This document shows positions 1 through 64,000 of a DNA stretch of 64,000 nt, one piece after another. The notes under the pieces were generated by a model. It worked only from the letters and a program-made list of their open reading frames with translations, did no database searches and was not told where the DNA came from. Numbering within the stretch: the first letter of the stretch is position 1; every line of letters begins with the position of its first letter. The stretch spans positions 2,728,001 through 2,792,000 of the forward strand of contig NZ_CP015243.1 in the NCBI RefSeq assembly GCF_001648175.1. The letters run 5' to 3'. A program made the translations under genes and the position numbers. This DNA comes from Halotalea alkalilenta. GTDB lineage: Bacteria > Pseudomonadota > Gammaproteobacteria > Pseudomonadales > Halomonadaceae.

Positions 1-322
1 TCTCGTCGGAGACCGCGGCAAGCTCGGTCAGCATCGTCACGCCGCTCGCGTCCACGCGTCCCGGACGCACATCGAGGGCATAGAGGATGCCCGGGAAGCC
101 GCCCTCGAGGAGGTTGTCGAGCACCACTGAAGCGAGCCCATCATCGTTCGTACTTCCCACCAGTAGCAGCGAGGCGGGAGAAAAGAAGCGGCGCAGGAAG
201 CGTGTACCGAGAGAGGGACGAGACGCACTGATCAAGGGGCGGGACGGACTGGCCAAGAGACACCTCTTCGAACCGGGCGATGGCGCTCGGCCATCTGGAG
301 GACACCGCGCGCGTGGTGACAT
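1..322 (-). CDS. Partial CoA-binding domain protein (acetate-CoA ligase/Pat acetyltransferase type), N-terminus only
   Basis: An open frame runs from an ATG at 322 off the left edge without a stop. After a basic, proline-rich leader it reads FFSPASLLLVGSTNDDG, then LDNLLEGGFPG and ILYALDVRPGRV. This is the layout of the CoA-binding Rossmann domain that begins ADP-forming acetate-CoA ligases and Pat-type GNAT fusions (RFFxPxSxAVxGAS...LLxGGFxG). The start is uncertain: the ATG has an AGGGG directly against it, and in-frame TTG codons at 256 and 235 lie nearer the usual family start. Only about 100 residues are visible, so the downstream ATP-grasp or acetyltransferase parts are inference. It is divergent from the histone-deacetylase-like gene. 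Confidence 0.6.
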   Translation of the reverse strand, partial: MSPRARCPPDGRAPSPGSKRCLLASPSRPLISASRPSLGTRFLRRFFSPASLLLVGSTNDDGLASVVLDNLLEGGFPGILYALDVRPGRVDASGVTMLTELAAVSDE

Positions 323-407
323 CCCCTAGTCTATAGCGCAACATGGAGTCACGCACGATCGCATGCGCGACACCCGGCCGCGACGCCCATCCAGACAGGA
401 CAAGCGG

Positions 408-1370
408 ATGATCACCGCCCTCATCAGCCACCCCGCCTTCCACCATCACAATGACCAGCACCCGGAGAATCCGCTGCGTCTCAAGGCGCTGGAAACCCGG
501 CTCGCCGCCCGTGGACTCAATCGCCAGCTGCATCAGTTCGATGCCCGCCCGGCCACCGACGAGCAGCTTCTCGCGGTGCACGCCGAGCACTACCTCGCCC
601 GTCTCCAGCGCTTGGCGAACCGAGCGGACGCCGAGCATCGCGCGCTGGAAGCCGCCCCCGACACGCCGATCGACGCCGCCCGCCTCACCGCCGCCCGCCT
701 CGCCGCGGGCGGCGTCGCGCGCGCGGTCGACCTGGTGATGCGCGAGCAGTGCGACAACGCCTTCTGCGCGATACGCCCACCGGGTCATCATGCCGAGCGC
801 GACAGCGCGATGGGCTTTTGCCTCTACAACAACGTAGCGGTTGGCATCGCCCAGGCCCGTCTTCGCTACGGCGTCGAGCGCATCGCACTGATCGATTTCG
901 ATCTGCACCAGTGCAACGGCAGTATCGACATCTTCGCCGACGATCCGGGTGTGCTGATCTGCTCGAGCTTCCAGCGCGACCTGTTCCCCTGGCGCTACCA
1001 ACGCGAAGCGCCGGCCAATGTGGTCAATGCGGCCCTCGCCCCCGGTGAGGGCGCGGAGCGCCTGCGCGAACTGATCGATCACGACTGGCTCCCCCGGCTC
1101 GAGGCCCACCGTCCCCAGCTGGTTTTCCTCTCCGCCGGCTTCGACGCCCATCGAGAGGATCCGCTCGGCGAGCTGTGTTTCGAGGACGCCGACTTCGTCG
1201 AGCTGACCCATTTCGCCCTCGGGGTCGCCGAGCGCCACGCGCAGCGTCGGCTGGTCTCGGTGCTGGAAGGCGGCTACGCGCCCAAGACACTGTCGCGATG
1301 CGTAGCACTCCACCTCGACGCGCTCGCGGGCCTCGGCGTGCGCGAAACGCCGAGCGAGCTGCCGGGCTGA
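408..1370 (+). CDS. Histone deacetylase-like zinc amidohydrolase
   Basis: This 320-residue protein belongs to the arginase/deacetylase fold (HDAC, acetoin-utilisation and acetylpolyamine amidohydrolase superfamily). Family signatures appear in order: HPAFHHHNDQHPENPLR near the start, the catalytic His pair in RPPGHHAERD, the zinc ligands in IDFDLHQCNG, the third ligand in SAGFDAHREDP, and the transition-state Tyr in LEGGYA. The usual HHGNG is HQCNG here: the zinc-binding Asp and first His are kept, the next two residues differ. I chose the ATG at 408 because an AGGA lies 7 nt upstream and it fits the family N-terminus; an earlier ATG at 363 adds a basic, non-homologous leader. The natural substrate is unknown; cytoplasmic deacetylation of a small molecule or protein lysine is the family expectation. 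Confidence 0.85.
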   Translation: MITALISHPAFHHHNDQHPENPLRLKALETRLAARGLNRQLHQFDARPATDEQLLAVHAEHYLARLQRLANRADAEHRALEAAPDTPIDAARLTAARLAAGGVARAVDLVMREQCDNAFCAIRPPGHHAERDSAMGFCLYNNVAVGIAQARLRYGVERIALIDFDLHQCNGSIDIFADDPGVLICSSFQRDLFPWRYQREAPANVVNAALAPGEGAERLRELIDHDWLPRLEAHRPQLVFLSAGFDAHREDPLGELCFEDADFVELTHFALGVAERHAQRRLVSVLEGGYAPKTLSRCVALHLDALAGLGVRETPSELPG

Positions 1371-1435
1371 GCCGCTGTTCGGCCACGCTGTGCTAGGATG
1401 GCCGAATCACAGCTCCCCGACGCGACCGTTCACCG

Positions 1436-2071
1436 ATGACCGACTCCCTCGACCAGGACGCCGCCCTGCGCATCGCCGCCGGACGCAAGCCCTTCATCGA
1501 ACCGCTGCGCCTTGGCGAACGCCTGAAGGCCTTCCGGCTGGCGCGCCAATGGACCCTCGAAGAGGTCAGCCAGCGCACCGGGCTTGCTCGCTCGACGCTG
1601 TCGAAGATCGAGAACGACCAGACCTCGCCGACCTTCGCAGTGGTGCAGAAGCTCGCCAACGGCCTGGGCCTCGACCTGCCACAGCTGCTCAAGCGCCCGG
1701 GCGGGGTACAGCGCACCGCCGGGCGCCGCGACCTGACCCGGCGCAACGAAGGCAAGCCCCACCCTACCCCGACCTACGAGCATGAACTGCTCTCCTGGCA
1801 GCTCGCGCACAAACGAATGGTGCCGTTCAAGACCATCGTCCATGCGCGTAGCATCGATGACTTCTCCGATTGGGTGCGCCACGGGGGCGAGGAGTTCTTG
1901 ATGGTGCTGGAAGGGTCGATCCTGCTCTACAGCGAGTTCTACGAGCCGCTGCGCCTCGATGCCGGCGACAGCCTCTACTTCGACAGCGACATGGGGCATG
2001 CCAAGGTATCGATCAGCGAGCAGGACGCGGTGGTGCTGTCGGTCTGCACCTATATCGAAGACGCGCTCTGA
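1436..2071 (+). CDS. XRE-family regulator with C-terminal cupin domain
   Basis: This 211-residue DNA-binding protein has an N-terminal helix-turn-helix (about residues 25-78, including LEEVSQRTGLARSTLSKIEN) and a C-terminal cupin sensor domain (about 125-205, with the GGEEFLMVLEG and DSDMGHA elements). Such HTH-cupin proteins usually control small-molecule catabolic or polyamine genes and bind their ligand in the cupin barrel. It sits 65 bp after the deacetylase-like gene on the same strand. If that neighbour acts on acetylpolyamines, a polyamine-type ligand would fit, but this is inference. No operator was identified. Confidence 0.85.
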   Translation: MTDSLDQDAALRIAAGRKPFIEPLRLGERLKAFRLARQWTLEEVSQRTGLARSTLSKIENDQTSPTFAVVQKLANGLGLDLPQLLKRPGGVQRTAGRRDLTRRNEGKPHPTPTYEHELLSWQLAHKRMVPFKTIVHARSIDDFSDWVRHGGEEFLMVLEGSILLYSEFYEPLRLDAGDSLYFDSDMGHAKVSISEQDAVVLSVCTYIEDAL

Positions 2072-2141
2072 TTCAGTCTACCGGCTCATCGTGGAGATCA
2101 TCCCCGTCAGCCCTCTCAATCCTTCGCCGAGGAGAACCGAG

Positions 2142-2459
2142 ATGCAAGGCATCGACACCGCCACCCGCACTGAGCTCGAGGCCAGCGCCTTTCGCCGCCT
2201 GCTCGCCCATCTGGACGAGCACAAGGAAGTCCAGAACATCGAACTGATGATCCTCGCCGACTTCTGCCGCAACTGCCTGTCGAAATGGCTGGTCGAGGCG
2301 GCCCGGCAAAAGGGCCTGGAGCTCGACTACGAAACCGCTCGCGAACATGTCTACGGCATGCCCTACGACGAGTGGAAGAACCAATTCCAGGCACCCGCCA
2401 CCGCGTCGCAGCTCGCGGCGCTGGCCGCGCGCCAGGCCGCCAAGGAGCAGCAGCAGTGA
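2142..2459 (+). CDS. DUF1244 family protein
   Basis: This small, mostly helical protein of 105 residues has the DUF1244 hallmark LADFCRNCLSKWL with its CxxC pair, followed by YGMPYDEWK. The ATG at 2142 is preceded by a GGAGA about 6 nt upstream. Its stop overlaps the GTG start of moaB by 3 nt, so the two are probably co-translated. The family function is unestablished. The alanine/glutamine-rich tail (after about residue 85) looks disordered. Confidence 0.85.
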   Translation: MQGIDTATRTELEASAFRRLLAHLDEHKEVQNIELMILADFCRNCLSKWLVEAARQKGLELDYETAREHVYGMPYDEWKNQFQAPATASQLAALAARQAAKEQQQ

Positions 2460-2983
2460 GCGCGGAGATCGCCTTCACCGCACTGTCGGTCGCGGTACTG
2501 ACGATTTCCGACAGCCGTGACGAACACACCGACGGCTCGGGTCGGACCCTGGTCGAGCGGCTCGAGTCCGCCGGCCATCGCCTCCACACCAAGCGCATCG
2601 TGCCCGACGACAAGTACCTGATTCGCGCCGAGGTCGCGGCCTGGATCGCCGACCCGGCGGTGCAGGTGGTACTGACCACCGGCGGCACTGGCTTCACCGG
2701 CAGGGACTCCACCCCCGAAGCCGTCGGCGTGCTGTTCGACAGCCACATCGACGGCTTCGGCGAACTGTTCCGTCAGCTCTCCTACGCCGAGATCGGCAGC
2801 TCGACGATCCAGAGCCGGGCGCTGGCCGGCTTCGCCAATGCCACCGTGGTGTTCTGCCTGCCCGGCTCGACCGGCGCCTGCCGCACCGCCTGGGATCGTA
2901 TCCTGCTCGAGCAGCTCGACTGCCGTCACCGCCCGTGCAACTTCGCCAGTCTCGTTCTGCACGGAAACCACGGCCATGGCTGA
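2456..2983 (+). CDS. moaB: MoaB/Mog-family molybdopterin adenylyltransferase
   Basis: This 175-residue protein has the MoCF-biosynthesis fold: VLTISDSRD at the start, the TTGGTGFTGRDSTPEA nucleotide/molybdopterin loop mid-protein, and LPGSTGACRTAW towards the end. It adenylylates molybdopterin (or supports this step) in molybdenum cofactor synthesis in the cytoplasm. The start is a GTG at 2456 overlapping the previous stop, with an AAGGAG a short distance upstream. Earlier in-frame starts would overlap the DUF1244 gene heavily and add unrelated sequence. The 3' end overlaps moeA by 8 nt, so the pair forms a translationally coupled operon. Confidence 0.9.
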   Translation: MSAEIAFTALSVAVLTISDSRDEHTDGSGRTLVERLESAGHRLHTKRIVPDDKYLIRAEVAAWIADPAVQVVLTTGGTGFTGRDSTPEAVGVLFDSHIDGFGELFRQLSYAEIGSSTIQSRALAGFANATVVFCLPGSTGACRTAWDRILLEQLDCRHRPCNFASLVLHGNHGHG

Positions 2984-4184
2984 GTTGCACACCCTGGCGC
3001 AGGCCCTCGAGACCCTGCTCGAGGGTGTCTCGCCGGTCGAGCGTGAAACCGTCGCCCTCGAGTCGGCCTGCGGCCGCGTGCTCGCCGAGCCGATCGTGGC
3101 GCTGCGCGATGCCCCGCCTTTCGATGCCAGCGCGATGGATGGCTATGCCCTGCGCGCGGCCGACGCCGGGCGCCGGCTGCCGGTCGCCCAGCGCATCGCC
3201 GCGGGTGCCGCCCCAGCGCCCCTCGCCCCCGGCAGCTGCGCGCGGATCTTCACCGGCGCGCCGCTGCCACCCGGTGCCGACTGCGTGGTGATGCAAGAGC
3301 AGGTGAAGGTGGCCGATGGATCGGCCGAGATACCGGCGGGCCTGGAGACGGGCGCCAACGTTCGCCGCCGCGGCCGCGAGCTCGCCGCGGGCGAAACCCT
3401 GCTCCAGGCGGGTCATTGGCTCGACGCCGCCGCGGTCGGGATGATCGCCTCCCAGGGCCATGCCCGGGTCGCGGTGCGCCGCCGCCCCAGGGTCGCGCTG
3501 CTGGCCACCGGAGACGAGTTGACCGCCCCCGGCGAGCCGCTCGCGCAGGGGCGAATCTACGACTCCAATCGCTACATGCTCGGCGCCCTGCTGCCACGCT
3601 TCGGCTTCGAGGTGATCCATAGCCAGCGGGTCGCCGACCGGTTCGAGGCCACCGCCGATGCGCTCGGTGCTGCGGCGCAGCACACCGATGTGGTGGTCAC
3701 CAGTGGCGGGGTCTCGGTCGGTGAGGAGGACCACGTGCGCGCCGCGGTCGAGAGCCGTGGCCGGCTGAGCCTTTGGCGCCTCGACATCCGCCCCGGCAAA
3801 CCGCTGGCGCTGGGGCGGCTGCCGCGCGAGGCTGGGGGCGAGGCTTGCTTCGTCGGTCTGGCCGGTAACCCGGTGTCGAGCTTCGTCGGCGCCTGGCTGT
3901 TCCTGCGCCCGCTCGCCGCCGCCTTGCTCGGCGCCCCCGCCCTCGCCGCCCTGCCCCGGCTGCGTGCGTGCGCGCAGTTCAGCGAACGCACCAGCGGGCG
4001 CTGGCACTACATGCGGGTGAAGCTCGACCACCAGCGCCAGGACGGCGTCGCCTGCGCCTTCTCCTACCCCGACCAGGACTCGTCGCTGCTGCGCTCATGC
4101 ATCGATGCCGATGCCCTGGCGGTGATCCCGCCCAATGCCGAGATCCATCCCGGCGCGATGATCGACTGCCTGCTGCTGCGCTAG
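2976..4184 (+). CDS. moeA: Molybdopterin molybdenumtransferase MoeA
   Basis: This 402-residue protein inserts molybdate into adenylylated molybdopterin. MoeA signatures appear in order: APPFDASAMDGYA near residue 45, IFTGAPLPPGADCVVMQEQ near residue 90, the MoCF domain DSNRYMLGALL and VVTSGGVSVGEEDHV in the middle, and FVGLAGNPVSSFV with a C-terminal beta-barrel domain. It follows moaB with an 8-nt overlap. Length and domain order are normal for the family, and no key loop is missing. Confidence 0.93.
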   Translation: MAELHTLAQALETLLEGVSPVERETVALESACGRVLAEPIVALRDAPPFDASAMDGYALRAADAGRRLPVAQRIAAGAAPAPLAPGSCARIFTGAPLPPGADCVVMQEQVKVADGSAEIPAGLETGANVRRRGRELAAGETLLQAGHWLDAAAVGMIASQGHARVAVRRRPRVALLATGDELTAPGEPLAQGRIYDSNRYMLGALLPRFGFEVIHSQRVADRFEATADALGAAAQHTDVVVTSGGVSVGEEDHVRAAVESRGRLSLWRLDIRPGKPLALGRLPREAGGEACFVGLAGNPVSSFVGAWLFLRPLAAALLGAPALAALPRLRACAQFSERTSGRWHYMRVKLDHQRQDGVACAFSYPDQDSSLLRSCIDADALAVIPPNAEIHPGAMIDCLLLR

Positions 4185-4212
4185 GGCGTGGTAGCACGCT
4201 TTGGACCGGCGT

Positions 4213-4758
4213 TCAGGCGCTCGAAAGCCGGCGTTCGAGATCGGGCCATAGCCGCGCGAAGGTGCCCTGGAGCAGCGGGTAGTGCTCTGAAAGCCACGGG
4301 TTCAGCGCGGCAAGGCGATTGGGGCCGCTCAGCCGCCGGCCGACGCCTTCGATCGCACCGAGGGTGAAATCGAAATCCGCGTATCGCTCGAGCCAGCGAC
4401 CGGCGACCAGCGCCTCGAGCAGCGCCGCCTGGCGCACGGGCAGTGCGCGGCTCGAGAGCAGCCGGTAGCAGCGCGCGGCGAGCCCCGGGTCGAGGCGGTC
4501 GCGGGCGAGGAAATGATCCCAGACGATATCCAGTGCGACGCCGGCGACCCGACGCTCGGGAATGATCTCGAGCAGCGCACGGACCTCGGGATGATGATCG
4601 ATCGTGGCGTCGACCCGGCGGTGCATGCGCACTCCACGCTCCACCTCGGCGGGCAGATGCCCGAGGTCGGCCCCTTTGATACCGTCCGCGACCAGGTTGC
4701 CGAAGAGGAAATCATCGCTGCCGGAGGCGGCGAGCAAGGCGTGACCGATGAAATTCAT
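4213..4758 (-). CDS. acpH: ACP phosphodiesterase-like protein (AcpH/DUF479)
   Basis: This 181-residue HD-like phosphodiesterase starts MNFIGHALLA and contains GNLVADGIKG, GVRMHRRVD and a WDHF segment typical of acyl-carrier-protein phosphodiesterases, which remove 4'-phosphopantetheine from holo-ACP. The ATG lies only 2 nt after the tusE stop on the same strand, so it is the last gene of the tus operon and probably translationally coupled. Physiological activity in this organism is inferred from the family. Confidence 0.8.
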   Translation of the reverse strand: MNFIGHALLAASGSDDFLFGNLVADGIKGADLGHLPAEVERGVRMHRRVDATIDHHPEVRALLEIIPERRVAGVALDIVWDHFLARDRLDPGLAARCYRLLSSRALPVRQAALLEALVAGRWLERYADFDFTLGAIEGVGRRLSGPNRLAALNPWLSEHYPLLQGTFARLWPDLERRLSSA

Positions 4759-4760
4759 CG

Positions 4761-5132
4761 TCAGTGACAGTTGGTGGGCTTGGGCAGCCCGGCAAGGCGG
4801 GCGGCGATGCGCGCGGGGCTCTCCTGCGCGCCACCTTCGGGAAACAGGGCGAGCAGATAGAGCGAACTGCCTTTCTCGTCACCAAGCGATGCGCGTACCG
4901 CCTTGATCAGCGGGCGCATCGCCGGTGAGAGTTCGAAGCGCGCATAGAACTCGCGCAGAAGCTCGAGGATCTCCCAGTGCCGGGCATCGAGCTCGCGCCC
5001 TTCGCGCGCAGCGAGCGCCACCGCCACCTCAGGCGTCCACTGCGCCAGTTCGACCAGGTAGCCCTCGGGATCGAGCGCGACCGATCGCCCGTCGATCTCA
5101 AGCCGTGCGCCCTCTGATCGGATATCGCTCAT
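4761..5132 (-). CDS. tusE: Sulfurtransferase TusE (DsrC family)
   Basis: This 123-residue DsrC/TusE protein receives persulfide sulfur from TusD and passes it to MnmA for 2-thiolation of tRNA wobble uridine. The C-terminal LPKPTNC motif is intact with the reactive Cys as the penultimate residue. The helical core (DARHWEILELLREFY) matches the family. It lies between tusB (32-nt gap) and acpH (2-nt gap). The absence of dsrAB nearby argues for a tRNA role rather than sulfur oxidation. Confidence 0.9.
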   Translation of the reverse strand: MSDIRSEGARLEIDGRSVALDPEGYLVELAQWTPEVAVALAAREGRELDARHWEILELLREFYARFELSPAMRPLIKAVRASLGDEKGSSLYLLALFPEGGAQESPARIAARLAGLPKPTNCH

Positions 5133-5163
5133 CTACGCTCCTTTTACTGGTTCGCTGTCGGGA

Positions 5164-5457
5164 CTAATACCAACTGATCGTCTTCGCGTACTTCGCGCTC
5201 AACTCGACGAATCCGCCAACGTCGATGACTTCGATACCCGCCGCCACCCGCGATGAGAGCCCTCGCGCGTCGAGATCCTCGCGCAGCGCATAGAGCTTCG
5301 CGGGCGTGCCTGACAATCGCGCGGCGCCAGGCGCGAGGGCGCCGTTGACGCCATCCTCGATCAGCAGCAGCGCGTCACCTTCGCCAAGCGTCGCCGCAAG
5401 CCTTGCGATGAGTGACTCGGCCTCGAACGGTGAGCGGTTGAGCAGGTGGAGAATCAT
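5164..5457 (-). CDS. tusB: Sulfur relay protein TusB (DsrH family)
   Basis: This 97-residue protein starts MILHLLNRSPFEA and has the compact DsrH fold (EGDALLLIEDGV, LYALREDLDARG). It is the third subunit of the TusBCD hexamer in the sulfur relay to tRNA thiolation. It begins 11 nt after the tusC stop, in the order D-C-B-E seen in E. coli. The family is short and variable, and the assignment rests largely on synteny. Confidence 0.88.
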   Translation of the reverse strand: MILHLLNRSPFEAESLIARLAATLGEGDALLLIEDGVNGALAPGAARLSGTPAKLYALREDLDARGLSSRVAAGIEVIDVGGFVELSAKYAKTISWY

Positions 5458-5468
5458 CCTGGCTCCAA

Positions 5469-5828
5469 TCAGAAAGTGAAGACTCGGTCGTACTCGCGAA
5501 CCAGCTCGGCCAGCTCGGCGAATTCGACCTCATGGGCCAGCGCCTCGGTATCGAGCCCTCGCTCGCTCAGCGAGGCCTCATCGACGTAGAGCCGCTCGAT
5601 ATCGTAGAGCGCGAGCACGTCGAGCGTCGGCGCGGTGCCCTTCTGGCCCAGGGCGCCCGCCCCCTGCCCCTCGACCAGCGCCATGACACCCTCGTCGCAG
5701 AAATGAAGCGCCACCTCGCAGCCGAACGTCGCCCCGACCAGGGCGAGATCGAGCGCTTCGCGCAGCCAGCTGGTGCCGTGAGGCGCATGGCGAACGACGA
5801 TCAACAAGGAGACGGGCGTATCGGGCAT
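5469..5828 (-). CDS. tusC: Sulfur relay protein TusC (DsrF family)
   Basis: This 119-residue DsrE/F-fold protein carries SLLIVVRHAPHG near the N-terminus, ALVGATFGCEVALHF and LYDIERLYVDEASL, as expected for the TusC subunit of the TusBCD complex. It lies between tusD and tusB. TusC has no conserved catalytic Cys and acts structurally in the complex. Confidence 0.9.
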   Translation of the reverse strand: MPDTPVSLLIVVRHAPHGTSWLREALDLALVGATFGCEVALHFCDEGVMALVEGQGAGALGQKGTAPTLDVLALYDIERLYVDEASLSERGLDTEALAHEVEFAELAELVREYDRVFTF

Positions 5829-5863
5829 TTAACGATCCAATGAGTCGGCGAAGAAGGTACGGG

Positions 5864-6265
5864 TCAGGCGAAGGTCAAGGTACGATCGGTGATCGCGGTG
5901 GCATGAACCAATTGCCCGAGCCCGGCCAGCTCGAAACCCGGCGCGAGGCTATCCCCCTGCACCCCGTGACGCTCGGCCTCGCGGGCGTCGAGCAGACCGC
6001 GCTTCAGCGCCGAGGCGACGCAGACCATCAGCCGCGCGCCGCTCGCATCGGCAAGCGCCTGCCAGCGCGATGCGAGCCTGGGCTCATCCTGTGGCGGCGT
6101 CATCATCCGCGCCGCGTTGTAGACCCCGTCATGGTAGAAGAACACCCCTTCGAGCCGATGGTTCGAGGCAAGCAGTGCCTCGCCGAAGCGCAGCGCCGAG
6201 TGCGAGGCCTGGCGGCTGTAGGGGGTGCCCATGACCAGCAGGGTGTAGCGCAAGCCGTCGTTCAT
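5864..6265 (-). CDS. tusD: Sulfurtransferase TusD (DsrE family)
   Basis: This 133-residue subunit accepts sulfur from TusA. It reads RYTLLVMGTPYSRQASHSAL at the start, then VFFYHDGVYNA, and keeps the catalytic-site Cys in LMVCVASALKRG. I chose the ATG at 6265 (MNDGLRY) because it matches the family start; ATG codons up to 6319 would add an unrelated leader. It is the first gene of the minus-strand operon tusD-tusC-tusB-tusE-acpH. Confidence 0.9.
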   Translation of the reverse strand: MNDGLRYTLLVMGTPYSRQASHSALRFGEALLASNHRLEGVFFYHDGVYNAARMMTPPQDEPRLASRWQALADASGARLMVCVASALKRGLLDAREAERHGVQGDSLAPGFELAGLGQLVHATAITDRTLTFA

Positions 6266-6369
6266 CGATGAGCCCAGACTGATCAGACAAGGCGCCATTC
6301 TAGCATTCATGCCCCGCACGGTGCCGAAACCGGCACGCCGGGCGAACGCCGCTTCGCCAAGAGGGTGCG

Positions 6370-7374
6370 CTAACGGGGCGGTGAGGTGCTGCCCCGAACC
6401 ACCAGTTCATAGGGCAGCACCACGCGCGGCGCGGGAGTCGTTCCCCTGCCCTCTAGCAGATCGATCAGCATGGTCACGGCTTGCGTGCCGAAGGCCTCGG
6501 CGGGTTGGGCAATGGTAGTCAACGGCGGGTCGCTGTAGGAGGAGAACGCGATGTCGTCGAACCCTGCCACCGAGACGTCTCCCGGCACGCTGAGCCCGAG
6601 ACGCTTGATCCGCTGCATGGCGCCGATCGCCATCTCGTCGCTTTCGCAGAAGATCGCCGTCGGAGGACGGCCTCGCGCCATCAGGCTGCCCGCCGCCTCG
6701 AAACCGGCATCCAGGGTGAAATCCCCAGGGTGGACGAGTCGATCATCGAAGGCGATCCCGGCCGCCTCCAGCGCATCGCGATATCCCGCCACCCGATCAC
6801 GGGTCAACGGACTTCGGCGCGGCCCCTGGATCATCGCGATACGCCGATGGCCGAGTCCGATCAAATGCTCGGTGAGCGTGCGTGCCGCCGCACGGTTGTC
6901 CAGCTTGACGCTCGGGCATGGCGCATCGTCGAGCACCTCGCAGGCGTTGACCATCGGCAGCACTGTGCCTGCGGGAAATACATGGGCCCCGAACGGATTG
7001 GAGGCGCGCAGTTGGATCAGCCCATCGGCCTTGCGGGTGGTCACCATGCCGGCATAGCGCTCCTCCGTCTCCTCGTCACCGAGGGTGTTGCACAGCAGCA
7101 CGCCATAGCCTTGCTGCTGCGCGGCCGCCTGGATGCCACTGATGACCCGGGCGAAGAACACATTGGCGATCGCCGGCACCAGCACGACGAGATTGTGGGT
7201 GCGCTGGGAACGAAACTGCACCGCCATGAGATTGGGCCTGTAGCCCGCGGCCGATACTGCCTCCAGCACCTTGGCGCGAGTCGAGGGCGCAACGATCTCT
7301 GGAGACTTCAAGGTCCGCGAGACGGTCGCGACAGAAACGCCCGCCAATTCAGCGACCTTGCGTATGTTGGTCAT
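6370..7374 (-). CDS. LacI-family transcriptional regulator
   Basis: This 334-residue regulator has the LacI helix-turn-helix and hinge at residues 1-60 (IRKVAELAGVSVATVSRTL, then GYRPNLMA) and a periplasmic-binding-protein-like sensor domain (VVLVPAIANVFFARVISGI; VAGFDDIAFSSYSDPPLTTI). It is divergent from the oxidoreductase-isomerase-permease operon starting at 7626, which it most likely controls. A 30-bp palindrome centred on CG lies in the shared intergenic region. The effector is probably the sugar or polyol handled by that operon; its identity cannot be read from sequence. Confidence 0.9.
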   Translation of the reverse strand: MTNIRKVAELAGVSVATVSRTLKSPEIVAPSTRAKVLEAVSAAGYRPNLMAVQFRSQRTHNLVVLVPAIANVFFARVISGIQAAAQQQGYGVLLCNTLGDEETEERYAGMVTTRKADGLIQLRASNPFGAHVFPAGTVLPMVNACEVLDDAPCPSVKLDNRAAARTLTEHLIGLGHRRIAMIQGPRRSPLTRDRVAGYRDALEAAGIAFDDRLVHPGDFTLDAGFEAAGSLMARGRPPTAIFCESDEMAIGAMQRIKRLGLSVPGDVSVAGFDDIAFSSYSDPPLTTIAQPAEAFGTQAVTMLIDLLEGRGTTPAPRVVLPYELVVRGSTSPPR

Positions 7375-7625
7375 CCCAATCCATCCTTCTGCGTCGATCT
7401 GGCCGATTCACCGCGCGGTAGCCGCGACGGGGCAACGGCCAGCCAGCCTAACCGAATCTTCCCACCGCGTCCGCTCAGCATATGCCTGGCCCCGCAGGCC
7501 GCGGCACGAGGCCTTGGTGCAATGGACCCTCACTCATTGGGAGGTTAATCTGGATGAAAATGTAACCGGCTTCATTTTCATCATGTGTCCGGCATCCATC
7601 TCTTTCACCATGATCGGAGTACACA
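7375..7625. promoter_or_regulatory. Divergent promoter region with LacI-type operator
   Basis: This intergenic region separates the LacI regulator (minus) from the oxidoreductase operon (plus). At 7553-7562 GATGAAAATG is followed by a 10-nt spacer and its exact inverse CATTTTCATC at 7573-7582. The whole 30 bp is centred on a CG inside ACCGGC, as is usual for LacI-family operators, and it lies 44 bp upstream of the oxidoreductase start. Repression of the operon by binding here is inference. I did not find an unambiguous -35/-10 pair. Confidence 0.65.
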
Positions 7626-8798
7626 ATGGCAGCTTCCCCAGCGCATCGGGTTCGCATCGGCATGATCGGCGGCGGCGAGGGCGCGTTCATCGGCGAAGTG
7701 CATCGCCTGGCCGCCGCTCTGGACGGCGCAGTCGAACTCGTCTGCGGCAGCTTCAGCCGTACCGCCGACAACAACCAGCGTACCGGAGCCCGGCTCGGCC
7801 TGGCGGCCGAGCGCATCCACGTCGATTGGCAGACCCTGCTCGAGGACGAGCGCCAGCGCCCGAGCGAGGAGCGTATGGAAGCAGTGGTGATCGTCACGCC
7901 CAACCACCTCCACGTTCCCATCGCCATCGCGGCTCTGCGGGCGGGCTTCCACGTGCTGTCGGAAAAGCCGGCGGCGCTTTCGCTGGCGCAGGCCCGGGAA
8001 CTGGAGCAGGCCATCGAATCCAGCCAGCGGCTCTATGGCCTGGCCCATATCTATCTGTGCTATCCCATGGTCTGGCAGGCGCGCGAAATGGTCCGCGAAG
8101 GCCGGCTCGGCGCACTGCGCAAGATCCACGTCACCTACTCCCAGGGCTGGCTGGGTGATGGCGCCGCCACAGAAGGCAACAAGCAGGCGGCCTGGCGCAC
8201 CGACCCGGCCCTTGCAGGCGTCAGCGGCTGCATGGCCGATATCGGTACCCATGCCTTCGGCCTTGCCGAATTCGTCTCGGGGCACACCGTCAACGCCCTT
8301 TGCGCGGCGCTGGGCACCCATGTGGAGGGCCGACGCCTCGACGATGACGGCGATGTCCTGCTGCGCACGGCCGAGGGTGCCACCGGCGTGCTCACCGCCA
8401 GCCAGATAAGCACCGGCGAGGAGAATTCGCTCGAGATCCGGATCCACGGCGAGCTGGGCGCTCTGGAGTGGCGCCAGATGGAACCCAACAGCCTGATCCA
8501 TCGCGAGCTCAACGCGCCGCTGCGGGTACTGCGCGCCGGCATCGACCAACCCGGCCTGTGCGCCGAGGCCAAACGGCGATCGCGCCTGCCAGGCGGACAT
8601 CCGGAGGGGTACCTGGAGGCGTTGGCCAATCTCTATCGCGACTTCGCCGCAGCCGTCCGTCGAGGCGACAGCGGAGCCGCGGAAGGCGTGCCGGGCATCC
8701 TCCAGGGGCTGCGCGGCATGGCCTTCATCGAGGCGGTCATCGCCAGCCAGAAAAGCGAACTCAAGTGGACGCCGCTGGCGGCCGATAGTCAGGCATAA
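7626..8798 (+). CDS. Gfo/Idh/MocA-family NAD(P)-dependent sugar/polyol dehydrogenase
   Basis: This 390-residue protein has an N-terminal Rossmann fold (GMIGGGEGAFIG, residues 12-23), the family EKP motif at 113-115 with the catalytic Lys, and the ADIGTHA segment at 204-210 carrying the second catalytic acid/His pair. The C-terminal half is the Gfo/Idh/MocA alpha/beta domain. It oxidises or reduces a sugar or cyclitol hydroxyl using NAD(P). It begins the operon, followed 11 nt later by a TIM-barrel isomerase and then an MFS permease. That trio suggests a pathway through a keto-sugar, but no specific substrate can be assigned. Confidence 0.87.
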   Translation: MAASPAHRVRIGMIGGGEGAFIGEVHRLAAALDGAVELVCGSFSRTADNNQRTGARLGLAAERIHVDWQTLLEDERQRPSEERMEAVVIVTPNHLHVPIAIAALRAGFHVLSEKPAALSLAQARELEQAIESSQRLYGLAHIYLCYPMVWQAREMVREGRLGALRKIHVTYSQGWLGDGAATEGNKQAAWRTDPALAGVSGCMADIGTHAFGLAEFVSGHTVNALCAALGTHVEGRRLDDDGDVLLRTAEGATGVLTASQISTGEENSLEIRIHGELGALEWRQMEPNSLIHRELNAPLRVLRAGIDQPGLCAEAKRRSRLPGGHPEGYLEALANLYRDFAAAVRRGDSGAAEGVPGILQGLRGMAFIEAVIASQKSELKWTPLAADSQA

Positions 8799-8809
8799 GG
8801 AGCGCTTCG

Positions 8810-9889
8810 ATGACTACGAAAAACACCGGCACGATGCGGGGCCCGGCCATCTTCCTTTCCCAGTTCATCGGCGACGAGCCGCCGTTCGACAACCTGGACA
8901 ACATCGCACGCTGGGCTGCCTCCCTGGGCTACCAAGGCATCCAGCTGCCCACCACCGATCCACGCTTCATCGATCTCGCCACCGCGGCGCAAAGCCAGAC
9001 CTACTGCGATGAGCTCAAGGGCCGCTGCGCGGCCGCGGGCGTCGAGATCAGCGAGCTTTCCACCCACCTGCAAGGACAGCTGGTGGCGGTGCACCCGGCC
9101 TTCGACTCGCTGTTCGACGATTTCGCCCCCACCGAGCGGCGAGGCAATCCCGCCGCCCGCACCGAGTGGGCGGTCGAGCAGCTGAAGCTCGCGGCCAAGG
9201 CGAGCCGCCGACTGGGGCTGAGCGCCCACGCGACCTTCTCCGGTGCGCTGATGTGGCCGTTTTTCTATCCGTGGCCGCAGCGCCCGCCCGGCTTGATCGA
9301 GGAAGGGTTCGCCGAACTCGCCCGGCGCTGGCGTCCGATACTCGACGCCTTCGACGAAGCCGACGTAGATCTCTGCTTCGAGATCCATCCCGGGGAGGAT
9401 CTCCACGACGGGGCCTCGTTCGAGCGCTTCCTCGACGCGGTGGACCACCACCCCCGCGCCCACATCCTCTATGACCCCAGCCACCTGCTGCTCCAGCAGC
9501 TCGACTACCTAGCGTTCATCGACTGCTATCACGAACGTATCCGCATGTTCCACGCCAAGGACGCCGAGTTCCAGCCCAACGGGCGCAGCGGCGTGTATGG
9601 CGGCTACCAGGCATGGATCGACCGCCCGGGCCGGTTCCGCTCACTGGGAGACGGGCAGATCGATTTCCACGCCATCTTCAGCAGGCTGACCCAGTACGGC
9701 TACGGCGGTTGGGCGGTGCTCGAATGGGAGTGCTGCCTGAAGGATGCAGGCCAAGGGGCGGCGGAAGGCGCCGGCTTCATCAAGGAGCGGATCATCCAGC
9801 GTGCGCAGCATGCTTTCGATGACTTCGCGAGCGTCGCCCCCATCCCCGGGCGCAACCGAGCGATCCTCGGTCTGGACAGCAAACACTAA
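8810..9889 (+). CDS. Sugar phosphate isomerase/epimerase family protein (xylose-isomerase-like TIM barrel)
   Basis: This 359-residue TIM barrel has metal-ligand segments characteristic of the AP-endonuclease-2/xylose isomerase-like family: CFEIHPGEDLH (Glu ligand), LYDPSHLLLQQLD (Asp/His), MFHAKDAEF (His/Asp) and VLEWEC (Glu) near the C-terminus. An AAGGAG precedes the ATG. It probably isomerises, epimerises or cleaves the product of the upstream Gfo/Idh/MocA enzyme. The protein is longer than many family members because of an insert at about residues 105-165. Confidence 0.83.
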   Translation: MTTKNTGTMRGPAIFLSQFIGDEPPFDNLDNIARWAASLGYQGIQLPTTDPRFIDLATAAQSQTYCDELKGRCAAAGVEISELSTHLQGQLVAVHPAFDSLFDDFAPTERRGNPAARTEWAVEQLKLAAKASRRLGLSAHATFSGALMWPFFYPWPQRPPGLIEEGFAELARRWRPILDAFDEADVDLCFEIHPGEDLHDGASFERFLDAVDHHPRAHILYDPSHLLLQQLDYLAFIDCYHERIRMFHAKDAEFQPNGRSGVYGGYQAWIDRPGRFRSLGDGQIDFHAIFSRLTQYGYGGWAVLEWECCLKDAGQGAAEGAGFIKERIIQRAQHAFDDFASVAPIPGRNRAILGLDSKH

Positions 9890-9931
9890 CGCCTTGTGTA
9901 AAGGCCTCCCCAGCGAACCAAGAGGTGTTGC

Positions 9932-11179
9932 ATGGTTACGATACGCATGCGCCTGAGCATCATGATGTTCCTGCAGTTCTTCATCTGGGGAGGCTGGTTC
10001 GTCACCCTCGGCACCTTCCTGGCACGCGATCTCGAGGCTACCGGCAGCCAGATAGGCATGGCATTCTCCACCCAGTCCTGGGGCGCGATCATCGCACCGT
10101 TCATCATCGGGCTGATCGCCGATCGCTACTTCAACGCCGAGCGCATCCTCGGCGTGCTGCACCTGGGCGGCGCCGCGCTGATGTATGCGCTGTACCTGGC
10201 GGACGACTTCTCGACCTTCTATCCGCTGGTGCTGGCCTACATGATTCTCTACATGCCGACGCTGGCGCTGGTCAATTCAGTCTCGTTTCGCCAGCTCGAC
10301 GATCCCTCGAGCGAGTTCGCCAGGATCCGGGTATGGGGCACGATCGGCTGGATCATAGCGGGGCTTACGATCAGCTACGTGTTTTCCTGGGACTCGTCCC
10401 AGGCGATCGGTGCGGGCCTTCTGCGCAATACCTTCCTGATGTGCGCGATCGCAGCGCTCATCCTGGGGCTCTACAGCTTCACCCTGCCGCGGACACCGCC
10501 GAAGGCGACGAGCGGCGGTAGCAAGAAAGAGGGTGTGAAGGAGGTCTTGGGGATCGACGCACTCAGGCTGCTCAAGGACAGAAACTACGCGATCTTCTTC
10601 ATCGCCTCCGTACTGATCTGCATTCCGCTCGCCTTCTACTATCAGAATGCGAACCCCTTCCTGGCCGAGATCGGCGTCGCCAATCCTACTGGTACGATGA
10701 CGCTGGGGCAGATTTCCGAGGTGGTCTTCATGCTGATGCTGCCGGTGTTCATCCACCGCTTCGGCATCAAGGCGACATTGCTTATCGGTATGCTGGCCTG
10801 GGCGCTGCGCTATGCGCTGTTCGCCTTCGGCGACAGTGAAGGCTTGATGTTCATGCTGATCATCGGTATCGCGCTGCACGGCGTCTGCTATGACTTCTTC
10901 TTCGTTTCCGGTCAGATCTATACCGATGCCAAAGCAGGCGAACGCTTCAAGAATTCCGCCCAGGGGATGATCACTCTGGCGACCTATGGCGTGGGAATGC
11001 TGATCGGCTTCTGGGTCGCAGGCCATATCACCGAGTACTTCGCGACCAATGGAACCCATGCCTGGCAGGGCATATGGCTCTTCCCTGCGATGTTCGCGCT
11101 GATCGTCCTGGTGCTCTTCTTCCTCGCCTTCCGCGACAAGCACCACATCGAAGCACCGGCTCGAAAGCCACGGGATTGA
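9932..11179 (+). CDS. MFS transporter of the nucleoside:H+ symporter (NHS, NupG-like) family
   Basis: This 415-residue integral membrane protein has about 12 hydrophobic segments, starting MFLQFFIWGGWFVTLGTFL, with SFRQLDDPSSEFARIRVWGTIGW in the first half as in NupG/XapB. A hydrophilic loop (about residues 190-212) separates the halves. Although the family is named for nucleoside uptake, its position as third gene of a LacI-controlled sugar operon suggests import of a sugar, polyol or glycoside. The gene is preceded by an AGAGGTG ribosome-binding site. Confidence 0.85.
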   Translation: MVTIRMRLSIMMFLQFFIWGGWFVTLGTFLARDLEATGSQIGMAFSTQSWGAIIAPFIIGLIADRYFNAERILGVLHLGGAALMYALYLADDFSTFYPLVLAYMILYMPTLALVNSVSFRQLDDPSSEFARIRVWGTIGWIIAGLTISYVFSWDSSQAIGAGLLRNTFLMCAIAALILGLYSFTLPRTPPKATSGGSKKEGVKEVLGIDALRLLKDRNYAIFFIASVLICIPLAFYYQNANPFLAEIGVANPTGTMTLGQISEVVFMLMLPVFIHRFGIKATLLIGMLAWALRYALFAFGDSEGLMFMLIIGIALHGVCYDFFFVSGQIYTDAKAGERFKNSAQGMITLATYGVGMLIGFWVAGHITEYFATNGTHAWQGIWLFPAMFALIVLVLFFLAFRDKHHIEAPARKPRD

Positions 11180-11279
11180 GCGTGGCCCCGTGGCCCGGAC
11201 CGACGAAGCCAGCCCAAGTGCCCCACCACCTGTACCTATCCACGTCCAAGATTACGAACGCATCGAGATGAAACTGAAA

Positions 11280-11312
11280 GGCCTGGGCCCCGTGAACAAC
11301 GGAGCCCAGGCC
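11280..11312. terminator. Strong hairpin, probable bidirectional terminator
   Basis: GGCCTGGGC (11280-11288) pairs perfectly with GCCCAGGCC (11304-11312). Inside, after one mismatch, CCGT pairs with ACGG around a GAACA loop. It lies between the convergent MFS permease (plus) and YccA-like gene (minus). There is no clean T run on the plus strand; the minus strand continues into CTTTCAGTTTCA, moderately T-rich. Termination is inferred from position and stem strength. Confidence 0.6.
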
Positions 11313-11393
11313 TCACAGACCAGCTGAACCAACCGCCCGACCCCACCGATGCCATTCAGGATGGCGGAGTCGAGGTTTCAAGCAGGTCGAGCG

Positions 11394-12068
11394 TCAATCG
11401 TCGCCGCCGCCCCCCATACCCAGCAGGCTGAGCAGACTGAGGAACAGGTTGTAGATCGCGACGTACAGGGAAATGGTCGCGAGGATGTAGTTGTCCTGCC
11501 CACCGTGAATGATCTGGCTGGTTTCATACAGGATCATCGCCGAGGAGAGCAGCACGAAGCCCGCGGAGATCGCAAGCATCATGCCCGGCAGCTGGAACAG
11601 CCACGCCCCGAGCATCGACAGCAGCAGCACGATCACGCCGACGAAGATGAAATTGGCGAGAAAGCCGAAGTCCTTGCGGGTCACCAGCACCACCGCGGAA
11701 AGAGCGACGAAGGTCGCGCCAGTCATGCCCAGCGCGGTCATCACCAGCTGAGGACCACCGCTCATCGACAGATAGGCGCTGAGAATCGGTCCGAGCGAGA
11801 AACCCATGAAGCCGGTGAAGGCGAAGGTGGAAAGCAGCCCCGCAGCGGAGTTGGCGGTGCGGTGCACGAGGAACATCAGTCCGTAGGCACCGACCAGGAA
11901 CAGCAGGATGTTCATCCGCTGCACCCCGAGGCCCACTGCCGCCGCCGCGGTGACCGCCGAGAACAGCAGCGTCATCGCGAGCAGCATATAGGTATTGCGA
12001 AGAACTTTATGGGCGATTATCGAGCGCTCGCCGGTGCGCTGACCGATGCCGTAGCTACGGTTTTCCAT
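11394..12068 (-). CDS. Bax inhibitor-1/YccA family membrane protein
   Basis: This 224-residue inner-membrane protein has seven predicted hydrophobic segments and ends GMGGGGDD. Family features include the start MENRSYGIGQRT, TFAFTGFMGFSLGPIL in the middle and a late ILYETSQIIHGG segment with acidic residues, as in YccA/YbhL and TMBIM proteins. In E. coli, YccA modulates FtsH proteolysis of membrane proteins; whether this copy does so is inference. It is a single-gene unit convergent with the upstream MFS operon. Confidence 0.88.
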   Translation of the reverse strand: MENRSYGIGQRTGERSIIAHKVLRNTYMLLAMTLLFSAVTAAAAVGLGVQRMNILLFLVGAYGLMFLVHRTANSAAGLLSTFAFTGFMGFSLGPILSAYLSMSGGPQLVMTALGMTGATFVALSAVVLVTRKDFGFLANFIFVGVIVLLLSMLGAWLFQLPGMMLAISAGFVLLSSAMILYETSQIIHGGQDNYILATISLYVAIYNLFLSLLSLLGMGGGGDD

Positions 12069-12311
12069 CTGGCGTCTCCTGGAAGATGGGCGTTGCCACC
12101 AATCTAACCAAAAGCAGCCGCGCTGTATCGTCCCGCGACCCGCTTCTCAGTCTGAGTTAAGCGCTTTTTCGCTTGATCAAGAAGCACTTGCGCGGCGCGA
12201 TCGCCAGGACACCAGCTCAGGCGTACCTCATCTCTCGGGCGGACCACTTAGCAGGCATCGAGGCCGCTCACGCTCGAAGTCCTTGAGCGGTCCGCTCCGG
12301 GCACGGCCAGG

Positions 12312-12743
12312 TCAGACTGGATCCTGGCACTCGTACCATTCGTTCTGCATCGCCCAGACATTCTCGGGGAAGCCATTTTGAGTCATGCTCGGCTGGCCCT
12401 TGAGCTGGACCCGATCGAGATCGACCTTCATCAGGTAGTCCTCGCCGATGGCATCGACCTTACCGACCATGATGAACTCACCCCACAGCTTGCTGGGCAG
12501 CGACTTGCACACCTGCTGGCCGATCTGTTTGGGGTCGCTCTGCGCCGCCTGCTCGGGAGACGGCCGGGAGGGAATCACCTGCAAGGCCTGCTGCGGGGTT
12601 TCAGCCGGCTCATCCGCGCGATTGAATGGCCAGATAGAAGAGCAGCCGGCGAGCATCACAGTGGCAAGGGTCACACCGACGAGCCTGGAAGCGCCGGACC
12701 AGCGCTTTCCAACGGAAGGAATAGATAGGACACGCAAGGACAT
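12312..12743 (-). CDS. Small putative lipoprotein
   Basis: This 143-residue protein has a basic N-terminus, a hydrophobic stretch and a lipobox LAGC near residue 33, so it is probably lipidated and periplasm-facing. The mature part is hydrophilic with a C-terminal segment rich in Trp/Asn/Glu. I chose the ATG at 12743 because GGAGG stands 6 nt upstream and it gives a proper signal peptide; an upstream start at 12830 adds 29 unrelated residues. I do not recognise a functional domain. Confidence 0.72.
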   Translation of the reverse strand: MSLRVLSIPSVGKRWSGASRLVGVTLATVMLAGCSSIWPFNRADEPAETPQQALQVIPSRPSPEQAAQSDPKQIGQQVCKSLPSKLWGEFIMVGKVDAIGEDYLMKVDLDRVQLKGQPSMTQNGFPENVWAMQNEWYECQDPV

Positions 12744-12882
12744 AGTACCTCCATCTGACGGAGCCGCCAGTTTAAGCAGTTTTTCCACCGGCTGCCTATG
12801 TCCCAAGTGCTGGAAATCGCCGTCGATCACAACTATTTCGTCAAACGGCGCGGCGGCGCCATCAGCGCCCTCTGCGCACCGT

Positions 12883-13764
12883 TCATTCGAGGCTGAATAT
12901 CACCGCCAGGATCACCGGCAGATAGAACAGCGACAGCAGGGTGGAGCTGAACACCAGCCCCGCCACCAGTTCGGGCGAACGCCCCGCGCGCTGGGCGAAC
13001 ATGTAGTTGTAGACCGCCACCGGCATGCACAGCTGGAGTAACAGTTGGGCCGTGTTGGCGGCGCTGAGCCCGAATATCCAGCCGGCGGCGAGGCATACCG
13101 GGATCACCAGCAGCGTACGCACCGCCCCGAACACCAGCCCACCGGCCAGGTTGCCTACCCGGATACTGGCCAGCGAGACACCGAGGGTGATCAGCATCAG
13201 CGGGATGGTGAACCCGGCCAGCAGGTGGGTGACGTTGAAGAGCCAGGAGGGAAGCCTGAGATCGAACACCATCAGCAACAATGAAATCGCGATCGCGTAG
13301 ATCGTCGGCGTTCGTGACAGTGCGCGCAGCGGACGGTCGGAGCCGATCGAGACGCTGAACACGAACTGGATCAGCGAGACCACCACCAGGATCGAAACCG
13401 CGTAGCCGAAACCGACCTGGCCGAAGGCGTAGAGCGAGATCGGCAGCCCCATGTTGCCGGTATTGGGAAAGATCATCGCCGGCACGAAGACCTTCCAATC
13501 GAGCTCTCTCACCCGGCACATCACCAAGCCGAGCATCGCCAAGGTGAAAAGCGCGAGCAGCGTGGCCCCGGCGATGACACTGAAGGTGGCGAAATCCACC
13601 CGGGTCTCGGCCAGGGAGGAGACGATCAGGCACGGCGTACCGATGTTGAGCGTGAGTTTGGAGACGAAATCGGTGGGATAGGCCTGCTTGGCGCGTACCC
13701 ACAGATAGCCCACCCCGGCACCCGCCAGCACCGGTGCCATGACGGCGAACAGCTGCGCGAACAT
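12883..13764 (-). CDS. AEC-family (auxin efflux carrier-like) transporter
   Basis: This 293-residue membrane protein has about ten hydrophobic segments and the AEC/malonate-permease layout: FVSKLTLNIGTPCLIVSSLA in the first helices, FPNTGNMGLPISLYAFG in the middle, and a C-terminal bundle with TLGVSLASIR. The ATG at 13764 (MFAQLFAV) fits the family; an upstream start at 13821 adds a basic leader. Family members export auxin-like or dicarboxylate anions; the substrate here is not predictable. Confidence 0.82.
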   Translation of the reverse strand: MFAQLFAVMAPVLAGAGVGYLWVRAKQAYPTDFVSKLTLNIGTPCLIVSSLAETRVDFATFSVIAGATLLALFTLAMLGLVMCRVRELDWKVFVPAMIFPNTGNMGLPISLYAFGQVGFGYAVSILVVVSLIQFVFSVSIGSDRPLRALSRTPTIYAIAISLLLMVFDLRLPSWLFNVTHLLAGFTIPLMLITLGVSLASIRVGNLAGGLVFGAVRTLLVIPVCLAAGWIFGLSAANTAQLLLQLCMPVAVYNYMFAQRAGRSPELVAGLVFSSTLLSLFYLPVILAVIFSLE

Positions 13765-13867
13765 AGGACTCCACGTCGGCTTGTAAAATGATAGGGGGCG
13801 GCGACGAGCGTAAGCCGCCACCGCAAAGGATAGGCTAGGCGCAAGCCCGGTCGATGCCAGTTGGCAT

Positions 13868-14641
13868 TCATCTCGCCCCGGAAACGCTCACCTCGGAGAG
13901 CCGCCTGCCCGCCTCGCTGAGCACCTCGACCAGCATCGCCAGTCGTTGGTCGTCGATATCGTTGCCTACGGTGAAGCAGATCGTCGCCTTGACCTTGCCC
14001 TGCAGATCGCGAATCGGCACCGCGATGCAGCAGGCGAAGCCATCGACCAACCCGCGGGTGACCGCATACCCCTGGGACGCGGCGCGGGAAATGTCGGCGG
14101 CAAAATCCGCAAGCCGGATTCGCTCACCGTTCGGCAGGATGAAATCCTGTTCGGGGACGAAAGCATGCAGCTGCGCCGCATCATACCCCTCGAGCAGCAC
14201 GCGTCCAGAGGCGGTCCAGGGAATAGGCGTCGCCATGCCGACCTCGGAGCTGATCGCAAAGGGCCGGGTCGGCATCTCGGAGAGCGCCACCACGTACTTG
14301 TCGCCCTCCAGCATGCACAGCTGACTGGTCTCGGCGTGCTCGGCGGTGAGCTCTACCAGCACCCGGCGGGCGCGGGCGATGAAATCGTCATGGCGCAGGT
14401 AGTCGGCGCCGAAGTAATGCATCTTGCGCCCGAAGAACAAAAGGCCATCGGTGCGCTCCTCCAGCCACCCCGCCTCGAGCAGCGTCGCGACCTGCTCATA
14501 GACGCTCGAGCGCGGCGCCTGGGTCAGCTCGACCAGTTCGCGCACGCTGACCGGCCGGCCCACCCGGTGCAGGCAGTCGCATAGCCCGATGATCCGATCG
14601 ATACCCCGAGCCCGCCCCTTCCCTGTGACTGCTTCGCTCAT
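13868..14641 (-). CDS. IclR-family transcriptional regulator
   Basis: This 257-residue protein has an N-terminal winged helix (about residues 15-75, GRPVSVRELVELTQAPRSSV) and a C-terminal IclR ligand-binding domain (VGMATPIPWTASGRVLLEGY; VTRGLVDGFACCIAVPIRD). It is divergent from the amino acid ABC importer operon at 14780 and probably regulates it. A candidate operator with 20-bp-spaced repeats lies between them. The GAF-like effector domain should bind a small acid or amino-acid derivative. Confidence 0.9.
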   Translation of the reverse strand: MSEAVTGKGRARGIDRIIGLCDCLHRVGRPVSVRELVELTQAPRSSVYEQVATLLEAGWLEERTDGLLFFGRKMHYFGADYLRHDDFIARARRVLVELTAEHAETSQLCMLEGDKYVVALSEMPTRPFAISSEVGMATPIPWTASGRVLLEGYDAAQLHAFVPEQDFILPNGERIRLADFAADISRAASQGYAVTRGLVDGFACCIAVPIRDLQGKVKATICFTVGNDIDDQRLAMLVEVLSEAGRRLSEVSVSGAR

Positions 14642-14716
14642 CGCTCCCTCTCCTCACGTCTCGTTTCCCCGGCACCACGCTTGCGCGGTCCGCTGAAGCC
14701 AATTATTCTTTTTCTC

Positions 14717-14742
14717 GTCCGATAAACAAGACTTGTGTCCGA
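14717..14742. promoter_or_regulatory. Candidate IclR operator between divergent genes
   Basis: Two direct GTCCGA repeats begin at 14717 and 14737, 20 bp (two helical turns) apart. Between them ACAAG-A-CTTGT (14726-14736) is a perfect palindrome. The element is 38 bp upstream of the ABC binding-protein start and 75 bp upstream of the regulator start. Assignment to the adjacent IclR regulator is by position only. Confidence 0.5.
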
Positions 14743-14779
14743 AATACCAGACAATCACAACAAAGACTCGAGGATCATC

Positions 14780-15610
14780 ATGAACACTTCCCACCGCGTA
14801 CTCGCGCTGGCGAGTACCTGCCTGGCGCTCTCTTCGCTCTCCTCCCAGGCCTACGCCGACAAGCTCGGCGAGGTGCTGGAGCGCGGCGAAATCGTGATCG
14901 GAACGGGCACCGCCAACCCGCCCTGGCATTTCACCCAGAACGGCGAGACCGTCGGCTTCGACGCCGACATCGGCCACCTGCTGGCCAAGGGGTTGTTCAA
15001 CGACCCCTCCAAGGTTCGCTTCGTCAATCAGTCATCCGATGCGCGCATCCCCAACCTGCTGACCGGCAACGTCGACCTCTCCTGCCAAGCGATGACGGTG
15101 ACCGCGGCGCGTGCCCAGCAGGTCGAGTTCACCATCCCCTACTACCGTGAAGGCGTCGGCCTGCTGCTGCGCGCCGGCGGCGACTACGGCGACTTCGATG
15201 CGCTGACGCAGGCGGGGACCGAGGTGACCGTGGCGGTGCTGCAAAACGTCTACGCCGAAGAGATGGTGCACAAGGCACTGCCCGAGGCGAAGGTCGACCA
15301 GTACCAGAGCCAGGACATGATCTACCAGGCGCTCAACTCGCGCCGGGCCGACGCAGTGGCGACCGACCTGTCGACGCTACGCTGGTACCTGCAGCAGAAC
15401 CCCGATCGCTACGTCGACGCAGGCTACGCCTGGATGCCGCAGTCCTATAGCTGCGCGGTGGCCCCGGGAGACCAGCGCTGGCTGAACTTCCTCAACACCA
15501 CCCTGTTCGAGGCCATGCATGGGGTCGAATTCGACGCCTATGCACAGGCGTACGAGAAGTGGTTCGGCGAAACGCCGCCCGCCCCTCGGCCTGGCTTCCC
15601 TTCGCCCTGA
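14780..15610 (+). CDS. Amino acid ABC transporter, periplasmic substrate-binding protein (family 3)
   Basis: This 276-residue protein has a cleavable signal peptide (hydrophobic 8-22, ending SQAYA) and the family 3 solute-binding fold: GEIVIGTGTANPPWHF, VGFDADIGHLLAKGLF, DARIPNLLTGNVDLSCQAM, EFTIPYYREGVGLLLR. The ATG at 14780 is preceded by a GAGGA and gives the proper signal sequence. It is followed by two permeases and an ATPase, a complete polar amino acid importer. Neighbouring RidA and D-amino-acid enzymes suggest an amino acid or derivative as ligand. Confidence 0.88.
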   Translation: MNTSHRVLALASTCLALSSLSSQAYADKLGEVLERGEIVIGTGTANPPWHFTQNGETVGFDADIGHLLAKGLFNDPSKVRFVNQSSDARIPNLLTGNVDLSCQAMTVTAARAQQVEFTIPYYREGVGLLLRAGGDYGDFDALTQAGTEVTVAVLQNVYAEEMVHKALPEAKVDQYQSQDMIYQALNSRRADAVATDLSTLRWYLQQNPDRYVDAGYAWMPQSYSCAVAPGDQRWLNFLNTTLFEAMHGVEFDAYAQAYEKWFGETPPAPRPGFPSP

Positions 15611-15694
15611 AGAATCGCGCCTGTGCGGTCCGTCCCTGACGGGCGGCACAGGCGAGCCGACGCGATAATCACCGTCTCCAGGTCATCTTTGCGC

Positions 15695-16351
15695 ATGAAC
15701 TACACCTTCAACTTCACCCCCGTATGGCAGAACTGGCCGCTGCTGCTCGAAGGGCTGGCCCTGGGCCTGGGTCTCGCCACGCTTTCGATCGCGATCGGCA
15801 GCGTCGCCGGGCTGGTACTCGCCTTCTGTGCCACGGGCAAGCACCCGGCGCTGCGGGCGCTGGCCTTCGGCTACGTCTCGATCGTGCGCAACCTGCCGAT
15901 CCTGGTGATCGTGCTGTTCATCTTCTTCGGCCTGCCGCAGCTCGGCCTCGCCTTCGACAAGAGCACGAGCTTCATTCTCGCGCTGTCGCTCTACGCCGCG
16001 GCCTACATGACCGAGGTATTCCGCGCGGGGCTGCTCGGCGTGCCGCCGGGTATCAGCGAGGCGGGCCAAGCGATCGGCCTGACTCCGCTTTCGATCAAGT
16101 ACTACGTGGTGCTGCCGGTGATGCTGCGCAACGCCATGCCTGCCTTCGCCAACAATTTCGTCTCGCTGTTCAAGGACACCTCGCTGGCGGCAGCGATCGC
16201 AGTGCCCGAATTGACCTTCTATGCCCAGAAGGTCAACTCGGAAAGCTTTCGCGTGCTCGAAGTCTGGAGCGTCACCGCAGCGCTCTACATCGCCACCTGC
16301 TACCTGATCAGCCTGCTGCTCAGGGGGCTCGAATCCCGCTTGCGGCTGTGA
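15695..16351 (+). CDS. Amino acid ABC transporter permease
   Basis: This 218-residue HisM/GlnP-type permease has about five membrane segments and the EAA loop (SEAGQAIGLTPLSIKYYVVLP) that docks the ATPase. The start at 15695 (MNYTFNFTPVWQNW) matches family N-termini. It is the first of two permeases between the binding protein and the ATPase and probably heterodimerises with the next gene product. Confidence 0.88.
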   Translation: MNYTFNFTPVWQNWPLLLEGLALGLGLATLSIAIGSVAGLVLAFCATGKHPALRALAFGYVSIVRNLPILVIVLFIFFGLPQLGLAFDKSTSFILALSLYAAAYMTEVFRAGLLGVPPGISEAGQAIGLTPLSIKYYVVLPVMLRNAMPAFANNFVSLFKDTSLAAAIAVPELTFYAQKVNSESFRVLEVWSVTAALYIATCYLISLLLRGLESRLRL

Positions 16352-16361
16352 GGCCAACGCC

Positions 16362-17048
16362 ATGGACCTGGAACTCAGCTACTTCTTGAGCGAGATCGTC
16401 GCCAATCGCAGCATGTTGCTCCAAGGCGCCTGGACCACCGTCAGCGTCTCTGCACTGGCGATCGCCTCCGGCACCCTGCTCGGCATCCTGATCGGTCTGG
16501 CGCTGGCCTACGGCACCGCGCCGCTGCGCTGGCCCGCCCGGCTCTACGTCGATCTGATCCGTGGCACTCCTGTGCTGGTGCTGGTGCTCGCCACCTACTA
16601 CATGTCGACTCCGCTCGGCCTGCCCCTCACGCCCTTCCAGGCCGGTGCGGTGGCGCTTTGCCTGTTCTGCGCCTCCCACGTCGCCGAAATCTGGCGCGGC
16701 GCGCTGCAGGCGCTGCCGATCGGCCAGCTCGAGGCCGGCCGGGCGATCGGCCTGACCTTTCCGAGGATCTGCCTGTATGTGCTGTTCCCGCAGGCGATGC
16801 GCCTGGCAATGCCGACCTGGGTCACCGCGGCGGCGGAGATGGTCAAGGCGTCGACGCTCTTGTCGGTGATCGGTGTGGCCGAGCTGCTGCTCACCAGCCA
16901 GCAGATCATCAGCAACAATTTCCTCAACCTGCAGTTCTACTTCCTCGCCGGCGCGATCTACTTCGCGATCAACTTCTGCATCGATATGCTCGGCAAGTAC
17001 CTCTCCCGGCACCTCGAAGGGGCCGGCAAGCCCAGGAGGCCAGTATGA
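16362..17048 (+). CDS. Amino acid ABC transporter permease
   Basis: This 228-residue HisM/GlnP-type permease has the EAA motif (LEAGRAIGLTFPRICLYVLFP) near residues 122-142 and five hydrophobic segments. It begins 10 nt after the first permease, and its stop overlaps the ATG of the ATPase gene, indicating a single translationally coupled operon. Confidence 0.88.
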   Translation: MDLELSYFLSEIVANRSMLLQGAWTTVSVSALAIASGTLLGILIGLALAYGTAPLRWPARLYVDLIRGTPVLVLVLATYYMSTPLGLPLTPFQAGAVALCLFCASHVAEIWRGALQALPIGQLEAGRAIGLTFPRICLYVLFPQAMRLAMPTWVTAAAEMVKASTLLSVIGVAELLLTSQQIISNNFLNLQFYFLAGAIYFAINFCIDMLGKYLSRHLEGAGKPRRPV

Positions 17049-17809
17049 CCGTGCTGATCGACATCCAGGACCTGCACAAAAGCTACGATACCCTCGAGGT
17101 GCTCAAGGGAGTGAACTTGAGCGTCAAGGTTGGCGAAGTGGTCTCGATCATAGGCTCGAGCGGCTCGGGCAAGACCACCCTGCTGCGCTGCATCAACCTG
17201 CTCGAGGCCTTCCAGGGCGGCCGTATCCTGGTCGATGGCCAGCCGATCGGCTATCGCGAGCGCGACGGCAAACGTGTCCGCGACAGCGAGCGCAGGATCG
17301 CCCAGCAGCGCGCGATGACCGGGATGGTGTTCCAGCAATTCAATCTGTTTCCCCATCTCAGCGCGCTCGACAATATCACCCTTGGGCTGACCAAGGTGCG
17401 CGGGCTGTCCCGCGCCGAGGCCGTCGAGCAGGCCGAAGGCTGGCTCGAGCGAGTGGGCATGCTGGCCCACCTGCACCATCGCCCCTCGCAGCTCTCCGGC
17501 GGCCAGCAGCAGCGCGTGGCGATCGCCCGCGCGGTGGCGATGAAGCCCAAGGTGATGCTGTTCGACGAAGCGACCTCGGCGCTCGATCCCGAGCGCGTCG
17601 CCGAGGTACTCGACACCATCCGAGGCCTTGCCCAAGACGGCATGACCATGGTGCTGGTCACCCACGAAATGCGCTTCGCCCGCGAGGTCTCCGATCAGGT
17701 GGTGTTCATGAACGCCGGGCGGATCGAGGAACAGGGACCGCCGCAGCGGCTGTTCGGCTTCCCGCAGAGCACCCGGCTTCGCGACTTCCTTGCCCGCTCG
17801 GGGATCTGA
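17045..17809 (+). CDS. Amino acid ABC transporter ATP-binding protein
   Basis: This 254-residue ATPase has Walker A GSSGSGKT (37-44), the Q loop in [13 protein letters not shown], the signature LSGGQQQR, Walker B VMLFDEATSALD and the switch His in VLVTHEM. It is the GlnQ/HisP type. It energises the two upstream permeases on the cytoplasmic face. The start overlaps the previous stop by 4 nt. Confidence 0.92.
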   Translation: MTVLIDIQDLHKSYDTLEVLKGVNLSVKVGEVVSIIGSSGSGKTTLLRCINLLEAFQGGRILVDGQPIGYRERDGKRVRDSERRIAQQRAMTGMVFQQFNLFPHLSALDNITLGLTKVRGLSRAEAVEQAEGWLERVGMLAHLHHRPSQLSGGQQQRVAIARAVAMKPKVMLFDEATSALDPERVAEVLDTIRGLAQDGMTMVLVTHEMRFAREVSDQVVFMNAGRIEEQGPPQRLFGFPQSTRLRDFLARSGI

Positions 17810-17870
17810 GACGCGCTCGACGCATGACGTCCGGGCGACAGCCACCCAGTCGATGGCCAACCATGCACTA

Positions 17871-17922
17871 CATCCACGCGCTGGATCCACGCGCTAAATT
17901 CACGCAATACATCCACGTACCA
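17871..17922. repeat. Four 13-bp imperfect tandem repeats upstream of ridA
   Basis: Four consecutive 13-bp units start at 17871, 17884, 17897 and 17910, sharing the core (A/T)TCCACGC. Units 1 and 2 are nearly identical; unit 3 reads AATTCACGCAATA and unit 4 diverges after CATCCACG. They fill the 128-bp gap between the ABC ATPase and ridA, ending 15 bp before the ridA ATG. They may be a protein-binding array or a leader element. Confidence 0.6.
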
Positions 17923-17937
17923 GAAGGACGATAGACA

Positions 17938-18336
17938 ATGAGCGACATCCAACGCTACGGCGCCGAAGGCGGTCACGGCACCGGCGGCCAGCGGCTGCCC
18001 TTCTCCCGCGCGGTCGAGGCGGACGGCTGGCTCTACGTCTCCGGCCAGACCCCGATGACCGATGGAGAAGTGGTCGAGGGTGGAATCGTCGAGCAGTCAC
18101 GGCTCGCGATCGATAACTGCCTGGCGATCATGAAGGAAGCCGATTATGGTCTCCAGCATGTGGTCCATGTGACCGTAGTGCTCACCGACGCGCGCTATTT
18201 CAGCTCGTTCAACAAGGTGTTCGAGCAGACGTTCGGCGATCATCCACCAGCGCGCATCTGCAGCGTCCAGGACCTGGTCGTCGACTGCAAGGTCGAGGTC
18301 GGGCTGGTCTGCTTCGACGCTTCGCGCAAGCGCTGA
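17938..18336 (+). CDS. RidA (YjgF/YER057c/UK114) family deaminase
   Basis: This 132-residue protein of the RidA fold hydrolyses reactive enamine/imine intermediates formed by PLP enzymes. It contains LPFSRAVEADGWLYVSGQTP near the start, NCLAIMKEAD in the middle and HPPARICSVQDLV with the Arg that binds the carboxylate. It is followed 30 nt later by a PLP-dependent D-amino-acid enzyme, a fitting source of such imines. It may belong to a RidA subfamily rather than being the housekeeping copy. Confidence 0.85.
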   Translation: MSDIQRYGAEGGHGTGGQRLPFSRAVEADGWLYVSGQTPMTDGEVVEGGIVEQSRLAIDNCLAIMKEADYGLQHVVHVTVVLTDARYFSSFNKVFEQTFGDHPPARICSVQDLVVDCKVEVGLVCFDASRKR

Positions 18337-18366
18337 ACCCGGCGCATTCCAAGACGAGGAGATCCG

Positions 18367-19428
18367 ATGCGACTCACCGAACTCGACACGCCCTGCGTGG
18401 TCATCGACGAAGACAAGGTCGAGGCCAATCTGGCGGGATTCCAGCGCCACTGCGACACCCTCGGCGTCGCGCTGCGTCCGCACATCAAGACCCACAAGCT
18501 GCCCGAGCTGGCGCGCCGCCAGCTCGAGCTCGGCGCCAAGGGGATCACCTGCCAGAAGATCGGCGAAGCGGAAGTGTTCGCCGCCGCGGGCTTCGACGAC
18601 ATCCTGATCACCTTCAACATCGTCGGTCCAGCCAAGCTCGAGCGGCTCGCCGCCCTCGCCGCCCGGGTCGAACGACTTTGCGTGGTCGCCGACTCCGCTA
18701 CCGTGGTCGAAGGGCTCGCTGGATGCTTCGACCGCCCCGAGCGTCCGCTCGGCGTGATGGTCGAATGCGACACCGGCGCCGGGCGCTGCGGCGTGCAGTC
18801 CGCCGAAGCCGCGCTGGAGCTGGCCCGCCGGATCGAAGCCGCGCCAGGCCTTCGCTTCGCCGGCCTCATGACCTATCCGAAAGCGTTCAACGAGGCCCAG
18901 GTGCAGGCGTGGTTCAGCCGCGCCCAGGCGCTGTTCGACCAGGCCGGCATCGCGATCCCGACGTTCAGCAGCGGCGGCACGCCGAGCATGTGGAAGCTCG
19001 CCGAGGCACCGATCGTCACCGAGTACCGCATCGGCACCTATGCCTACCAGGACCGCTCCCAGGTCGCCGCTGGCGCCTGCCGGCTCGACGACTGCGCGCT
19101 GGCGGTGATGACCACGGTGGTCAGCTGCCCGACACCCGACCGGGTAGTGGTCGACGCCGGCTCCAAGGCGCTGACCTCGGACCTGCTCGGCCTCGAGGGC
19201 TACGGCTGCGTGCTCGGCCATCCCGAGGCGCGAGTGGTGGGGCTGAGCGAAGAGCATGGCACCCTCGACTTCAGCGCCTGCGCCGAGCGCCCCGCCGTCG
19301 GCGACCTGCTCTCGATCGTGCCCAACCACGCCTGCCCGGTGTCGAACCTGTTCGATCAGGTCCATTTCCATCGCGCAGGCCTTCTCACCCGCAGCCTGCC
19401 GGTCGCGGCGCGCGGCAAGGTGGGCTGA
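18367..19428 (+). CDS. D-threonine aldolase/D-serine dehydratase-like PLP enzyme
   Basis: This 353-residue fold-type III PLP enzyme has an alanine-racemase-like N-terminal barrel with the cofactor Lys in RPHIKTHK (about residue 41), EIDTG-like VECDTGAGRCGVQ mid-protein, SSGGTPS phosphate-binding loop, and the C-terminal metal-site HAC (His321, Cys323) in PNHACPV. Members cleave D-3-hydroxy-amino acids to glycine plus aldehyde or dehydrate D-serine. With RidA next to it, imine/enamine products are plausible. The exact substrate is open. Confidence 0.85.
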   Translation: MRLTELDTPCVVIDEDKVEANLAGFQRHCDTLGVALRPHIKTHKLPELARRQLELGAKGITCQKIGEAEVFAAAGFDDILITFNIVGPAKLERLAALAARVERLCVVADSATVVEGLAGCFDRPERPLGVMVECDTGAGRCGVQSAEAALELARRIEAAPGLRFAGLMTYPKAFNEAQVQAWFSRAQALFDQAGIAIPTFSSGGTPSMWKLAEAPIVTEYRIGTYAYQDRSQVAAGACRLDDCALAVMTTVVSCPTPDRVVVDAGSKALTSDLLGLEGYGCVLGHPEARVVGLSEEHGTLDFSACAERPAVGDLLSIVPNHACPVSNLFDQVHFHRAGLLTRSLPVAARGKVG

Positions 19429-19493
19429 GCGGGCACCATCAATGATGCGCCGTGCGCTGATGCATAGCGGACGGCGCCGGTTTCATCCCGCCT

Positions 19494-21119
19494 TCATACC
19501 ACCGCGATGCTCGCATCGGTACGCGGTTCGGTACCGCCGCAGAGCACTCCGGTAACTGGATCACGCAGGATCACCTGGCCGCGGCCAAAGCTGGTCGAGT
19601 CGAAGGCCGACTCGATCTGGTGCCCGCAGGCCTGCAGCTCGCGCAGCAGGTGCCGAGGGTAGCCATGCTCGATCGCCACCCGCTTGCCGCCGAGCCATTG
19701 CCAGCGCGGAGCATCGAGCGCGGCCTGGGGGTTGAGCCGGAAGTCGATCAGATTCATCGCCACCTGCATATGGCCCTGGGGCTGCATGAAGCCGCCCATC
19801 ACGCCGAACGGGCCGAACGCCTGGTCACCGCGGGTGATGAATCCAGGAATGATGGTGTGGAACGGCTTCTTGCCCGGCGCCAGGGCGTTGGGATGGTTGG
19901 GGTCGAGCACGAAACCGTGGCCGCGGTTGTGCAGCGCAATTCCGGTACCCGGCACCACCACCCCTGAGCCGAAGCCGTGGTAGTTGCTCTGGATGAACGA
20001 GACCATCATGCCCTCGCGATCGGCGGTGGCGAGATAGACGGTGCCTCCTGCGCGCGGCTCCCCCGGCGTCGGGTCGATCGCCTGGTCCTGGATCAGCGCA
20101 CGCCGTTCCAAGGCGTACTCCTCGGACAGCAGCGCCTCGACCGCGACCCTCATATCGCGCGGATCGGCGATATGGGCGAAGCCGTCGGCATAGGCGAGTT
20201 TGAGCGCCTCGATCTGGCGGTGCAGCAGGGTCAGGTCCTCTCGGGCCGGACGCTCGGCAAAGCCGTCGATGATCCGCAGCGCCATCAGCGCGATCATGCC
20301 CTGGCCATTGGGCGGGATCTCCCAGATCTTGTGGCCGCGATAGTCGACCCCGACCGGCTCGACCCACTCAGGCGCGAAAGCGGCGAGATCCGAACCGCGC
20401 AGATAGCCGTCGGTGGCGCGCGCAAAAGCATCGATCCGTTCGGCCAGCTCGCCACGATAGAAGCTTTCCGCCCCGCTCGCCGCGATCGACTCAAGCGTCT
20501 TCGCCTGGGCCTCGTTGCGGTAGATCTCTCCGGCCTTCGGCGCTCGCCCGCCCGGGGTGAAGCAGTCGAACCAGCCGCGGGTGGCCTGGTCATCGAGCAG
20601 CGGACGAAACTTGCGCTCGGCGCGAGCCCACATCTCGGCGACCATCGGCGAGAGCGGAAAACCCTCGCGAGCGAGCCTGATCGCCGGCGCCAACGAAGCG
20701 CTGAGAGGCAGCCGCCCGAAGCGCCGGGCCAGCTCCGCCCAGGCGCCCGGCGCGCCTGGAACGGTCACCGGTGTCCAGCCATACAGCGGCATCGATTCGT
20801 GCCCCGCCGCGCGCACCGCTTCAAGCGAAAGCGCAGCGGGTGCCGCACCGCTGGCGTTGAGCCCGTGCAGGCGCCCGGTACTGCCTTCGGGAACCCAGAC
20901 CAGCGCGAAGGCGTCACCGCCGATGCCATTGGCGGTCGGCTCGGTGACGGTCAGCGCCGCGGCGGTGGCGATCGCGGCATCGACCGCATTGCCGCCGCGC
21001 GCAAGCATTTCGCGCCCGGCCTGGGCCGCCTGCGGCTGGGAGGCGGCGACCATGCCCGTGGTCGAGAAGGTCGCCGAGCGCTGGGAGGGATAAGGCGCAT
21101 GATGGGAAAAGTCGAACAT
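19494..21119 (-). CDS. Gamma-glutamyltransferase family Ntn-hydrolase
   Basis: This 541-residue protein matches gamma-glutamyltransferases: MVAASQPQAAQAGREMLARGGNAVDAA at the start, GIGGDAF, and the autoprocessing nucleophile Thr360 in AGGTVYLATAD, followed by GFGSGVV. There is no obvious signal peptide, so it may act in the cytoplasm, like the acylase-type branch. Processing before Thr360 would give large and small subunits. It lies between a D-amino-acid locus and a peptide/glutathione-type importer, suggesting use of gamma-glutamyl or related amides. Confidence 0.85.
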   Translation of the reverse strand: MFDFSHHAPYPSQRSATFSTTGMVAASQPQAAQAGREMLARGGNAVDAAIATAAALTVTEPTANGIGGDAFALVWVPEGSTGRLHGLNASGAAPAALSLEAVRAAGHESMPLYGWTPVTVPGAPGAWAELARRFGRLPLSASLAPAIRLAREGFPLSPMVAEMWARAERKFRPLLDDQATRGWFDCFTPGGRAPKAGEIYRNEAQAKTLESIAASGAESFYRGELAERIDAFARATDGYLRGSDLAAFAPEWVEPVGVDYRGHKIWEIPPNGQGMIALMALRIIDGFAERPAREDLTLLHRQIEALKLAYADGFAHIADPRDMRVAVEALLSEEYALERRALIQDQAIDPTPGEPRAGGTVYLATADREGMMVSFIQSNYHGFGSGVVVPGTGIALHNRGHGFVLDPNHPNALAPGKKPFHTIIPGFITRGDQAFGPFGVMGGFMQPQGHMQVAMNLIDFRLNPQAALDAPRWQWLGGKRVAIEHGYPRHLLRELQACGHQIESAFDSTSFGRGQVILRDPVTGVLCGGTEPRTDASIAVV

Positions 21120-21367
21120 CTGGTCTCTCTCGCATGGGAACCGGACCCCGCCCGGGGCGCGGTGGTTTCAGATATCGCACGGACCGGGGGCATCGCGCGG
21201 CCCACCGCCTTCGCTTGGTCATTACCCTTCGGGCAACCGAGCCTACCGGATCGAATCGGCGCCTGGAGCTTGCCCCACCGGCGCCTCGCCATTTCCATTC
21301 ACCCTGATGCGAACTTGAGAAGCTGCGGGTTTAGGACTTGACACTCGCTTTCCGGTGACGGCTTACT

Positions 21368-21388
21368 GAACCAATATCACATTGGTTC
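21368..21388. promoter_or_regulatory. GntR operator-like palindrome
   Basis: GAACCAAT (21368-21375), a 5-nt spacer ATCAC, then the exact inverse ATTGGTTC (21381-21388). It lies 31 bp upstream of the GntR regulator start. A TTGACA at 21338-21343 could serve as the -35 element, although the matching -10 is poor. Autoregulation by the GntR protein is the simplest reading. Confidence 0.6.
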
Positions 21389-21419
21389 GAGATGAATCCA
21401 CCTAAACAAGCGTCTACCC

Positions 21420-22166
21420 ATGCAAGAGAACTCCAATTTCGCGCTCGAAAGGATTCACGGCCTGCTGAAAGCGGGCCAGGTGGATGCCGACGGCAAACTA
21501 CCCACCGAGCGCGCCCTGTCGGAAATGTTCGGCGTCAGCCGTCGAGCCGTGCGCCGTGCACTCGAAGTGCTCGAGGCGGAGGGTGAGATCTGGCGCCGGC
21601 AGGGGTCGGGCACCTATGTCGGACGCAAGCCCGATGGTTGGACCGAGCAGGTCGAGAACCTCGTCGCCGATACCAATTTCATGGAAGTCATGGAGGTCCG
21701 GCTCAGGATCGAGCCGCAGCTGGCACAGCTGGCCGCCCTGCGGGCGAAGAGCGAGGACGTCGCCTCGATGCGCCGGTTTGCCGAGAAGACCTTCGAGGCC
21801 GAGGACTCCGATGCCCGCGAACTGTGGGACGGCGCGCTGCACCGGCAGCTCGCACAGAGCGCCGGCAACAGCCTGTTCCTGTCGCTGTTCGAGGTGATCA
21901 ATCGCGTCCGCCAGGACGAAGCCTGGCGGGCCATCCGCAGGCGCGCCAGGCTCCCCGGGGACACCCGGCCGCGCTCCTACTCCGAGCACCTCGCGATCAT
22001 CACCGCCATCGAAGCGCGGGACCCCGCCCGCGCGGGCGAGGCGATGCGCCGGCATCTTCTCAGGCTGCAGGAAGACGTCATCCGCCAGACATCGATGGTC
22101 CAAGTCGACATGGATGAGATCGAAAGCTCAGCGGCGTCGATCGAGGCGCCTGAACAGAGGCTCTGA
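21420..22166 (+). CDS. GntR-family regulator, FadR/FCD subfamily
   Basis: This 248-residue protein has a GntR winged helix (about residues 8-72, LPTERALSEMFGVSRRAVRRALEVL) and an all-helical FCD effector domain (EVMEVRLRIEPQLAQLAALRA; LHRQLAQSAGN; SEHLAIITAIEARDPARAGEAMRRHL) with conserved His residues expected to bind a metal. It precedes and probably controls the peptide-type ABC importer at 22317-27635, and it may also control the divergent gamma-glutamyltransferase-like gene. Confidence 0.88.
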   Translation: MQENSNFALERIHGLLKAGQVDADGKLPTERALSEMFGVSRRAVRRALEVLEAEGEIWRRQGSGTYVGRKPDGWTEQVENLVADTNFMEVMEVRLRIEPQLAQLAALRAKSEDVASMRRFAEKTFEAEDSDARELWDGALHRQLAQSAGNSLFLSLFEVINRVRQDEAWRAIRRRARLPGDTRPRSYSEHLAIITAIEARDPARAGEAMRRHLLRLQEDVIRQTSMVQVDMDEIESSAASIEAPEQRL

Positions 22167-22316
22167 GGGAAAGAGAAACGCTCGGGGAATGCTTTGAGGG
22201 AATGCTTTTGGCGAATAGAGCCACGCTGAACGAAGAAAACTCAGAAAATCCAGCAGCACGTCATGCAGCCGAACGGCAGGCGCCCAACAACAAATCCGTC
22301 ATGACAGGTGAACAAC

Positions 22317-23831
22317 ATGAGAATCATAAACCGCGCCAGCGGCGCAGTGCTCCTGGCGAGCGCCCTCTTCGCCCTTCCCGTTTCGGCGGCCGAGCTGCGA
22401 ATCGGGCTGCAGGATGATCCGGACGTCCTCGACCCCCATCAGTCGCGTACCATCGCCGGGCGCATCGTCTATGCCGGCCTCTGCGACAAGCTCGTCGACA
22501 TTACCCCGGAGCTCGAGATCGTGCCCCAGCTCGCCACCGACTGGACATGGTCGGAAGACGCTTCGCAGCTGGTGATGAACCTGCGCCAGGACGTGGTGTT
22601 CCACGACGGCACGCCGTTCAACGCCCAGGCAGTGGTCGCCAATATCGAGCGCGCGATGACCATGCCGGAGTCGCGTCGCAGAAGCGAGCTCGCCTCGGTC
22701 GACACCATCGAGGCGACAGGCGACTACCAAGTCACCTTCACCATGACCGGTCCCGACGCTTCTCTGCTGGCCCAGCTCACCGACCGGGCCGGGATGATGC
22801 TCTCACCCACGGCCTTCGCCGATACGGGGGCGAACTTCGGCTCCAACCCGGTCTGCTCTGGCCCGTTCCGCTTCGTCGAACGCGTGCAGCAGGACCGGAT
22901 CGTGCTGGAGAAGTTCGACGACTATTGGAACGCCGAGAACATCTTCATCGACCGCGTGACCTATCTGCCGATTCCCGATGCCACGGTGCGCCTGGCCAAC
23001 CTGCGCTCCGGCGACATCAACATGTTGGAGCGTCTGGCCGCCTCCGACGCCCAGACGGTCAAGAACGATGCCAATCTCACCTATGCCGAGACCGTCGGCC
23101 TCGGCTACCAGGCGCTCTACGTCAACGTCGACAACGGCCCGCGCGCCGACAGTCCGATGGGCAACGACAAGCGTGTGCGCCAGGCCTTCTCACTGGCCAT
23201 CGACCGCGAGGCGATCAGCCAGATCGTCTTCGAGGGCACCCAGCCGGCCGGCAACCAGCCATTCCCGCCGAGCAGCCCCTGGTACAACGCCGAACTCCCG
23301 GTGCCCGAACGCGATGTAGCGGCGGCTCGAGCGCTGCTCGACGAAGCCGGCCTCGACCGGGTCGCGGTCGAGCTGCAGGTCGGCAACATCCCCGTGCAGA
23401 TGCAGATGGCCCAGGTCATCCAGGCGATGGTCACGGAGGCCGGTTTCGACCTGCGCCTGCGGGCGACCGAATACGCCACGCTCTTGTCAGAGCAGACCGC
23501 CGGCAACTTCCAGCTCAGCCGCTCCGACTGGTCCGGGCGCATCGACCCCGACGGCAACCTCCACCAGTTCGTCACCTGCGAGGGCGGCATCAACGACGTC
23601 CACTACTGCAACCCCGAGGTCGATGCGCTGCTCAACGAGGCGCGCACCTTCACCGATACCCCAGCGCGCAAGGAGCGCTACGACGCGGCGACGAGGATCC
23701 TCCAGGACGACATGCCGATCATCTATCTCGGCCACCAGTCCTACATATGGGCGATGGACGACGACGTGACCGGCTTCTTGCCTTCACCGGACGGGCTGAT
23801 CCGGCTCACCGGAGTGCGGGTCGCAGACTAA
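22317..23831 (+). CDS. Peptide/glutathione-type ABC transporter substrate-binding protein (family 5)
   Basis: This 504-residue family 5 extracytoplasmic solute receptor has a signal peptide (hydrophobic 10-22, ending PVSAA) and hallmark segments LDPHQSRTIAGRIVYAGLCDKL, VVFHDGTPFNAQAVVANIERA, GPFRFVERV and RVRQAFSLAIDREAI. I prefer the ATG at 22317, 8 nt after an AGGTG, over an in-frame GTG at 22308. It delivers substrate to the permeases encoded next. A dipeptide, glutathione or other short peptide is the expected ligand. Confidence 0.87.
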   Translation: MRIINRASGAVLLASALFALPVSAAELRIGLQDDPDVLDPHQSRTIAGRIVYAGLCDKLVDITPELEIVPQLATDWTWSEDASQLVMNLRQDVVFHDGTPFNAQAVVANIERAMTMPESRRRSELASVDTIEATGDYQVTFTMTGPDASLLAQLTDRAGMMLSPTAFADTGANFGSNPVCSGPFRFVERVQQDRIVLEKFDDYWNAENIFIDRVTYLPIPDATVRLANLRSGDINMLERLAASDAQTVKNDANLTYAETVGLGYQALYVNVDNGPRADSPMGNDKRVRQAFSLAIDREAISQIVFEGTQPAGNQPFPPSSPWYNAELPVPERDVAAARALLDEAGLDRVAVELQVGNIPVQMQMAQVIQAMVTEAGFDLRLRATEYATLLSEQTAGNFQLSRSDWSGRIDPDGNLHQFVTCEGGINDVHYCNPEVDALLNEARTFTDTPARKERYDAATRILQDDMPIIYLGHQSYIWAMDDDVTGFLPSPDGLIRLTGVRVAD

Positions 23832-23906
23832 CCGCCTCCTCGCCGTGGGACGCGGGACCGTTGGTACCGCGCCCCTTTTCAGCCTCCCGTACCCGGTCGA
23901 TGCCCT

Positions 23907-24854
23907 ATGTACACTTATGTCGCCAAGCGTCTGCTCATCGCGATCCCGACGCTTTTGATCATCTCGCTGTTCGTTTTCATGCTCCAGAAGCTGCTGCCGG
24001 GCGATCCGATCCTGGCGATGGCGGGCGAGGAGCGCGACCCGGTGCTGATCGCCCAGCTCAGGGAGCAGTACCGGCTCAATGACCCGGTGGTCTATCAGTA
24101 CCTCTATTGGCTCGGCGACGTGCTGCGTGGCGATCTCGGCACTTCGCTGCGGACCAACCAGCCGGTGACGGAGCTGATTCTGCAAAAGCTGCCGGTCACC
24201 ATCCAGCTCGCGGTGATGGCGATGATCTTCGCGGTGCTGATCGGCATTCCGGCCGGCATCATCGCCGCGGTGCGCAAGAACACCCTGCTCGACTATCTCG
24301 CCAACCTGGTCGCGCTCTCGGGCCTGTCGATCCCCAACTTCTGGCTCGGCATCATGCTGATCCTGCTGGTCTCGGTCTATCTGGGCTGGCTTCCCGCCTC
24401 GGGCTACTACCCGTTCTTCGCCGACCCGTTGAGGTCGCTCGAGACCATGATCATGCCGGCCTTCGTGCTCTCGACGCCGCTCGCCGCGATGCTGATGCGC
24501 CATACGCGCTCCTCGATGCTCGGCGTGCTGCGCGCCGACTACATCCGTACCGCGCGGGCGAAGGGGCTCTCCGAGCGCACGGTGGTGATGGAGCATGGCC
24601 TGCGCAATGGGCTGCTGCCGGTGATCACGCTGTCGGCGCTGCTGTTCGGCGACCTGCTCGCCGGCGCGGTCCTGACCGAGCAGGTGTTCACCATTCCGGG
24701 CTTCGGCAAGCTGATCGTCGACGCCGTGTTCAACCGCGACTATGCGGTGGTGCAAGGCGTAGTCCTGTGCACCGCGGTCGCCTTCATCCTGATGAACCTG
24801 ATCGCCGACATCCTCTATGTCCTGCTCAATCCGCGCATGAGGGCCACACTATGA
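23907..24854 (+). CDS. DppB/GsiC-type ABC transporter permease
   Basis: This 315-residue permease starts MYTYVAKRLLIAIPTLLIIS, typical of DppB/OppB, followed by LLPGDPI and NDPVVYQYLYWL. The EAA loop (YIRTARAKGLSE) is near residue 212. About six membrane helices are apparent. The stop overlaps the ATG of the next permease by 4 nt. Confidence 0.9.
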   Translation: MYTYVAKRLLIAIPTLLIISLFVFMLQKLLPGDPILAMAGEERDPVLIAQLREQYRLNDPVVYQYLYWLGDVLRGDLGTSLRTNQPVTELILQKLPVTIQLAVMAMIFAVLIGIPAGIIAAVRKNTLLDYLANLVALSGLSIPNFWLGIMLILLVSVYLGWLPASGYYPFFADPLRSLETMIMPAFVLSTPLAAMLMRHTRSSMLGVLRADYIRTARAKGLSERTVVMEHGLRNGLLPVITLSALLFGDLLAGAVLTEQVFTIPGFGKLIVDAVFNRDYAVVQGVVLCTAVAFILMNLIADILYVLLNPRMRATL

Positions 24855-25729
24855 CGACACTCGCAAACGCGGCGATCGCACCGGCACGCGAGGAGACTCC
24901 TGGCCGGCGTGCCTGGCGCAAGTTCAAGGCCAACAAGGCCGCACTGGCCGGGCTCTGCATCATCGTGTTCTTCGCCCTGCTCGCCCTCGCCGCACCGATC
25001 CTGCCGATCGCTGATCCGACCGCGACCAGCTGGTCGGCGATCCGCCAGCCTCCCTCCGCCGCCCACTGGCTGGGTACCGATGAGATCGGCCGCGATCTGC
25101 TCTCGCGCCTGATCTGGGGGTCCCAGGCCTCGCTCGCAGCGGGGATCGTATCCGTCGCGATCGCGGTCGTGATCGGCGTACCGATAGGTCTGGTCTCCGG
25201 CTACTTCGGCGGCTGGATCGATATGCTGATCTCCCGAGTGACGGAAGCCTTCCTCGCGATGCCGTTTCTGATCACCGCCATCGCGCTGGCGGCGTTCCTC
25301 GGGCCGAGCCTCTCCAACGCGATGATCGCCATCGGGCTCTCGGCGATGCCGATCTTCGTGCGGCTGACGCGCGGCCAGGTACTGGCGGTCAAGACCGAGG
25401 ACTACGTGGAGGGTGCGCGCTCGATCGGACTCGGCAACCTGATGATCCTCAAGCGTTACATCGCGCCGAACGTCTTTCCGCCGATCCTGGTCCAGGCGAC
25501 GCTGACCGTGGCCACGGCGATCATCGCCGAGGCAAGCCTCTCCTTCCTCGGGCTCGGCCAGCAGCCGCCCGACCCGAGCTGGGGCTCGATGCTCAACGTG
25601 GCCAAGAACTTCATGTCGCAGGCACCTTGGATGGCGATATGGCCGGGTGCGGCGATCTTCCTCGTGGTGATTGGATTCAATCTGGTCGGCGACGGGCTGG
25701 GCGATGCGCTCGATCCACGCGAGCCCTGA
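24851..25729 (+). CDS. DppC/GsiD-type ABC transporter permease
   Basis: This 292-residue permease has the DppC-type N-terminal helix (AWRKFKANKAALAGLCIIVF), HWLGTDEIGRDLLSRLIWG, and the EAA loop YVEGARSIGLGNLMILKRYI. It forms the heterodimeric channel with the preceding permease. The ATG overlaps the upstream stop. Confidence 0.9.
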   Translation: MTTLANAAIAPAREETPGRRAWRKFKANKAALAGLCIIVFFALLALAAPILPIADPTATSWSAIRQPPSAAHWLGTDEIGRDLLSRLIWGSQASLAAGIVSVAIAVVIGVPIGLVSGYFGGWIDMLISRVTEAFLAMPFLITAIALAAFLGPSLSNAMIAIGLSAMPIFVRLTRGQVLAVKTEDYVEGARSIGLGNLMILKRYIAPNVFPPILVQATLTVATAIIAEASLSFLGLGQQPPDPSWGSMLNVAKNFMSQAPWMAIWPGAAIFLVVIGFNLVGDGLGDALDPREP

Positions 25730-25784
25730 GCAGTCCCTCATGGCGCCATTCGTCCCGACCATTCGACATCCCAAGGCAAACAAC

Positions 25785-27635
25785 ATGATCGACCCAGCGA
25801 TGCCCGAGCAACCCCGACCACACCCCGCCGCGGAGCCGGTGCTGTCGGTGCGCGACCTCGCGGTCTCCTTCCGCACCGCAGATGCATGGCGACCAGTGGT
25901 CAACAACGTCTCCTTCGACATCGGCCCGCGTGAGACGGTCGCGATCGTCGGTGAATCGGGCTCGGGCAAGAGCGTGACTTCGCTTGCGATCATGCGCCTG
26001 CTGGCGAAGGGATCGGCCCGTATCGAGGGCGAAGTGCTGCTCAATGGACGCAACCTGCTCGCCCTGTCGGAGGAGCGCATGCGCGACGTGCGCGGCAACG
26101 ACATCGCGATGATCTTCCAGGAGCCGATGACCAGCCTCAACCCGACCTTCACCATCGGCCGGCAGATTGCCGAGACGCTGCTGCGCCATCGGCGGATGTC
26201 GGCGACGCAGGCGAAGGCCGAATCGATCGAACTGCTAGAGAAGGTGCGCATCCCCAACGCCCGCGGACGGATAAAGGACTACCCCCACCAGTTCTCCGGC
26301 GGTATGCGCCAGCGGGTGATGATCGCCATGGCGCTGGCATCGAAGCCGCAGCTATTGATCGCCGACGAGCCGACCACCGCGCTCGACGTGACGATCCAGG
26401 GGCAGATCCTCGACCTGATCAAGACCCTGCAGGAAGAGGAAGACATGTCGGTGCTCTTCATCACCCATGACATGGGCGTGGTAGCGGAGATCGCCGAACG
26501 TACCCTGGTGATGTATCGAGGCGATGTGGTGGAAAGCGGGCCAACCGAGGATATCTTCCATCGCGGCAGGCAGCCCTATACCCGGGCGCTGATCGAGGCG
26601 GTACCGCGGCTCGGTTCGATGAGCGGCCACGATTGGCCGCTGCGTTTTCCGATCGTCGACATCGAGACGGGACAAGTCAGCGCGCCAACCGAGGTAGCCG
26701 GCACCCTCGATGCCGCCGGGACCCCGATTCTCTCGGTGCGCAACCTCGTCACCCGCTTCGACATCCGCTCCGGCTTCTTCCAGCGCAAGACCGAGGCGGT
26801 CCATGCGGTCGAGAACGTCTCCTTCGATCTTGCCCAGGGCGAAACCCTGGCGCTGGTCGGCGAATCGGGCTGTGGCAAATCGACCACCGGGCGCTCAATC
26901 ATGCGGCTGGTGGAACCATGCGGCGGTGAGGTGCAACTCGACGGCTACGACGTGCTGAAGCTCGGCCCGGGGGACCTGCGCCGTATGCGACGCAGCGTGC
27001 AGATGATCTTCCAGGATCCGTTCGCCAGCCTCAATCCGCGAATGAGCGTGGGCCAGGCCATCTCCGAGCCCTTTCTCGCCCACCGCCTCGGCACTCGGTC
27101 ACAGGCACGTGAGCGTACCGCCGACCTGCTCGAGCGTGTCGGCCTGAGTGCCGAGATGATGCGCCGCTACCCGCACGAGTTCTCCGGCGGGCAGCGCCAG
27201 CGGATCAGCATCGCGCGTGCGCTCGCCCTCGAGCCCAAGGTGATCGTCGCCGATGAGTCCGTCTCGGCACTCGATGTCTCGATCAAGGCACAGGTCTGCA
27301 ACCTGCTCCTCGATCTCCAGGAAAGCCTCGGCATCTCCTTTCTGTTCATCTCCCACGACATGGCGGTGGTGGAGCGTGTCAGCCATCGGGTCGCGGTGAT
27401 GTATCTTGGCGAGATCGTCGAAATCGGCCCTCGCGCGGCGGTGTTCGGTAATCCGCAGCACGCCTATACCAAGAAACTGATTGCCGCGGTACCGGTGCCC
27501 GATCCAGCCCGCCGGGGGATCAAGCGCAACCTCGCCGTCGACGAGCTGAAAAACCCGATCCGCCCGCGCGGCTACCAGCCGCCCAAACGCCGCTATCGCG
27601 AGGTCGCCCCGGGGCATTTCGTCCAGGAGGGATGA
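25785..27635 (+). CDS. Fused dual ATP-binding protein of a peptide/glutathione ABC importer (GsiA-like)
   Basis: This 616-residue protein contains two complete ABC ATPase units. The first (about 18-275) has Walker A GESGSGKS (56-63), FSGGMRQR and [12 protein letters not shown]. The second (about 315-575) has [17 protein letters not shown] and [12 protein letters not shown]. Each is followed by an oligopeptide C-terminal segment. DppD and DppF are normally separate, whereas the glutathione importer uses a fused GsiA. The ATG at 25785 has an AAGG 9 nt upstream; starts at 25740 or earlier overlap the permease or lack homology. Confidence 0.9.
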
Positions 27636-27657
27636 ACCCGGAGCGCCCATCCAGCGC

Positions 27658-27692
27658 CACTCCACGCCACCACCGATTGGCGGCGTGGGGTG
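27658..27692. terminator. Hairpin between convergent genes, possible terminator
   Basis: CCACGCC (27662-27668) pairs with GGCGTGG (27682-27688) around a 13-nt loop. The stem extends by CAC/GTG past one mismatch. It lies between the fused ATPase gene (plus) and the alpha/beta hydrolase gene (minus). No T run follows on either side. Confidence 0.45.
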
Positions 27693-27701
27693 CCCGCAAG
27701 C

Positions 27702-29471
27702 TCAGCCACCGCGGTTGTCGAAAGCCTCTTCCTTGCTACCATCATCAGCGCCCGCCTGCATCGTTGCGTCCTCGAGGCGGCGCTTGAGACCTGCGATCGC
27801 CTCGGGCGACCAATCGTCGACGCCGGTAACGGCCATCCACGCATCGACATAGTGCTGCGGTGCGTAGACGTGGCCGTAACCCATCGGCGTGGAGCTCGCC
27901 ATCGCCATGTCGAGCGCCAGCTGGAGCATGCTCACCACCGGATACCAACGCAGCGCCGTCGACACGTCGGGCCCGAGCGGCGACTCCATCCACGCCGGGC
28001 GGCGGTAGAAATCGCGGTAGTCGAAGAAGGTCACCGGGTCGCTGGCATATTGCAGGTAGACGATCCGCATCGGTCCCCATGGCGCCTCCATCGGCACGGT
28101 CGAACCATCCTGGTTGATGAAGCGGACGAAACTGCCGTCCCTGAACCGAGGCAGCCATGCGGGCGAGTCCTCGTTGCGTCCATCGGTGAGCGAACGCCAA
28201 ATACGGCTCTTGAACGGAGGGCCGCTCCACAGCGCGCCCTGGATCGGATCGTGGATCATCTCGAACAGCTCGGCCGAGCGCTCGGAATTCATCGCGCCGA
28301 GGCTCAGGCCATGCAGATAGAGCCTCGGCCGCCGGTCCGGCGGCAAGGTCGTCCAATAGGCGTAGACCTCGGAGAACAGGGCGCGCGCGGTCTCTGCTCC
28401 ATATTCAGGCTGGACCAGCAGCGACAGCGGACTCGACAGATAGGAGTACTGCAGCGCGACGCTTGCGATGTCGCCGTGCTGCAGGTACTCGACCGAGTCC
28501 ATCGCCGAAGGATCGATCCATCCGGTGCCCGTGGCGGTGACGATCACCAGCACCGAGCGGTCGAACGCCCCCACCCGCTGCAACTCCTCCAGCGCCAGCC
28601 GCGCGCGGTCAGCGGGGGTATCGGCCCCGCGCAGCCCGGCATAGACCCTGATCGGCTCGAGCGCCGGCCGCCCGGTGAGCGTTTCGATCTGCAAAGCCGA
28701 AGGCCCCGATGCGACGAACTCCCGACCCGCGCGCCCGAGCTCGTTCCAGGCGATCAGCGAGGCGGCACTGCCGGTCTTGATCGGGTCTAAAGGTTGCGGG
28801 CGCTCAGGCTCGAGCAGGGAGTCGTACTCCCGGTACGAAGAATCGAGCAGGTTGATCACCGCGCGGAAGAACACGTCGTTGGCCAGCGACCAGAACAGCA
28901 GGACACCGACGCTGGCGCCGACCACGTTGGCGACCTTTCTCGGCAACAGCCGGCCCGAGCGGCGCGCAACCACACGAACGACGAGGCCGAACAGCCTACC
29001 GAGCGCCAGCAGCACAGCGAAGGCGGCCAACGCCGTGGCGCTGACCTTGAACGGATGCGCGCTCTCGACCGGAGCCATCTCCATCAGCAGACGGATCGAG
29101 TTCTGCCACTCGGCCGCGTACCAAAGGCAGATCAGCGCGATCGAAAGGCATATGAGCGCGATCAGCGCATTGGTGGCACGGCGCATACGCTCCGGGGGTT
29201 CCGGCAGCTCCATGTAGGCCCAGAGCCAGCGCCAAAACAGCCCGAGCCCGTAGCCGGCGGCGAAGCATGCCCCCGCCAGGATCCCCTGGGTGAGATAAGT
29301 GCGGGGGACGAGCGTCGGCGTCAATGCGGCGGCGAAGAAGAGCGTACCGAGTGCGAGTCCGATACCTGAAAGCGACTGCGCCTGCCGATGAAAGAGGCCC
29401 GCCAAGCCTCGGAGCACCCCGGCCGCGAAGGACCCTTGCCGACTGTTCACAACGTTCTGGTATCTCGCCAT
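27702..29471 (-). CDS. Membrane-anchored alpha/beta-hydrolase family protein
   Basis: This 589-residue protein has an N-terminal membrane part with several hydrophobic helices (about residues 30-210) and a C-terminal hydrolase domain with the nucleophile elbow GLSLGAMNS (Ser in GLSLG) and a late His-containing segment GYGHVYAPQHYVDAW. This matches the Abhydrolase_9 two-part architecture. The start at 29471 (MARYQNV) is an ATG; the longer frame would use a TTG at 29486. Substrate unknown. The active site probably faces one side of the cytoplasmic membrane. Confidence 0.8.
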   Translation of the reverse strand: MARYQNVVNSRQGSFAAGVLRGLAGLFHRQAQSLSGIGLALGTLFFAAALTPTLVPRTYLTQGILAGACFAAGYGLGLFWRWLWAYMELPEPPERMRRATNALIALICLSIALICLWYAAEWQNSIRLLMEMAPVESAHPFKVSATALAAFAVLLALGRLFGLVVRVVARRSGRLLPRKVANVVGASVGVLLFWSLANDVFFRAVINLLDSSYREYDSLLEPERPQPLDPIKTGSAASLIAWNELGRAGREFVASGPSALQIETLTGRPALEPIRVYAGLRGADTPADRARLALEELQRVGAFDRSVLVIVTATGTGWIDPSAMDSVEYLQHGDIASVALQYSYLSSPLSLLVQPEYGAETARALFSEVYAYWTTLPPDRRPRLYLHGLSLGAMNSERSAELFEMIHDPIQGALWSGPPFKSRIWRSLTDGRNEDSPAWLPRFRDGSFVRFINQDGSTVPMEAPWGPMRIVYLQYASDPVTFFDYRDFYRRPAWMESPLGPDVSTALRWYPVVSMLQLALDMAMASSTPMGYGHVYAPQHYVDAWMAVTGVDDWSPEAIAGLKRRLEDATMQAGADDGSKEEAFDNRGG

Positions 29472-29626
29472 GGCAAAGCCGCCCAATGCCCGTCGATCAG
29501 GTCGAAAAGCGTATGAAAGACATCACCCAAGCGGGTGGGCTACACGACAGGCCCTAGTGCGAACCGGACTACACCAAACGCTCGAGCTGAGACCAGCGAT
29601 CATGAGCGCAGTGTTCGCCATCGCGC

Positions 29627-30766
29627 TCATACTTCCGTGCGCAGCGGCCCGTAGGTCTGCCGGTATCGTTTCGGACCGACGACCGGCATCAGCAGGTTGC
29701 GCACTAGCACCGGCAGCTTCGCTGCCTTCGACATCGCATCGGTCATCTTCTGGACATGGTCGACCCGCGCGCGGCGGCGGGCCTCGAAGACGGCCAGCGC
29801 AGCGGCATCGTCGCTCGACGAGGAAAGGCAAGCGGCGAGCACGATAGCGTCCTCGAGCGCAAGCGCCACCCCTTGTGCCCAGACCGGTGCCGTCGCGTGC
29901 GCTGCGTCGCCGACGAGTACCGCGCGCCCCCGGCTCCAGGCGGGCAGACGTACCTCTTCGAGCGGCGAATGGAGGATCGCGCCCGGCTCCACCGCCGCAG
30001 CGGCCACTGCCTGCCGCACGCGTGTCGGGAAGCTTTCGGACAAGGCGACGAGGGCGTCGGTCGAGGCCGTCGCACCGTCACGCGTCGCACTCGCCCAGCC
30101 ATAGACCTCGCCCCCTTCCAGCGGCATCAGCAGGATCACGCCACGCGCCCCCGCCCATACGGTCCAGCAGTCGATGCCGGGATTGGGGGCGACGAAGCGC
30201 CAACTGGACTTCGAGATGATCGAATGCCGCACGCCGGCATCGTCGCCGAACAGGCACTTGCGCACGCCCGAGCCGACGCCGTCCGCTGCGACGACGAGCC
30301 GCGCGGTAAGCGTCTCGCCATCGACGAGCGCCACTTTCGCCTGATCGTCATCGACCGAAAGCGATCGTACATCGGCGCCATAGCGAACAACGTCGCCTCC
30401 GAGGCAGCCGCGAAGCATATCGACAAGCGTCGCGCGGCGGATACTGCGCGGCCTTGCAGCTTCACCCCAAAAGGCGTCTTCATCGACGGAGAAGAGCAAG
30501 CGGTCCGAGTCCGTGCGGTATTCCCGACGGCGAAGCGGATGGCCCCAACGCTCGATGGCATCGCCAAGCCCCAGGGACGCAAGTGCCTTCACCGCGTTGC
30601 CCGGCAGGTTCACCGCGAACCCCTCGGACGATGAATCCGAACGCCTCTCCAGCACGCGCACGGCTATATCGTGGTTCAGCATCGCACGTGCGGTGGCGAG
30701 TCCAGCAATGCCTCCACCTACGACCACTACTGGCGTTGCGTCTTTCACGTCATGCTCCGTTGCCAT
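29627..30766 (-). CDS. FAD-dependent monooxygenase (PHBH-type)
   Basis: This 379-residue flavoprotein monooxygenase has the dinucleotide-binding motif VVVVGGGIAGLATA at residues 12-25, the middle VVAADGVGSGVRK motif (DG fingerprint) and the FAD ribityl motif RAVLVGDAAHATAP near residue 285. It resembles salicylate/urate/kynurenine-type hydroxylases using NAD(P)H and oxygen. It stands alone, so its substrate is not indicated by context. Confidence 0.85.
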   Translation of the reverse strand: MATEHDVKDATPVVVVGGGIAGLATARAMLNHDIAVRVLERRSDSSSEGFAVNLPGNAVKALASLGLGDAIERWGHPLRRREYRTDSDRLLFSVDEDAFWGEAARPRSIRRATLVDMLRGCLGGDVVRYGADVRSLSVDDDQAKVALVDGETLTARLVVAADGVGSGVRKCLFGDDAGVRHSIISKSSWRFVAPNPGIDCWTVWAGARGVILLMPLEGGEVYGWASATRDGATASTDALVALSESFPTRVRQAVAAAAVEPGAILHSPLEEVRLPAWSRGRAVLVGDAAHATAPVWAQGVALALEDAIVLAACLSSSSDDAAALAVFEARRRARVDHVQKMTDAMSKAAKLPVLVRNLLMPVVGPKRYRQTYGPLRTEV

Positions 30767-31421
30767 CGGCTTGGACTACGACCTTGGATACGGCACCGAT
30801 CGAGCGCCGCCATCGAAACCAACCCATGCTTTTTGCGGCGCGAAACGCCATCCCGGCCGGAGCCGCTACGCATGACCGCGAGGAAATAGCGAACATCTAC
30901 CATTCGATCACCGCCGATTACAGCACTGGATCGTCTGGCTTGGCTCGCCGGTTCATCTGGAAAAAACGAGTCTACATGGCCGGTGCGTATTGGCACCACC
31001 GGTGAGCGACGTCCACCACTCCAAACCTGCCGATGAGAAGCTGACATTCAGCCCCGGTTTCGGGTACCTTTCGCCACCTCTCGCAGGCGCTTGACCACGC
31101 CCTTGAAGCTGACCGCGACATGGCTTTAACAGAACGCATCGTTGGATTTCGCGATCGGCGCTGGCACTAAAGCTGCGATTTGAAATGACGACACCACCGG
31201 CTCGAGCTGCCAAGACGGCGACGAGGCCTGTGTGAAATGGTGTGTGAAATGGTCTGTGTGGAATACCGGCGCAATAGGCTTGCGACCCGACTAATGGCTC
31301 ATGCTATCGATGGGCGTGAAGAACTCATTCGTCGAGAACGCTGGTCGCGGCGCTGAGGGAGGAAATCGGCAGCGGTCAGCGTGCCTAATGACTAGAGGAG
31401 TGACCAGCAAGGGTAAAGAAG
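30767..31421. other. Intergenic region, no supported gene
   Basis: About 655 bp lie between the monooxygenase start and tRNA-Ser(CGA). Only short ORFs without recognisable features or ribosome-binding sites are present. A 12-bp unit GTGTGAAATGGT is duplicated exactly in tandem at 31230-31253, followed by a partial third copy. I see no RNA structure that I can name. Confidence 0.5.
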
Positions 31422-31509
31422 TGGCGGAAGGCGTAGGATTCGAACCTACGGGGCTGTTACACCCGCTTGTTTTCGAAACAAGTGCATTCGGCCGCTCTGC
31501 CAGCCTTCC
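31422..31509 (-). tRNA. tRNA-Ser (anticodon CGA)
   Basis: On the minus strand an 88-nt cloverleaf begins GGAAGGCTGGCAGAGCGG and ends GCCTTCCGCCA. The acceptor arms GGAAGGC/GCCTTCC pair fully, with discriminator G and encoded CCA. The anticodon stem CTTGT/ACAAG encloses TTCGAAA, giving CGA. There is a long variable arm as in all tRNA-Ser and a normal T loop (GGTTCGAATCC). It decodes UCG. Confidence 0.95.
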
Positions 31510-31826
31510 GCAATGCTATCAACGGCACTGATGGCCGGGAAGCGAGGCATAATCTATCAACGCCCTGATCCCAGGTCAATACTTCACCACTCTTTTCCGC
31601 GATCGCGCCTCAACCTCTCAACCGAGGTCAAAACAATGAAACAAGGCTGTAGAAAAGAGGACCAAATCGGTATTCAATGCGCAGAAGGCATTGATGCGCG
31701 CCTCACCACCGCGTGAACAGGCATTGCAAGCTACTCAAGCTACTACGGCGCGAATCAGCGGCACATCCAGCCGCAGCGACAAGGGGACTCTTCTCCTCTC
31801 CACTACCTCAACCGGGGACCGTTCAA

Positions 31827-32228
31827 ATGGCCCGCCAGCTCATTGACGTCAAAGACATCTATCAAGCCAGCCGTGGTATTCGCCAATGCTCGCTGGATCC
31901 CTCGATTCGTTGCCTCGCCGAACTGCGCACCTGCCAGCTCAACGGCTGCGAGGGCTGTAGCCACTCTTCGCTGGCCGAAGCCGAAGCGCTCGGCATCTCC
32001 AAGGACAAAGTCGAGCAGTTGGCCCACTGGGCCACGTCGAACAGTTTCAGCGCCCGCGAGCGCGCGGCGCTGGCATGGTGCGACAACTTCATTCGCGAGC
32101 ATTCCACCAATTCGGATATCCGCCGCCAGGCGATCGAAACCTTCAGCGGTAGCGAACTCGCGGACTTGACCCTGACCATCCAGCTCACCAGCACGCTCAA
32201 CCGAGTGAGCCGCAAGTACGCCAACTGA
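31827..32228 (+). CDS. AhpD-like/carboxymuconolactone decarboxylase-family protein
   Basis: This 133-residue helical protein has an AhpD-type centre NGCEGCSHSSLAEAEALGIS (CxxC followed by His) and then SFSARERAALAWCDNF, typical of CMD-domain peroxidase/thiol proteins. The CxxC-x-H arrangement suggests alkylhydroperoxidase-like redox chemistry, although the preceding Glu of true AhpD is displaced. The ATG at 31827 (MARQLIDVK) fits the family; an ATG at 31713 adds a basic, unrelated leader. Confidence 0.75.
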   Translation: MARQLIDVKDIYQASRGIRQCSLDPSIRCLAELRTCQLNGCEGCSHSSLAEAEALGISKDKVEQLAHWATSNSFSARERAALAWCDNFIREHSTNSDIRRQAIETFSGSELADLTLTIQLTSTLNRVSRKYAN

Positions 32229-32384
32229 AGCCACCACCCCACCGACGCAGGGCTGCACCGGATCGGACCATCCACAAGCCCTGCGCGGCCGTACGACTCA
32301 CTTTGACCGGATGCTGATCACCGACCATGATCAGAGTTCCTCGTCACCCGTCAGAGCACCGAACACTCGACCAAGGAGCCGTAC

Positions 32385-32519
32385 ATGTCCAGAAAGGCCA
32401 AGCTGCTGACCACGCTGATCGGCTTCGGAATCAAGTACCTCAGCAAGCCGCAGAACAGGCAGAAGATAAAGTCGACGATCTCGCAACTGCGAAACCGCTC
32501 GACCCAGCGCCCACGCTAA
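32385..32519 (+). CDS. Small uncharacterised 44-residue protein
   Basis: An ATG at 32385 preceded by AAGGAG 6 nt upstream opens a 44-codon frame. It has a basic start (MSRKAKLL), a short hydrophobic patch TTLIGFGIKYL and a very basic tail rich in Lys, Arg, Gln and Ser. The strong ribosome-binding site and codon usage favour a real gene. I do not recognise it. It lies between the AhpD-like gene and tRNA-Ser(TGA). Confidence 0.6.
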   Translation: MSRKAKLLTTLIGFGIKYLSKPQNRQKIKSTISQLRNRSTQRPR

Positions 32520-32592
32520 GGCAAACACCCGCGCAAGCGCCCCCTACTCCAGGTCATCCCAGCGATAAGCTGCTGATCGATAAACATATCCA

Positions 32593-32620
32593 TTGACCTG
32601 AACAGCGACGATGGTAAGAT
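32593..32620 (+). promoter_or_regulatory. Probable sigma70 promoter of tRNA-Ser(TGA)
   Basis: TTGACC (32593-32598) and TAAGAT (32615-32620) are separated by 16 bp, and the tRNA 5' end is 15 bp beyond the -10 element. This is a normal layout for a tRNA promoter. Confidence 0.65.
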
Positions 32621-32634
32621 CCCCAACCGTGTCA

Positions 32635-32724
32635 GGAGGGATGGCAGAGCGGTTGAATGCACCGGTCTTGAAAACCGGCAAGGGTTAACGCCCTTCCAGG
32701 GTTCGAATCCCTGTCCCTCCGCCA
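32635..32724 (+). tRNA. tRNA-Ser (anticodon TGA)
   Basis: A 90-nt cloverleaf begins GGAGGGATGGCAGAGCGG and ends TCCCTCCGCCA, with an encoded CCA and discriminator G. The anticodon stem CCGGT/ACCGG encloses CTTGAAA, giving TGA (reads UCA-type codons). There is a long variable arm and a normal T loop. The 3' end is followed directly by a T-rich stretch and an integrase remnant, so this gene is a probable phage attachment site. Confidence 0.96.
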
Positions 32725-32739
32725 CTTTTTTCAACGTCC

Positions 32740-33030
32740 TCAAATAGTTACCCTCCTCCGAGGACGTTCCAGCAAAGCATCCAAATCCCTTGCCGGTCTT
32801 TCAACGTGACCAGAACGTGACACAAGTCTGGCAACTGCCTCACGTGCGCGATGCGGCGCCAGGTGGGCATACTTCTCCGTCTGCGTGATGGTCGAATGCC
32901 CGAGCACCTCCTTTACGTCCACCAGCGGCCACGCCATCTGACACCAGCCAGCTGGCGAACGTATGGCATGAATGCGGTGCCAATCATCAATGGGCAGGTG
33001 CAACTCACACCGCCCCGCTCGTCTTCGCAC
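32740..33030 (-). pseudogene. Remnant of a tyrosine recombinase (phage integrase), C-terminal end
   Basis: The minus-strand frame reads MAWPLVDVKEVLGHST, then ITQTEKYAHLAPHRAREAV, the C-terminal core of phage integrases. It includes the GHS histidine and the nucleophile Tyr in TEKYAH. The preceding conserved HxLRH box appears as HAIRSPAGWC, and homology stops upstream, so the catalytic N-terminal half is missing. The end of the gene lies 16 bp from the 3' end of tRNA-Ser(TGA), where integrases of tRNA-targeting elements usually sit. Confidence 0.75.
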
Positions 33031-33112
33031 CTGACTTCCAGGGTGATGTCGATCACCCGCACTTTTTCTTTCGCCGCCCTCGAGGCAGCTTTATTTTGCC
33101 CAAGGGATACCC

Positions 33113-34528
33113 ATGAGTGACGGAAGCACATTCGGGCAATTGCCTGCGATCGTCGCGGATTTGAAAGGAACAGTTGATACTGGGATGGAGATGCCTTCTT
33201 CGGCGGAGCTCAAGGACGTGACGTACCCAAACGGCGCCGCGCGCCCAACCGTTGCAAAGGTGTTGATGCAAGTCCTGGCTACTCTGGGGATCTGTTGTTC
33301 GTCAGTCGAAGCCGGGCTGGCCGCTGTCGATGGGAACGGGACGTTATCAATACCCAACGCGGAAGGCACCTATATAGGCGAGTACGTCGCAGACATCGAC
33401 CGCAGTGCAGCCTGGGCATACCCTAAGATCGGTGTCGGAGGCGCCATCCGACTCTCGGCAGAGAGTGTCGAGGCGAGCGACTGCCAACTGCTGAACGGTG
33501 ATTGCTTACGGTGGGGCCAGAACAGCGAGGCATACTTCGCCCCGCCGGATGGTTCCGAGCCTGCTGCACAAGTGGGACCGGTCAATCAGGCTATCGTCAT
33601 TGGTGACAGCCAGACCACACCTGAGAAGATCCGCCCGTTCGCTGATCTTACCGGTATTCCGATCTACAGCTACTCGATGTCAGGTACGAGCAGTCCTGTA
33701 ACCCTCGCACGCATGGGAGCGGTGCCTATGCGCCTGACGTTCCCCGACAACCAAATCCCAGCGTCGGGGTCTGTCACCGTCAATCACGTGAACGATCCCT
33801 ACCGGCTCGCCGAAAACGTGCCCGCTACGAATCACACCGTCTACATCAACGGGGTAAGGGGGCAACTCGTCTACGTAAGCCCGCTGGTCTACTCGTTCAC
33901 ACGAGAACAGCCTGGGGAGGTTGTCGAGGTGCCGTCGCCCGTCGATGTAGTCTGGGAGCGGGTGCCGCTTCGGCTCGAGACGTTCGATAGCGAAGGAAAT
34001 CCGCAGACGATCTCCTCCGGGCTCGCACCGATCCAGGACAACATGGAGTACTTGCAGATCTTCTGGTTTGGTGGCAACTCACGAAACAACCCCATTGAGA
34101 ACCAAATCGGCTACTACCAGGCGGCGTACAACAATATCAAATCGCAGGAGAAGAGATTCATCTTCGTGAGTTGGTTCGCGCAGAAGCAAGCTACTGGGCT
34201 ACCGGCGCAGTTGCAGCGCCAGAAAGATGTGGCGGCTGCGCTTGAGGCGCTCTATGGACGCCACTACATCGATCCTCAGCCGATCCTTCTCGCCAACCCG
34301 TTGCCGCAGCCGTCTACGCCTCTGAATCCAGATGACCCGGACTCAGTGGCCGAATGGGATGCCTATGAGGCCGATCAAACCGCAGTCGCGGGCGGGATAG
34401 TCCCGCCGTCCCTGATGATCGACAACACGCACATCAACCTCAAAGGGCGCCTGCTGATCTGGCGAGTCGTCGCCGAGCGCTGCGCGGAGCTCGGTTACAT
34501 CGACAAAGTAAGGGACATCAAAGAGTGA
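33113..34528 (+). CDS. Phage-type protein with SGNH/GDSL hydrolase domain
   Basis: This 471-residue protein has an N-terminal part (1-150) resembling virion-attachment or linker sequence. From about 158 it has an SGNH hydrolase: block I as AIVIGDSQT (Ser166) and block V as DNTHINLKG (Asp437, His440). A Gly/Asn-containing WFGGNSRNN near 320 fits the oxyanion blocks. Such domains in tail fibres or prophage cargo deacetylate or de-esterify surface polysaccharides. An AAGGGA precedes the ATG. It sits in the prophage remnant beside a disrupted tailspike gene. Confidence 0.7.
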   Translation: MSDGSTFGQLPAIVADLKGTVDTGMEMPSSAELKDVTYPNGAARPTVAKVLMQVLATLGICCSSVEAGLAAVDGNGTLSIPNAEGTYIGEYVADIDRSAAWAYPKIGVGGAIRLSAESVEASDCQLLNGDCLRWGQNSEAYFAPPDGSEPAAQVGPVNQAIVIGDSQTTPEKIRPFADLTGIPIYSYSMSGTSSPVTLARMGAVPMRLTFPDNQIPASGSVTVNHVNDPYRLAENVPATNHTVYINGVRGQLVYVSPLVYSFTREQPGEVVEVPSPVDVVWERVPLRLETFDSEGNPQTISSGLAPIQDNMEYLQIFWFGGNSRNNPIENQIGYYQAAYNNIKSQEKRFIFVSWFAQKQATGLPAQLQRQKDVAAALEALYGRHYIDPQPILLANPLPQPSTPLNPDDPDSVAEWDAYEADQTAVAGGIVPPSLMIDNTHINLKGRLLIWRVVAERCAELGYIDKVRDIKE

Positions 34529-34560
34529 AAACTCTCGAGACTATCGAGTGCCCCCCCTTA

Positions 34561-35045
34561 TCAAGACCGGTCTCGGGTAGAAATTCCGACCGGGTTGACG
34601 TTGAAAGCATCTGACCGATAGAGGCTTTCAACATATTCGGCTGGGGTTAGCCAACCCAAAGACGAACGAGGCCTGATCTGATTGTGATCCTGCCGCCAGC
34701 TCTCGATCTTGTGAAGTGCATCGTCCAGGGACACAAACCAATGCGTGTTCATACACTCCGTTCTGAACTTGCCATTGAAAGACTCGATGGAGGCATTATC
34801 CGTCGGCTTATCTGGGCAGCTGAATCCAGCGTCACACCCTGCTCGTAGGCCCAGCGGTCGAACACACGTGAGACGAGCTCCGGGCTGTTATCGACGTGAA
34901 TCGCCAGACATTCCCGGCTGTATTCGTCGACCAGTGTCAGGGCACGTAACCGCTTGCCATTGAACAGTGCCTCACTGACGAACCCCTTATTCCATACGTG
35001 ATCCCGTACCGTCGTTGTCACCCGACCTCGACGGGGCGCCGCCAT
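34561..35045 (-). pseudogene. Decayed IS3-family transposase (OrfB) remnant
   Basis: Minus-strand frames read FVSEALFNGKRLRALTLVDE, then DRWAYEQGVTLD, and after a one-base shift near 34822 PTDNASIESFNGKFRTEC and NTHWFVSLDDALHKIESWRQ. This is an IS3 OrfB. It is 5'-truncated, lacks the middle block with the second catalytic Asp (the text jumps from the IHVDNS region to DRWAYEQG), shows KGF where WxxDF is expected, and is frameshifted. It is inactive and distinct from the intact element at 35567. Confidence 0.85.
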
Positions 35046-35069
35046 TATGATGCCATTTCACTCGCTGAG

Positions 35070-35566
35070 TTAGCTTGACATCAGTCCCGCTGCCTTGAGC
35101 GCGTTCAAAATTTCGTTGAGCTTTTGGGCTTCTGGAGACAAATCATCGCCCGTCAAGTTGCTGACAGGAGACGCGATCATCGCGGTACCTCCGTTCCAAT
35201 CTCCCGAATCCAACCTAGTCACATCTTCCACATCCACGACTGAAAGAATAATTGGTACTGCTCTATTATTGACGCCGACGAACTTAATATCCAGAGCAAA
35301 TAGACTGGAGCCAGAGAGAGTTCCCTGTATCCCAACATCAATATACGGCGCATCGGTCCCTTCTGGCTGCTCAGTCGGGCAAGTGGAACTGATTGGGCCA
35401 ACGCGAATGCCAAAATTAGAAATCGCCGAGGAGTAGTTCCCACTGACTCTCCAATTTTCGACTTTAAGATCGCTCACATAGGGCCAACGAAAGCCGTTGG
35501 AAACGGTGGTAGCAAAAGTGATCTTCTTGACGCCTGTAGAATTACCGTCTCCTCTAGCAACGACGT
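35070..35566 (-). pseudogene. Phage tailspike gene, C-terminal fragment beyond the IS insertion
   Basis: This is the 3' part of the tailspike gene. Reading on the minus strand from the insertion site gives DVVARGDGNSTGVKK and continues to a C-terminal end LKAAGLMSS. When the IS and one copy of its ACGT duplication are removed, it joins in frame to the fragment at 36763-37608. The fragment is beta-rich with Gly/Ser/Thr/Asn, as in C-terminal receptor-binding or trimerisation regions of tailspikes. Alone it has no credible start. Confidence 0.75.
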
Positions 35567-35628
35567 CCCCCCGCACTTGAGTAGCAGGCAGCTTTGGAGT
35601 CCAATCCCGAACGAGAAGGAGATTGGAC

Positions 35629-35892
35629 GTGAAGAAGCGTTTCAGCGAAGAACAGATCATCGGCTTCCTGCGTGAGGCCGAGGCCGGCCTGCCGGTCAAG
35701 GAGCTGTGCCGCCGGCATGGCTTCAGCGAGGCGTCGTACTACCTGTGGCGCAGCAAGTTCGGCGGGATGAATGTTTCCGAAGCCAAGCGGCTCAAGGAAC
35801 TCGAAGTCGAGAATGCGCGTCTGAAGAAGCTGCTGGCCGAGCAAGTCCTCGAGAACGAGGTGATCAAGGACGTACTGCGAAAAAAATGGTGA
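35629..35892 (+). CDS. IS3-family transposase OrfA
   Basis: This 87-residue protein has a helix-turn-helix ([17 protein letters not shown], then [20 protein letters not shown]) and a leucine-zipper-like helix ([18 protein letters not shown]). I prefer the GTG at 35629 (AAGGAG 7 nt upstream) over a TTG at 35623. An A7 run at 35880-35886 just before the stop is a typical site for -1 frameshifting that produces the OrfAB transposase. Confidence 0.9.
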
Positions 35893-36719
35893 GCGCACCG
35901 GCCCGTCGTGAGCAGGTGCGCTACATGGTCGGAAAAGGACTCAGCGAGCGGCGCGCTTTGCGCGCGGTGGGCATGAGCGCCAGCGCACTGCGTTACACAC
36001 CTCGTCCGGATCGCAATGTCGAACTGCGGGCGCAGATCCAGGCATTGGCGCATCGGCACAAGCGCTACGGCGTGGGCATGATCTATCTCAAGCTGCGGCA
36101 AGGCGGCCATACCGTGAATTACAAACGCGTGGAGCGGCTGTATCAGCACGCGAAGCTGCAGGTGCGGAGACGCAAGCGCAAGAAGGTGCCGGTGAGCGAG
36201 CGGCAACCGCTGATCCGTCCGGTTGCGGCCAATGAAGTGTGGTCGATGGACTTCATCTTCGACCGCACGGCCGACGGCCGCGTCATCAAGTGCCTGGTGA
36301 TCGTGGACGACGCGAGCCACGAAGCTGTGGCGATCGAAGTCGAACGCGCGATTTCCGGGCACGGGGTCAGTCGTGTGCTCGACCGCCTGGCGCTAAGCCG
36401 TGGCCTGCCGAAGGTGGTCCGAACGGACAACGGCAAGGAGTTCTGCGGCAAGGCGATGGTGGCCTGGGCGCACGAGCGGGGCGTGATGCTGCGCTTGATC
36501 CAGCCGGGCAAGCCGAATCAAAACGCTTACGTCGAGTCCTTCAACGGGCGCCTGCGCGACGAATGCCTCAACGAACACTGGTTCCCGACGCTGCTGCATG
36601 CCCGAAGCGAGATCGAGCGCTGGCGGCGGGAATACAACGAGGAACGACCAAAGAAATCACTCGGCGGGCTGACGCCCGCCGCCCACGCAAAACAACTGGC
36701 AGAAGCTCAGCTACAGTAA
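35886..36719 (+). CDS. IS3-family transposase OrfB (DDE integrase domain)
   Basis: This 277-residue product is read in the -1 frame relative to OrfA from an ATG at 35886, or as the C-terminal part of OrfAB by slippage on A7. It contains an HTH_21-type region ([17 protein letters not shown]) and the rve core with all three acidic residues: [18 protein letters not shown] and [14 protein letters not shown]. It is full length, so the element may still transpose. Confidence 0.92.
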
Positions 36720-36762
36720 CCCCGGGCTCTAAATGGTCCCGCTACTGAAAGCGGGGGGACGT

Positions 36763-37608
36763 CGGCAATGGTAAGGGTGATCTCATAGAATCCTGCAGAT
36801 TCGTTCTGTATTCTAACCACACTATTCTCTGAAACAGTGATCGATCCATTATAGACTCGACCATACATCCGACGCCCAGAATAGTTAATGTAGGTAGACG
36901 GATTGATTGAGGTGGACGAATTATTGCCAGCTTCTATGATTGTACCGATCTGACGGCCGTTAGCAGCCCAAAAAGTTCCCGGGTTATCAATTTCAACTGG
37001 GACCGTAGAAGATCCAGAGTTACCCTCGTTGTATATTTGGGGGTCCACAGCTGGATTCGTCGAACGAAGACCTACCTGAACAGTTTCAAAGTAGTTGTTG
37101 CCATATCGGCAAATTCCACGCCCGTTGTAGGTAATGGCGGCACCTGTGCCATGACCCGTATATCCAGCCCTGCTGGATGCCCTCACCTGTTTGAAGTGGC
37201 ATCCTCTCACCTCCAGAGACCTTGACCAACCACCATCTGAACCCACACTCAAACGAGTCTCATCGCTCGAGTCGCTCCAGTTGACCCCATTCTCTCCATT
37301 GGGAAGAAGACCAGCGAATCTTCCATCGTCGGAGAACTCAATCTTACCGTTACCATTAGCGCCCTCAGAGAGCACCATGATGGCGTGGTTTACACCTTCA
37401 AACCAATCATTGTAGATCTGCCAGTGAAAATTTCTCCTCCCTAAATAACCGCATAGGAAGTTGTTCGACCCTCCAGTGTGAGAGTTACCCCATGCGAACC
37501 TATTCGACTCAGAGCCCGAACCGTGGTCCAGGATGTCCGCGACCCTGGGATCACCCCCAAATGAGTTTTTGGTAAAAGTAAAAGCATCATTGAAGTTGCC
37601 TCCCCCCC
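36763..37608 (-). pseudogene. Phage tailspike gene, middle fragment
   Basis: Minus-strand translation from the homopolymer at 37602-37608 gives GGNFNDAFTFTKNSFGG, then NNFLCGYLGRRNFHWQIYND and EGVNHAIMVLSEG, and continues to the IS insertion point at FYEITLTIADV. The asparagine/glycine-rich beta-strand pattern is that of a parallel beta-helix tailspike. It is continuous in meaning with the N-terminal fragment but displaced by one base, and with the C-terminal fragment after removal of the IS. Confidence 0.75.
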
Positions 37609-38973
37609 TCCGGTAATCCCTCGCGCAGAGTGTGTAATTTCTCGATAACTATTCGATAGGTTCAAAAGACCTATACGAGCAAGGGTACCCGCTGCTCCAG
37701 AGAACATATTCTCGTTCCAGGACATAGCGATGTTGTTGCAACTGACGAATGCAACTCTCGGATTTCCATTGAACTGGCACCACCTGGTCCTCACGCGGCC
37801 GCCATTGGCAAGAAGAATGCAAACCCCATGAGCCGGCCCCTGGATGGCTATGTTCTCCATCACCACATCAGACCAGCCACCCGTTTCGGAGTTCTCATTG
37901 AAATTACTGGAGACGAATCCGAACTGAACAGATGCTTCCTCATCCCTGGTATACAAGGATTCCATTTCGCTGGTTGGGGTTCCCGTCGGCATTGTTGAGG
38001 GGAACACATCGGTCACATTTCCAGCGTTCTGGAAAACGAAGGTTGATCTCCAAGGCCCAGCACCGATGAAACCCTTGCATGCCCCTGACAATTCTCGATC
38101 CCTGATCGGTATTTTGCGATTGAGATAGTACGTCTTGAGATGGCAGCCAATGATCCATGCGGGGGTTCTAGCGAGATAAAATACTTCCCTGGTAGCGGCC
38201 CAGTCGATCAGGTCGGTTAGCTCATAGGCATGGGGATACCTGACTCGCGCCTCTTTCAGTGTGCCAAAGAAGACATTGAGCGCCAGAGGCTGGCCAACCG
38301 CTCCGAAGTATTCGGGCGATGCACACTTGAATTCTCTCTCCCAATATCCATTGGCGCCCTCTGGCGCAGCGATGGTGCCGTAGTCCGTGATGGCAGAGCC
38401 TTTTCTCCAAATGAAATTACCGCCTGACTCCCTGACTGGATAATCCTTCCAATAGGAGACAAGGTAGACGACATCACCATCGTATCGACCCGAGACCGCC
38501 AAGAGTTCATCGAAAGAGAAGAGCTGTCGCGAGGCCCGGTAGACGATGCCCGCGCCTCGGGAGAGACTGAGTGCGGTATCCGAGAGGTCCTCCCGCGTAA
38601 GGCCCTGGAACACCCCCACGTGGCCGTCTGCCATGTCCTGATCCAGCGACACGCTCGTGTAGTCGTGGGCGACGACGTAGACAACCCCACCGCTAAGGAA
38701 CAGGTCCCGGGCCTTGTATGCCTTCCCGACCTCATAATCCCCGGTGGGATTGACTACGCCCAGTCCTCCGATCGCTTTCTCTGCGAGCTGCCCCCAGCCC
38801 TTGGCCATCTTGGCCAGTGTCGGTAAAGGGCCGGATTCAGTCAGAACATCGGTCTCATCATCCCCATGCACGAAGGCGTGCTGAAGGTCGCTGGCCTCGT
38901 TGGAACGACGCGCGGCAAGCGATAGCTGTGCCGCATATTGCTCAAGGGCCTCGAGGGTGGTGCGGTCTGCCAT
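37441..38973 (-). pseudogene. Phage tailspike gene, N-terminal fragment
   Basis: Reading from the ATG at 38973 (MADRTTLEALEQYAAQ; in-frame ATG also at 39009) the protein has a helical particle-binding head, SFDELLAVSGRYDGDVVYL, EYFGAVG and later beta-helix repeats with Asn/Gly turns. True homology ends near 37608, where a C7 run (plus strand) shifts the frame; the remaining codons to 37441 are out of frame. With one base restored and the IS removed, the whole gene from 38973 to 35070 is 2709 nt, encoding 902 residues, consistent with a single lost G. Confidence 0.75.
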
Positions 38974-38974
38974 G

Positions 38975-39115
38975 TCAGGCTTCTCCGTTGTCAGCGGCGG
39001 CTGGTCCATGGTAATGGATCGTGTTGCGAGTCTGGTCGACTGAATCACTGACTATGTCGGCGATGCTCTTTCCATCGCCTATAGCGACATCGGTGTAATC
39101 GGGTGGTTCAGTCAT
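38975..39115 (-). CDS. Small phage-type protein upstream of the tailspike
   Basis: A 46-codon minus-strand frame starts at the ATG at 39115 with MTEPPDYTDVAIGDGKSIAD and ends with a TGA whose last base is 1 nt from the tailspike ATG at 38973. Short acidic proteins of this sort often precede tail-fibre genes, and the near-overlap suggests translational coupling. I do not recognise a family, and the ribosome-binding site is weak. Confidence 0.45.
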   Translation of the reverse strand: MTEPPDYTDVAIGDGKSIADIVSDSVDQTRNTIHYHGPAAADNGEA

Positions 39116-39320
39116 CGCCCGGCACTCGAGTGCTTAAGCATTGGCCGTGCCACGGCTCTGCACCGATGGCATCGACATACCAGCTAAGGGCCATTTCCTG
39201 ACCGTTCAACGGATCGGGCGCGCCTCGCCAATCAAAGCCAGCCGACGGTGAGCGTCGCGGTATTGCGAGGATCAGGCATAATGACCTCATTGCGGAGTTG
39301 ACTCGAGGTTTGCAACTCAC
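39108..39320 (-). pseudogene. Possible remnant of another phage tail gene
   Basis: Minus-strand text here reads in one frame MPDPRNTATLTVGWL then stop, and in another FDWRGAPDPLNGQEMAL followed by WYVDAIGAEPWHG. The two would join as a single short protein after a frameshift. Its C-terminal end overlaps the 46-residue phage ORF slightly. No start or family is certain. I list it only as a probable degraded part of the tail module. Confidence 0.3.
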
Positions 39321-39361
39321 TGAGCCAGGCTGCCAGCAAAGCGTGGCTGGACGGAGCGGAT

Positions 39362-39592
39362 ATGAGTGCTAAAGGCAGTGACAGCACAGCAAGGTTTAGT
39401 CGTCGCCAGTTTTTCGGGCTGGCAACGGCGTCTCTAGCGGCAGCCTACGCATGGCCAACGGCGCAGCCCGAGCAATGGTCTGGGCTGGCCTTTCGGGCGA
39501 TAGACGTCACCGATCGACTCACCCTTGCCGCTGAACAGCTGCACCGCAGTATTCACGTCGTGGTACCCAGCATTTTTCGGGGCGCTGACTAG
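39362..39592 (+). CDS. Short ORF with a twin-arginine (Tat) signal, possibly truncated
   Basis: This 76-residue frame begins MSAKGSDSTARFSRRQFFGL, a good Tat signal (SRRQFFG) followed by a hydrophobic stretch ending AAAYA. Only about 40 residues follow the predicted signal, with no cofactor motif, so it may be the start of a larger exported protein that has been truncated, or a small exported protein. A GGAG is about 5 nt from the ATG. It is flanked by prophage remnants and the higBA pair. Confidence 0.4.
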   Translation: MSAKGSDSTARFSRRQFFGLATASLAAAYAWPTAQPEQWSGLAFRAIDVTDRLTLAAEQLHRSIHVVVPSIFRGAD

Positions 39593-39783
39593 CTCAGGTC
39601 AGGTCCAGGCGGCCTGAAGCTCGGTCGCGGGATAAAAGGGTTGGATTACGCAGTTGTAGCTGATGGTCCCCGACCGAGACACCTAGGCCAGATGAAGACC
39701 GCCCTGGCCCAGTTCCAGCGCCGCACGTCGAATGCGAGCCGCCTGGTACTCCATCCTCCGGCAAGCCTCCAAGAATTGATTTT

Positions 39784-39804
39784 CCATACGTCAAAGACGT
39801 ATGG
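39784..39804. promoter_or_regulatory. Perfect 9-bp inverted repeat overlapping the toxin start (likely antitoxin operator)
   Basis: CCATACGTC (39784-39792), AAA, then GACGTATGG (39796-39804). The right arm includes the ATG at 39801 that starts the HigB/RelE-like toxin frame. Antitoxins of this family repress their own operon by binding such palindromes. Here binding would block initiation as well as transcription. Confidence 0.7.
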
Positions 39805-40128
39805 TCAATGGCATATACACAATCATCGAAACCGCCACGTTCAGGCGCTATGCCACCAGCATCTGGCAGGAAGACGAGCGTCTGGCCGTTCTTCTCGTGG
39901 TTGGCGGCCAATCCATTGACCGGCGATGTGATTCCCGCAACGGGCGGTCTGCGCAAGATTCGCTGGAGTCGCTCGGGGATGGGAAAACGAGGCGGAGCCC
40001 GGGTGATCTACTACAACACCCTGGATGACGGCACCATTTGGCTGCTGATCGTCTACACCAAGGCCAAATTCGACAACCTGCCTGCTGCCCTGCTCAATCA
40101 GTTGAAGGAGGAGATCGAACATGGATAA
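39801..40128 (+). pseudogene. HigB/RelE-type toxin gene, frameshifted
   Basis: The first frame gives MVNGIYTIIETATFRRYATS, then WQEDERLA; the second gives FFSWLAANPLTGDVIPA, GLRKIRWSRSGMGKRGGARV and IYYNTLDDGTIWLL. Together they form a complete RelE/HigB mRNA interferase of about 108 residues with its usual KIRW...GKRGG...RVIYY core. A single extra G at about 39888 separates the halves. As written the toxin is not made, unless by frameshifting or if the base is a sequence error. It overlaps the antitoxin gene by 8 nt. Confidence 0.8.
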
Positions 40129-40399
40129 GGAAATGGAACAGTTCGGACGTGACCTGCTGCAGTCCGTACGCGAGATGAAGGCCGGCAAGGCGGCACGCGT
40201 TACGCGCGTGGAGGTCTCCGAGGCTGCCCACGCGCGCCAGCGGGTCGGCGCTTCACAGTCAGAGTTCGCCAAGCTGATTGGCGTCAGCGTGCGTACCCTG
40301 CAGGAATGGGAGCAGGGGCGGCGCGAGCCCACCGGCGCCGCTCGTACGCTGCTGCGCGTCGCCGAACAGCATCCCGAAGCGCTGCGAGATCTGTCGTAA
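40121..40399 (+). CDS. higA: HigA-type XRE antitoxin
   Basis: This 92-residue protein has an acidic/helical N-terminus and a C-terminal helix-turn-helix (ASQSEFAKLIGVSVRTLQEWEQGRREPTGAA, residues about 45-75), the normal HigA/antitoxin arrangement. It overlaps the toxin frame by 8 nt, as expected for a higBA operon with the toxin first. It is intact although the toxin is broken. Confidence 0.85.
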   Translation: MDKEMEQFGRDLLQSVREMKAGKAARVTRVEVSEAAHARQRVGASQSEFAKLIGVSVRTLQEWEQGRREPTGAARTLLRVAEQHPEALRDLS

Positions 40400-40729
40400 G
40401 TACTTGCCGAAGCATCGGATGATGGCGCCGACATAGGGAGCAGAGCTACTTCACTCCGACGGCCCGAACGGCTCCACCGGACGTGCTTCCGGCCTTGGAC
40501 GAGCACGCAGTCGACACAAGACGATGCGATGACCAATAGCCTGTCCACCACGCGACATCCAACGGTTGGCGCTACTTCCCCTCCCTCGAAGATCACCGAT
40601 GCGGCTGCCGAGCCGAGATCGGTTGTTCATCGCTTGACATGGTTATCTACCATAAGTAGCTTGGCCAACATAATCTACCAAAGGTAGGAAAAGGCCAGCT
40701 TTCTTCTCAGCCATGGCAGGAGCTTCACC
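40400..40729. promoter_or_regulatory. Intergenic region with two operator-like 13-bp repeats before the quinone oxidoreductase gene
   Basis: No gene is supported here. CTACC-AAA-GGTAG (40675-40687) is a perfect palindrome, and a degenerate copy CTACCATAAGTAG lies at 40647-40659, 28 bp upstream. A CATAAT at 40669-40674 between them could be a -10 element. The pair probably binds a repressor of the downstream flavoprotein gene; the adjacent AraC regulator is one candidate, an unlinked MarR/HxlR protein another. Confidence 0.5.
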
Positions 40730-41350
40730 GTGCATGCACTCATCGTCGTCTCTCACCCCGAGCCTGGGTCACTCACCCATAGCATCGCCCAGCGTATCGC
40801 CGAGGGAGTGAGCCTCTCGGCGCAAGGCAACTCGTTCGAGATCGCGGATCTCGCCGCGGAGGCTTTCGATCCGCGGTTCAGCGCAGCGGATCTTGCCGCT
40901 AGCCGCGGACAGGCGGCGCCCCCCGCGGATGTCATCGCCGAGCAGGCGAGGATCGATCGCGCCGATGCTCTGGTGCTGGTCTACCCCGTCTACTGGTGGT
41001 CGATGCCGGGGCTTCTCAAAGGTTGGATCGATCGTGTGTTCGTCAATGGCTGGGCGTTCGACTTCGGTGCGGATGCCCAGTTGGTGAAGAAACTCGGCCA
41101 CCTCAGGGTTCATCTTGTCGGTATCGGTGGTGCCGATATTCAGACCTACACACGGCACGGCTACGCCGATGCCATGAAGACGCAGATTGATCATGGGATT
41201 TTCGATTACTGCGGCGCCCAGGTCCCGACCTCCATGCTGCTGTTGGATTCGGAGACGCGCCCGCCAGATACTCACCTGGAATCCGCCCATGCGATCGGGC
41301 GAAATCTCTTCACCCCACCCCAGCAGTGTCCGGCTACGACCGCGCTATGA
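40730..41350 (+). CDS. NAD(P)H dehydrogenase (quinone), flavodoxin-like fold
   Basis: This 206-residue protein of the NQO/KefF/MdaB family starts MHALIVVSHPEPGSLTHSIA with the FMN/FAD phosphate loop, then has VLVYPVYWWSMPGLLKGWIDRVF, the signature of two-electron quinone reductases. It probably reduces quinones or electrophiles in the cytoplasm. The start codon is GTG (GTGCATGCAC). It is convergent with the AraC-family regulator. Confidence 0.85.
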   Translation: MHALIVVSHPEPGSLTHSIAQRIAEGVSLSAQGNSFEIADLAAEAFDPRFSAADLAASRGQAAPPADVIAEQARIDRADALVLVYPVYWWSMPGLLKGWIDRVFVNGWAFDFGADAQLVKKLGHLRVHLVGIGGADIQTYTRHGYADAMKTQIDHGIFDYCGAQVPTSMLLLDSETRPPDTHLESAHAIGRNLFTPPQQCPATTAL

Positions 41351-41398
41351 ATACGCGGCTCTAGGCGATTTTTTCCAACTGAAAAGCACAGGGGCGGG

Positions 41399-42331
41399 TC
41401 ACCCGGCAGCGGCAACCAAGCGCTGCCCGCGACCGTACCTCCGTGGCGAGGCGCCCATGACCCTCTTGAACGCCGTACTGAAGGCGCTTTCGGATTCGTA
41501 ACCGAGTGACAACGCTATGGTGGAGATGGAGTCGTTGGAATTCTCCAGCCGGTCGCCAGCGAGCAGCATTCGCCAGCGCGTCAGGTACTCCATCGGAGAG
41601 GTCCCGACCGTCTCTTTGAACCTCTGCGCGAAGGCCGATCGCGACATGCAGGCACGTTCCGCCAGCTCGTGCAGCTTCCAACGATGCGCAGGATTGGCAT
41701 GGATCGCGTTGATCGCGGCGCCCAACTGCTTGTCCGCCACGCCGAGCAGCCATCCCACCCCGCCCATCGTCGACGCTTGCTCCACATGCAGGCGCAGCGC
41801 CTGGACCAGCATCATGTGGGCTAGGTGCTCCAGCACCAGGAAGCTGCCGGGCTGCTGCTCGCGCAGCTCCTGCATCATCCGCTCCACCGACCAGCGCAGC
41901 GCTGACTGGTCAGACTCCTTGCGGATATGACCGATGGGCGGCAGCAGCCCCATCAGGGTGCTTGCGTGGCTGCCGCTGACAGCGAAACGACTGCCGACGA
42001 GAAGGAAATCCCCGCCGCCGTTGATGGTCACGACCCCGCCGGCGCGGGCGGGCGCGAAGAAGTCACTGGCCGCGACGGGCGTCACTGCCATATCGCTCGC
42101 GAGACGGAAAGGACGCCCGCTTGGCAGCACGAAGCAGTCCCCCTGCTTCAAGCGCACCGCCTCGGGAATGCCCTCCACAGCGAGCCAGCATTCGCCCGAA
42201 ACCACCGCATAACACTTGATGAGTTGGTGCTGGGCGGCGAACTGAACCGACCATTCACCACCTGCGTTGAAACCGGAAGACACGTAGCTGCGCGGCTTTA
42301 GCAGCGAAAGTACGTCTGAGAGCGGATCCAT
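41399..42331 (-). CDS. AraC-family regulator with cupin_6 sensor domain
   Basis: This 310-residue protein has an N-terminal AraC_binding_2/cupin_6 domain (MDPLSDVLSLLKPRSYVSSG; LKQGDCFVLPSGRPFRL) and a C-terminal pair of helix-turn-helix motifs (LAERACMSRSAFAQRFKE; ISTIALSLGYESESAFSTAF). The ATG at 42331 matches the family start; an upstream start at 42376 adds a Cys/Pro-rich leader. This type often sits beside and controls oxidoreductase genes, so the neighbouring quinone oxidoreductase is a candidate target. Confidence 0.87.
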   Translation of the reverse strand: MDPLSDVLSLLKPRSYVSSGFNAGGEWSVQFAAQHQLIKCYAVVSGECWLAVEGIPEAVRLKQGDCFVLPSGRPFRLASDMAVTPVAASDFFAPARAGGVVTINGGGDFLLVGSRFAVSGSHASTLMGLLPPIGHIRKESDQSALRWSVERMMQELREQQPGSFLVLEHLAHMMLVQALRLHVEQASTMGGVGWLLGVADKQLGAAINAIHANPAHRWKLHELAERACMSRSAFAQRFKETVGTSPMEYLTRWRMLLAGDRLENSNDSISTIALSLGYESESAFSTAFKRVMGASPRRYGRGQRLVAAAG

Positions 42332-42886
42332 AAACTTCCCTGGACGATGACAAGAACAGTTCGGACTCTGGGGCATCGATCGTACTATCGGGCTCGGCCG
42401 CCTTACCTGTCATGAAACCTCGCCGTTCCTTTCTGCCGACTTACCATGTTCCCCCCCATGGAACGGAACCGCCCCATCATGGCGTCATCCCGCCCATCGC
42501 TGGCTGGATACGCAGCAACAATGCCTCGCTCGGTGAACATGCAGGTTTGAATCGAGCGCTAGTCTCCAGCTCGATCGATCAGCGCTCGAACCCCGGCAAC
42601 CAGGGCCCGCCGCTTGCTGGACGATCACAAAGACAAGCCGGACTACCTCGCATAGACCCTGACTGGCCCAACCACCTATCTTCGGCCCGGTCGCAAGACA
42701 AGCTTGCTACTCAGCCAAGCGTATGGCCCGCCTTGAGCACAACCAACGCCGCTTACCCGGCAACCCAGCGCGCAGGCCATCAGCGTTGCAGGGACGCTTT
42801 TGATCCTCGCGCGCCGGCATGCAGTGAGTATCCGTTTCATCGCTGAGAGAACGAAGCCGCACAGCGCCATACAGGAACATGGATTC
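42332..42886. other. Intergenic region, no supported gene
   Basis: About 555 bp between the AraC regulator and the RND adaptor gene. A 144-codon plus-strand frame (42412-42846) covers most of it but has proline/serine/arginine-rich text with no domain or ribosome-binding site, so I do not call it. The region should hold divergent promoters. I found no clear operator. Confidence 0.5.
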
Positions 42887-44044
42887 ATGCATCCGACCGT
42901 CATCAGCCTCTTCCACTTCTCTGTCACCCGCGGTTTCACACGCCACCCCATCGAGCGACTCCGTCCGGGACTCTTGGCCCCCCTCCTCTTGCTGCTCGCC
43001 GCCTGCGGCGGACCGTCCGGCGATAGCGAGGAGAACCGACGGGCCGAGGCGGTGCTTGTTTCCGTCGCGCTGGTGGAACCCGCCGCGTTCGGCGAACGTT
43101 TCTCCCTTTCCGGCACCCTGACCGCCGAGCGCGAAGCGGGGCTATCTCCTCGCGTCGACGGGCTGGTCGGGCGCGTGCACGTCGATGCCGGTGATCACGT
43201 CGAGGCCGGACAGGTGCTGATCGAGCTCGATCCCGCCATCGCCCGCCAGGCCTTGCTGCGCGCCCGGGCCCAAACGGAAGAAGCCGAGGCCGCGCTGCGC
43301 GAGGCGCAGCGCCTGTACGACGAGGCGCAGCGTCTCGGCGCGAGTCGGAGCATCGCCGCCACCCAGGTCGAGGCACGTGCCTCCGCACTGCAACTTGCAC
43401 GCGCGGTAGCGGACTCGGCTCGAGCAAATGCGCGCGAGCAAGCGGAGCAGGTCGAGCGACACACACTGCCGGCGCCGTTCGACGGCGTGGTCGCCGAGAA
43501 ACTCACCGAGGCCGGCGAATGGGTACAGCGCGGCACCCCGGTGCTGACCCTGGTCGCGACCGAGCGCGTACGCCTCGACTTGCGCGTACCGCAGGAGCGC
43601 TACTCTCAGTTGGATGAGAATGTACAAATTCGCGTGTTCGCCGACGCCCTCGGCGATACGCCGCTGCCGGCAACCATTGGCGCGCGGGTGCCGGTCACCG
43701 ACCCTCGTGCGCGTGCCTTTTTGCTGCGCCTGCTGGTGGACGACCCCCAAGGCCGATTGCTCCCGGGTACCTCTGCTCGCGCCGAGATCGATCTGGACGC
43801 CGAAACGCCCGCGCTCGCGATCAGTCGCGACGCCTTGCTCCGCCAGCCCGACGGCGGCCACAGCGTGTTCATTGTGGAGGACGATGGCGATGCAACGGTC
43901 GCGCGTCAGCGCAGCGTGCGGATCCTGTACGAGCGGGATGGGCAGGTCGCCGTGGCTTCCGGCCTCAGCCGCGGCCAACGCGTCGTAATACGTGGCAACG
44001 AAGCCCTCGATGAAGGCCGCCCCGTTGAAGTGATGGAGCGCTGA
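42887..44044 (+). CDS. RND efflux periplasmic adaptor (membrane fusion) lipoprotein
   Basis: This 385-residue protein has an N-terminal signal with lipobox LAAC near residue 44, the split lipoyl domain (GLVGRVHVDAGDHVEAGQVL and LPAPFDGVVAEKLTEAGEWV), an alpha-helical hairpin rich in Ala/Arg/Glu between them, and beta-barrel/MP domains. It links the inner-membrane RND pump encoded next to an outer-membrane channel. The ATG at 42887 fits the signal; an ATG at 42800 adds a leader. No TolC-like channel gene is adjacent. Confidence 0.88.
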   Translation: MHPTVISLFHFSVTRGFTRHPIERLRPGLLAPLLLLLAACGGPSGDSEENRRAEAVLVSVALVEPAAFGERFSLSGTLTAEREAGLSPRVDGLVGRVHVDAGDHVEAGQVLIELDPAIARQALLRARAQTEEAEAALREAQRLYDEAQRLGASRSIAATQVEARASALQLARAVADSARANAREQAEQVERHTLPAPFDGVVAEKLTEAGEWVQRGTPVLTLVATERVRLDLRVPQERYSQLDENVQIRVFADALGDTPLPATIGARVPVTDPRARAFLLRLLVDDPQGRLLPGTSARAEIDLDAETPALAISRDALLRQPDGGHSVFIVEDDGDATVARQRSVRILYERDGQVAVASGLSRGQRVVIRGNEALDEGRPVEVMER

Positions 44045-44047
44045 CCG

Positions 44048-47000
44048 ATGAGCTTCGATCGCGTTCTCCGTCATGGCACCCTGATCGCGGTCGCGGTCCT
44101 GATCATCTGCGTGCTGGGTATCAGCGCCGCGCTGCGGGTGCCGGTGCAGATGATCCCCGATCTGGAGGTGCGCACCATCAGCGTCGACACGAGCTGGCCC
44201 GGCGCCTCGCCGCAGGACGTAGAGAAGGAAATCCTGATCGAGCAGGAGCAGTACCTGCGCACGCTGCCCGGCCTGCGTCGCATGGTGTCGACCGCCAGTA
44301 TCGGGGAAGCCAGCATCGTGCTGGAGTTCCCCTTCGGCGTCGACATCAACGAGGCGCTGATCCGCACCAACAACGCGCTCAGCCAGGTATCCGATTATCC
44401 GGAGAACGTGGACGCCCCGGCATTGACCACCGTCTCGGTCTCCGAAGAGCCGTTCATGTACTTCCGGGTTGGCCCGCGCGCAGAAGGCGGCGCGGAGCTC
44501 GATCTGGCGATGATGGGCGACTTCCTGCAGGACGAGGTGCGGCCCCGCCTCGAGCGTGTCGACGGGGTCTCCCTGGTCGAGATCAATGGCGCGGCCGAAC
44601 GTCAGGTCCGCATCGAGGTCGACCCGTATCGCCTGGCCGAACGCGGATTGGACATGACCGATGTGCGCGATGCGCTGCGGGCACGCAATGTCGACCGCTC
44701 CGCCGGCGACCTGGATGACGGCAAGCGCAGCGTGCTGGTGCGCACGATCGGGCGCTTCCGCACGCCTGCCGAGATCGGCGATCTAATCGTCTCCGAACAG
44801 GAGGGCGCGCTGGTGCGCCTGTCCGATCTGGCCGAGATCCGGCTCAGCCACCACGAACTGCGCGAAAGCGCGTACTACAACGGCCTGCCGGCGCTGTACC
44901 TGGCGGTGCGCCGCGAGACCGGCTCGAACGTGATCCAGACCAAGTACGCGGTGCTGCCCGAGGTCGAGGCGATCAACCAAGAGATCATGGCGCCGCTGGG
45001 CCTCGAGATCACGTTGGTCAGCGAGGACGCACGCTACGTCGAGGACTCGGTGGCCAACGTCTGGACCAACCTGTTCCTCGGCGCGGTGCTCGCGACCCTG
45101 GTGATGTTCGCCTTCCTGCGTTCGGCGCGCAGTACCTTCATCGGCGTGATCGCGATTCCGATCTGCACCATTGCCGCTTTCATCGGCCTGCTGCTGGCCG
45201 GGCGCACACTGAACGTGATTTCCATGGCCGGCGTGGCCTTTGCCATCGGCATGACCCTGGACAACACCATCGTGGTGCTGGAAAGCATCGACCAAGCGCG
45301 GCGCCGCGGACTGGACCGCTTCGCGGCCGCCTTGGCCGGCGTACGCCGGGTCTGGCCGGCGGTGCTGGCCTGTACCCTGACCACCGTGCTGGTGTTCGCA
45401 CCGACCCTGTTCGTCGAGGAAGAAGCGGGCCAGCTCTACTCGGACATCGCGATCGCGATCTCCGCGGCGATCCTGGCCTCGATGGTGGTGGCGGTCACGG
45501 TGCTGCCTGCGCTGGCCACGCGGATGATGCCGCCACCGGGCGCGGAGGACGCAGCCGGCGGCAATGCGTTCGACCGCATCGGCCAACGCCTCGGCGCGCT
45601 CCATGCCACCTGGCCGCGTCGCGTCACGGTGCTGGCCAGCACGCTGGTTGCCTCCGTGCTGGCGGTGGCGCTGCTGACGCCGCCGGCCGAGTACCTGCCC
45701 GAAGGCGAGGAAGCACGGGTCTTTTCGCGCATGATCGCGCCGCCAGGCTACAACTTGTCCGAGATGGAGGGCATCGCGCAGGAGCTGATCACCGAACTGC
45801 GTCCGCGGCTCGACGATGCACCCGAGCGCTATGCCCGTGGCGAGACGGACATACCGGCGCTGCGGGTCTTCGCCATGTTCGTCGACCCGCAGGGCATCAG
45901 CATCATGACCGATCCGAAGAACCCGGCCGAGATCGACGCGCTGATAGGCGCCCTGGAGGCGCTCTACACCTCTTGGCCCGGCATGCGCGCCTTCGCCTCG
46001 CGCGGCTCGATCATTTCCAACGACGAAGGCGGCACCCGCAGCATCAACCTGGACATCGCCGGTACCGACCTGGCGCAGATCTATCGCGTCGCAGGCCTGG
46101 CCTATGCGCGCGCCGCCACCATGTTCGAAGGCGCCCAGATCGGCTCCGAGCCAAACGCGCTGAGCCTCGACCAGCCCATGCTCGAAGTCGTGCCGCGCTG
46201 GGAGCGGCTGGTCGACGTCGGCCTCGACGGAGAGCGCTTCGGCTATTCGGTCGCCGCACTCAGCGATGGCGCGTTCGCCGATGAAATGATCCTGGACGAC
46301 CGCCGCATCGACATCTACCTGTTCAGCAGCGCCGGCAGCGGGCAACGCGTGGACCACCTGCCCGACCTGCCGATCGCCACGCCGTCCGGCGCGGTGCTGC
46401 CACTGTCCGCGCTGGGCGAGCTGCGCGAGTCCGTCGATACCGACAGCATCCGCCGGCTGGACGGCCGCCGCACCGTCACGCTGAACATCATACCGCCGCG
46501 CTCGGTGGCGCTGGAGACCGGCGTTACGCGCGTACGCAACGAACTGATCGAGTCGATGCGCATCGCCGGTGAGATTCCGCACGGGGTGTCGGTGGACATC
46601 ACCGGCGCCAGCGACCAGTTGCAGGCCACCCGTGAAGCGGTCTCGAGCAATTTCCTGATCGCCGTGCTGCTGTGCTATCTGGTGCTGGTGGTGGTCTTCG
46701 GCCACTGGGGGCGGCCGCTGTTCGTCATGGCCACGATCCCGGTGGGCCTGGCGGGCGGCATCATCGGGTTGGCGATCCTCAACGGCATCGGCGCTGGGTT
46801 CGGCATTCACCAACCGTTCGACATGATCACCCTGCTGGGCTTCCTGGTACTGCTGGGCGCGGTGGTCAACAACCCGATCCTGATCGTGCAGGAAGCCTAC
46901 AAGCGTCTCGAGGAGGGGGCCGAATCGGTTGCAACGGCGGTAGATGACGCGGTGCGCATCCGCTTGCGCGCGATCCTGATGTCGAGCCTGACCACCATCT

Positions 47001-47185
47001 TCGGCGTAGCGCCGCTGGTGCTGATCCCAGGCGCGGGCACCGAGCTCTATCGCGGTCTGGGCGCCATCGTGATGTTCGGCATCGCCTTCTCCACCCTGGT
47101 CACGCTTACCTTCCTGCCAAGCCTGATGGTGGCAACGCTTACGCTGCGCGAGCGAGCCGGCGCGCTGCTGCGCAGGGCTCAATGA
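44048..47185 (+). CDS. RND-family efflux transporter permease (HAE-type)
   Basis: This 1045-residue inner-membrane pump has the RND layout: one N-terminal helix, a large periplasmic loop (about 35-335), helices 2-6 with the proton-relay motif GMTLDNTIVVLES in TM4, a second large loop and helices 8-12 (LLGAVVNNPILIVQEAYKR). Length is normal. It starts 3 nt after the adaptor stop, forming a two-gene operon. It expels drugs, solvents or other amphiphiles using the proton gradient; substrate range is unknown. Confidence 0.92.
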   Translation: MSFDRVLRHGTLIAVAVLIICVLGISAALRVPVQMIPDLEVRTISVDTSWPGASPQDVEKEILIEQEQYLRTLPGLRRMVSTASIGEASIVLEFPFGVDINEALIRTNNALSQVSDYPENVDAPALTTVSVSEEPFMYFRVGPRAEGGAELDLAMMGDFLQDEVRPRLERVDGVSLVEINGAAERQVRIEVDPYRLAERGLDMTDVRDALRARNVDRSAGDLDDGKRSVLVRTIGRFRTPAEIGDLIVSEQEGALVRLSDLAEIRLSHHELRESAYYNGLPALYLAVRRETGSNVIQTKYAVLPEVEAINQEIMAPLGLEITLVSEDARYVEDSVANVWTNLFLGAVLATLVMFAFLRSARSTFIGVIAIPICTIAAFIGLLLAGRTLNVISMAGVAFAIGMTLDNTIVVLESIDQARRRGLDRFAAALAGVRRVWPAVLACTLTTVLVFAPTLFVEEEAGQLYSDIAIAISAAILASMVVAVTVLPALATRMMPPPGAEDAAGGNAFDRIGQRLGALHATWPRRVTVLASTLVASVLAVALLTPPAEYLPEGEEARVFSRMIAPPGYNLSEMEGIAQELITELRPRLDDAPERYARGETDIPALRVFAMFVDPQGISIMTDPKNPAEIDALIGALEALYTSWPGMRAFASRGSIISNDEGGTRSINLDIAGTDLAQIYRVAGLAYARAATMFEGAQIGSEPNALSLDQPMLEVVPRWERLVDVGLDGERFGYSVAALSDGAFADEMILDDRRIDIYLFSSAGSGQRVDHLPDLPIATPSGAVLPLSALGELRESVDTDSIRRLDGRRTVTLNIIPPRSVALETGVTRVRNELIESMRIAGEIPHGVSVDITGASDQLQATREAVSSNFLIAVLLCYLVLVVVFGHWGRPLFVMATIPVGLAGGIIGLAILNGIGAGFGIHQPFDMITLLGFLVLLGAVVNNPILIVQEAYKRLEEGAESVATAVDDAVRIRLRAILMSSLTTIFGVAPLVLIPGAGTELYRGLGAIVMFGIAFSTLVTLTFLPSLMVATLTLRERAGALLRRAQ

Positions 47186-47565
47186 GGGGGCCCGCCAGGG
47201 AGTGCGGGCCATCCGCCAGGCCGACATAGACCGGCGCCGAGCCGGCCCGAACACGGCAAACCACGCAGCGGGCACGCTCGAGCGGTTCCCGAGCGAGGGA
47301 GCGAAAGAGGGGCTGGACAGCGCGGTGCAGCGAAGGTCTGAAAACAGCACGCCCACCAGCTTTCGCCAATGCTGCGAGGAGGTACTCAAGCCCAGGGTGC
47401 TCAGCTGAGCCTGGACGACAGGTGAAGATAGATGATCGCCTTTGTCTATCGTTTTCGAGAAGTTCGCGGGCCTTTCGGATTCAGGATTGAAAGCTGAAAT
47501 ATCATCGCAGAGGGCAGTGACGGCAGAGCGCGCTGGAAAGCGAGCGCCACCGAACCTATGCAGAG
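47186..47565. other. Intergenic region between convergent genes, with a hairpin
   Basis: This 380-bp gap between the RND gene and the minus-strand MFS exporter has no convincing ORF. GGCCCGC (47189-47195) pairs with GCGGGCC (47204-47210) round an 8-nt loop immediately after the RND stop, a probable terminator, although no T run follows. Nothing else recognisable was seen. Confidence 0.5.
47189..47210 (+). terminator. Hairpin after the RND operon, possible terminator
   Basis: A perfect 7-bp GC stem (GGCCCGC/GCGGGCC) with the 8-nt loop CAGGGAGT starts 4 nt after the RND stop codon. A downstream T tract is missing, so it may act weakly or with Rho. Confidence 0.45.
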
Positions 47566-49149
47566 CTATTCAGCTTCTGGGCGTTTCATGCCGCTCTCCC
47601 CGGCAACCTTGGCCGATTGTGGCGAACCTGATGGCGAAAACAGCGCCACCGGGCTCATCCGCCATAGATTCCAAAGCGACACTGCCGCAATCAGAACCGC
47701 ACCGCCGAGCCCAACGGAGATCGCGTGGGTCAGCGCCTCTCGGGCGGCATCGACGAGCTGCGGATCGATGCCTGCGGGAACCGCTTTGAGCAGCACCTGG
47801 GGATCGCTGAACATGGAAAGCGCCGAGGACTGATCGAGCTCAGCGAAGGATCGCTCTAGTTCTCGACGATAGAGGAAAGTCGTCAAAGTCCCCATGCCCG
47901 CGGTACCCAGTAGGCCCCCCACCAATCGTAGCGATTGCAGCAAAGCAGTGGCGATTCCCAGGTGCCGGCGTTCGGCCAGCGTCTGGGTGAACAAGGTGAG
48001 ATTGAGCAAGATGAAGCCGAGTCCCATCCCCGCGAGCAGCATCAATCCCAGCAGCAGACCGAAACTGGCTTCCCTTCCACACAGCGACAAACCCACACAA
48101 GCCAGCAGTAGCGCAATGAAACCGGCGCGGGGCAGCCAGTTGGGATTGCGCAGACGGCTGATGACCCGGCTGTTGACGATGGCTCCCAGGGTGATGCTCA
48201 ACACCATCGGTGTGATCAGTACCCCAGCGTCCTGCGGGCTGTACCCATAGCTGCCTTGAAAAAGCAGCGGCATGTAGAACAGCAGCGCGAACATCACCGA
48301 ACCGACCATCACCGACAGTCCGAACAGCGTGCGCAGGCCTTTGACCGCAAACAGGGCTGGCGGCATCAACGGCGCGGGCGCACGCCGCTCCCACCACCAC
48401 AGCAGCGCCGCCGCCCCCAGGCTGGCACCGCCCATGAGCAGGACCGCACCTCCAGCACCGGCGCGAGGCAGCCATTCGACGAAAAGCTGTAACGAACCCA
48501 GGGTTATGGCAATCAACAAAGCACCGAACCAATCGAGCGAGATCGGCTTGGACGTTTCCGGCCGATACCAGGGCAAGTAGCGCCAAGCGAAGAAGAGCGC
48601 CAGCAGACCCAAAGGCAAATTGAGATAGAACACGAAACGCCAGCCGTAGTAGCCGGTAAGAAAACCGCCGAGCGAAGGGCCAAGCGCATTGACCACGCTG
48701 AATGCGGCACTGAGCAGAACCTGCCAGCGCAGTCGTTGACGGGTATCAGGGAATAGATCGGGCACGCAAGCGAACGCAGTACCGATTAGCATCCCGCCCC
48801 CCACCCCCTGCAGCGCTCGTGCCGCGACGAGAAAGCGCATATCGCTGGCCAGCGCACAGGCCAACGAGGCCAGGGTGAAGATCAGCGTCGCCGCGATCAC
48901 GAACGGCTTGCGCCCGTAGTAGTCGCCCATGCGGCCGAAGATTGGAATGGTGACGATCGAAGTGAGCAGATAGCCGGTGCCGATCCAGGCGTAGAAATCG
49001 AAGCCATTCAGATCCGCGACGATGTGGGGCAAGGCGTTGCCGATCACGGTCTGATCGAGTGCCGCAAGCATCAATACCAGGGAGATGCCGAGCATTGCCA
49101 ACAGCGCCTGGGTGAACGGCAGGGCCGGACGATTAGCCGGGATCGTCAT
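47566..49149 (-). CDS. MFS drug exporter of the DHA2 (EmrB/QacA-like, 14-helix) family
   Basis: This 527-residue membrane protein has about 14 hydrophobic segments. DHA2 features include LDQTVIGNALPHIVADLNG (motif D1) in helix 1, GRMGDYYGRKPF in the first cytoplasmic loop (motif A) and GPSLGGFLTGYYGWRFVFYLNLPLG (motif C) in helix 5. The ATG at 49149 (MTIPANR) is the likely start; a start at 49200 adds an unrelated leader. It lies between a convergent RND operon and an aminotransferase read in the same direction. Confidence 0.88.
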   Translation of the reverse strand: MTIPANRPALPFTQALLAMLGISLVLMLAALDQTVIGNALPHIVADLNGFDFYAWIGTGYLLTSIVTIPIFGRMGDYYGRKPFVIAATLIFTLASLACALASDMRFLVAARALQGVGGGMLIGTAFACVPDLFPDTRQRLRWQVLLSAAFSVVNALGPSLGGFLTGYYGWRFVFYLNLPLGLLALFFAWRYLPWYRPETSKPISLDWFGALLIAITLGSLQLFVEWLPRAGAGGAVLLMGGASLGAAALLWWWERRAPAPLMPPALFAVKGLRTLFGLSVMVGSVMFALLFYMPLLFQGSYGYSPQDAGVLITPMVLSITLGAIVNSRVISRLRNPNWLPRAGFIALLLACVGLSLCGREASFGLLLGLMLLAGMGLGFILLNLTLFTQTLAERRHLGIATALLQSLRLVGGLLGTAGMGTLTTFLYRRELERSFAELDQSSALSMFSDPQVLLKAVPAGIDPQLVDAAREALTHAISVGLGGAVLIAAVSLWNLWRMSPVALFSPSGSPQSAKVAGESGMKRPEAE

Positions 49150-49219
49150 GTGATCGCCTCTTCTACCGCACGATGAAAATGAATCAGGCGCCTGCCCCAA
49201 GGCGCAGGTCGGGCCCTGA

Positions 49220-50428
49220 TCAGATCAGTGCATCGACGGCGGCGGCGATGCGCGCACAGCCCTCATCGAGCACCTGCTGGGAAGAGGCGATCGACATGCG
49301 GAAATACGGCGACAAGCCGTAAGCGGTGCCAGCGACCACGGCCACGCCGGCATTTTCCAACAGGTACATGACCACATCGGTGTCATCGGCGAGGAGCTTT
49401 CCGGCCGGGGTACGACGCCCCAGCAGATCAGCGCAGTCGACGTAGAGATAGAAAGCACCGCTCGGAGCAGCGCAGCTCAAGCCACTGATCGCATTGATCG
49501 ACTCAAGCGTGCGATCACGGCGCTGCCTGTACACCTCGCGGCTTTCGCTAACGAAGCTCTGGTCACCCTCGAGCGCCGCGACCGCCGCAGCCTGGCTCAC
49601 CGAGCAGGTATTGCCCGAGGATTGCGACTGCAGCGTATTGAAGGCGGCGACGAGATCCGCCGAAGCCGCGGCGTACCCGATCCGCCAGCCGGTCATCGCG
49701 TAGGTCTTGGACACCCCATTGATGAGCACCGTCCGGTCTCTAAAGCCCGGCTCGATATTGAGGATGTGCGGATTATCGCTATCGTCGTAGCGGATATGCT
49801 CATAGATATCATCCGTCATCAGCATTACCTGCGGATGTTCGAGCAGTAAGTCGGCAAGTGCACGGTACTCATCCGCCGTGTAGCTCGCGCCGGTGGGATT
49901 GCTCGGTGAATTGAGCATCAGCCAACGCGTGCATGGCGTAATGGCCGAGCGCAGCCGCTCGACGGTGAGCTTGAAACCATCGCTTTCAGGGCAAGGCACT
50001 GTCACCGGCCGTCCGTCGCAGGCAAGCACCATGTCCGGGTAGGAGACCCAGTAAGGCGCGGGAATGATGACCTCGTCGCCAGGCTCCAGCGTGGCCGCGA
50101 GAACCGTGTAGATGGCGCTCTTGGCCCCGCTGGTAACGATGATCTCGTCGAGCCCATAGCTCAAACCATTCTCACGGACGAGCTTGGCGGCAATGGCCTG
50201 GCGCAGCTCCACCGTCCCGCTGTTGTTGGTGTAGCGTGTTTCACCCCGCTGAATGGCTTCCCAGGCCGCCTGTCGGATGTGCGCCGGAGTATCGAAATCA
50301 GGCTCGCCCACCACCAGGTTGACGATGGAGTGTCCTTGCCGGCGCAGCTCGTTGGCGCGGTCGGCGGCGGCACTGCTCGGCGATGGCTTGATGCGTTGCA
50401 CTCGGGCTGCGATGCGCGACGAATTCAC
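49220..50428 (-). CDS. Class I/II pyridoxal-phosphate aminotransferase
   Basis: This 402-residue fold-type I aminotransferase of the aspartate aminotransferase family has NLVVGEPDFDTP near 37-48, TRYTNNSGTVELRQAIA, the NSPSNPTG segment (about 173-180), PLP Lys241 in INGVSKTYAMTGWRIGY and the substrate-carboxylate Arg near FRMSIA at the C-terminal end. Its promoter carries the same palindrome as the carrier/carboxylase and SDR operons, so it probably belongs to the same LysR regulon and may transaminate the amino acid released by that pathway. Confidence 0.88.
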   Translation of the reverse strand: MNSSRIAARVQRIKPSPSSAAADRANELRRQGHSIVNLVVGEPDFDTPAHIRQAAWEAIQRGETRYTNNSGTVELRQAIAAKLVRENGLSYGLDEIIVTSGAKSAIYTVLAATLEPGDEVIIPAPYWVSYPDMVLACDGRPVTVPCPESDGFKLTVERLRSAITPCTRWLMLNSPSNPTGASYTADEYRALADLLLEHPQVMLMTDDIYEHIRYDDSDNPHILNIEPGFRDRTVLINGVSKTYAMTGWRIGYAAASADLVAAFNTLQSQSSGNTCSVSQAAAVAALEGDQSFVSESREVYRQRRDRTLESINAISGLSCAAPSGAFYLYVDCADLLGRRTPAGKLLADDTDVVMYLLENAGVAVVAGTAYGLSPYFRMSIASSQQVLDEGCARIAAAVDALI

Positions 50429-50467
50429 GACGACCTACCTCGATGAAATGACTGGATGAGATGGGTT

Positions 50468-50535
50468 CATAAGGTAATCGCCCCGCACCAGGGGCGTTAA
50501 GACAGCTTCGCTCTGGTCTGATAGGAATACCTTAT
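50468..50535 (-). promoter_or_regulatory. LysR-regulated promoter of the aminotransferase gene (site C)
   Basis: On the minus strand: ATAAG-GTATT-CCTAT (50535 down to 50521, one mismatch to a perfect palindrome, T-N11-A form), 19 nt, CTTAAC (50501-50496), 16 nt, then GATTAC (50479-50474) as -10. The same boxes at the same spacings occur at the promoters at 51652 and 56503. It sits 193 bp before the LysR gene and could also serve for autoregulation. A nearby CATAAGGTA at 50468-50476 is a further partial copy. Confidence 0.65.
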
Positions 50536-50728
50536 GGAAAAACACCTCTGCTCGCCTGTCACTGCACCATGACGGCGCAACCGGGCACCACTCCGGCGCA
50601 TATCCATATCGAACCCTTATGCTTGAAAAACCTTCATCTCCCAGCCCACACGGCTGCACCAATGCAATTTCGACTGGCCCATATATTGCTCAAAGGCGTA
50701 AGGCCGGCACATATGGGAGACCTGGAAG

Positions 50729-51655
50729 ATGAACCTGAAGCGCTTGAAATACTTCGTGAAAATCGTCGATATCGGCAGTCTCACCCAGGCTGCGGACGTC
50801 CTTCATATCGCCCAGCCCGCACTGAGCCAGCAGCTCGCGACACTTGAAGGCGAACTCAAGCAACAGCTCTTGATCCGCACTAAGCGTGGCGTCACACCGA
50901 CCGATGCAGGCAAGATCCTCTACGCCCACGCACAGCTGATCCTTCGCCAGTGTGAGCAGGCGCAGAGCGACGTCCAGGCCTCGAGCAAGGCGCTATCGGG
51001 AAAGGTATCGGTCGGTCTCGCCCCAGGCACTGCGGCATCCGCGCTGTCTCTGCCGCTGCTGCGAGCGGTGCGAGAACAACATCCCGGTATCGTGCTCTAT
51101 CTCAACGAGAATTTCGGCACCACGCTGAGCGAGCTGATCATGAACGGGCGAATGGACATGGCCGTGCTCTATGGTGACAAGGTCATCCATGGGCTCAGCT
51201 TCCAGCCGCTGTTCAAAGAGGAGCTCTACCTGGTAAGCCCCTCGTCGAGATCGCTGCCGCAAGAAGACATCGTGCTGGCGGAAGTCGCGGAATGGGATTT
51301 GATGCTGCCACGCAAGTACAACGTAATCCGCAAGCTGGTGGATGAAGCGTTCCTGCGCATCGGCATGGTGCCGCGGGTGGTCGCGGAAGTGGAGTCCGCC
51401 ACGACCCTGACCGCTGCCATCGACGACGACCTCGGTGTCACCATCCTGCCCGGCTCCGCTGCCCGCATCCTCGCTGCATCGACGTCGGCACGCCTGTGTC
51501 GCATCGTTTCGCCGGTGATCGAGGCCCCGCTGGCGCTGTGCCTTTCCGACCACTTGCCGCTGTCGATTCCCGCCCAAGCGGTGAAGAAAATCCTGCTCGG
51601 GCTGGTCAACGACATGATGCCGGACGATCTGCCAAAGCTCAGAACCGAGGCATAA
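50729..51655 (+). CDS. LysR-family transcriptional regulator
   Basis: This 308-residue protein has the LysR winged helix at residues 1-60 (MNLKRLKYFVKIVDIGSLTQAADVLHIAQPALSQQLATLEGEL) and a type 2 periplasmic-binding-like effector domain (VSVGLAPGTAASALSLPLLRAV; VEVESATTLTAAIDDDLGVTILP). It resembles the Nac/Cbl-like group. Its stop codon overlaps the ATAAG palindrome that precedes the next operon. It probably activates that operon plus the aminotransferase and SDR operons. Confidence 0.9.
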   Translation: MNLKRLKYFVKIVDIGSLTQAADVLHIAQPALSQQLATLEGELKQQLLIRTKRGVTPTDAGKILYAHAQLILRQCEQAQSDVQASSKALSGKVSVGLAPGTAASALSLPLLRAVREQHPGIVLYLNENFGTTLSELIMNGRMDMAVLYGDKVIHGLSFQPLFKEELYLVSPSSRSLPQEDIVLAEVAEWDLMLPRKYNVIRKLVDEAFLRIGMVPRVVAEVESATTLTAAIDDDLGVTILPGSAARILAASTSARLCRIVSPVIEAPLALCLSDHLPLSIPAQAVKKILLGLVNDMMPDDLPKLRTEA

Positions 51656-51717
51656 GACCGCCTTATCCCACCAGCACCAAACCCTCTTAGCCTAGCCAGG
51701 AGCGGCTCGATACATTG
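51652..51717 (+). promoter_or_regulatory. LysR-regulated promoter of the carrier/carboxylase-pxp operon (site A)
   Basis: ATAAG-ACCGC-CTTAT (51652-51666, perfect inverted repeat, T-N11-A), 19 nt, CTTAGC (51686-51691), 16 nt, CGATACATTG (51708-51717) containing a -10-like GATACA. The palindrome centre lies about 60-65 bp before the expected transcript start, the classic LysR recognition-site position, and the middle box is where an activation site would be. The first five bases overlap the LysR stop codon. Confidence 0.7.
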
Positions 51718-51777
51718 TTCGCAATCAGGAGTCACCGCCCCTGACGAATCGAATGAAATCGAGGGCAGATCAAGCAA

Positions 51778-52212
51778 ATGGACCAGCAACGAATAAAAGC
51801 CTTGATGGATCTGTTGGCGCATTCGGATCTCACCGAATTGACCATCAGCGAGGGCGATTGCACATTGAAACTGGTGAGGAGCGCAGGCCCCTTGCTCACC
51901 GCCGATTCAGCCCTTCCAGTGCCACGCACGACATCCACTGCCTTTGCTGGTCCCCCTCCCGTCGACGATATCGCCCCCGCTGCGGAAATATGCTCGCCGC
52001 TCTACGGTGTGTTCCACTTGACCCCCGCGCCGGGTGAGCCGCCCTTCACGACCCAGGGCGCGAGCGTCGTCGCGGGGCAAACGCTCTGCGTGATCGAAGC
52101 GATGAAGATGTTCCACCCGCTCAAGACCGAGCGCGCGGGTATCGTCGGTGCGATTCTCGCCGAACCCGATCAAGAGGTCGAAGCTGGCCAACCGCTCTTC
52201 TATATCGACTGA
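51778..52212 (+). CDS. Biotin carboxyl carrier protein (AccB-like) of a lactam/urea-type carboxylase
   Basis: This 144-residue AccB-type protein has an N-terminal helical segment (IKALMDLLAHSDLTELTISEG), a Pro/Ala linker and a C-terminal lipoyl/biotinyl domain with the intact EAMKM biotinylation motif (Lys110). It starts an operon with a biotin carboxylase and 5-oxoprolinase-like subunits. It therefore probably carries carboxybiotin for carboxylation of a cyclic amide or urea-like substrate, not for fatty acid synthesis. A housekeeping accB would normally be next to accC alone. Confidence 0.87.
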   Translation: MDQQRIKALMDLLAHSDLTELTISEGDCTLKLVRSAGPLLTADSALPVPRTTSTAFAGPPPVDDIAPAAEICSPLYGVFHLTPAPGEPPFTTQGASVVAGQTLCVIEAMKMFHPLKTERAGIVGAILAEPDQEVEAGQPLFYID

Positions 52213-52245
52213 GTCACCGCCCCACCGCCATCATCGAGTGCCCAC

Positions 52246-53610
52246 ATGTTCGACAAGGTATTGATCGCCAACCGTGGAGAGATCGCGCTGCGTATCCTGC
52301 GCGCCTGCCACAGCCTGGGGTTGCGCACGGTCGTGGTATTTTCCGAGGCGGACCGAGACACCGACTATGTACGGCAGGCGGATCAAGCACTGTGCATCGG
52401 CCCGGCGGCGTCAGCCGCAAGCTACATGAACCAATCGGCGCTACTGTTCGCCGCCGAAGTCAGTGGCGCACAAGCCATCCATCCCGGCTACGGCTTTCTT
52501 TCGGAAAACGCCGCATTCGCCGAACGCGTCGAACGGGCCGGAATGACCTTCATCGGCCCGAGTGCCGACTGCATCCGCACCATGGGTGACAAGATCGCCG
52601 CCAGGCAGGCGATGAAGGCTAGCCGAGTCCCTTGCGTACCGGGTTCGGCAGGCGCGCTTCCGAGCGATCCCGCTGCAGTCGAAGCCATCGCCCAAAGCAT
52701 CGGCTACCCGGTGATCGTCAAGGCGGCCGGCGGCGGCGGTGGGCGGGGCATGCGAGTCGTGAACGCAAAAAGCGAGCTGCTGGAGGCGATCAGCGTCACC
52801 CGAGAAGAGGCACGGCATGCCTTTGGCAATTCAGAGCTCTACCTGGAGAAATTCCTCGGCCAGCCGCGCCATGTCGAAATCCAGATGCTCTGTGACAATC
52901 ACGGTACGGCACTATGGCTGGGAAGCCGCGACTGCTCGATGCAGCGGCGTCACCAGAAGATGCTGGAGGAGTCCCCCGCGCCGGGTATCGATCCCGCCCT
53001 GGTCGAGCGTGTCGGCCTGCGCTGCGCAGAGGCCTGCCGTCGGATCGGCTATCGCGGCGTCGGCACCTTCGAATTCCTCTTCGAGAACGGTGAGTTCTAC
53101 TTCATAGAGATGAATACCCGCTTGCAGGTCGAGCATCCGGTCACCGAGATGGTCACCGGTATCGACATCGTGCAGCAACAGCTACGCGTCGCCTTGGGCG
53201 AGCGCCTGACGCTGACCCAGCAGGAAATCCGCAGCCAGGGACATGCGCTGGAGTGCCGAATCAATGCCGAGAATCCCGACACCTTCACCCCGACGCCCGG
53301 GCAAGTGACCCGCTGGGAAGTCGCCGGGGGCTTTGGCGTAAGGGTGGATTCCCATGTCACCACAGGCTATCGCGTCCCTCCCTACTATGACTCGATGATC
53401 GCCAAGCTGATCACCCACGGCGCCACCCGCGAAGAAGCCTTCGCCCGTATGCGTCTGGCGCTTGCTGAAATGCGAATCGAGGGCATTGCCACGAACATCC
53501 CGCTCCATCGGAAGATCCTCGATGATCCCGGGTTTCGTCACGGCGGTGTCGACATCCATCATCTGGAGCGCTGGCTCGAAGAAAACCGCTCGACACGAGG
53601 CGCAGCATGA
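52246..53610 (+). CDS. Biotin carboxylase subunit (AccC-like)
   Basis: This 454-residue ATP-grasp enzyme carboxylates biotin on the carrier protein using ATP and bicarbonate. It has [20 protein letters not shown] at the start, the Gly-rich nucleotide loop [12 protein letters not shown] (159-170) and [14 protein letters not shown] (288-301) with the catalytic Arg and Glu. Its ATGA stop/start overlap with PxpB places it firmly in the oxoprolinase-like operon. Length is normal for AccC. Confidence 0.9.
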
Positions 53611-54278
53611 GTTCGAACCAAGGCGAACGGCCGGTCATCAGCCTGCTGGGCACCACCGCCCTGCTGTTCGAGGCGCCCGGCGATCTGGAGCTGACCACCC
53701 AACAGCGCATCTGGGCGTTGGCGATCGAAGCGGGTAAATGGCCCGAAGCCGGGGAAGCGGTTCCCGGCATGAACAACATGATGCTGACCTTTTCCACCCC
53801 GCCACGCGATTTGTCGGCGCTGCGCGTACGTCTGCTGGCAGCCTGGGACCACTGTTCGGCGCTACCGCTCGAGGGCAGGATCATCGATCTTCCAGTCATT
53901 TACGGCGGCGACGATTTCGGTCCGCACATGGCGGACGTCGTTGCGCATACGGGGCTTTCGATAGATGACATCGTCGAGCTGCACAGCGCCCCGCTCTACC
54001 CGGTCTATGCCCTGGGCAGCCACCCTGGTTTCTGCTACCTCGGCGGTATGGACCCACGTATCGCCACGCCCCGGCGCAAGGTACCGATCACCAACCTGCC
54101 CGGCGGCGCCGTATCCATCGGCGGGGTGCAGACCGGCGTATCGGCCTCGGCCGGACCCAGCGGCTGGAACACCATCGGGCGCACCACGATGAGCTTCTTC
54201 GACCTCGCCCAGGACCCACCGATACTTTGCGCGCCGGGTGATCTCGTCCGCTTTCGTGTTGAGAGGGTCATCCGATGA
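53607..54278 (+). CDS. pxpB: 5-oxoprolinase subunit PxpB-like (KipI family)
   Basis: This 223-residue protein of the KipI/PxpB fold, related to the first half of the urea carboxylase carboxyltransferase domain, contains [35 protein letters not shown] and [20 protein letters not shown]. It forms a complex with PxpC. In true 5-oxoprolinase the PxpBC pair phosphorylates or activates the lactam. The adjacent carboxylase genes suggest a carboxyl-transfer variant here. It overlaps both neighbours by 4 nt. Confidence 0.85.
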
Positions 54279-55243
54279 TAGAAATCATCTCGGCCACCGC
54301 CTTGAGCACCGTGCAGGACCATGGCCGCAGCGGCAGCCTGCGCTATGGCGTTGGCACCGCTGGAGCGATGGATCGACTGGCGCTGGCGGCCGGCAACCTG
54401 ATGCTCGGCAACGATGAAGACGCAGCGTGCCTCGAGATCCCCGTGTTTCCTTTTCAGGCGCGCTTTCTCGAGGATTGCGACTTCGCCCTGACCGGCGCCG
54501 ATTGCACGGCGAACCTGGATGGCCGCGCACTCTCTCCCTGGTGGGCGAGTCGTGCCCGGGCGGGCCAGACGCTCAGCCTCGCACTGCCGAAGTCGGGCAG
54601 TCGCGCTTATCTGGCCCTTGGCGGTGGTATCGATGTCCCCATGGTGCTGGGCTCCCGCAGCACTCAGCTGCGTGGCGCCTTCGGCGGCCTCGACGGTCGT
54701 GCATTGCGCCAAACGGACCGCCTGCCAGCGGTCCAGGCGATCGCGAATCGAGCGCTCGATTTCGGTATCGAACCGCCCTCGCTGGCATTACCGCGGATGA
54801 TCGACGGCATGGTCGCCCTACGGGTGATTCCGGCCTCGGAATATGCGGCGTTCAGCGCGCAATCACAGGCCGCGTTCTGGGCCAGCGCCTGGAAAGTCAC
54901 CCCTCAGAGCGATCGCTACGGCTTCCGCCTGGCCGGCGACCCATTGGTGCCGATGCAACCGATCGAAACACGCTCGCATGGCATCGTCCCAGGCGTGATC
55001 CAGGTTCCCCACGGCGGGCAACCCATCATTCAGATGCGTGATGCGCAGCCCAGCGGCGGCTATCCGAAATTCGGCAGCGTCATCGAGGCGGACCTCTGGC
55101 GCCTCGGCCAGACCCCTATCGGTAGCCGGGTTCGTTTCATCGAAACCAGCTATGAAGAAGCCCTCGATGCGCTGGCCGACAACCGGCGTTATCTAGATGA
55201 AGTGCAGCGCCTGGTTGGGCTGCGGGGTCTTGAACATGCCTGA
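54275..55243 (+). CDS. pxpC: 5-oxoprolinase subunit PxpC-like (KipA/AHS2 family)
   Basis: This 322-residue protein of the AHS2/KipA family has TVQDHGRSGSLRYGVGTAGAMDRLA at the start, YLALGGGIDVPMVLGSRST and late TSGYRVPP-like segments replaced by PGVIQVPHGGQPIIQMRD. It corresponds to the second half of the urea carboxylase carboxyltransferase domain and pairs with PxpB. Together with the upstream carrier and carboxylase it completes the parts list of a split urea-carboxylase-like enzyme. Confidence 0.87.
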   Translation: MIEIISATALSTVQDHGRSGSLRYGVGTAGAMDRLALAAGNLMLGNDEDAACLEIPVFPFQARFLEDCDFALTGADCTANLDGRALSPWWASRARAGQTLSLALPKSGSRAYLALGGGIDVPMVLGSRSTQLRGAFGGLDGRALRQTDRLPAVQAIANRALDFGIEPPSLALPRMIDGMVALRVIPASEYAAFSAQSQAAFWASAWKVTPQSDRYGFRLAGDPLVPMQPIETRSHGIVPGVIQVPHGGQPIIQMRDAQPSGGYPKFGSVIEADLWRLGQTPIGSRVRFIETSYEEALDALADNRRYLDEVQRLVGLRGLEHA

Positions 55244-55259
55244 CCTTGGATCGGAGACC

Positions 55260-55700
55260 ATGGATATCCGTAACGTGCAGCAACTGATGATCTGGATGCG
55301 GGAAGCCGACCTGCTCCACCTCGAGCTCGAGCGTCCCGGCGGCAGCCTCCTGCTACGCAGATCGCCGCGGACCGCGGCAAGCCCGGCCGCTACCAGGTTC
55401 GAGACCGCCACATCCCCCGCGGCAACACCGGCGAACTCAGGTGGTGAGCACCTGGGTGGAGAGATAGTACGCGCCGACACGGTCGGCCAATTCCTCATCC
55501 AGCATCCGCTGCGTGAAACCCCATTGGTACGCCAGGGGGACAGGGTCGATGCTGGCGATCTGCTGGGGCTGCTGCGCATCGGTTCGCTGTATCTACCCGT
55601 TCGTGCTCACGTCGCAGGGCGGGTCAGTGAACCGTTGACGCCGCCTGGCGGCCTAGTCGGCTACGGAGCGCCACTCTTTGCTCTCGACAATGCTGATTGA
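55260..55700 (+). CDS. Biotin-less carrier-like protein (degenerate AccB paralogue)
   Basis: This 146-residue protein has the AccB layout: an N-terminal helix (MDIRNVQQLMIWMREADLLHLELE), an Ala/Thr/Pro-rich linker and a C-terminal lipoyl-like domain. Aligned to the first carrier gene, the EAMKM stretch is replaced by RIGSL, so the biotin Lys is Ser109 here. Flanking framework residues (VRQGDRVDAGDLLGLL; VAGRVSEPLTPPGG; YGAPLFAL) are kept. It cannot carry biotin in the normal way and may be structural, a decoy or a regulatory subunit. It starts 17 nt after pxpC, with GGAG just upstream. Confidence 0.72.
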   Translation: MDIRNVQQLMIWMREADLLHLELERPGGSLLLRRSPRTAASPAATRFETATSPAATPANSGGEHLGGEIVRADTVGQFLIQHPLRETPLVRQGDRVDAGDLLGLLRIGSLYLPVRAHVAGRVSEPLTPPGGLVGYGAPLFALDNAD

Positions 55701-55714
55701 ACAGGGATTTACAT

Positions 55715-56482
55715 ATGCAAATAGATTTGAATGCCGATCTAGGTGAAGGCTTCGGTGCTTATCGCATGGGTGAGGATGAAGCGCTGATCGGGATCATCTC
55801 TTCCGCCAACGTCGCCTGCGGCTTCCACGCCGGCGATCCGTTGATCATGAACAATACCGCCCACGCCACCAAGGCGGCCGGTGTCGATCTCGGCGCCCAT
55901 GTGGGATTTCCCGACCTGCTGGGCTTCGGCCGAAGGCAAATGCAGGTGGATCCGAAGGAGCTGGCAAGCTATGTGGTCTACCAGCTCGGCGCCCTGGCCG
56001 GGATGGCGGCGGTCGCAGGGCACAGGCTCACTCACATGAGCTTCCACGGCGCACTGGGCAACATGGCGGCCGCCGACGAGACGCTGGCCGAGCCGCTGGT
56101 CGCGGCTGTGGCGGCATTCGATCGGGATATTATCATCAGCTCTTCATCCAGCCAGGCGATCGAAAGCGCCGCCGCCCGACATGGACTACGAGTCGCGACG
56201 ACGTTCCTCGCCGATCGCGCCTATGACGTCAACGGCTTGCTGGTACCACGCAGGATGCCGAACTCAGTGATCACCGACCATGATCAAGTCATGCTGCGGC
56301 TGCGCCAACTGCTCGAAGACGGCAGTGTCACCAGCTATTCGGGCGAGCGCATCCCGATGCGGACCTGCTCGATCCTGCTGCATGGAGATACTCCCGGCGC
56401 AGCGGGAATGGCCCGCGACATTCGCAGTGAAATCGAACGTGGCGGCGGCGAGATTGTGCCGATATCTCATTTGCTGAACTGA
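55715..56482 (+). CDS. pxpA: 5-oxoprolinase subunit PxpA-like (LamB/YcsF family)
   Basis: This 255-residue TIM-barrel protein of the LamB/YcsF family has IDLNADLGEGFGAYRMG, SANVACGFHAGDP and GAHVGFPDLLGFGRR as usual. The region corresponding to the common VKPHGALYN reads MSFHGALGN (108-116), losing the Lys, Pro and Tyr, and the usual ADRAY segment is present (FLADRAYDVNGLLVPRR). PxpA hydrolyses or channels the activated lactam. The ATG at 55715 is preceded by an AGGGA; an ATG at 55697 would overlap the previous stop. The sequence divergence suggests a substrate other than 5-oxoproline. Confidence 0.82.
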   Translation: MQIDLNADLGEGFGAYRMGEDEALIGIISSANVACGFHAGDPLIMNNTAHATKAAGVDLGAHVGFPDLLGFGRRQMQVDPKELASYVVYQLGALAGMAAVAGHRLTHMSFHGALGNMAAADETLAEPLVAAVAAFDRDIIISSSSSQAIESAAARHGLRVATTFLADRAYDVNGLLVPRRMPNSVITDHDQVMLRLRQLLEDGSVTSYSGERIPMRTCSILLHGDTPGAAGMARDIRSEIERGGGEIVPISHLLN

Positions 56483-56502
56483 GCCAGAAGCGCTGTGCAT
56501 CC

Positions 56503-56568
56503 ATAAGAGACCCTTATCTCCACACAGCCAATCCGTCTTAGCTCTGATAATTCCGAGACGATACATTG
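56503..56568 (+). promoter_or_regulatory. LysR-regulated promoter of the SDR-ABC operon (site B)
   Basis: ATAAG-AGACC-CTTAT (56503-56517, perfect inverted repeat, T-N11-A), 19 nt, CTTAGC (56537-56542), 16 nt, CGATACATTG (56559-56568). The palindrome arms, the middle box and the 10-bp -10 region are identical to those at 51652-51717, although the spacer bases differ. This separates conserved signal from chance. Confidence 0.7.
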
Positions 56569-56664
56569 CAAGTCGAGATCACCTATGCGACTTGCCTCCA
56601 TGAATTCGCCACCGCTGTCGGCGAGATTTCTACAAAAATTCCTACAACATCCAGGATGCACGCA

Positions 56665-57411
56665 ATGCCTTTTTCCGACTATAAGACCGCCCTGGTCACC
56701 GGCGCTTCCTCCGGCATCGGCGCCGCCATCGTCGAGCGACTTACCCTTGAAGGCATCGAGGTACACGCCGTGGCGCGCAATGCTGTGAAGCTCGCCACGC
56801 TGGCCGAAAAGACAGGCTGCATCACGCATACGCTCGATGTCGGTGACCTCGAGGGCATCACCCGCCTGGCGCAGGCACAGCCTTTCGACATCCTGGTCAA
56901 CAATGCAGGCGTCGATCGCCCTGGCTCGATTCTCAACGCCGACGCGCAGGGCATCGACGCATTGGTCGACACGAATTTGCGCGCGGTTCTGCATCTGTGC
57001 CGCCTCGTGGTCCCAGGCATGGTCGAGCGCGATCGCGGGCACGTCATCAACGTAAGCTCCATCGCCGCGGCCTACAACTTCAACGGCAACTCCACCTATC
57101 ACGCCACCAAGGCCGCCGTGAGCATGCTGTCGCGCCAGCTGCGCATCGATGTGTTCGGCAAGCGCGTCAGGGTGACCGAAATCTGCCCAGGCCGGGTGGC
57201 GACGGATATCTTCGCCCACGTCCACGGTGATCCCGAAAACAGCTGGAAGAAATACATCGAAGGCTTCGAACTTCCGCAGGCCTCGGATATCGCCGACGCG
57301 ATTGCTTTCGCGATCGCAGCGCCGATTTCGATGAACGTCGGCCATATAGAAATCACCCCCACCCTGCAAGTACCAGGCGGGTTGCAGACTACTCGTCCTC
57401 AGGACGTTTGA
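56665..57411 (+). CDS. Short-chain dehydrogenase/reductase (SDR)
   Basis: This 248-residue classical SDR has the NAD(P) motif TGASSGIG (12-19), NNAG (79-82), the catalytic Ser in NVSS (about 132) and Tyr145/Lys149 in STYHATK, plus PGRV(A)T in the C-terminal part. It resembles the YdfG-like 3-hydroxy acid dehydrogenases. The ATG at 56665 has an AGGA 8 nt upstream; an ATG at 56656 is possible. It is the first gene after promoter site B and is followed by the ABC importer. Confidence 0.87.
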   Translation: MPFSDYKTALVTGASSGIGAAIVERLTLEGIEVHAVARNAVKLATLAEKTGCITHTLDVGDLEGITRLAQAQPFDILVNNAGVDRPGSILNADAQGIDALVDTNLRAVLHLCRLVVPGMVERDRGHVINVSSIAAAYNFNGNSTYHATKAAVSMLSRQLRIDVFGKRVRVTEICPGRVATDIFAHVHGDPENSWKKYIEGFELPQASDIADAIAFAIAAPISMNVGHIEITPTLQVPGGLQTTRPQDV

Positions 57412-57533
57412 GACACCGGCAGCAGCGATACGACTGGCTGACAACGACGGGCCCTTGTTCGAATGCCCAGCTAAGGCGCCAGCTCTTGCTCCTCCGCCGC
57501 CGTTGACCATTCCGCTCCGTTTGGAAGCAACCA

Positions 57534-58238
57534 ATGAACCAATTTTTTCTGGATCTGGGCCAGATTCTGCAAGGTGAATACGCCGACCTGATCATTCAGG
57601 GCATAAAGACCACGCTCCAGCTGGCGCTATTTTCCTGGATGATCGCCATGGGCCTGGCACTGGCTCTAGTGACCATCCGACTGACCAGCGTCCGAACGGC
57701 CACTCTCCTGGTCGCAGGCTATGTCTCCTACCACCGCAACGTACCCACACTGGTTCAGCTGATGCTCTGGTATTTCGGCATCGCCTCGATATTGCCGGAA
57801 AGCATGCAACTTTGGCTGGCCAATTTCAGTACTGAGTTTCTCTTCGCGGTCATCGCTCTCGGCCTTTGCCAGGCGGCGTATTTTTCCGAGGATATCCGCA
57901 GTGGCCTGCGCGCCATTCCCAGAGGACAAAGCGAAGCAGCTCGTGCTCTCGGAATGGGCTACATACGTTCCATGCGCTACGTCATTCTTCCCCAGGGGAT
58001 ACGCAACTCCCTCCCCTCGCTGCTCAATCACACCGTACTGCTGTTCAAGAACACCAGCCTGGCAATGACGATCGGTGTAGTGGAACTGACCTATGCAACC
58101 CGGGAGGTGGAAAACTACACCTTCCTTACCTTTCAATCCTATTTCATCGCTACAGCGGCCTACCTGGCATTTTCGCTGCTACTCATGGCACTCGGTGCAA
58201 TGCTGGCCAGGCGATTCGAAAAGGTCAACGCAAGGTAA
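57534..58238 (+). CDS. Polar amino acid ABC transporter permease
   Basis: This 234-residue HisM/GltK-type permease has about five helices and the EAA loop (SEAARALGMGYIRSMRYVILP) near residues 133-153. It begins 122 bp after the SDR gene and ends 6 nt before the next permease. It forms part of the importer in this operon, for which a cyclic amide or amino acid is the likely load. Confidence 0.87.
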   Translation: MNQFFLDLGQILQGEYADLIIQGIKTTLQLALFSWMIAMGLALALVTIRLTSVRTATLLVAGYVSYHRNVPTLVQLMLWYFGIASILPESMQLWLANFSTEFLFAVIALGLCQAAYFSEDIRSGLRAIPRGQSEAARALGMGYIRSMRYVILPQGIRNSLPSLLNHTVLLFKNTSLAMTIGVVELTYATREVENYTFLTFQSYFIATAAYLAFSLLLMALGAMLARRFEKVNAR

Positions 58239-58244
58239 TCCACC

Positions 58245-58970
58245 ATGTTTGATATATTTCATATCCTGCGGGACAACTGGGAACTCTTTCTCCTGGGACA
58301 ATATCCGTATGGTCCGCTGGGTGGCCTGGTCAACACGTTGATTCTTGCTTCTCTGGCGCTGGTCATCGCATTTCCGCTCAGTCTTCTGCTCACCATGGCT
58401 CGGATTTCACCTTTCCGGATACTGCGCTACCCAGCCACGGTCTGGGTGTACGTATTGCGCGGAGTGCCCCTGATCATGGTGATCTTCTGGACCTATTTTC
58501 TGGTACCCACGTTGATCGGACGCAACGTCAGCGGCTTCACTACCATGCTGTGCACGCTGGTCGTCTACCAGAGCGCGTATCTGTGCGAAATAGTGCGAGG
58601 CGGTATTCAGGCACTGCCCAGTGGCCAGTACGAAGCCTCCAGAGCACTTGGACTTGGATACTTTCGCACCACCGCGTGGGTCATCCTGCCTCAGGCACTG
58701 TACAACTCTTTGCCGAGCTTGATCAGCCAATTCATCTCCATCATCAAAGAGACCACCCTGGGCTATGTCATCAACGTGCAGGAAATGACCTTTGCGGCGA
58801 ACCAGGTCAATAACCAGCTGCTGACCAAACCCTTCCAGGTGTTCTTCATCCTGGCGATCACCTACTACATCCTGTGCTATGGCCTCACCCAGCTGGCCCA
58901 GTGGTTCGAGCATAGGATAGATAAAAAACGTCAAGGCTCAGTCGATATTGCCAGCGTCGAGCAACCTTAA
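58245..58970 (+). CDS. Polar amino acid ABC transporter permease
   Basis: This 241-residue permease has the EAA loop (YEASRALGLGYFRTTAWVILP) near residues 127-147 and five or six hydrophobic segments. It pairs with the preceding permease. It is 37 nt from the ATPase gene. Confidence 0.87.
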   Translation: MFDIFHILRDNWELFLLGQYPYGPLGGLVNTLILASLALVIAFPLSLLLTMARISPFRILRYPATVWVYVLRGVPLIMVIFWTYFLVPTLIGRNVSGFTTMLCTLVVYQSAYLCEIVRGGIQALPSGQYEASRALGLGYFRTTAWVILPQALYNSLPSLISQFISIIKETTLGYVINVQEMTFAANQVNNQLLTKPFQVFFILAITYYILCYGLTQLAQWFEHRIDKKRQGSVDIASVEQP

Positions 58971-59007
58971 CTGGCGCGACAGCCACTGAATAATCAAGGT
59001 ATCCCCG

Positions 59008-59745
59008 ATGAAGACCATGATCATCTTTTCCAATGTCAACAAATGGTACGGATCCTATCAGGCGCTCACCAATATCAATGCCGAGATTAGCCAGGGAGAG
59101 GTCATCGTAGTGTGTGGGCCCTCTGGATCTGGCAAGTCCACTCTGATTCGAACGGTCAACAGGCTCGAGGAGATCCAGAGCGGCCAAATCCTCTATGAAG
59201 GACACGATGTCCATGGCACCGATGCGAATCTCAACCGTCTTCGTAGCCGGATTGGCTTCGTATTCCAAAGCTTCAATCTGTTCCCCCACTTGTCGGTGCT
59301 AGACAATGTGATCCTGTCGCCAACCAAGGTAAAGGGTATGAAGGCATCGGCTGCGAAAAAACTCGCCCTGGCGCTGCTGGAACGCGTCGGTATGGCACAC
59401 AAGGCCAACGCTTATCCCGCTCAGCTTTCAGGCGGTCAACAGCAACGAGTCGCCATTGCCCGGGCGCTCGCCATGGAGCCCCCGGTGATGCTGTTCGACG
59501 AGCCCACCAGCGCCCTCGACCCGGAAATGGTGGGTGAAGTACTCAATGTAATGCGGGGATTGGCCAAGGAAGGAATGACCATGATGTGTGTAACACATGA
59601 AATGAACTTCGCACGGGAGGTGGCGGATAAAATCTGGTTCATGGACGCCGGCCAGATTCTCGAAACAGCAGATCCCGTTCAGTTTTTCAATCAGCCCAAG
59701 CATCCACGTGCGAACCGCTTCATCAGCGATCTTCGCGCTCATTGA
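59008..59745 (+). CDS. Polar amino acid ABC transporter ATP-binding protein
   Basis: This 245-residue GlnQ-type ATPase has Walker A GPSGSGKS (37-44), [18 protein letters not shown], signature LSGGQQQR, Walker [13 protein letters not shown] and the switch His in MMCVTHEM. It drives the two permeases. The order permease-permease-ATPase-binding protein differs from the IclR-linked importer at 14780. Confidence 0.92.
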
Positions 59746-59836
59746 CATCAAGGACGTCAAACGAAAGTTCGAATACGGACAACACCAGCAGTGGAAAATC
59801 GCCAGCAATTCAAATTATAACAGAGGATACTCTCCC

Positions 59837-60670
59837 ATGAATTTAAAAGTCATCTTGAGCACACTAGTTCTAAGCTCCCTGGCAATCTCCTCGGCAAAAG
59901 CCGACCAATGGTCGGATATCCAAGCCAGGCAGTCACTCAGCTGTGGGGTCTATTCCGATGTTCCCCCCTTCTCTTCACCCGACCCACAGACTCGCGAACT
60001 GGTCGGCATGGACGTCGATCTCTGTAAAGCATTGGCCGAGCAGTTGGGCGTAGGGCTCGAACTCAAGCCGCTATCGGGAGAGGCGCGCATTCCGGAGCTG
60101 CGAATGGGTCGGGTGGACCTGATCATCGCTAACCTCGCCTATACCAAGACCCGGGCGGAGCAGATCCAGTTCAGTGACCCCTACTACGTTGCCAAGGAGA
60201 TGCTGGTCGTCAAGGCTCCGCTGGCGAACAACTCGTTGGATTTCTTCAAGAACAAGCGCATCAGTGCGACCAAGGGCTCGACTTCCGAACAGTCCATCCG
60301 ACTTGCTGGCGCCAACCCCGTGACCTTCCAGGATACAGGCTCGGCATATCTGGCGGTGCAGCAGAACAAGGTGCTGGGTGTCGTCACCAATGCGATGACC
60401 GCGCAGATGCTGGTAAACCAAGCCAAGGCCAGCGGTGTCGATCTGGGAATCGTCGAGGAGCCGCTGGCGCTCGAGCCGATCGGCGCAGGCCTGCGCAAGG
60501 GCGAAGAGACGCTCCTTGCGCGGGTCAATGAGGCACTGATGAACATGGAAGAGGCCGGCGAAATCGATCGGATTTGGGACAAGTGGCTCGGCCCGGATAC
60601 CGAATACCAAATGGTCCGAGAAGAGAGGGTGCAAAAGCTCAGTGAGCTCGATTTCGAGCCCCTGCCGTAG
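59837..60670 (+). CDS. Amino acid ABC transporter substrate-binding protein (family 3)
   Basis: This 277-residue binding protein has a signal peptide (MNLKVILSTLVLSSLAISS, cut near KADQ) and family 3 motifs: LSCGVYSDVPPFSSPD, GMDVDLCKALAEQLGV, GRVDLIIANLAYTKTRAEQI and a C-terminal IDRIWDKWLG. The ATG at 59837 has AGAGGA upstream. As last gene of the SDR-ABC operon it determines what the importer recognises. Confidence 0.88.
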   Translation: MNLKVILSTLVLSSLAISSAKADQWSDIQARQSLSCGVYSDVPPFSSPDPQTRELVGMDVDLCKALAEQLGVGLELKPLSGEARIPELRMGRVDLIIANLAYTKTRAEQIQFSDPYYVAKEMLVVKAPLANNSLDFFKNKRISATKGSTSEQSIRLAGANPVTFQDTGSAYLAVQQNKVLGVVTNAMTAQMLVNQAKASGVDLGIVEEPLALEPIGAGLRKGEETLLARVNEALMNMEEAGEIDRIWDKWLGPDTEYQMVREERVQKLSELDFEPLP

Positions 60671-60788
60671 ATCGCGCCGGAGCGATTGGACTGGACTCAA
60701 TAGAAGACTGCCCTGACGCACATCGCTGTTCGAGCTTCATGGGCAGTCATTCTCCACCATGCTGGCATCATGAAAAATGCATGAAACC

Positions 60789-62141
60789 TCAGCCTCTCCT
60801 GACTGTCTCCAGCAATACATCGAGGCAGGCGACATCCTCCAGCCGGCGCAGGCGCTCGAGCATCGCCACGGCGCGCTCCCTGGGCAGGTTCGATGCTGCG
60901 CTGGCGAGAAACTTCGCCTCCAGCTCCTCATCGCTCAGCGGATCCTCCGGGTCGCCCTTGCGGTGCGACTGGAAATGCTCGAGAACGCGTCCGTCCGATA
61001 GCTGGATCCTGATCCGTGCACTGCGTTTGGCCGGAAACGAGGCATCGATGGCGGCATCGACCTGCACTTGTACCCGGGGCATCAGCCTGCGTACCGCGGG
61101 ATCATTGATCCGCTCGGGCTCGAATGCGCTCATCCCGACATCGCCATGGTGGAGTGCGGACGCGAGGACGTAGGCCATGCTGAAGCGTGCAGCCAGCGGG
61201 TCGGTCGGCGCGGCGTTCGCGGTCATTGCCAGGGACTGCTGATTGGTGAATACGTCGATGCGTTCGATGCGCTCCAGCGCATCGAGCAATTCGGGGCGAA
61301 GCTTCAGCACCGCATCCACCGCCGAGAAGGTTTGCCCGCAGCATGCGTGCCGCTTGAAGGTGATGCTGGCGGTGTTGCACACCTGCCCCAGATCGGCGAG
61401 CGCAAGCCGCCAGTCGGGTGATCCCCCCATCGCCGCTCCGAACCCCGCATCGCCCTCGAGAATATCCAGCGCCCCGGTCACACCGCGCCGGGCTGCGAGC
61501 GCAGTCCACACGCCAGTGTCGGCGGCGTGACCAGCATGCAGCGGCTTGGTCATCGCAGCGCTGCGGAAGGCTTGCTGCAGACCGCTGGCGAACGTGGTCG
61601 CATTCGCCAGCGCGTGGGCGAACTGCTCCTCGTCGCATTTCAGCAGCATCGCGGCCGCCGCGGCCGCACCGATGCAGCCGACGGTGCCGGTGGTATGCCA
61701 GAAACGGTAGTGACCCGGGTTGATCACGGTGGCGATGCGCGTGGAGATTTCGTAGCCCACCAGGATCGCCACCAGCAGCTCGTCGATGCTGGCCCCCCGG
61801 GACTCGGCGACGGCAAGTGCAGCGGCGATCACCGGGGCCCCGGGGTGGAAGAGTCCTTCTTTATAGATGTCGTCCAGCTCCAACGCGTGGGCGGCTACCG
61901 CATTGATCATCGCCGCGGAACGTATGCCAAGCCGCCTGCTGTCGAGTACGAAGCCGTCCGCGGCAGGCCCTTCGACTTCGAGGGAGTCTTTCAGCGCGAC
62001 GACGACCTCGGCGTCCGCGCCCGCGATGGCACAGCCCAACCAATCCATCAACACCCGCCGCAATGCGCTTCGCTGCGCCTCGCTCAGCGACTGCGCATGC
62101 TGGCCCAGGGCGTAATGGGCGAATTGCTGGCAAAGAGTCAT
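60789..62141 (-). CDS. MmgE/PrpD family protein
   Basis: This 450-residue member of the 2-methylcitrate dehydratase (MmgE/PrpD) superfamily has the typical N-terminal helices, LMDWLGCAIAGAD, HALELDDIYKEGLFHPGAPVIAAALAVAE, WHTTGTVGCIGAAAAAA and KRHACCGQT. Relatives include 2-methylcitrate and cis-aconitate-type enzymes and catabolic dehydratases/isomerases of unknown substrate. It is last on the minus strand after two permeases and a class II aldolase, which suggests a catabolic dehydration or isomerisation step. Confidence 0.85.
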   Translation of the reverse strand: MTLCQQFAHYALGQHAQSLSEAQRSALRRVLMDWLGCAIAGADAEVVVALKDSLEVEGPAADGFVLDSRRLGIRSAAMINAVAAHALELDDIYKEGLFHPGAPVIAAALAVAESRGASIDELLVAILVGYEISTRIATVINPGHYRFWHTTGTVGCIGAAAAAAMLLKCDEEQFAHALANATTFASGLQQAFRSAAMTKPLHAGHAADTGVWTALAARRGVTGALDILEGDAGFGAAMGGSPDWRLALADLGQVCNTASITFKRHACCGQTFSAVDAVLKLRPELLDALERIERIDVFTNQQSLAMTANAAPTDPLAARFSMAYVLASALHHGDVGMSAFEPERINDPAVRRLMPRVQVQVDAAIDASFPAKRSARIRIQLSDGRVLEHFQSHRKGDPEDPLSDEELEAKFLASAASNLPRERAVAMLERLRRLEDVACLDVLLETVRRG

Positions 62142-62232
62142 GAGGAAGCCGCAGATCAGGGGCGAACGCCTAGCCTACTCAATCGATGTGAGCTCTGCAC
62201 ATGGAGAAACGATGCTCCCTCCTCCCGGCTCG

Positions 62233-62895
62233 TCAGCTCTCACGATGTTCAAGACGATTGAGCAATTTGACGATCGGCAGCAGGATGATCAGATAGATCA
62301 GCGCGGCCGCGATCAAAGGCGTAGGACTGTAGGTATTGCCTTGGGCGATACGGGCCATGCGCAGCAGCTCGGGCAGGGTCACCACGCTGGCGATCGACGT
62401 CACCTTGATGGTTTCAAGGATGTTGGTGATCAGATCCGGTGCCATGTTGCGCACCGCCTGCGGGATGACGATGTAGCGCTGGACCTGGATGAAGCCGAGC
62501 CCGGTGGAGCGTCCGGCCTCGACCTGGCCCTTGGGCAGGCTGTCGATGCCTGCACGGAACACTTCGGCGAAGTAGCTCGATACGTTCAGCGTCAGCGCCA
62601 GGATCACCGAACTGCGGGTGCCGATCTCAACGCCGAAGAACGGCAGTCCGTAGTAGATCAGGATCAGCAGCACCAGCGAGGCGAAGGAGCGGAAGAAGTC
62701 GACGTAGATGGTGATCAGCAGGCTCAGCCAGCCAATTCCCAATGCCCGCGCGCAAGCCAGCAAAAGGCCGACGCCGATGCCCAACGGCACGATGATCACC
62801 GATAGCAGCAGGGTCTCTTTCAGACCCAGCAACAGCATCGGGTAGATGGCGACGATGATGTCGATATTGAAAAAAGTCTGCTGGAAGCTACCCAT
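62233..62895 (-). CDS. Polar amino acid ABC transporter permease
   Basis: This 220-residue HisM/GlnP-type permease has about five helices and the EAA loop (VEAGRSTGLGFIQVQRYIVIP) near residues 121-141. It begins 12 nt after its partner permease. No ATPase or binding protein is in view on this strand; they may lie beyond the right edge, or the pair may use another importer's ATPase. Confidence 0.87.
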   Translation of the reverse strand: MGSFQQTFFNIDIIVAIYPMLLLGLKETLLLSVIIVPLGIGVGLLLACARALGIGWLSLLITIYVDFFRSFASLVLLILIYYGLPFFGVEIGTRSSVILALTLNVSSYFAEVFRAGIDSLPKGQVEAGRSTGLGFIQVQRYIVIPQAVRNMAPDLITNILETIKVTSIASVVTLPELLRMARIAQGNTYSPTPLIAAALIYLIILLPIVKLLNRLEHRES

Positions 62896-62907
62896 CGTCC
62901 GCGCTCC

Positions 62908-63579
62908 TCACTTGGCCCACTGGTTGCGGTGTTCGAGCAACTTACTGGCGAACACCAGTGGATAGATCATGATCAGGTAGCCGATCGCGGCCATCATCAG
63001 CGGGGTGGTATTGGCCGCGTTGCTTTGTACGGTAATGGCGGTGCCCAACAGCTCCGGTACGGCGATGGCCGAGGCCAAAGCGGTATTCTTGGTCACCGCG
63101 ATCAGGCGCCCGGTCAGCGGTGGGATGGAGATGCGCATCGCCTGCGGCAGCACCACGTGCTTCATGGTCTGAGCGAATGTCAGGCCAGTGGAGCGCGCCG
63201 CCTCGAACTGCCCCTTGTGAATGGCGCGGATGCTGGCCCAGAAGATCTCTTCGGCGAATGCCATCAGCACCAGTGAAAGGGACAGCCAGGCCACGGTGAA
63301 TCCGCTCAGCCGCATCCCCATGTAGGGCAAGCCGAAATACAGCACGATCATCAGCACCAGCGGAGGCAGCGCGCGGATGACGTCGACCGTCTGCTTGATG
63401 ATGAAATTCAGCGGGCGAAAACCGAGACAGCGTGCCAGCGCCAGCAGCAGGCCACTGAGCACACCGGTGACGATGACCAGCAGCGCAAGCCAGAGGGTCT
63501 TGGCGAATCCGACGCTCAATTCGGGCGCGTACCTGATCATTACGTCCCAATTGAAAAAGTTGTAGATGAACGCTTCCAC
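62908..63579 (-). CDS. Polar amino acid ABC transporter permease
   Basis: This 223-residue permease starts MEAFIYNFFNWDVMIRYAPE, typical of the GltJ/HisQ-like partner, with the EAA loop (FEAARSTGLTFAQTMKHVVLP). It lies 53 bp after the class II aldolase stop on the same strand and precedes the second permease and MmgE/PrpD gene. Confidence 0.87.
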   Translation of the reverse strand: MEAFIYNFFNWDVMIRYAPELSVGFAKTLWLALLVIVTGVLSGLLLALARCLGFRPLNFIIKQTVDVIRALPPLVLMIVLYFGLPYMGMRLSGFTVAWLSLSLVLMAFAEEIFWASIRAIHKGQFEAARSTGLTFAQTMKHVVLPQAMRISIPPLTGRLIAVTKNTALASAIAVPELLGTAITVQSNAANTTPLMMAAIGYLIMIYPLVFASKLLEHRNQWAK

Positions 63580-63632
63580 GAGTCGGTTCTCTCGAATCAG
63601 ATGGAAATAGTGAAAACGAACAATCGCTTCGC

Positions 63633-64000
63633 TCAGCGCTCGTAGCTCTCGCGCTGTGCGGATATCTCACGCAAGACCGCGGCCCATGCGGGTTCGATCC
63701 AGGGCGCGTACTCCTCTTCCCGGTACTGCTTGGCGACGTGCGAACAGACGGCGTCGGACGGTACATGCAGCTCGGCACCGCCGGACTGCGCCGCGAGCTG
63801 TGCCTGGCAGGCGCGTTCGAGAAAGTAGATCTGGTCGAAAGCTTCCGGGATGGTCCTGCCGCCGACGAGCAGCCCGTGATTGATCAGGACCATGGCCTTG
63901 TTGGTCGGTCCCAAATCGGCGGCCAGGCGCTCGCGCTCGGAATGGTCCAGGGCGATCCCCTCATATTGGTGATAAGAGAGACGACCATAGAACTTCAGCG
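63633..64000 (-). CDS. Class II aldolase/adducin family protein, C-terminal part
   Basis: The frame enters from the right edge and reads YGRLSYHQYEGIALDHSERE, then VLINHGLLVGGRTIPEAFDQIYFLERACQAQL, which is the metal-site His and the conserved helix of class II aldolase/adducin domain proteins. About 122 codons are visible. Members act as L-fuculose/ribulose phosphate aldolases or epimerases, or as decarboxylases on other substrates. The start, and any ATPase or binding-protein gene upstream, lie outside this window. Confidence 0.8.
   Translation of the reverse strand, partial: LKFYGRLSYHQYEGIALDHSERERLAADLGPTNKAMVLINHGLLVGGRTIPEAFDQIYFLERACQAQLAAQSGGAELHVPSDAVCSHVAKQYREEEYAPWIEPAWAAVLREISAQRESYER

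Follow-up and report, generated by a model that had tools for sequence, protein, structure and literature searches.

A six-gene cluster in the genome of Halotalea alkalilenta joins PxpA, PxpB and PxpC to a biotin carboxylase (BC) and a biotin carboxyl carrier (BCCP1) that phylogeny and gene linkage show to be dedicated to the set and inherited with PxpBC and PxpA, and to a second, carrier-like protein, designated BCCPx, from which the biotin lysine is missing. The combination of a dedicated BC, a ring-opening hydrolase and a lysine-less carrier hints that cyclic amides are activated here by a route that has not been studied. PxpBC has the fold of a carboxyltransferase, and we found no account in the open-licence PMC literature of how it activates a lactam. 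The cluster offers a direct test, since a BC and carrier of its own stand beside PxpBC while sister systems that share the pocket signature lack them.

Gene content and order

The window is the whole 64,000-nucleotide stretch that was analysed. Genes were assigned to families by comparing profile-model bit scores with the cut-offs of the models.

49220..50428, minus strand: aspartate-type aminotransferase, associated, conserved next to the set (NF004769, 694 bits, cut-off 617)
50729..51655, plus strand: LysR-family regulator of the NAC type, the probable regulator, which precedes the set in most of the related loci (NF008410 NAC, 495 bits, cut-off 309)
51778..52212, plus strand: BCCP1, biotin carboxyl carrier with an EAMKM motif (Biotin_lipoyl, 53 bits; TIGR00531, 88.5 bits, below the cut-off of 115.2)
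52246..53610, plus strand: BC, AccC-type biotin carboxylase (TIGR00514, 683 bits, cut-off 626.5)
53607..54278, plus strand: PxpB, KipI-type carboxyltransferase half (CT_C_D, 192.4 bits; TIGR00370, 178.6 bits, cut-off 145.55)
54275..55243, plus strand: PxpC, KipA-type carboxyltransferase half (CT_A_B, 289.5 bits; NF045499, 322 bits, below the cut-off of 500)
55260..55700, plus strand: BCCPx, BCCP-like protein lacking the biotin lysine (Biotin_lipoyl, 18.1 bits, below the cut-off of 22.1; TIGR00531 along the full length, 36.3 bits, 7e-9)
55715..56482, plus strand: PxpA, LamB/YcsF-family hydrolase (LamB_YcsF, 292.6 bits; NF003814, 322 bits, cut-off 226)
56665..57411, plus strand: SDR oxidoreductase, associated, adjoining the set in many related loci (adh_short, 154.6 bits)
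57534..60670, plus strand: polar amino acid type ABC transporter (two permeases, ATPase, binding protein), associated, conserved next to the set

An earlier note on this DNA had read the six genes from 51778 to 56482 as BCCP1, BC, PxpB, PxpC, a carrier-like protein and PxpA, and the open reading frames and family models bear this out; the 4-nt overlaps that it described at the BC-PxpB and PxpB-PxpC junctions are both real. The remaining genes are separated by 33 nt (BCCP1 to BC), 16 nt (PxpC to BCCPx) and 14 nt (BCCPx to PxpA). The start of BCCPx is taken as the ATG at 55260, which has GGAG upstream, in place of the longer start at 55197 in the list of open reading frames.

The comparison of operon order across genomes that the note had called for was made on 80 related loci, which are near kin because they are the best 80 of 98 matches to a single query. 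The genes for NAC, BCCP1, BC, BCCPx and PxpA all lie on the PxpC strand in 59 of the 80, and the gene set is therefore beyond chance. BC falls within the fetched stretch in 75, and all but one of these also have BCCPx, the exception (L069) being on a contig that ends 240 bp after PxpC. Five enteric loci are among the best 80 (L102, L109, L110, L113 and L117); whole-genome searches placed BCCP1-BC-BCCPx directly past the fetched flank in two of them, L102 and L109.

Biotin carboxylase and biotin carrier

The active site of BC is intact in an ungapped alignment with E. coli AccC over residues 1-444, judged at the residue numbers that we take to mark it, and the biotin lysine of BCCP1 is present in all 74 aligned rows. 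The equivalog model for AccC is passed by BC; that for AccB is failed by both BCCP1 and BCCPx. The BCs of the window type fall into a single clade (24 rows, 97/76; 23 rows, 100/97), separate from housekeeping AccC and from the urea-carboxylase-type BCs of the same genome, and in the BC phylogeny the window protein sides with AccC, not with the latter. This clade accompanies PxpBC in gamma-, beta- and alphaproteobacteria. Because the housekeeping accBC genes are located elsewhere (C1:2.391 Mb) and the related BCs form a single clade that goes with PxpBC, the BC-BCCP1 pair is dedicated to the set.

The same evidence bears on the proposal that BC and BCCP1 are surplus components of acetyl-CoA carboxylase, unrelated to PxpABC, a case that the earlier note had named as one that would undo its reading. 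BC does score as an AccC, but we reject this explanation, and rate it very improbable, because accBC exists separately, BC has its own clade, and linkage to PxpBC and BCCPx holds in 74 of 80 loci; moreover, the genes identified between 47.5 and 60.7 kb of the window include neither AccA nor AccD.

A carrier-like protein without the biotin lysine

The earlier note was right that the fifth gene encodes a protein of the BCCP type; it missed the loss of the biotin lysine, which is present in none of 79 aligned rows, and the constancy of the protein. Going by the alignment, BCCPx cannot be biotinylated at the usual position. It retains the BCCP layout, including the predicted fold, and descends from a biotin carrier. 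The protein is conserved, and dN/dS shows purifying selection (plain NG86 estimates, for which the first 60 pairs that were usable in each group were taken and a script picked the start codons). BCCPx was found in every related locus examined whose contig extended far enough, and is the most constant extra part of the set. Its gene sits inside the operon, often adjoining PxpA, and enterics with no dedicated BC anywhere in the genome still carry it. BCCPx makes up a family of defunct biotin carriers that selection maintains in bacteria.

Recognition of the family is not straightforward. Three annotated records name it acetyl-CoA carboxylase BCCP subunit, biotin/lipoyl-containing protein and hypothetical protein. 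Divergent members in L113 and L117 could be aligned, though unmarked by the 80-locus scan, and the L167 member scores 65 bits against the BCCPx profile, the same as BCCP1 from that locus, and was assigned by its place and missing lysine. A search of 369 class genomes with a single BCCPx sequence matched 312, with bit scores of at most 55 outside G000; from those scores the matches are probably ordinary BCCPs. A search of plasmid records at 1e-5 returned nothing; since L165-L167 carry a BCCPx, that search must be considered too weak. No paper on a bacterial lysine-less BCCP was found in the open-licence PMC literature, a weak negative given that scope.

The PxpB-PxpC carboxyltransferase

The nearest solved structure to the window PxpBC is E. 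coli YbgJK. Lysine 1605 of K. lactis urea carboxylase (KlUC) is the likely general base of that enzyme, according to the available part of PMC5770610. By alignment, on which this comparison rests, the position is Arg both in the window protein and in plain PxpB, while Lys is kept in four loci of the same genome (L013, L014, L009 and L010). A lysine-bearing, BC-linked set lies elsewhere in this genome. The pocket signature of window-type sets is GSHPGF/YCYLGG together with a second stretch of 13 residues, and that of YbgJ is GFQPGFPYLGS with YPLATPGGWQLIG. The signature class of BC-bearing sets was assigned by script and wrongly includes one plain set, L163; its 12 commonest signatures cover 75 of 82 rows.

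Five of nine genomes searched (G726, G572, G747, G748 and G749) have a PxpABC-BCCPx system without a window-type BC, and their pocket signature resembles that of BC-bearing kin. On these two observations, biotin in PxpABC-BCCPx systems may be borrowed or optional.

Proposed mechanism and alternatives

The best single reading, and one to which we give an even chance, is biotin-dependent N-carboxylation of a cyclic amide followed by opening of the ring by PxpA. An amino-acid-like cyclic amide would be taken up, probably via the adjacent ABC transporter. Using ATP and bicarbonate, BC would carboxylate the biotin carried by BCCP1, BCCP1 would move to the PxpB-PxpC carboxyltransferase, which would pass the carboxyl group to the amide nitrogen, and PxpA would open the activated ring with release of CO2; the SDR oxidoreductase and the aminotransferase may then process the opened amino acid. 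BCCPx could serve as a structural adaptor tying PxpBC or PxpA to the biotin carboxylase and carrier, and in genomes that encode no dedicated pair it may enlist the housekeeping AccC-AccB instead. For the proposal as a whole, a dedicated multi-subunit enzyme with BCCPx as adaptor, we see the chances as evenly balanced. The residues needed in BC and BCCP1, the separate accBC, the BC clade and the precedent of structure 9YX5, described below, favor the biotin route.

Alternatively, PxpBC may activate the amide directly with ATP for opening by PxpA, with BCCPx as a fixed subunit and BC and BCCP1 as optional tuning or regulation. We consider this possible, if doubtful. Recombinant PxpA, PxpB and PxpC alone reportedly make an ATP-dependent 5-oxoprolinase (Niehaus 2017). 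The PxpB score, the resemblance to YbgJK, the Arg in place of the urea-carboxylase lysine, and the BC-less systems that retain BCCPx and the pocket signature fit such an ATP-driven core, and the last two, like the recombinant enzyme, tell against the biotin route. However, it leaves aside an intact BC and BCCP1 kept beside PxpBC across three proteobacterial classes, the descent of BCCPx from a biotin carrier, and a PxpC far under the 5-oxoprolinase equivalog cut-off.

For BCCPx, the retained layout, purifying selection and the glue role reported for plant BADC proteins (PMC11926652, in the part available) favor an adaptor; the inhibitor role also cited there does not. A BCCP layout without the lysine would also suit a regulator that slows the carboxylase in competition with BCCP1, the role at one time suggested for BADC. 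That role seems unlikely, since BCCPx persists in genomes where there is no dedicated BC or BCCP1 to be slowed, and its gene is part of the operon and often adjoins PxpA. If BCCPx is an adaptor, this would explain how one biotin carboxylase can serve several enzymes. The stronger form, that BCCPx is an obligate adaptor letting PxpBC use a dedicated BC, or housekeeping AccC-AccB where none is encoded, and that PxpBC-PxpA are then biotin-dependent lactam hydrolases, we put forward only tentatively and think improbable. Were it true, transient N-carboxylation of an amide in place of phosphorylation would define a new class of lactam hydrolase, and some so-called ATP-only PxpABC enzymes would also draw on the biotin carboxylase of the cell.

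Comparison with known systems

The earlier note had described the cluster as a split urea carboxylase. Part of that description stands: BC, a KipA/KipI-type carboxyltransferase and a biotinylatable BCCP are all present, and BC and BCCP1 are intact and inherited together with PxpBC and PxpA. The BC phylogeny and the Lys-to-Arg change lead us to reject a simple split urea carboxylase. Unlike K. lactis urea carboxylase and L013 of the same genome, the window set consists of separate chains with AccC/AccB-type BC and carriers, and has PxpA and BCCPx in addition; the separate genes do not reach the single-chain model TIGR02712 (1303.85 bits), with BC at 488, PxpC at 163 and BCCP1 at 24 bits. Prokaryotic 5-oxoprolinase of the E. 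coli YbgJ/YbgK/YbgL type differs in lacking a BC, BCCP1 and BCCPx of its own and in its YbgJ pocket signature, and the window PxpC falls below its equivalog cut-off.

In structure 9YX5, the M. smegmatis long chain acyl-CoA carboxylase complex is solved with MSMEG_0435-MSMEG_0436, a pair of the PxpC-PxpB type, bound. The pair contacts a biotin carboxylase complex containing AccA3, and has Arg at the urea-carboxylase lysine position as the window set does. AccA3, its BC-carrier subunit, is however common to acyl-CoA carboxylases, whereas the window BC and BCCP1 are dedicated. No paper on 9YX5 was found in the open-licence PMC literature, again a weak negative.

A six-gene operon of S. aureus contains pxpB, pxpC, pxpA, accB and accC, and thus likewise joins accBC to pxpABC, but the available part of PMC11315280 treats the genes as acetyl-CoA carboxylase plus 5-oxoprolinase. 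The available parts of PMC11394868, PMC13274462 and PMC11001197 hold nothing bearing on mechanism.

The closest known analogue of BCCPx, likened by description, is the plant BADC family. BADC proteins are paralogues of the BCCP of plastid acetyl-CoA carboxylase that are inactive and reportedly hold BC and BCCP together (PMC11926652, in part). Like them, BCCPx is a BCCP relative without the biotin motif, found beside a working BCCP and BC, its association with BC and BCCP1 here being one of gene linkage. It differs in being bacterial, in being tied to PxpABC, and in persisting where a dedicated BC or BCCP is lacking.

Gene content of the window genome

A six-gene operon with 4-nt overlaps at the BC/PxpB and PxpB/PxpC junctions, described in an earlier note, is borne out by the sequence; the remaining gaps are 33, 16 and 14 nt. 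The genome is a single contig of 4.39 Mb (G000:C1), of which the window covers 2728001-2792000, with the following features.

51778-56482 of the window, + strand: biotin carrier (BCCP1), AccC-type biotin carboxylase (BC), KipI-type (PxpB) and KipA-type (PxpC) carboxyltransferase halves, carrier-like protein without the biotin lysine (BCCPx) and LamB/YcsF-family hydrolase (PxpA), in that order, from ORFs and family profiles
Upstream of the set: NAC-type LysR gene
Upstream, divergent: aspartate-type aminotransferase (NF004769, 694 bits, above cut-off)
Downstream of the set: SDR gene and polar-amino-acid type ABC transporter
2.391 Mb: housekeeping accBC
1.527 Mb (L009 6483-10760, G000:C1 about 1.5255-1.5298 Mb): second BC-linked set, of PxpA, short BCCP, BC, PxpB and PxpC
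3.49 and 4.17 Mb: two urea-carboxylase-type chains, that at 3.49 Mb passing TIGR02712 (1743 bits)
1.431, 2.15 and 2.23 Mb: Pxp-type sets, no Biotin_carb_C place nearby

Profile searches find 7 CT_C_D, 6 Biotin_carb_C, 5 LamB_YcsF and 12 Biotin_lipoyl places. The counts for CT_C_D and LamB_YcsF are unusually high for 4.39 Mb; the 14 control genomes were scored as presence or absence only. Plain, BC-linked and urea-carboxylase-type paralogues thus coexist, and the genome supplies its own controls. A repeat, CCTTATC..CTTAGC..CGATACATTG, lies at window positions 51661-51717, before BCCP1, and 56512-56568, before the SDR gene; the pair scores 31, and none of 500 shuffles exceeds 25. Its core was not found at the corresponding places of related loci, so the repeat may be local to this genome.

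Biotin carboxylase and carriers in related loci

Related loci were the best 80 of 98 from one PxpC scan of genome contigs, with genes marked by the window proteins. NAC, BCCP1, BC, BCCPx and PxpA all lie on the PxpC strand in 59 of these 80; contig ends cut four (L063, L069, L070, L107), and five are enteric (L102, L109, L110, L113, L117). Twelve are Bradyrhizobium loci (L111 and 11 more), in which BCCP1-BC-PxpB-PxpC-BCCPx stands opposite a second operon, PxpB-PxpC-PxpA; given these facing operons, one PxpA and one BC may be common to two PxpBC pairs. In some drafts the frames of BCCPx (L068) or BC (L069, L074, L116) are in pieces, through sequencing error or decay.

In a 51-row BC tree the window-type BCs group together (24 rows, support 97/76; 100/97 for the 23 rows left when L158 is set aside) next to the housekeeping AccC of gammaproteobacteria; the L009 BC and the genome's own urea-carboxylase-type and PC-type BCs lie outside this group. 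Alignment of the window BC with E. coli AccC is ungapped over 1-444, and the catalytic residues are retained. The BCCP1 biotin lysine is present in all 74 aligned rows, window included.

Among the best 80 of 98 loci, the fetched stretch includes BC in 75, and BCCPx accompanies it in 74 of these; the sole exception, L069, stops 240 bp past PxpC. BCCP1-BC-BCCPx lies directly beyond the fetched flank in L102 and L109, and BCCPx is present with BC absent in L110, L113 and L117. A BCCPx profile matched 318 of 398 phylum genomes at 1e-15. Of the 30 loci returned and read, 8 (window counted) have a gene whose product lacks the biotin motif; in the remaining 22 the product is an ordinary BCCP. Larger stretches give the order BCCP1-BC-BCCPx-PxpB-PxpC-PxpA-aminotransferase in L159-L161; L158 has aminotransferase-BCCP1-BC-BCCPx-PxpA with PxpBC nearby, and L162 has PxpC-BCCPx-PxpA at a contig end. 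In enteric L156 and L157, NAC-BCCPx-SDR-ABC adjoins PxpB-PxpC-PxpA, with no BC. L109 and L102 come from genomes that each contain a second system (L170 and L171, respectively), which has BCCPx and PxpA with no BC in the stretch; PxpBC was found in L170 only. All three named plasmid records (Burkholderia pyrrocinia, Bradyrhizobium guangxiense, Paracoccus sp. MA) carry the set with BC and also a second carrier that lacks the motif, divergent in Paracoccus. Such constancy speaks for a role of BCCPx with PxpBC or PxpA rather than with BCCP1 alone.

The window BC served as query against nine genomes. Five (G726, G572, G747, G748, G749) lack a dedicated BC, since their top matches (618-634 bits, 60-62% identity) score as housekeeping AccC does and all others fall in frames of about 1200 aa; G750-G753 have a window-type BC (705-802 bits, 68-76%) in addition to AccC. 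Six BC-less rows (L110, L113, L117, L156, L157, L170) share their PxpB pocket signature with the BC-bearing systems of their own subclade: GSHPGYCYLG with a stretch of 13 residues, or GSAPGFGYLHG with TGPNGWxxIG. It is unlike that of E. coli PxpB (YbgJ) and two plain PxpB of the window genome. Two enteric genomes have a putative gamma-type carbonic anhydrase ORF (L168 6412-6933, L169 5994-6617) between Pxp and BC operons, which could be a bicarbonate source.

Mechanism and substrate

The reading we prefer, at about even confidence, is that BC, BCCP1 and PxpBC would transiently N-carboxylate a cyclic amide, whose ring PxpA would then open, with BCCPx as adaptor. Its main rival, an ATP-driven PxpABC core to which the biotin module is optional, seems to us less likely. 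BCCPx constancy is compatible with both. Our boldest reading is that BC-less systems may borrow housekeeping AccC-AccB; if true, this would reconcile the evidence for a biotin route with that for an ATP-driven core.

An RraA-like gene is near the cluster in 25 of 88 loci (for example L156 1489-2184, L113 2919-3611, L096 1463-2128) and in all three annotated plasmid clusters, twice as RraA family and once as carboxy-hydroxy-oxoadipate aldolase/oxaloacetate decarboxylase; in the window genome such places (1.780, 2.812, 2.937 Mb) are all outside the window. Some loci have a 2-hydroxyacid dehydrogenase that most resembles glyoxylate/hydroxypyruvate reductases but does not reach the cut-offs of those families. 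Together with the aspartate-type aminotransferase, these neighbors suggest an Asp- or Glu-like opened product, perhaps hydroxylated. In Burkholderia pyrrocinia NZ_CP150851 (L165 12502-16389), genes for PEP carboxylase and D-glycerate dehydrogenase come after the cluster.

Comparison with known systems

At the one position tested, the earlier note's proposal of urea-carboxylase-type chemistry is not supported for the window set. PMC5770610 reports K1605 of Kluyveromyces lactis urea carboxylase as the likely general base and gives the K1605A mutant 0.095 of the wild-type kcat. In the alignment, own loci L013, L014, L009 and L010 have Lys at this position. Arg takes its place in the window set, in all six window-type relatives included, and in YbgJ, L008, L011 and MSMEG_0436. 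With this Lys, and with a PxpC closer to urea carboxylase (241 bits to TIGR02712, 190 bits to NF045499), L009 would, by sequence, fit the split-enzyme idea better. The mark is not decisive, because MSMEG_0436 also has Arg and yet is bound to a biotin carboxylase complex in a solved structure: the title of 9YX5 (released 2025-11-26) names an M. smegmatis long chain acyl-CoA carboxylase complex with MSMEG_0435-MSMEG_0436 bound, and AccA3 is among its components.

Split urea-carboxylase-type carboxyltransferase genes were pointed out in a 2011 study, which describes none as studied (PMC3199775). Mutation of pxpABC is reported in PMC13390462 to impair root attachment by Pseudomonas protegens Pf-5; judged by name or source, many of the organisms found here with a window-type set are plant-associated. 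One six-gene operon of S. aureus includes pxpB, pxpC, pxpA, accB and accC, according to PMC11315280, and plant BADC proteins, inactive BCCP paralogues without the biotin motif, are reported in PMC11926652 as BC-BCCP glue or inhibitor.
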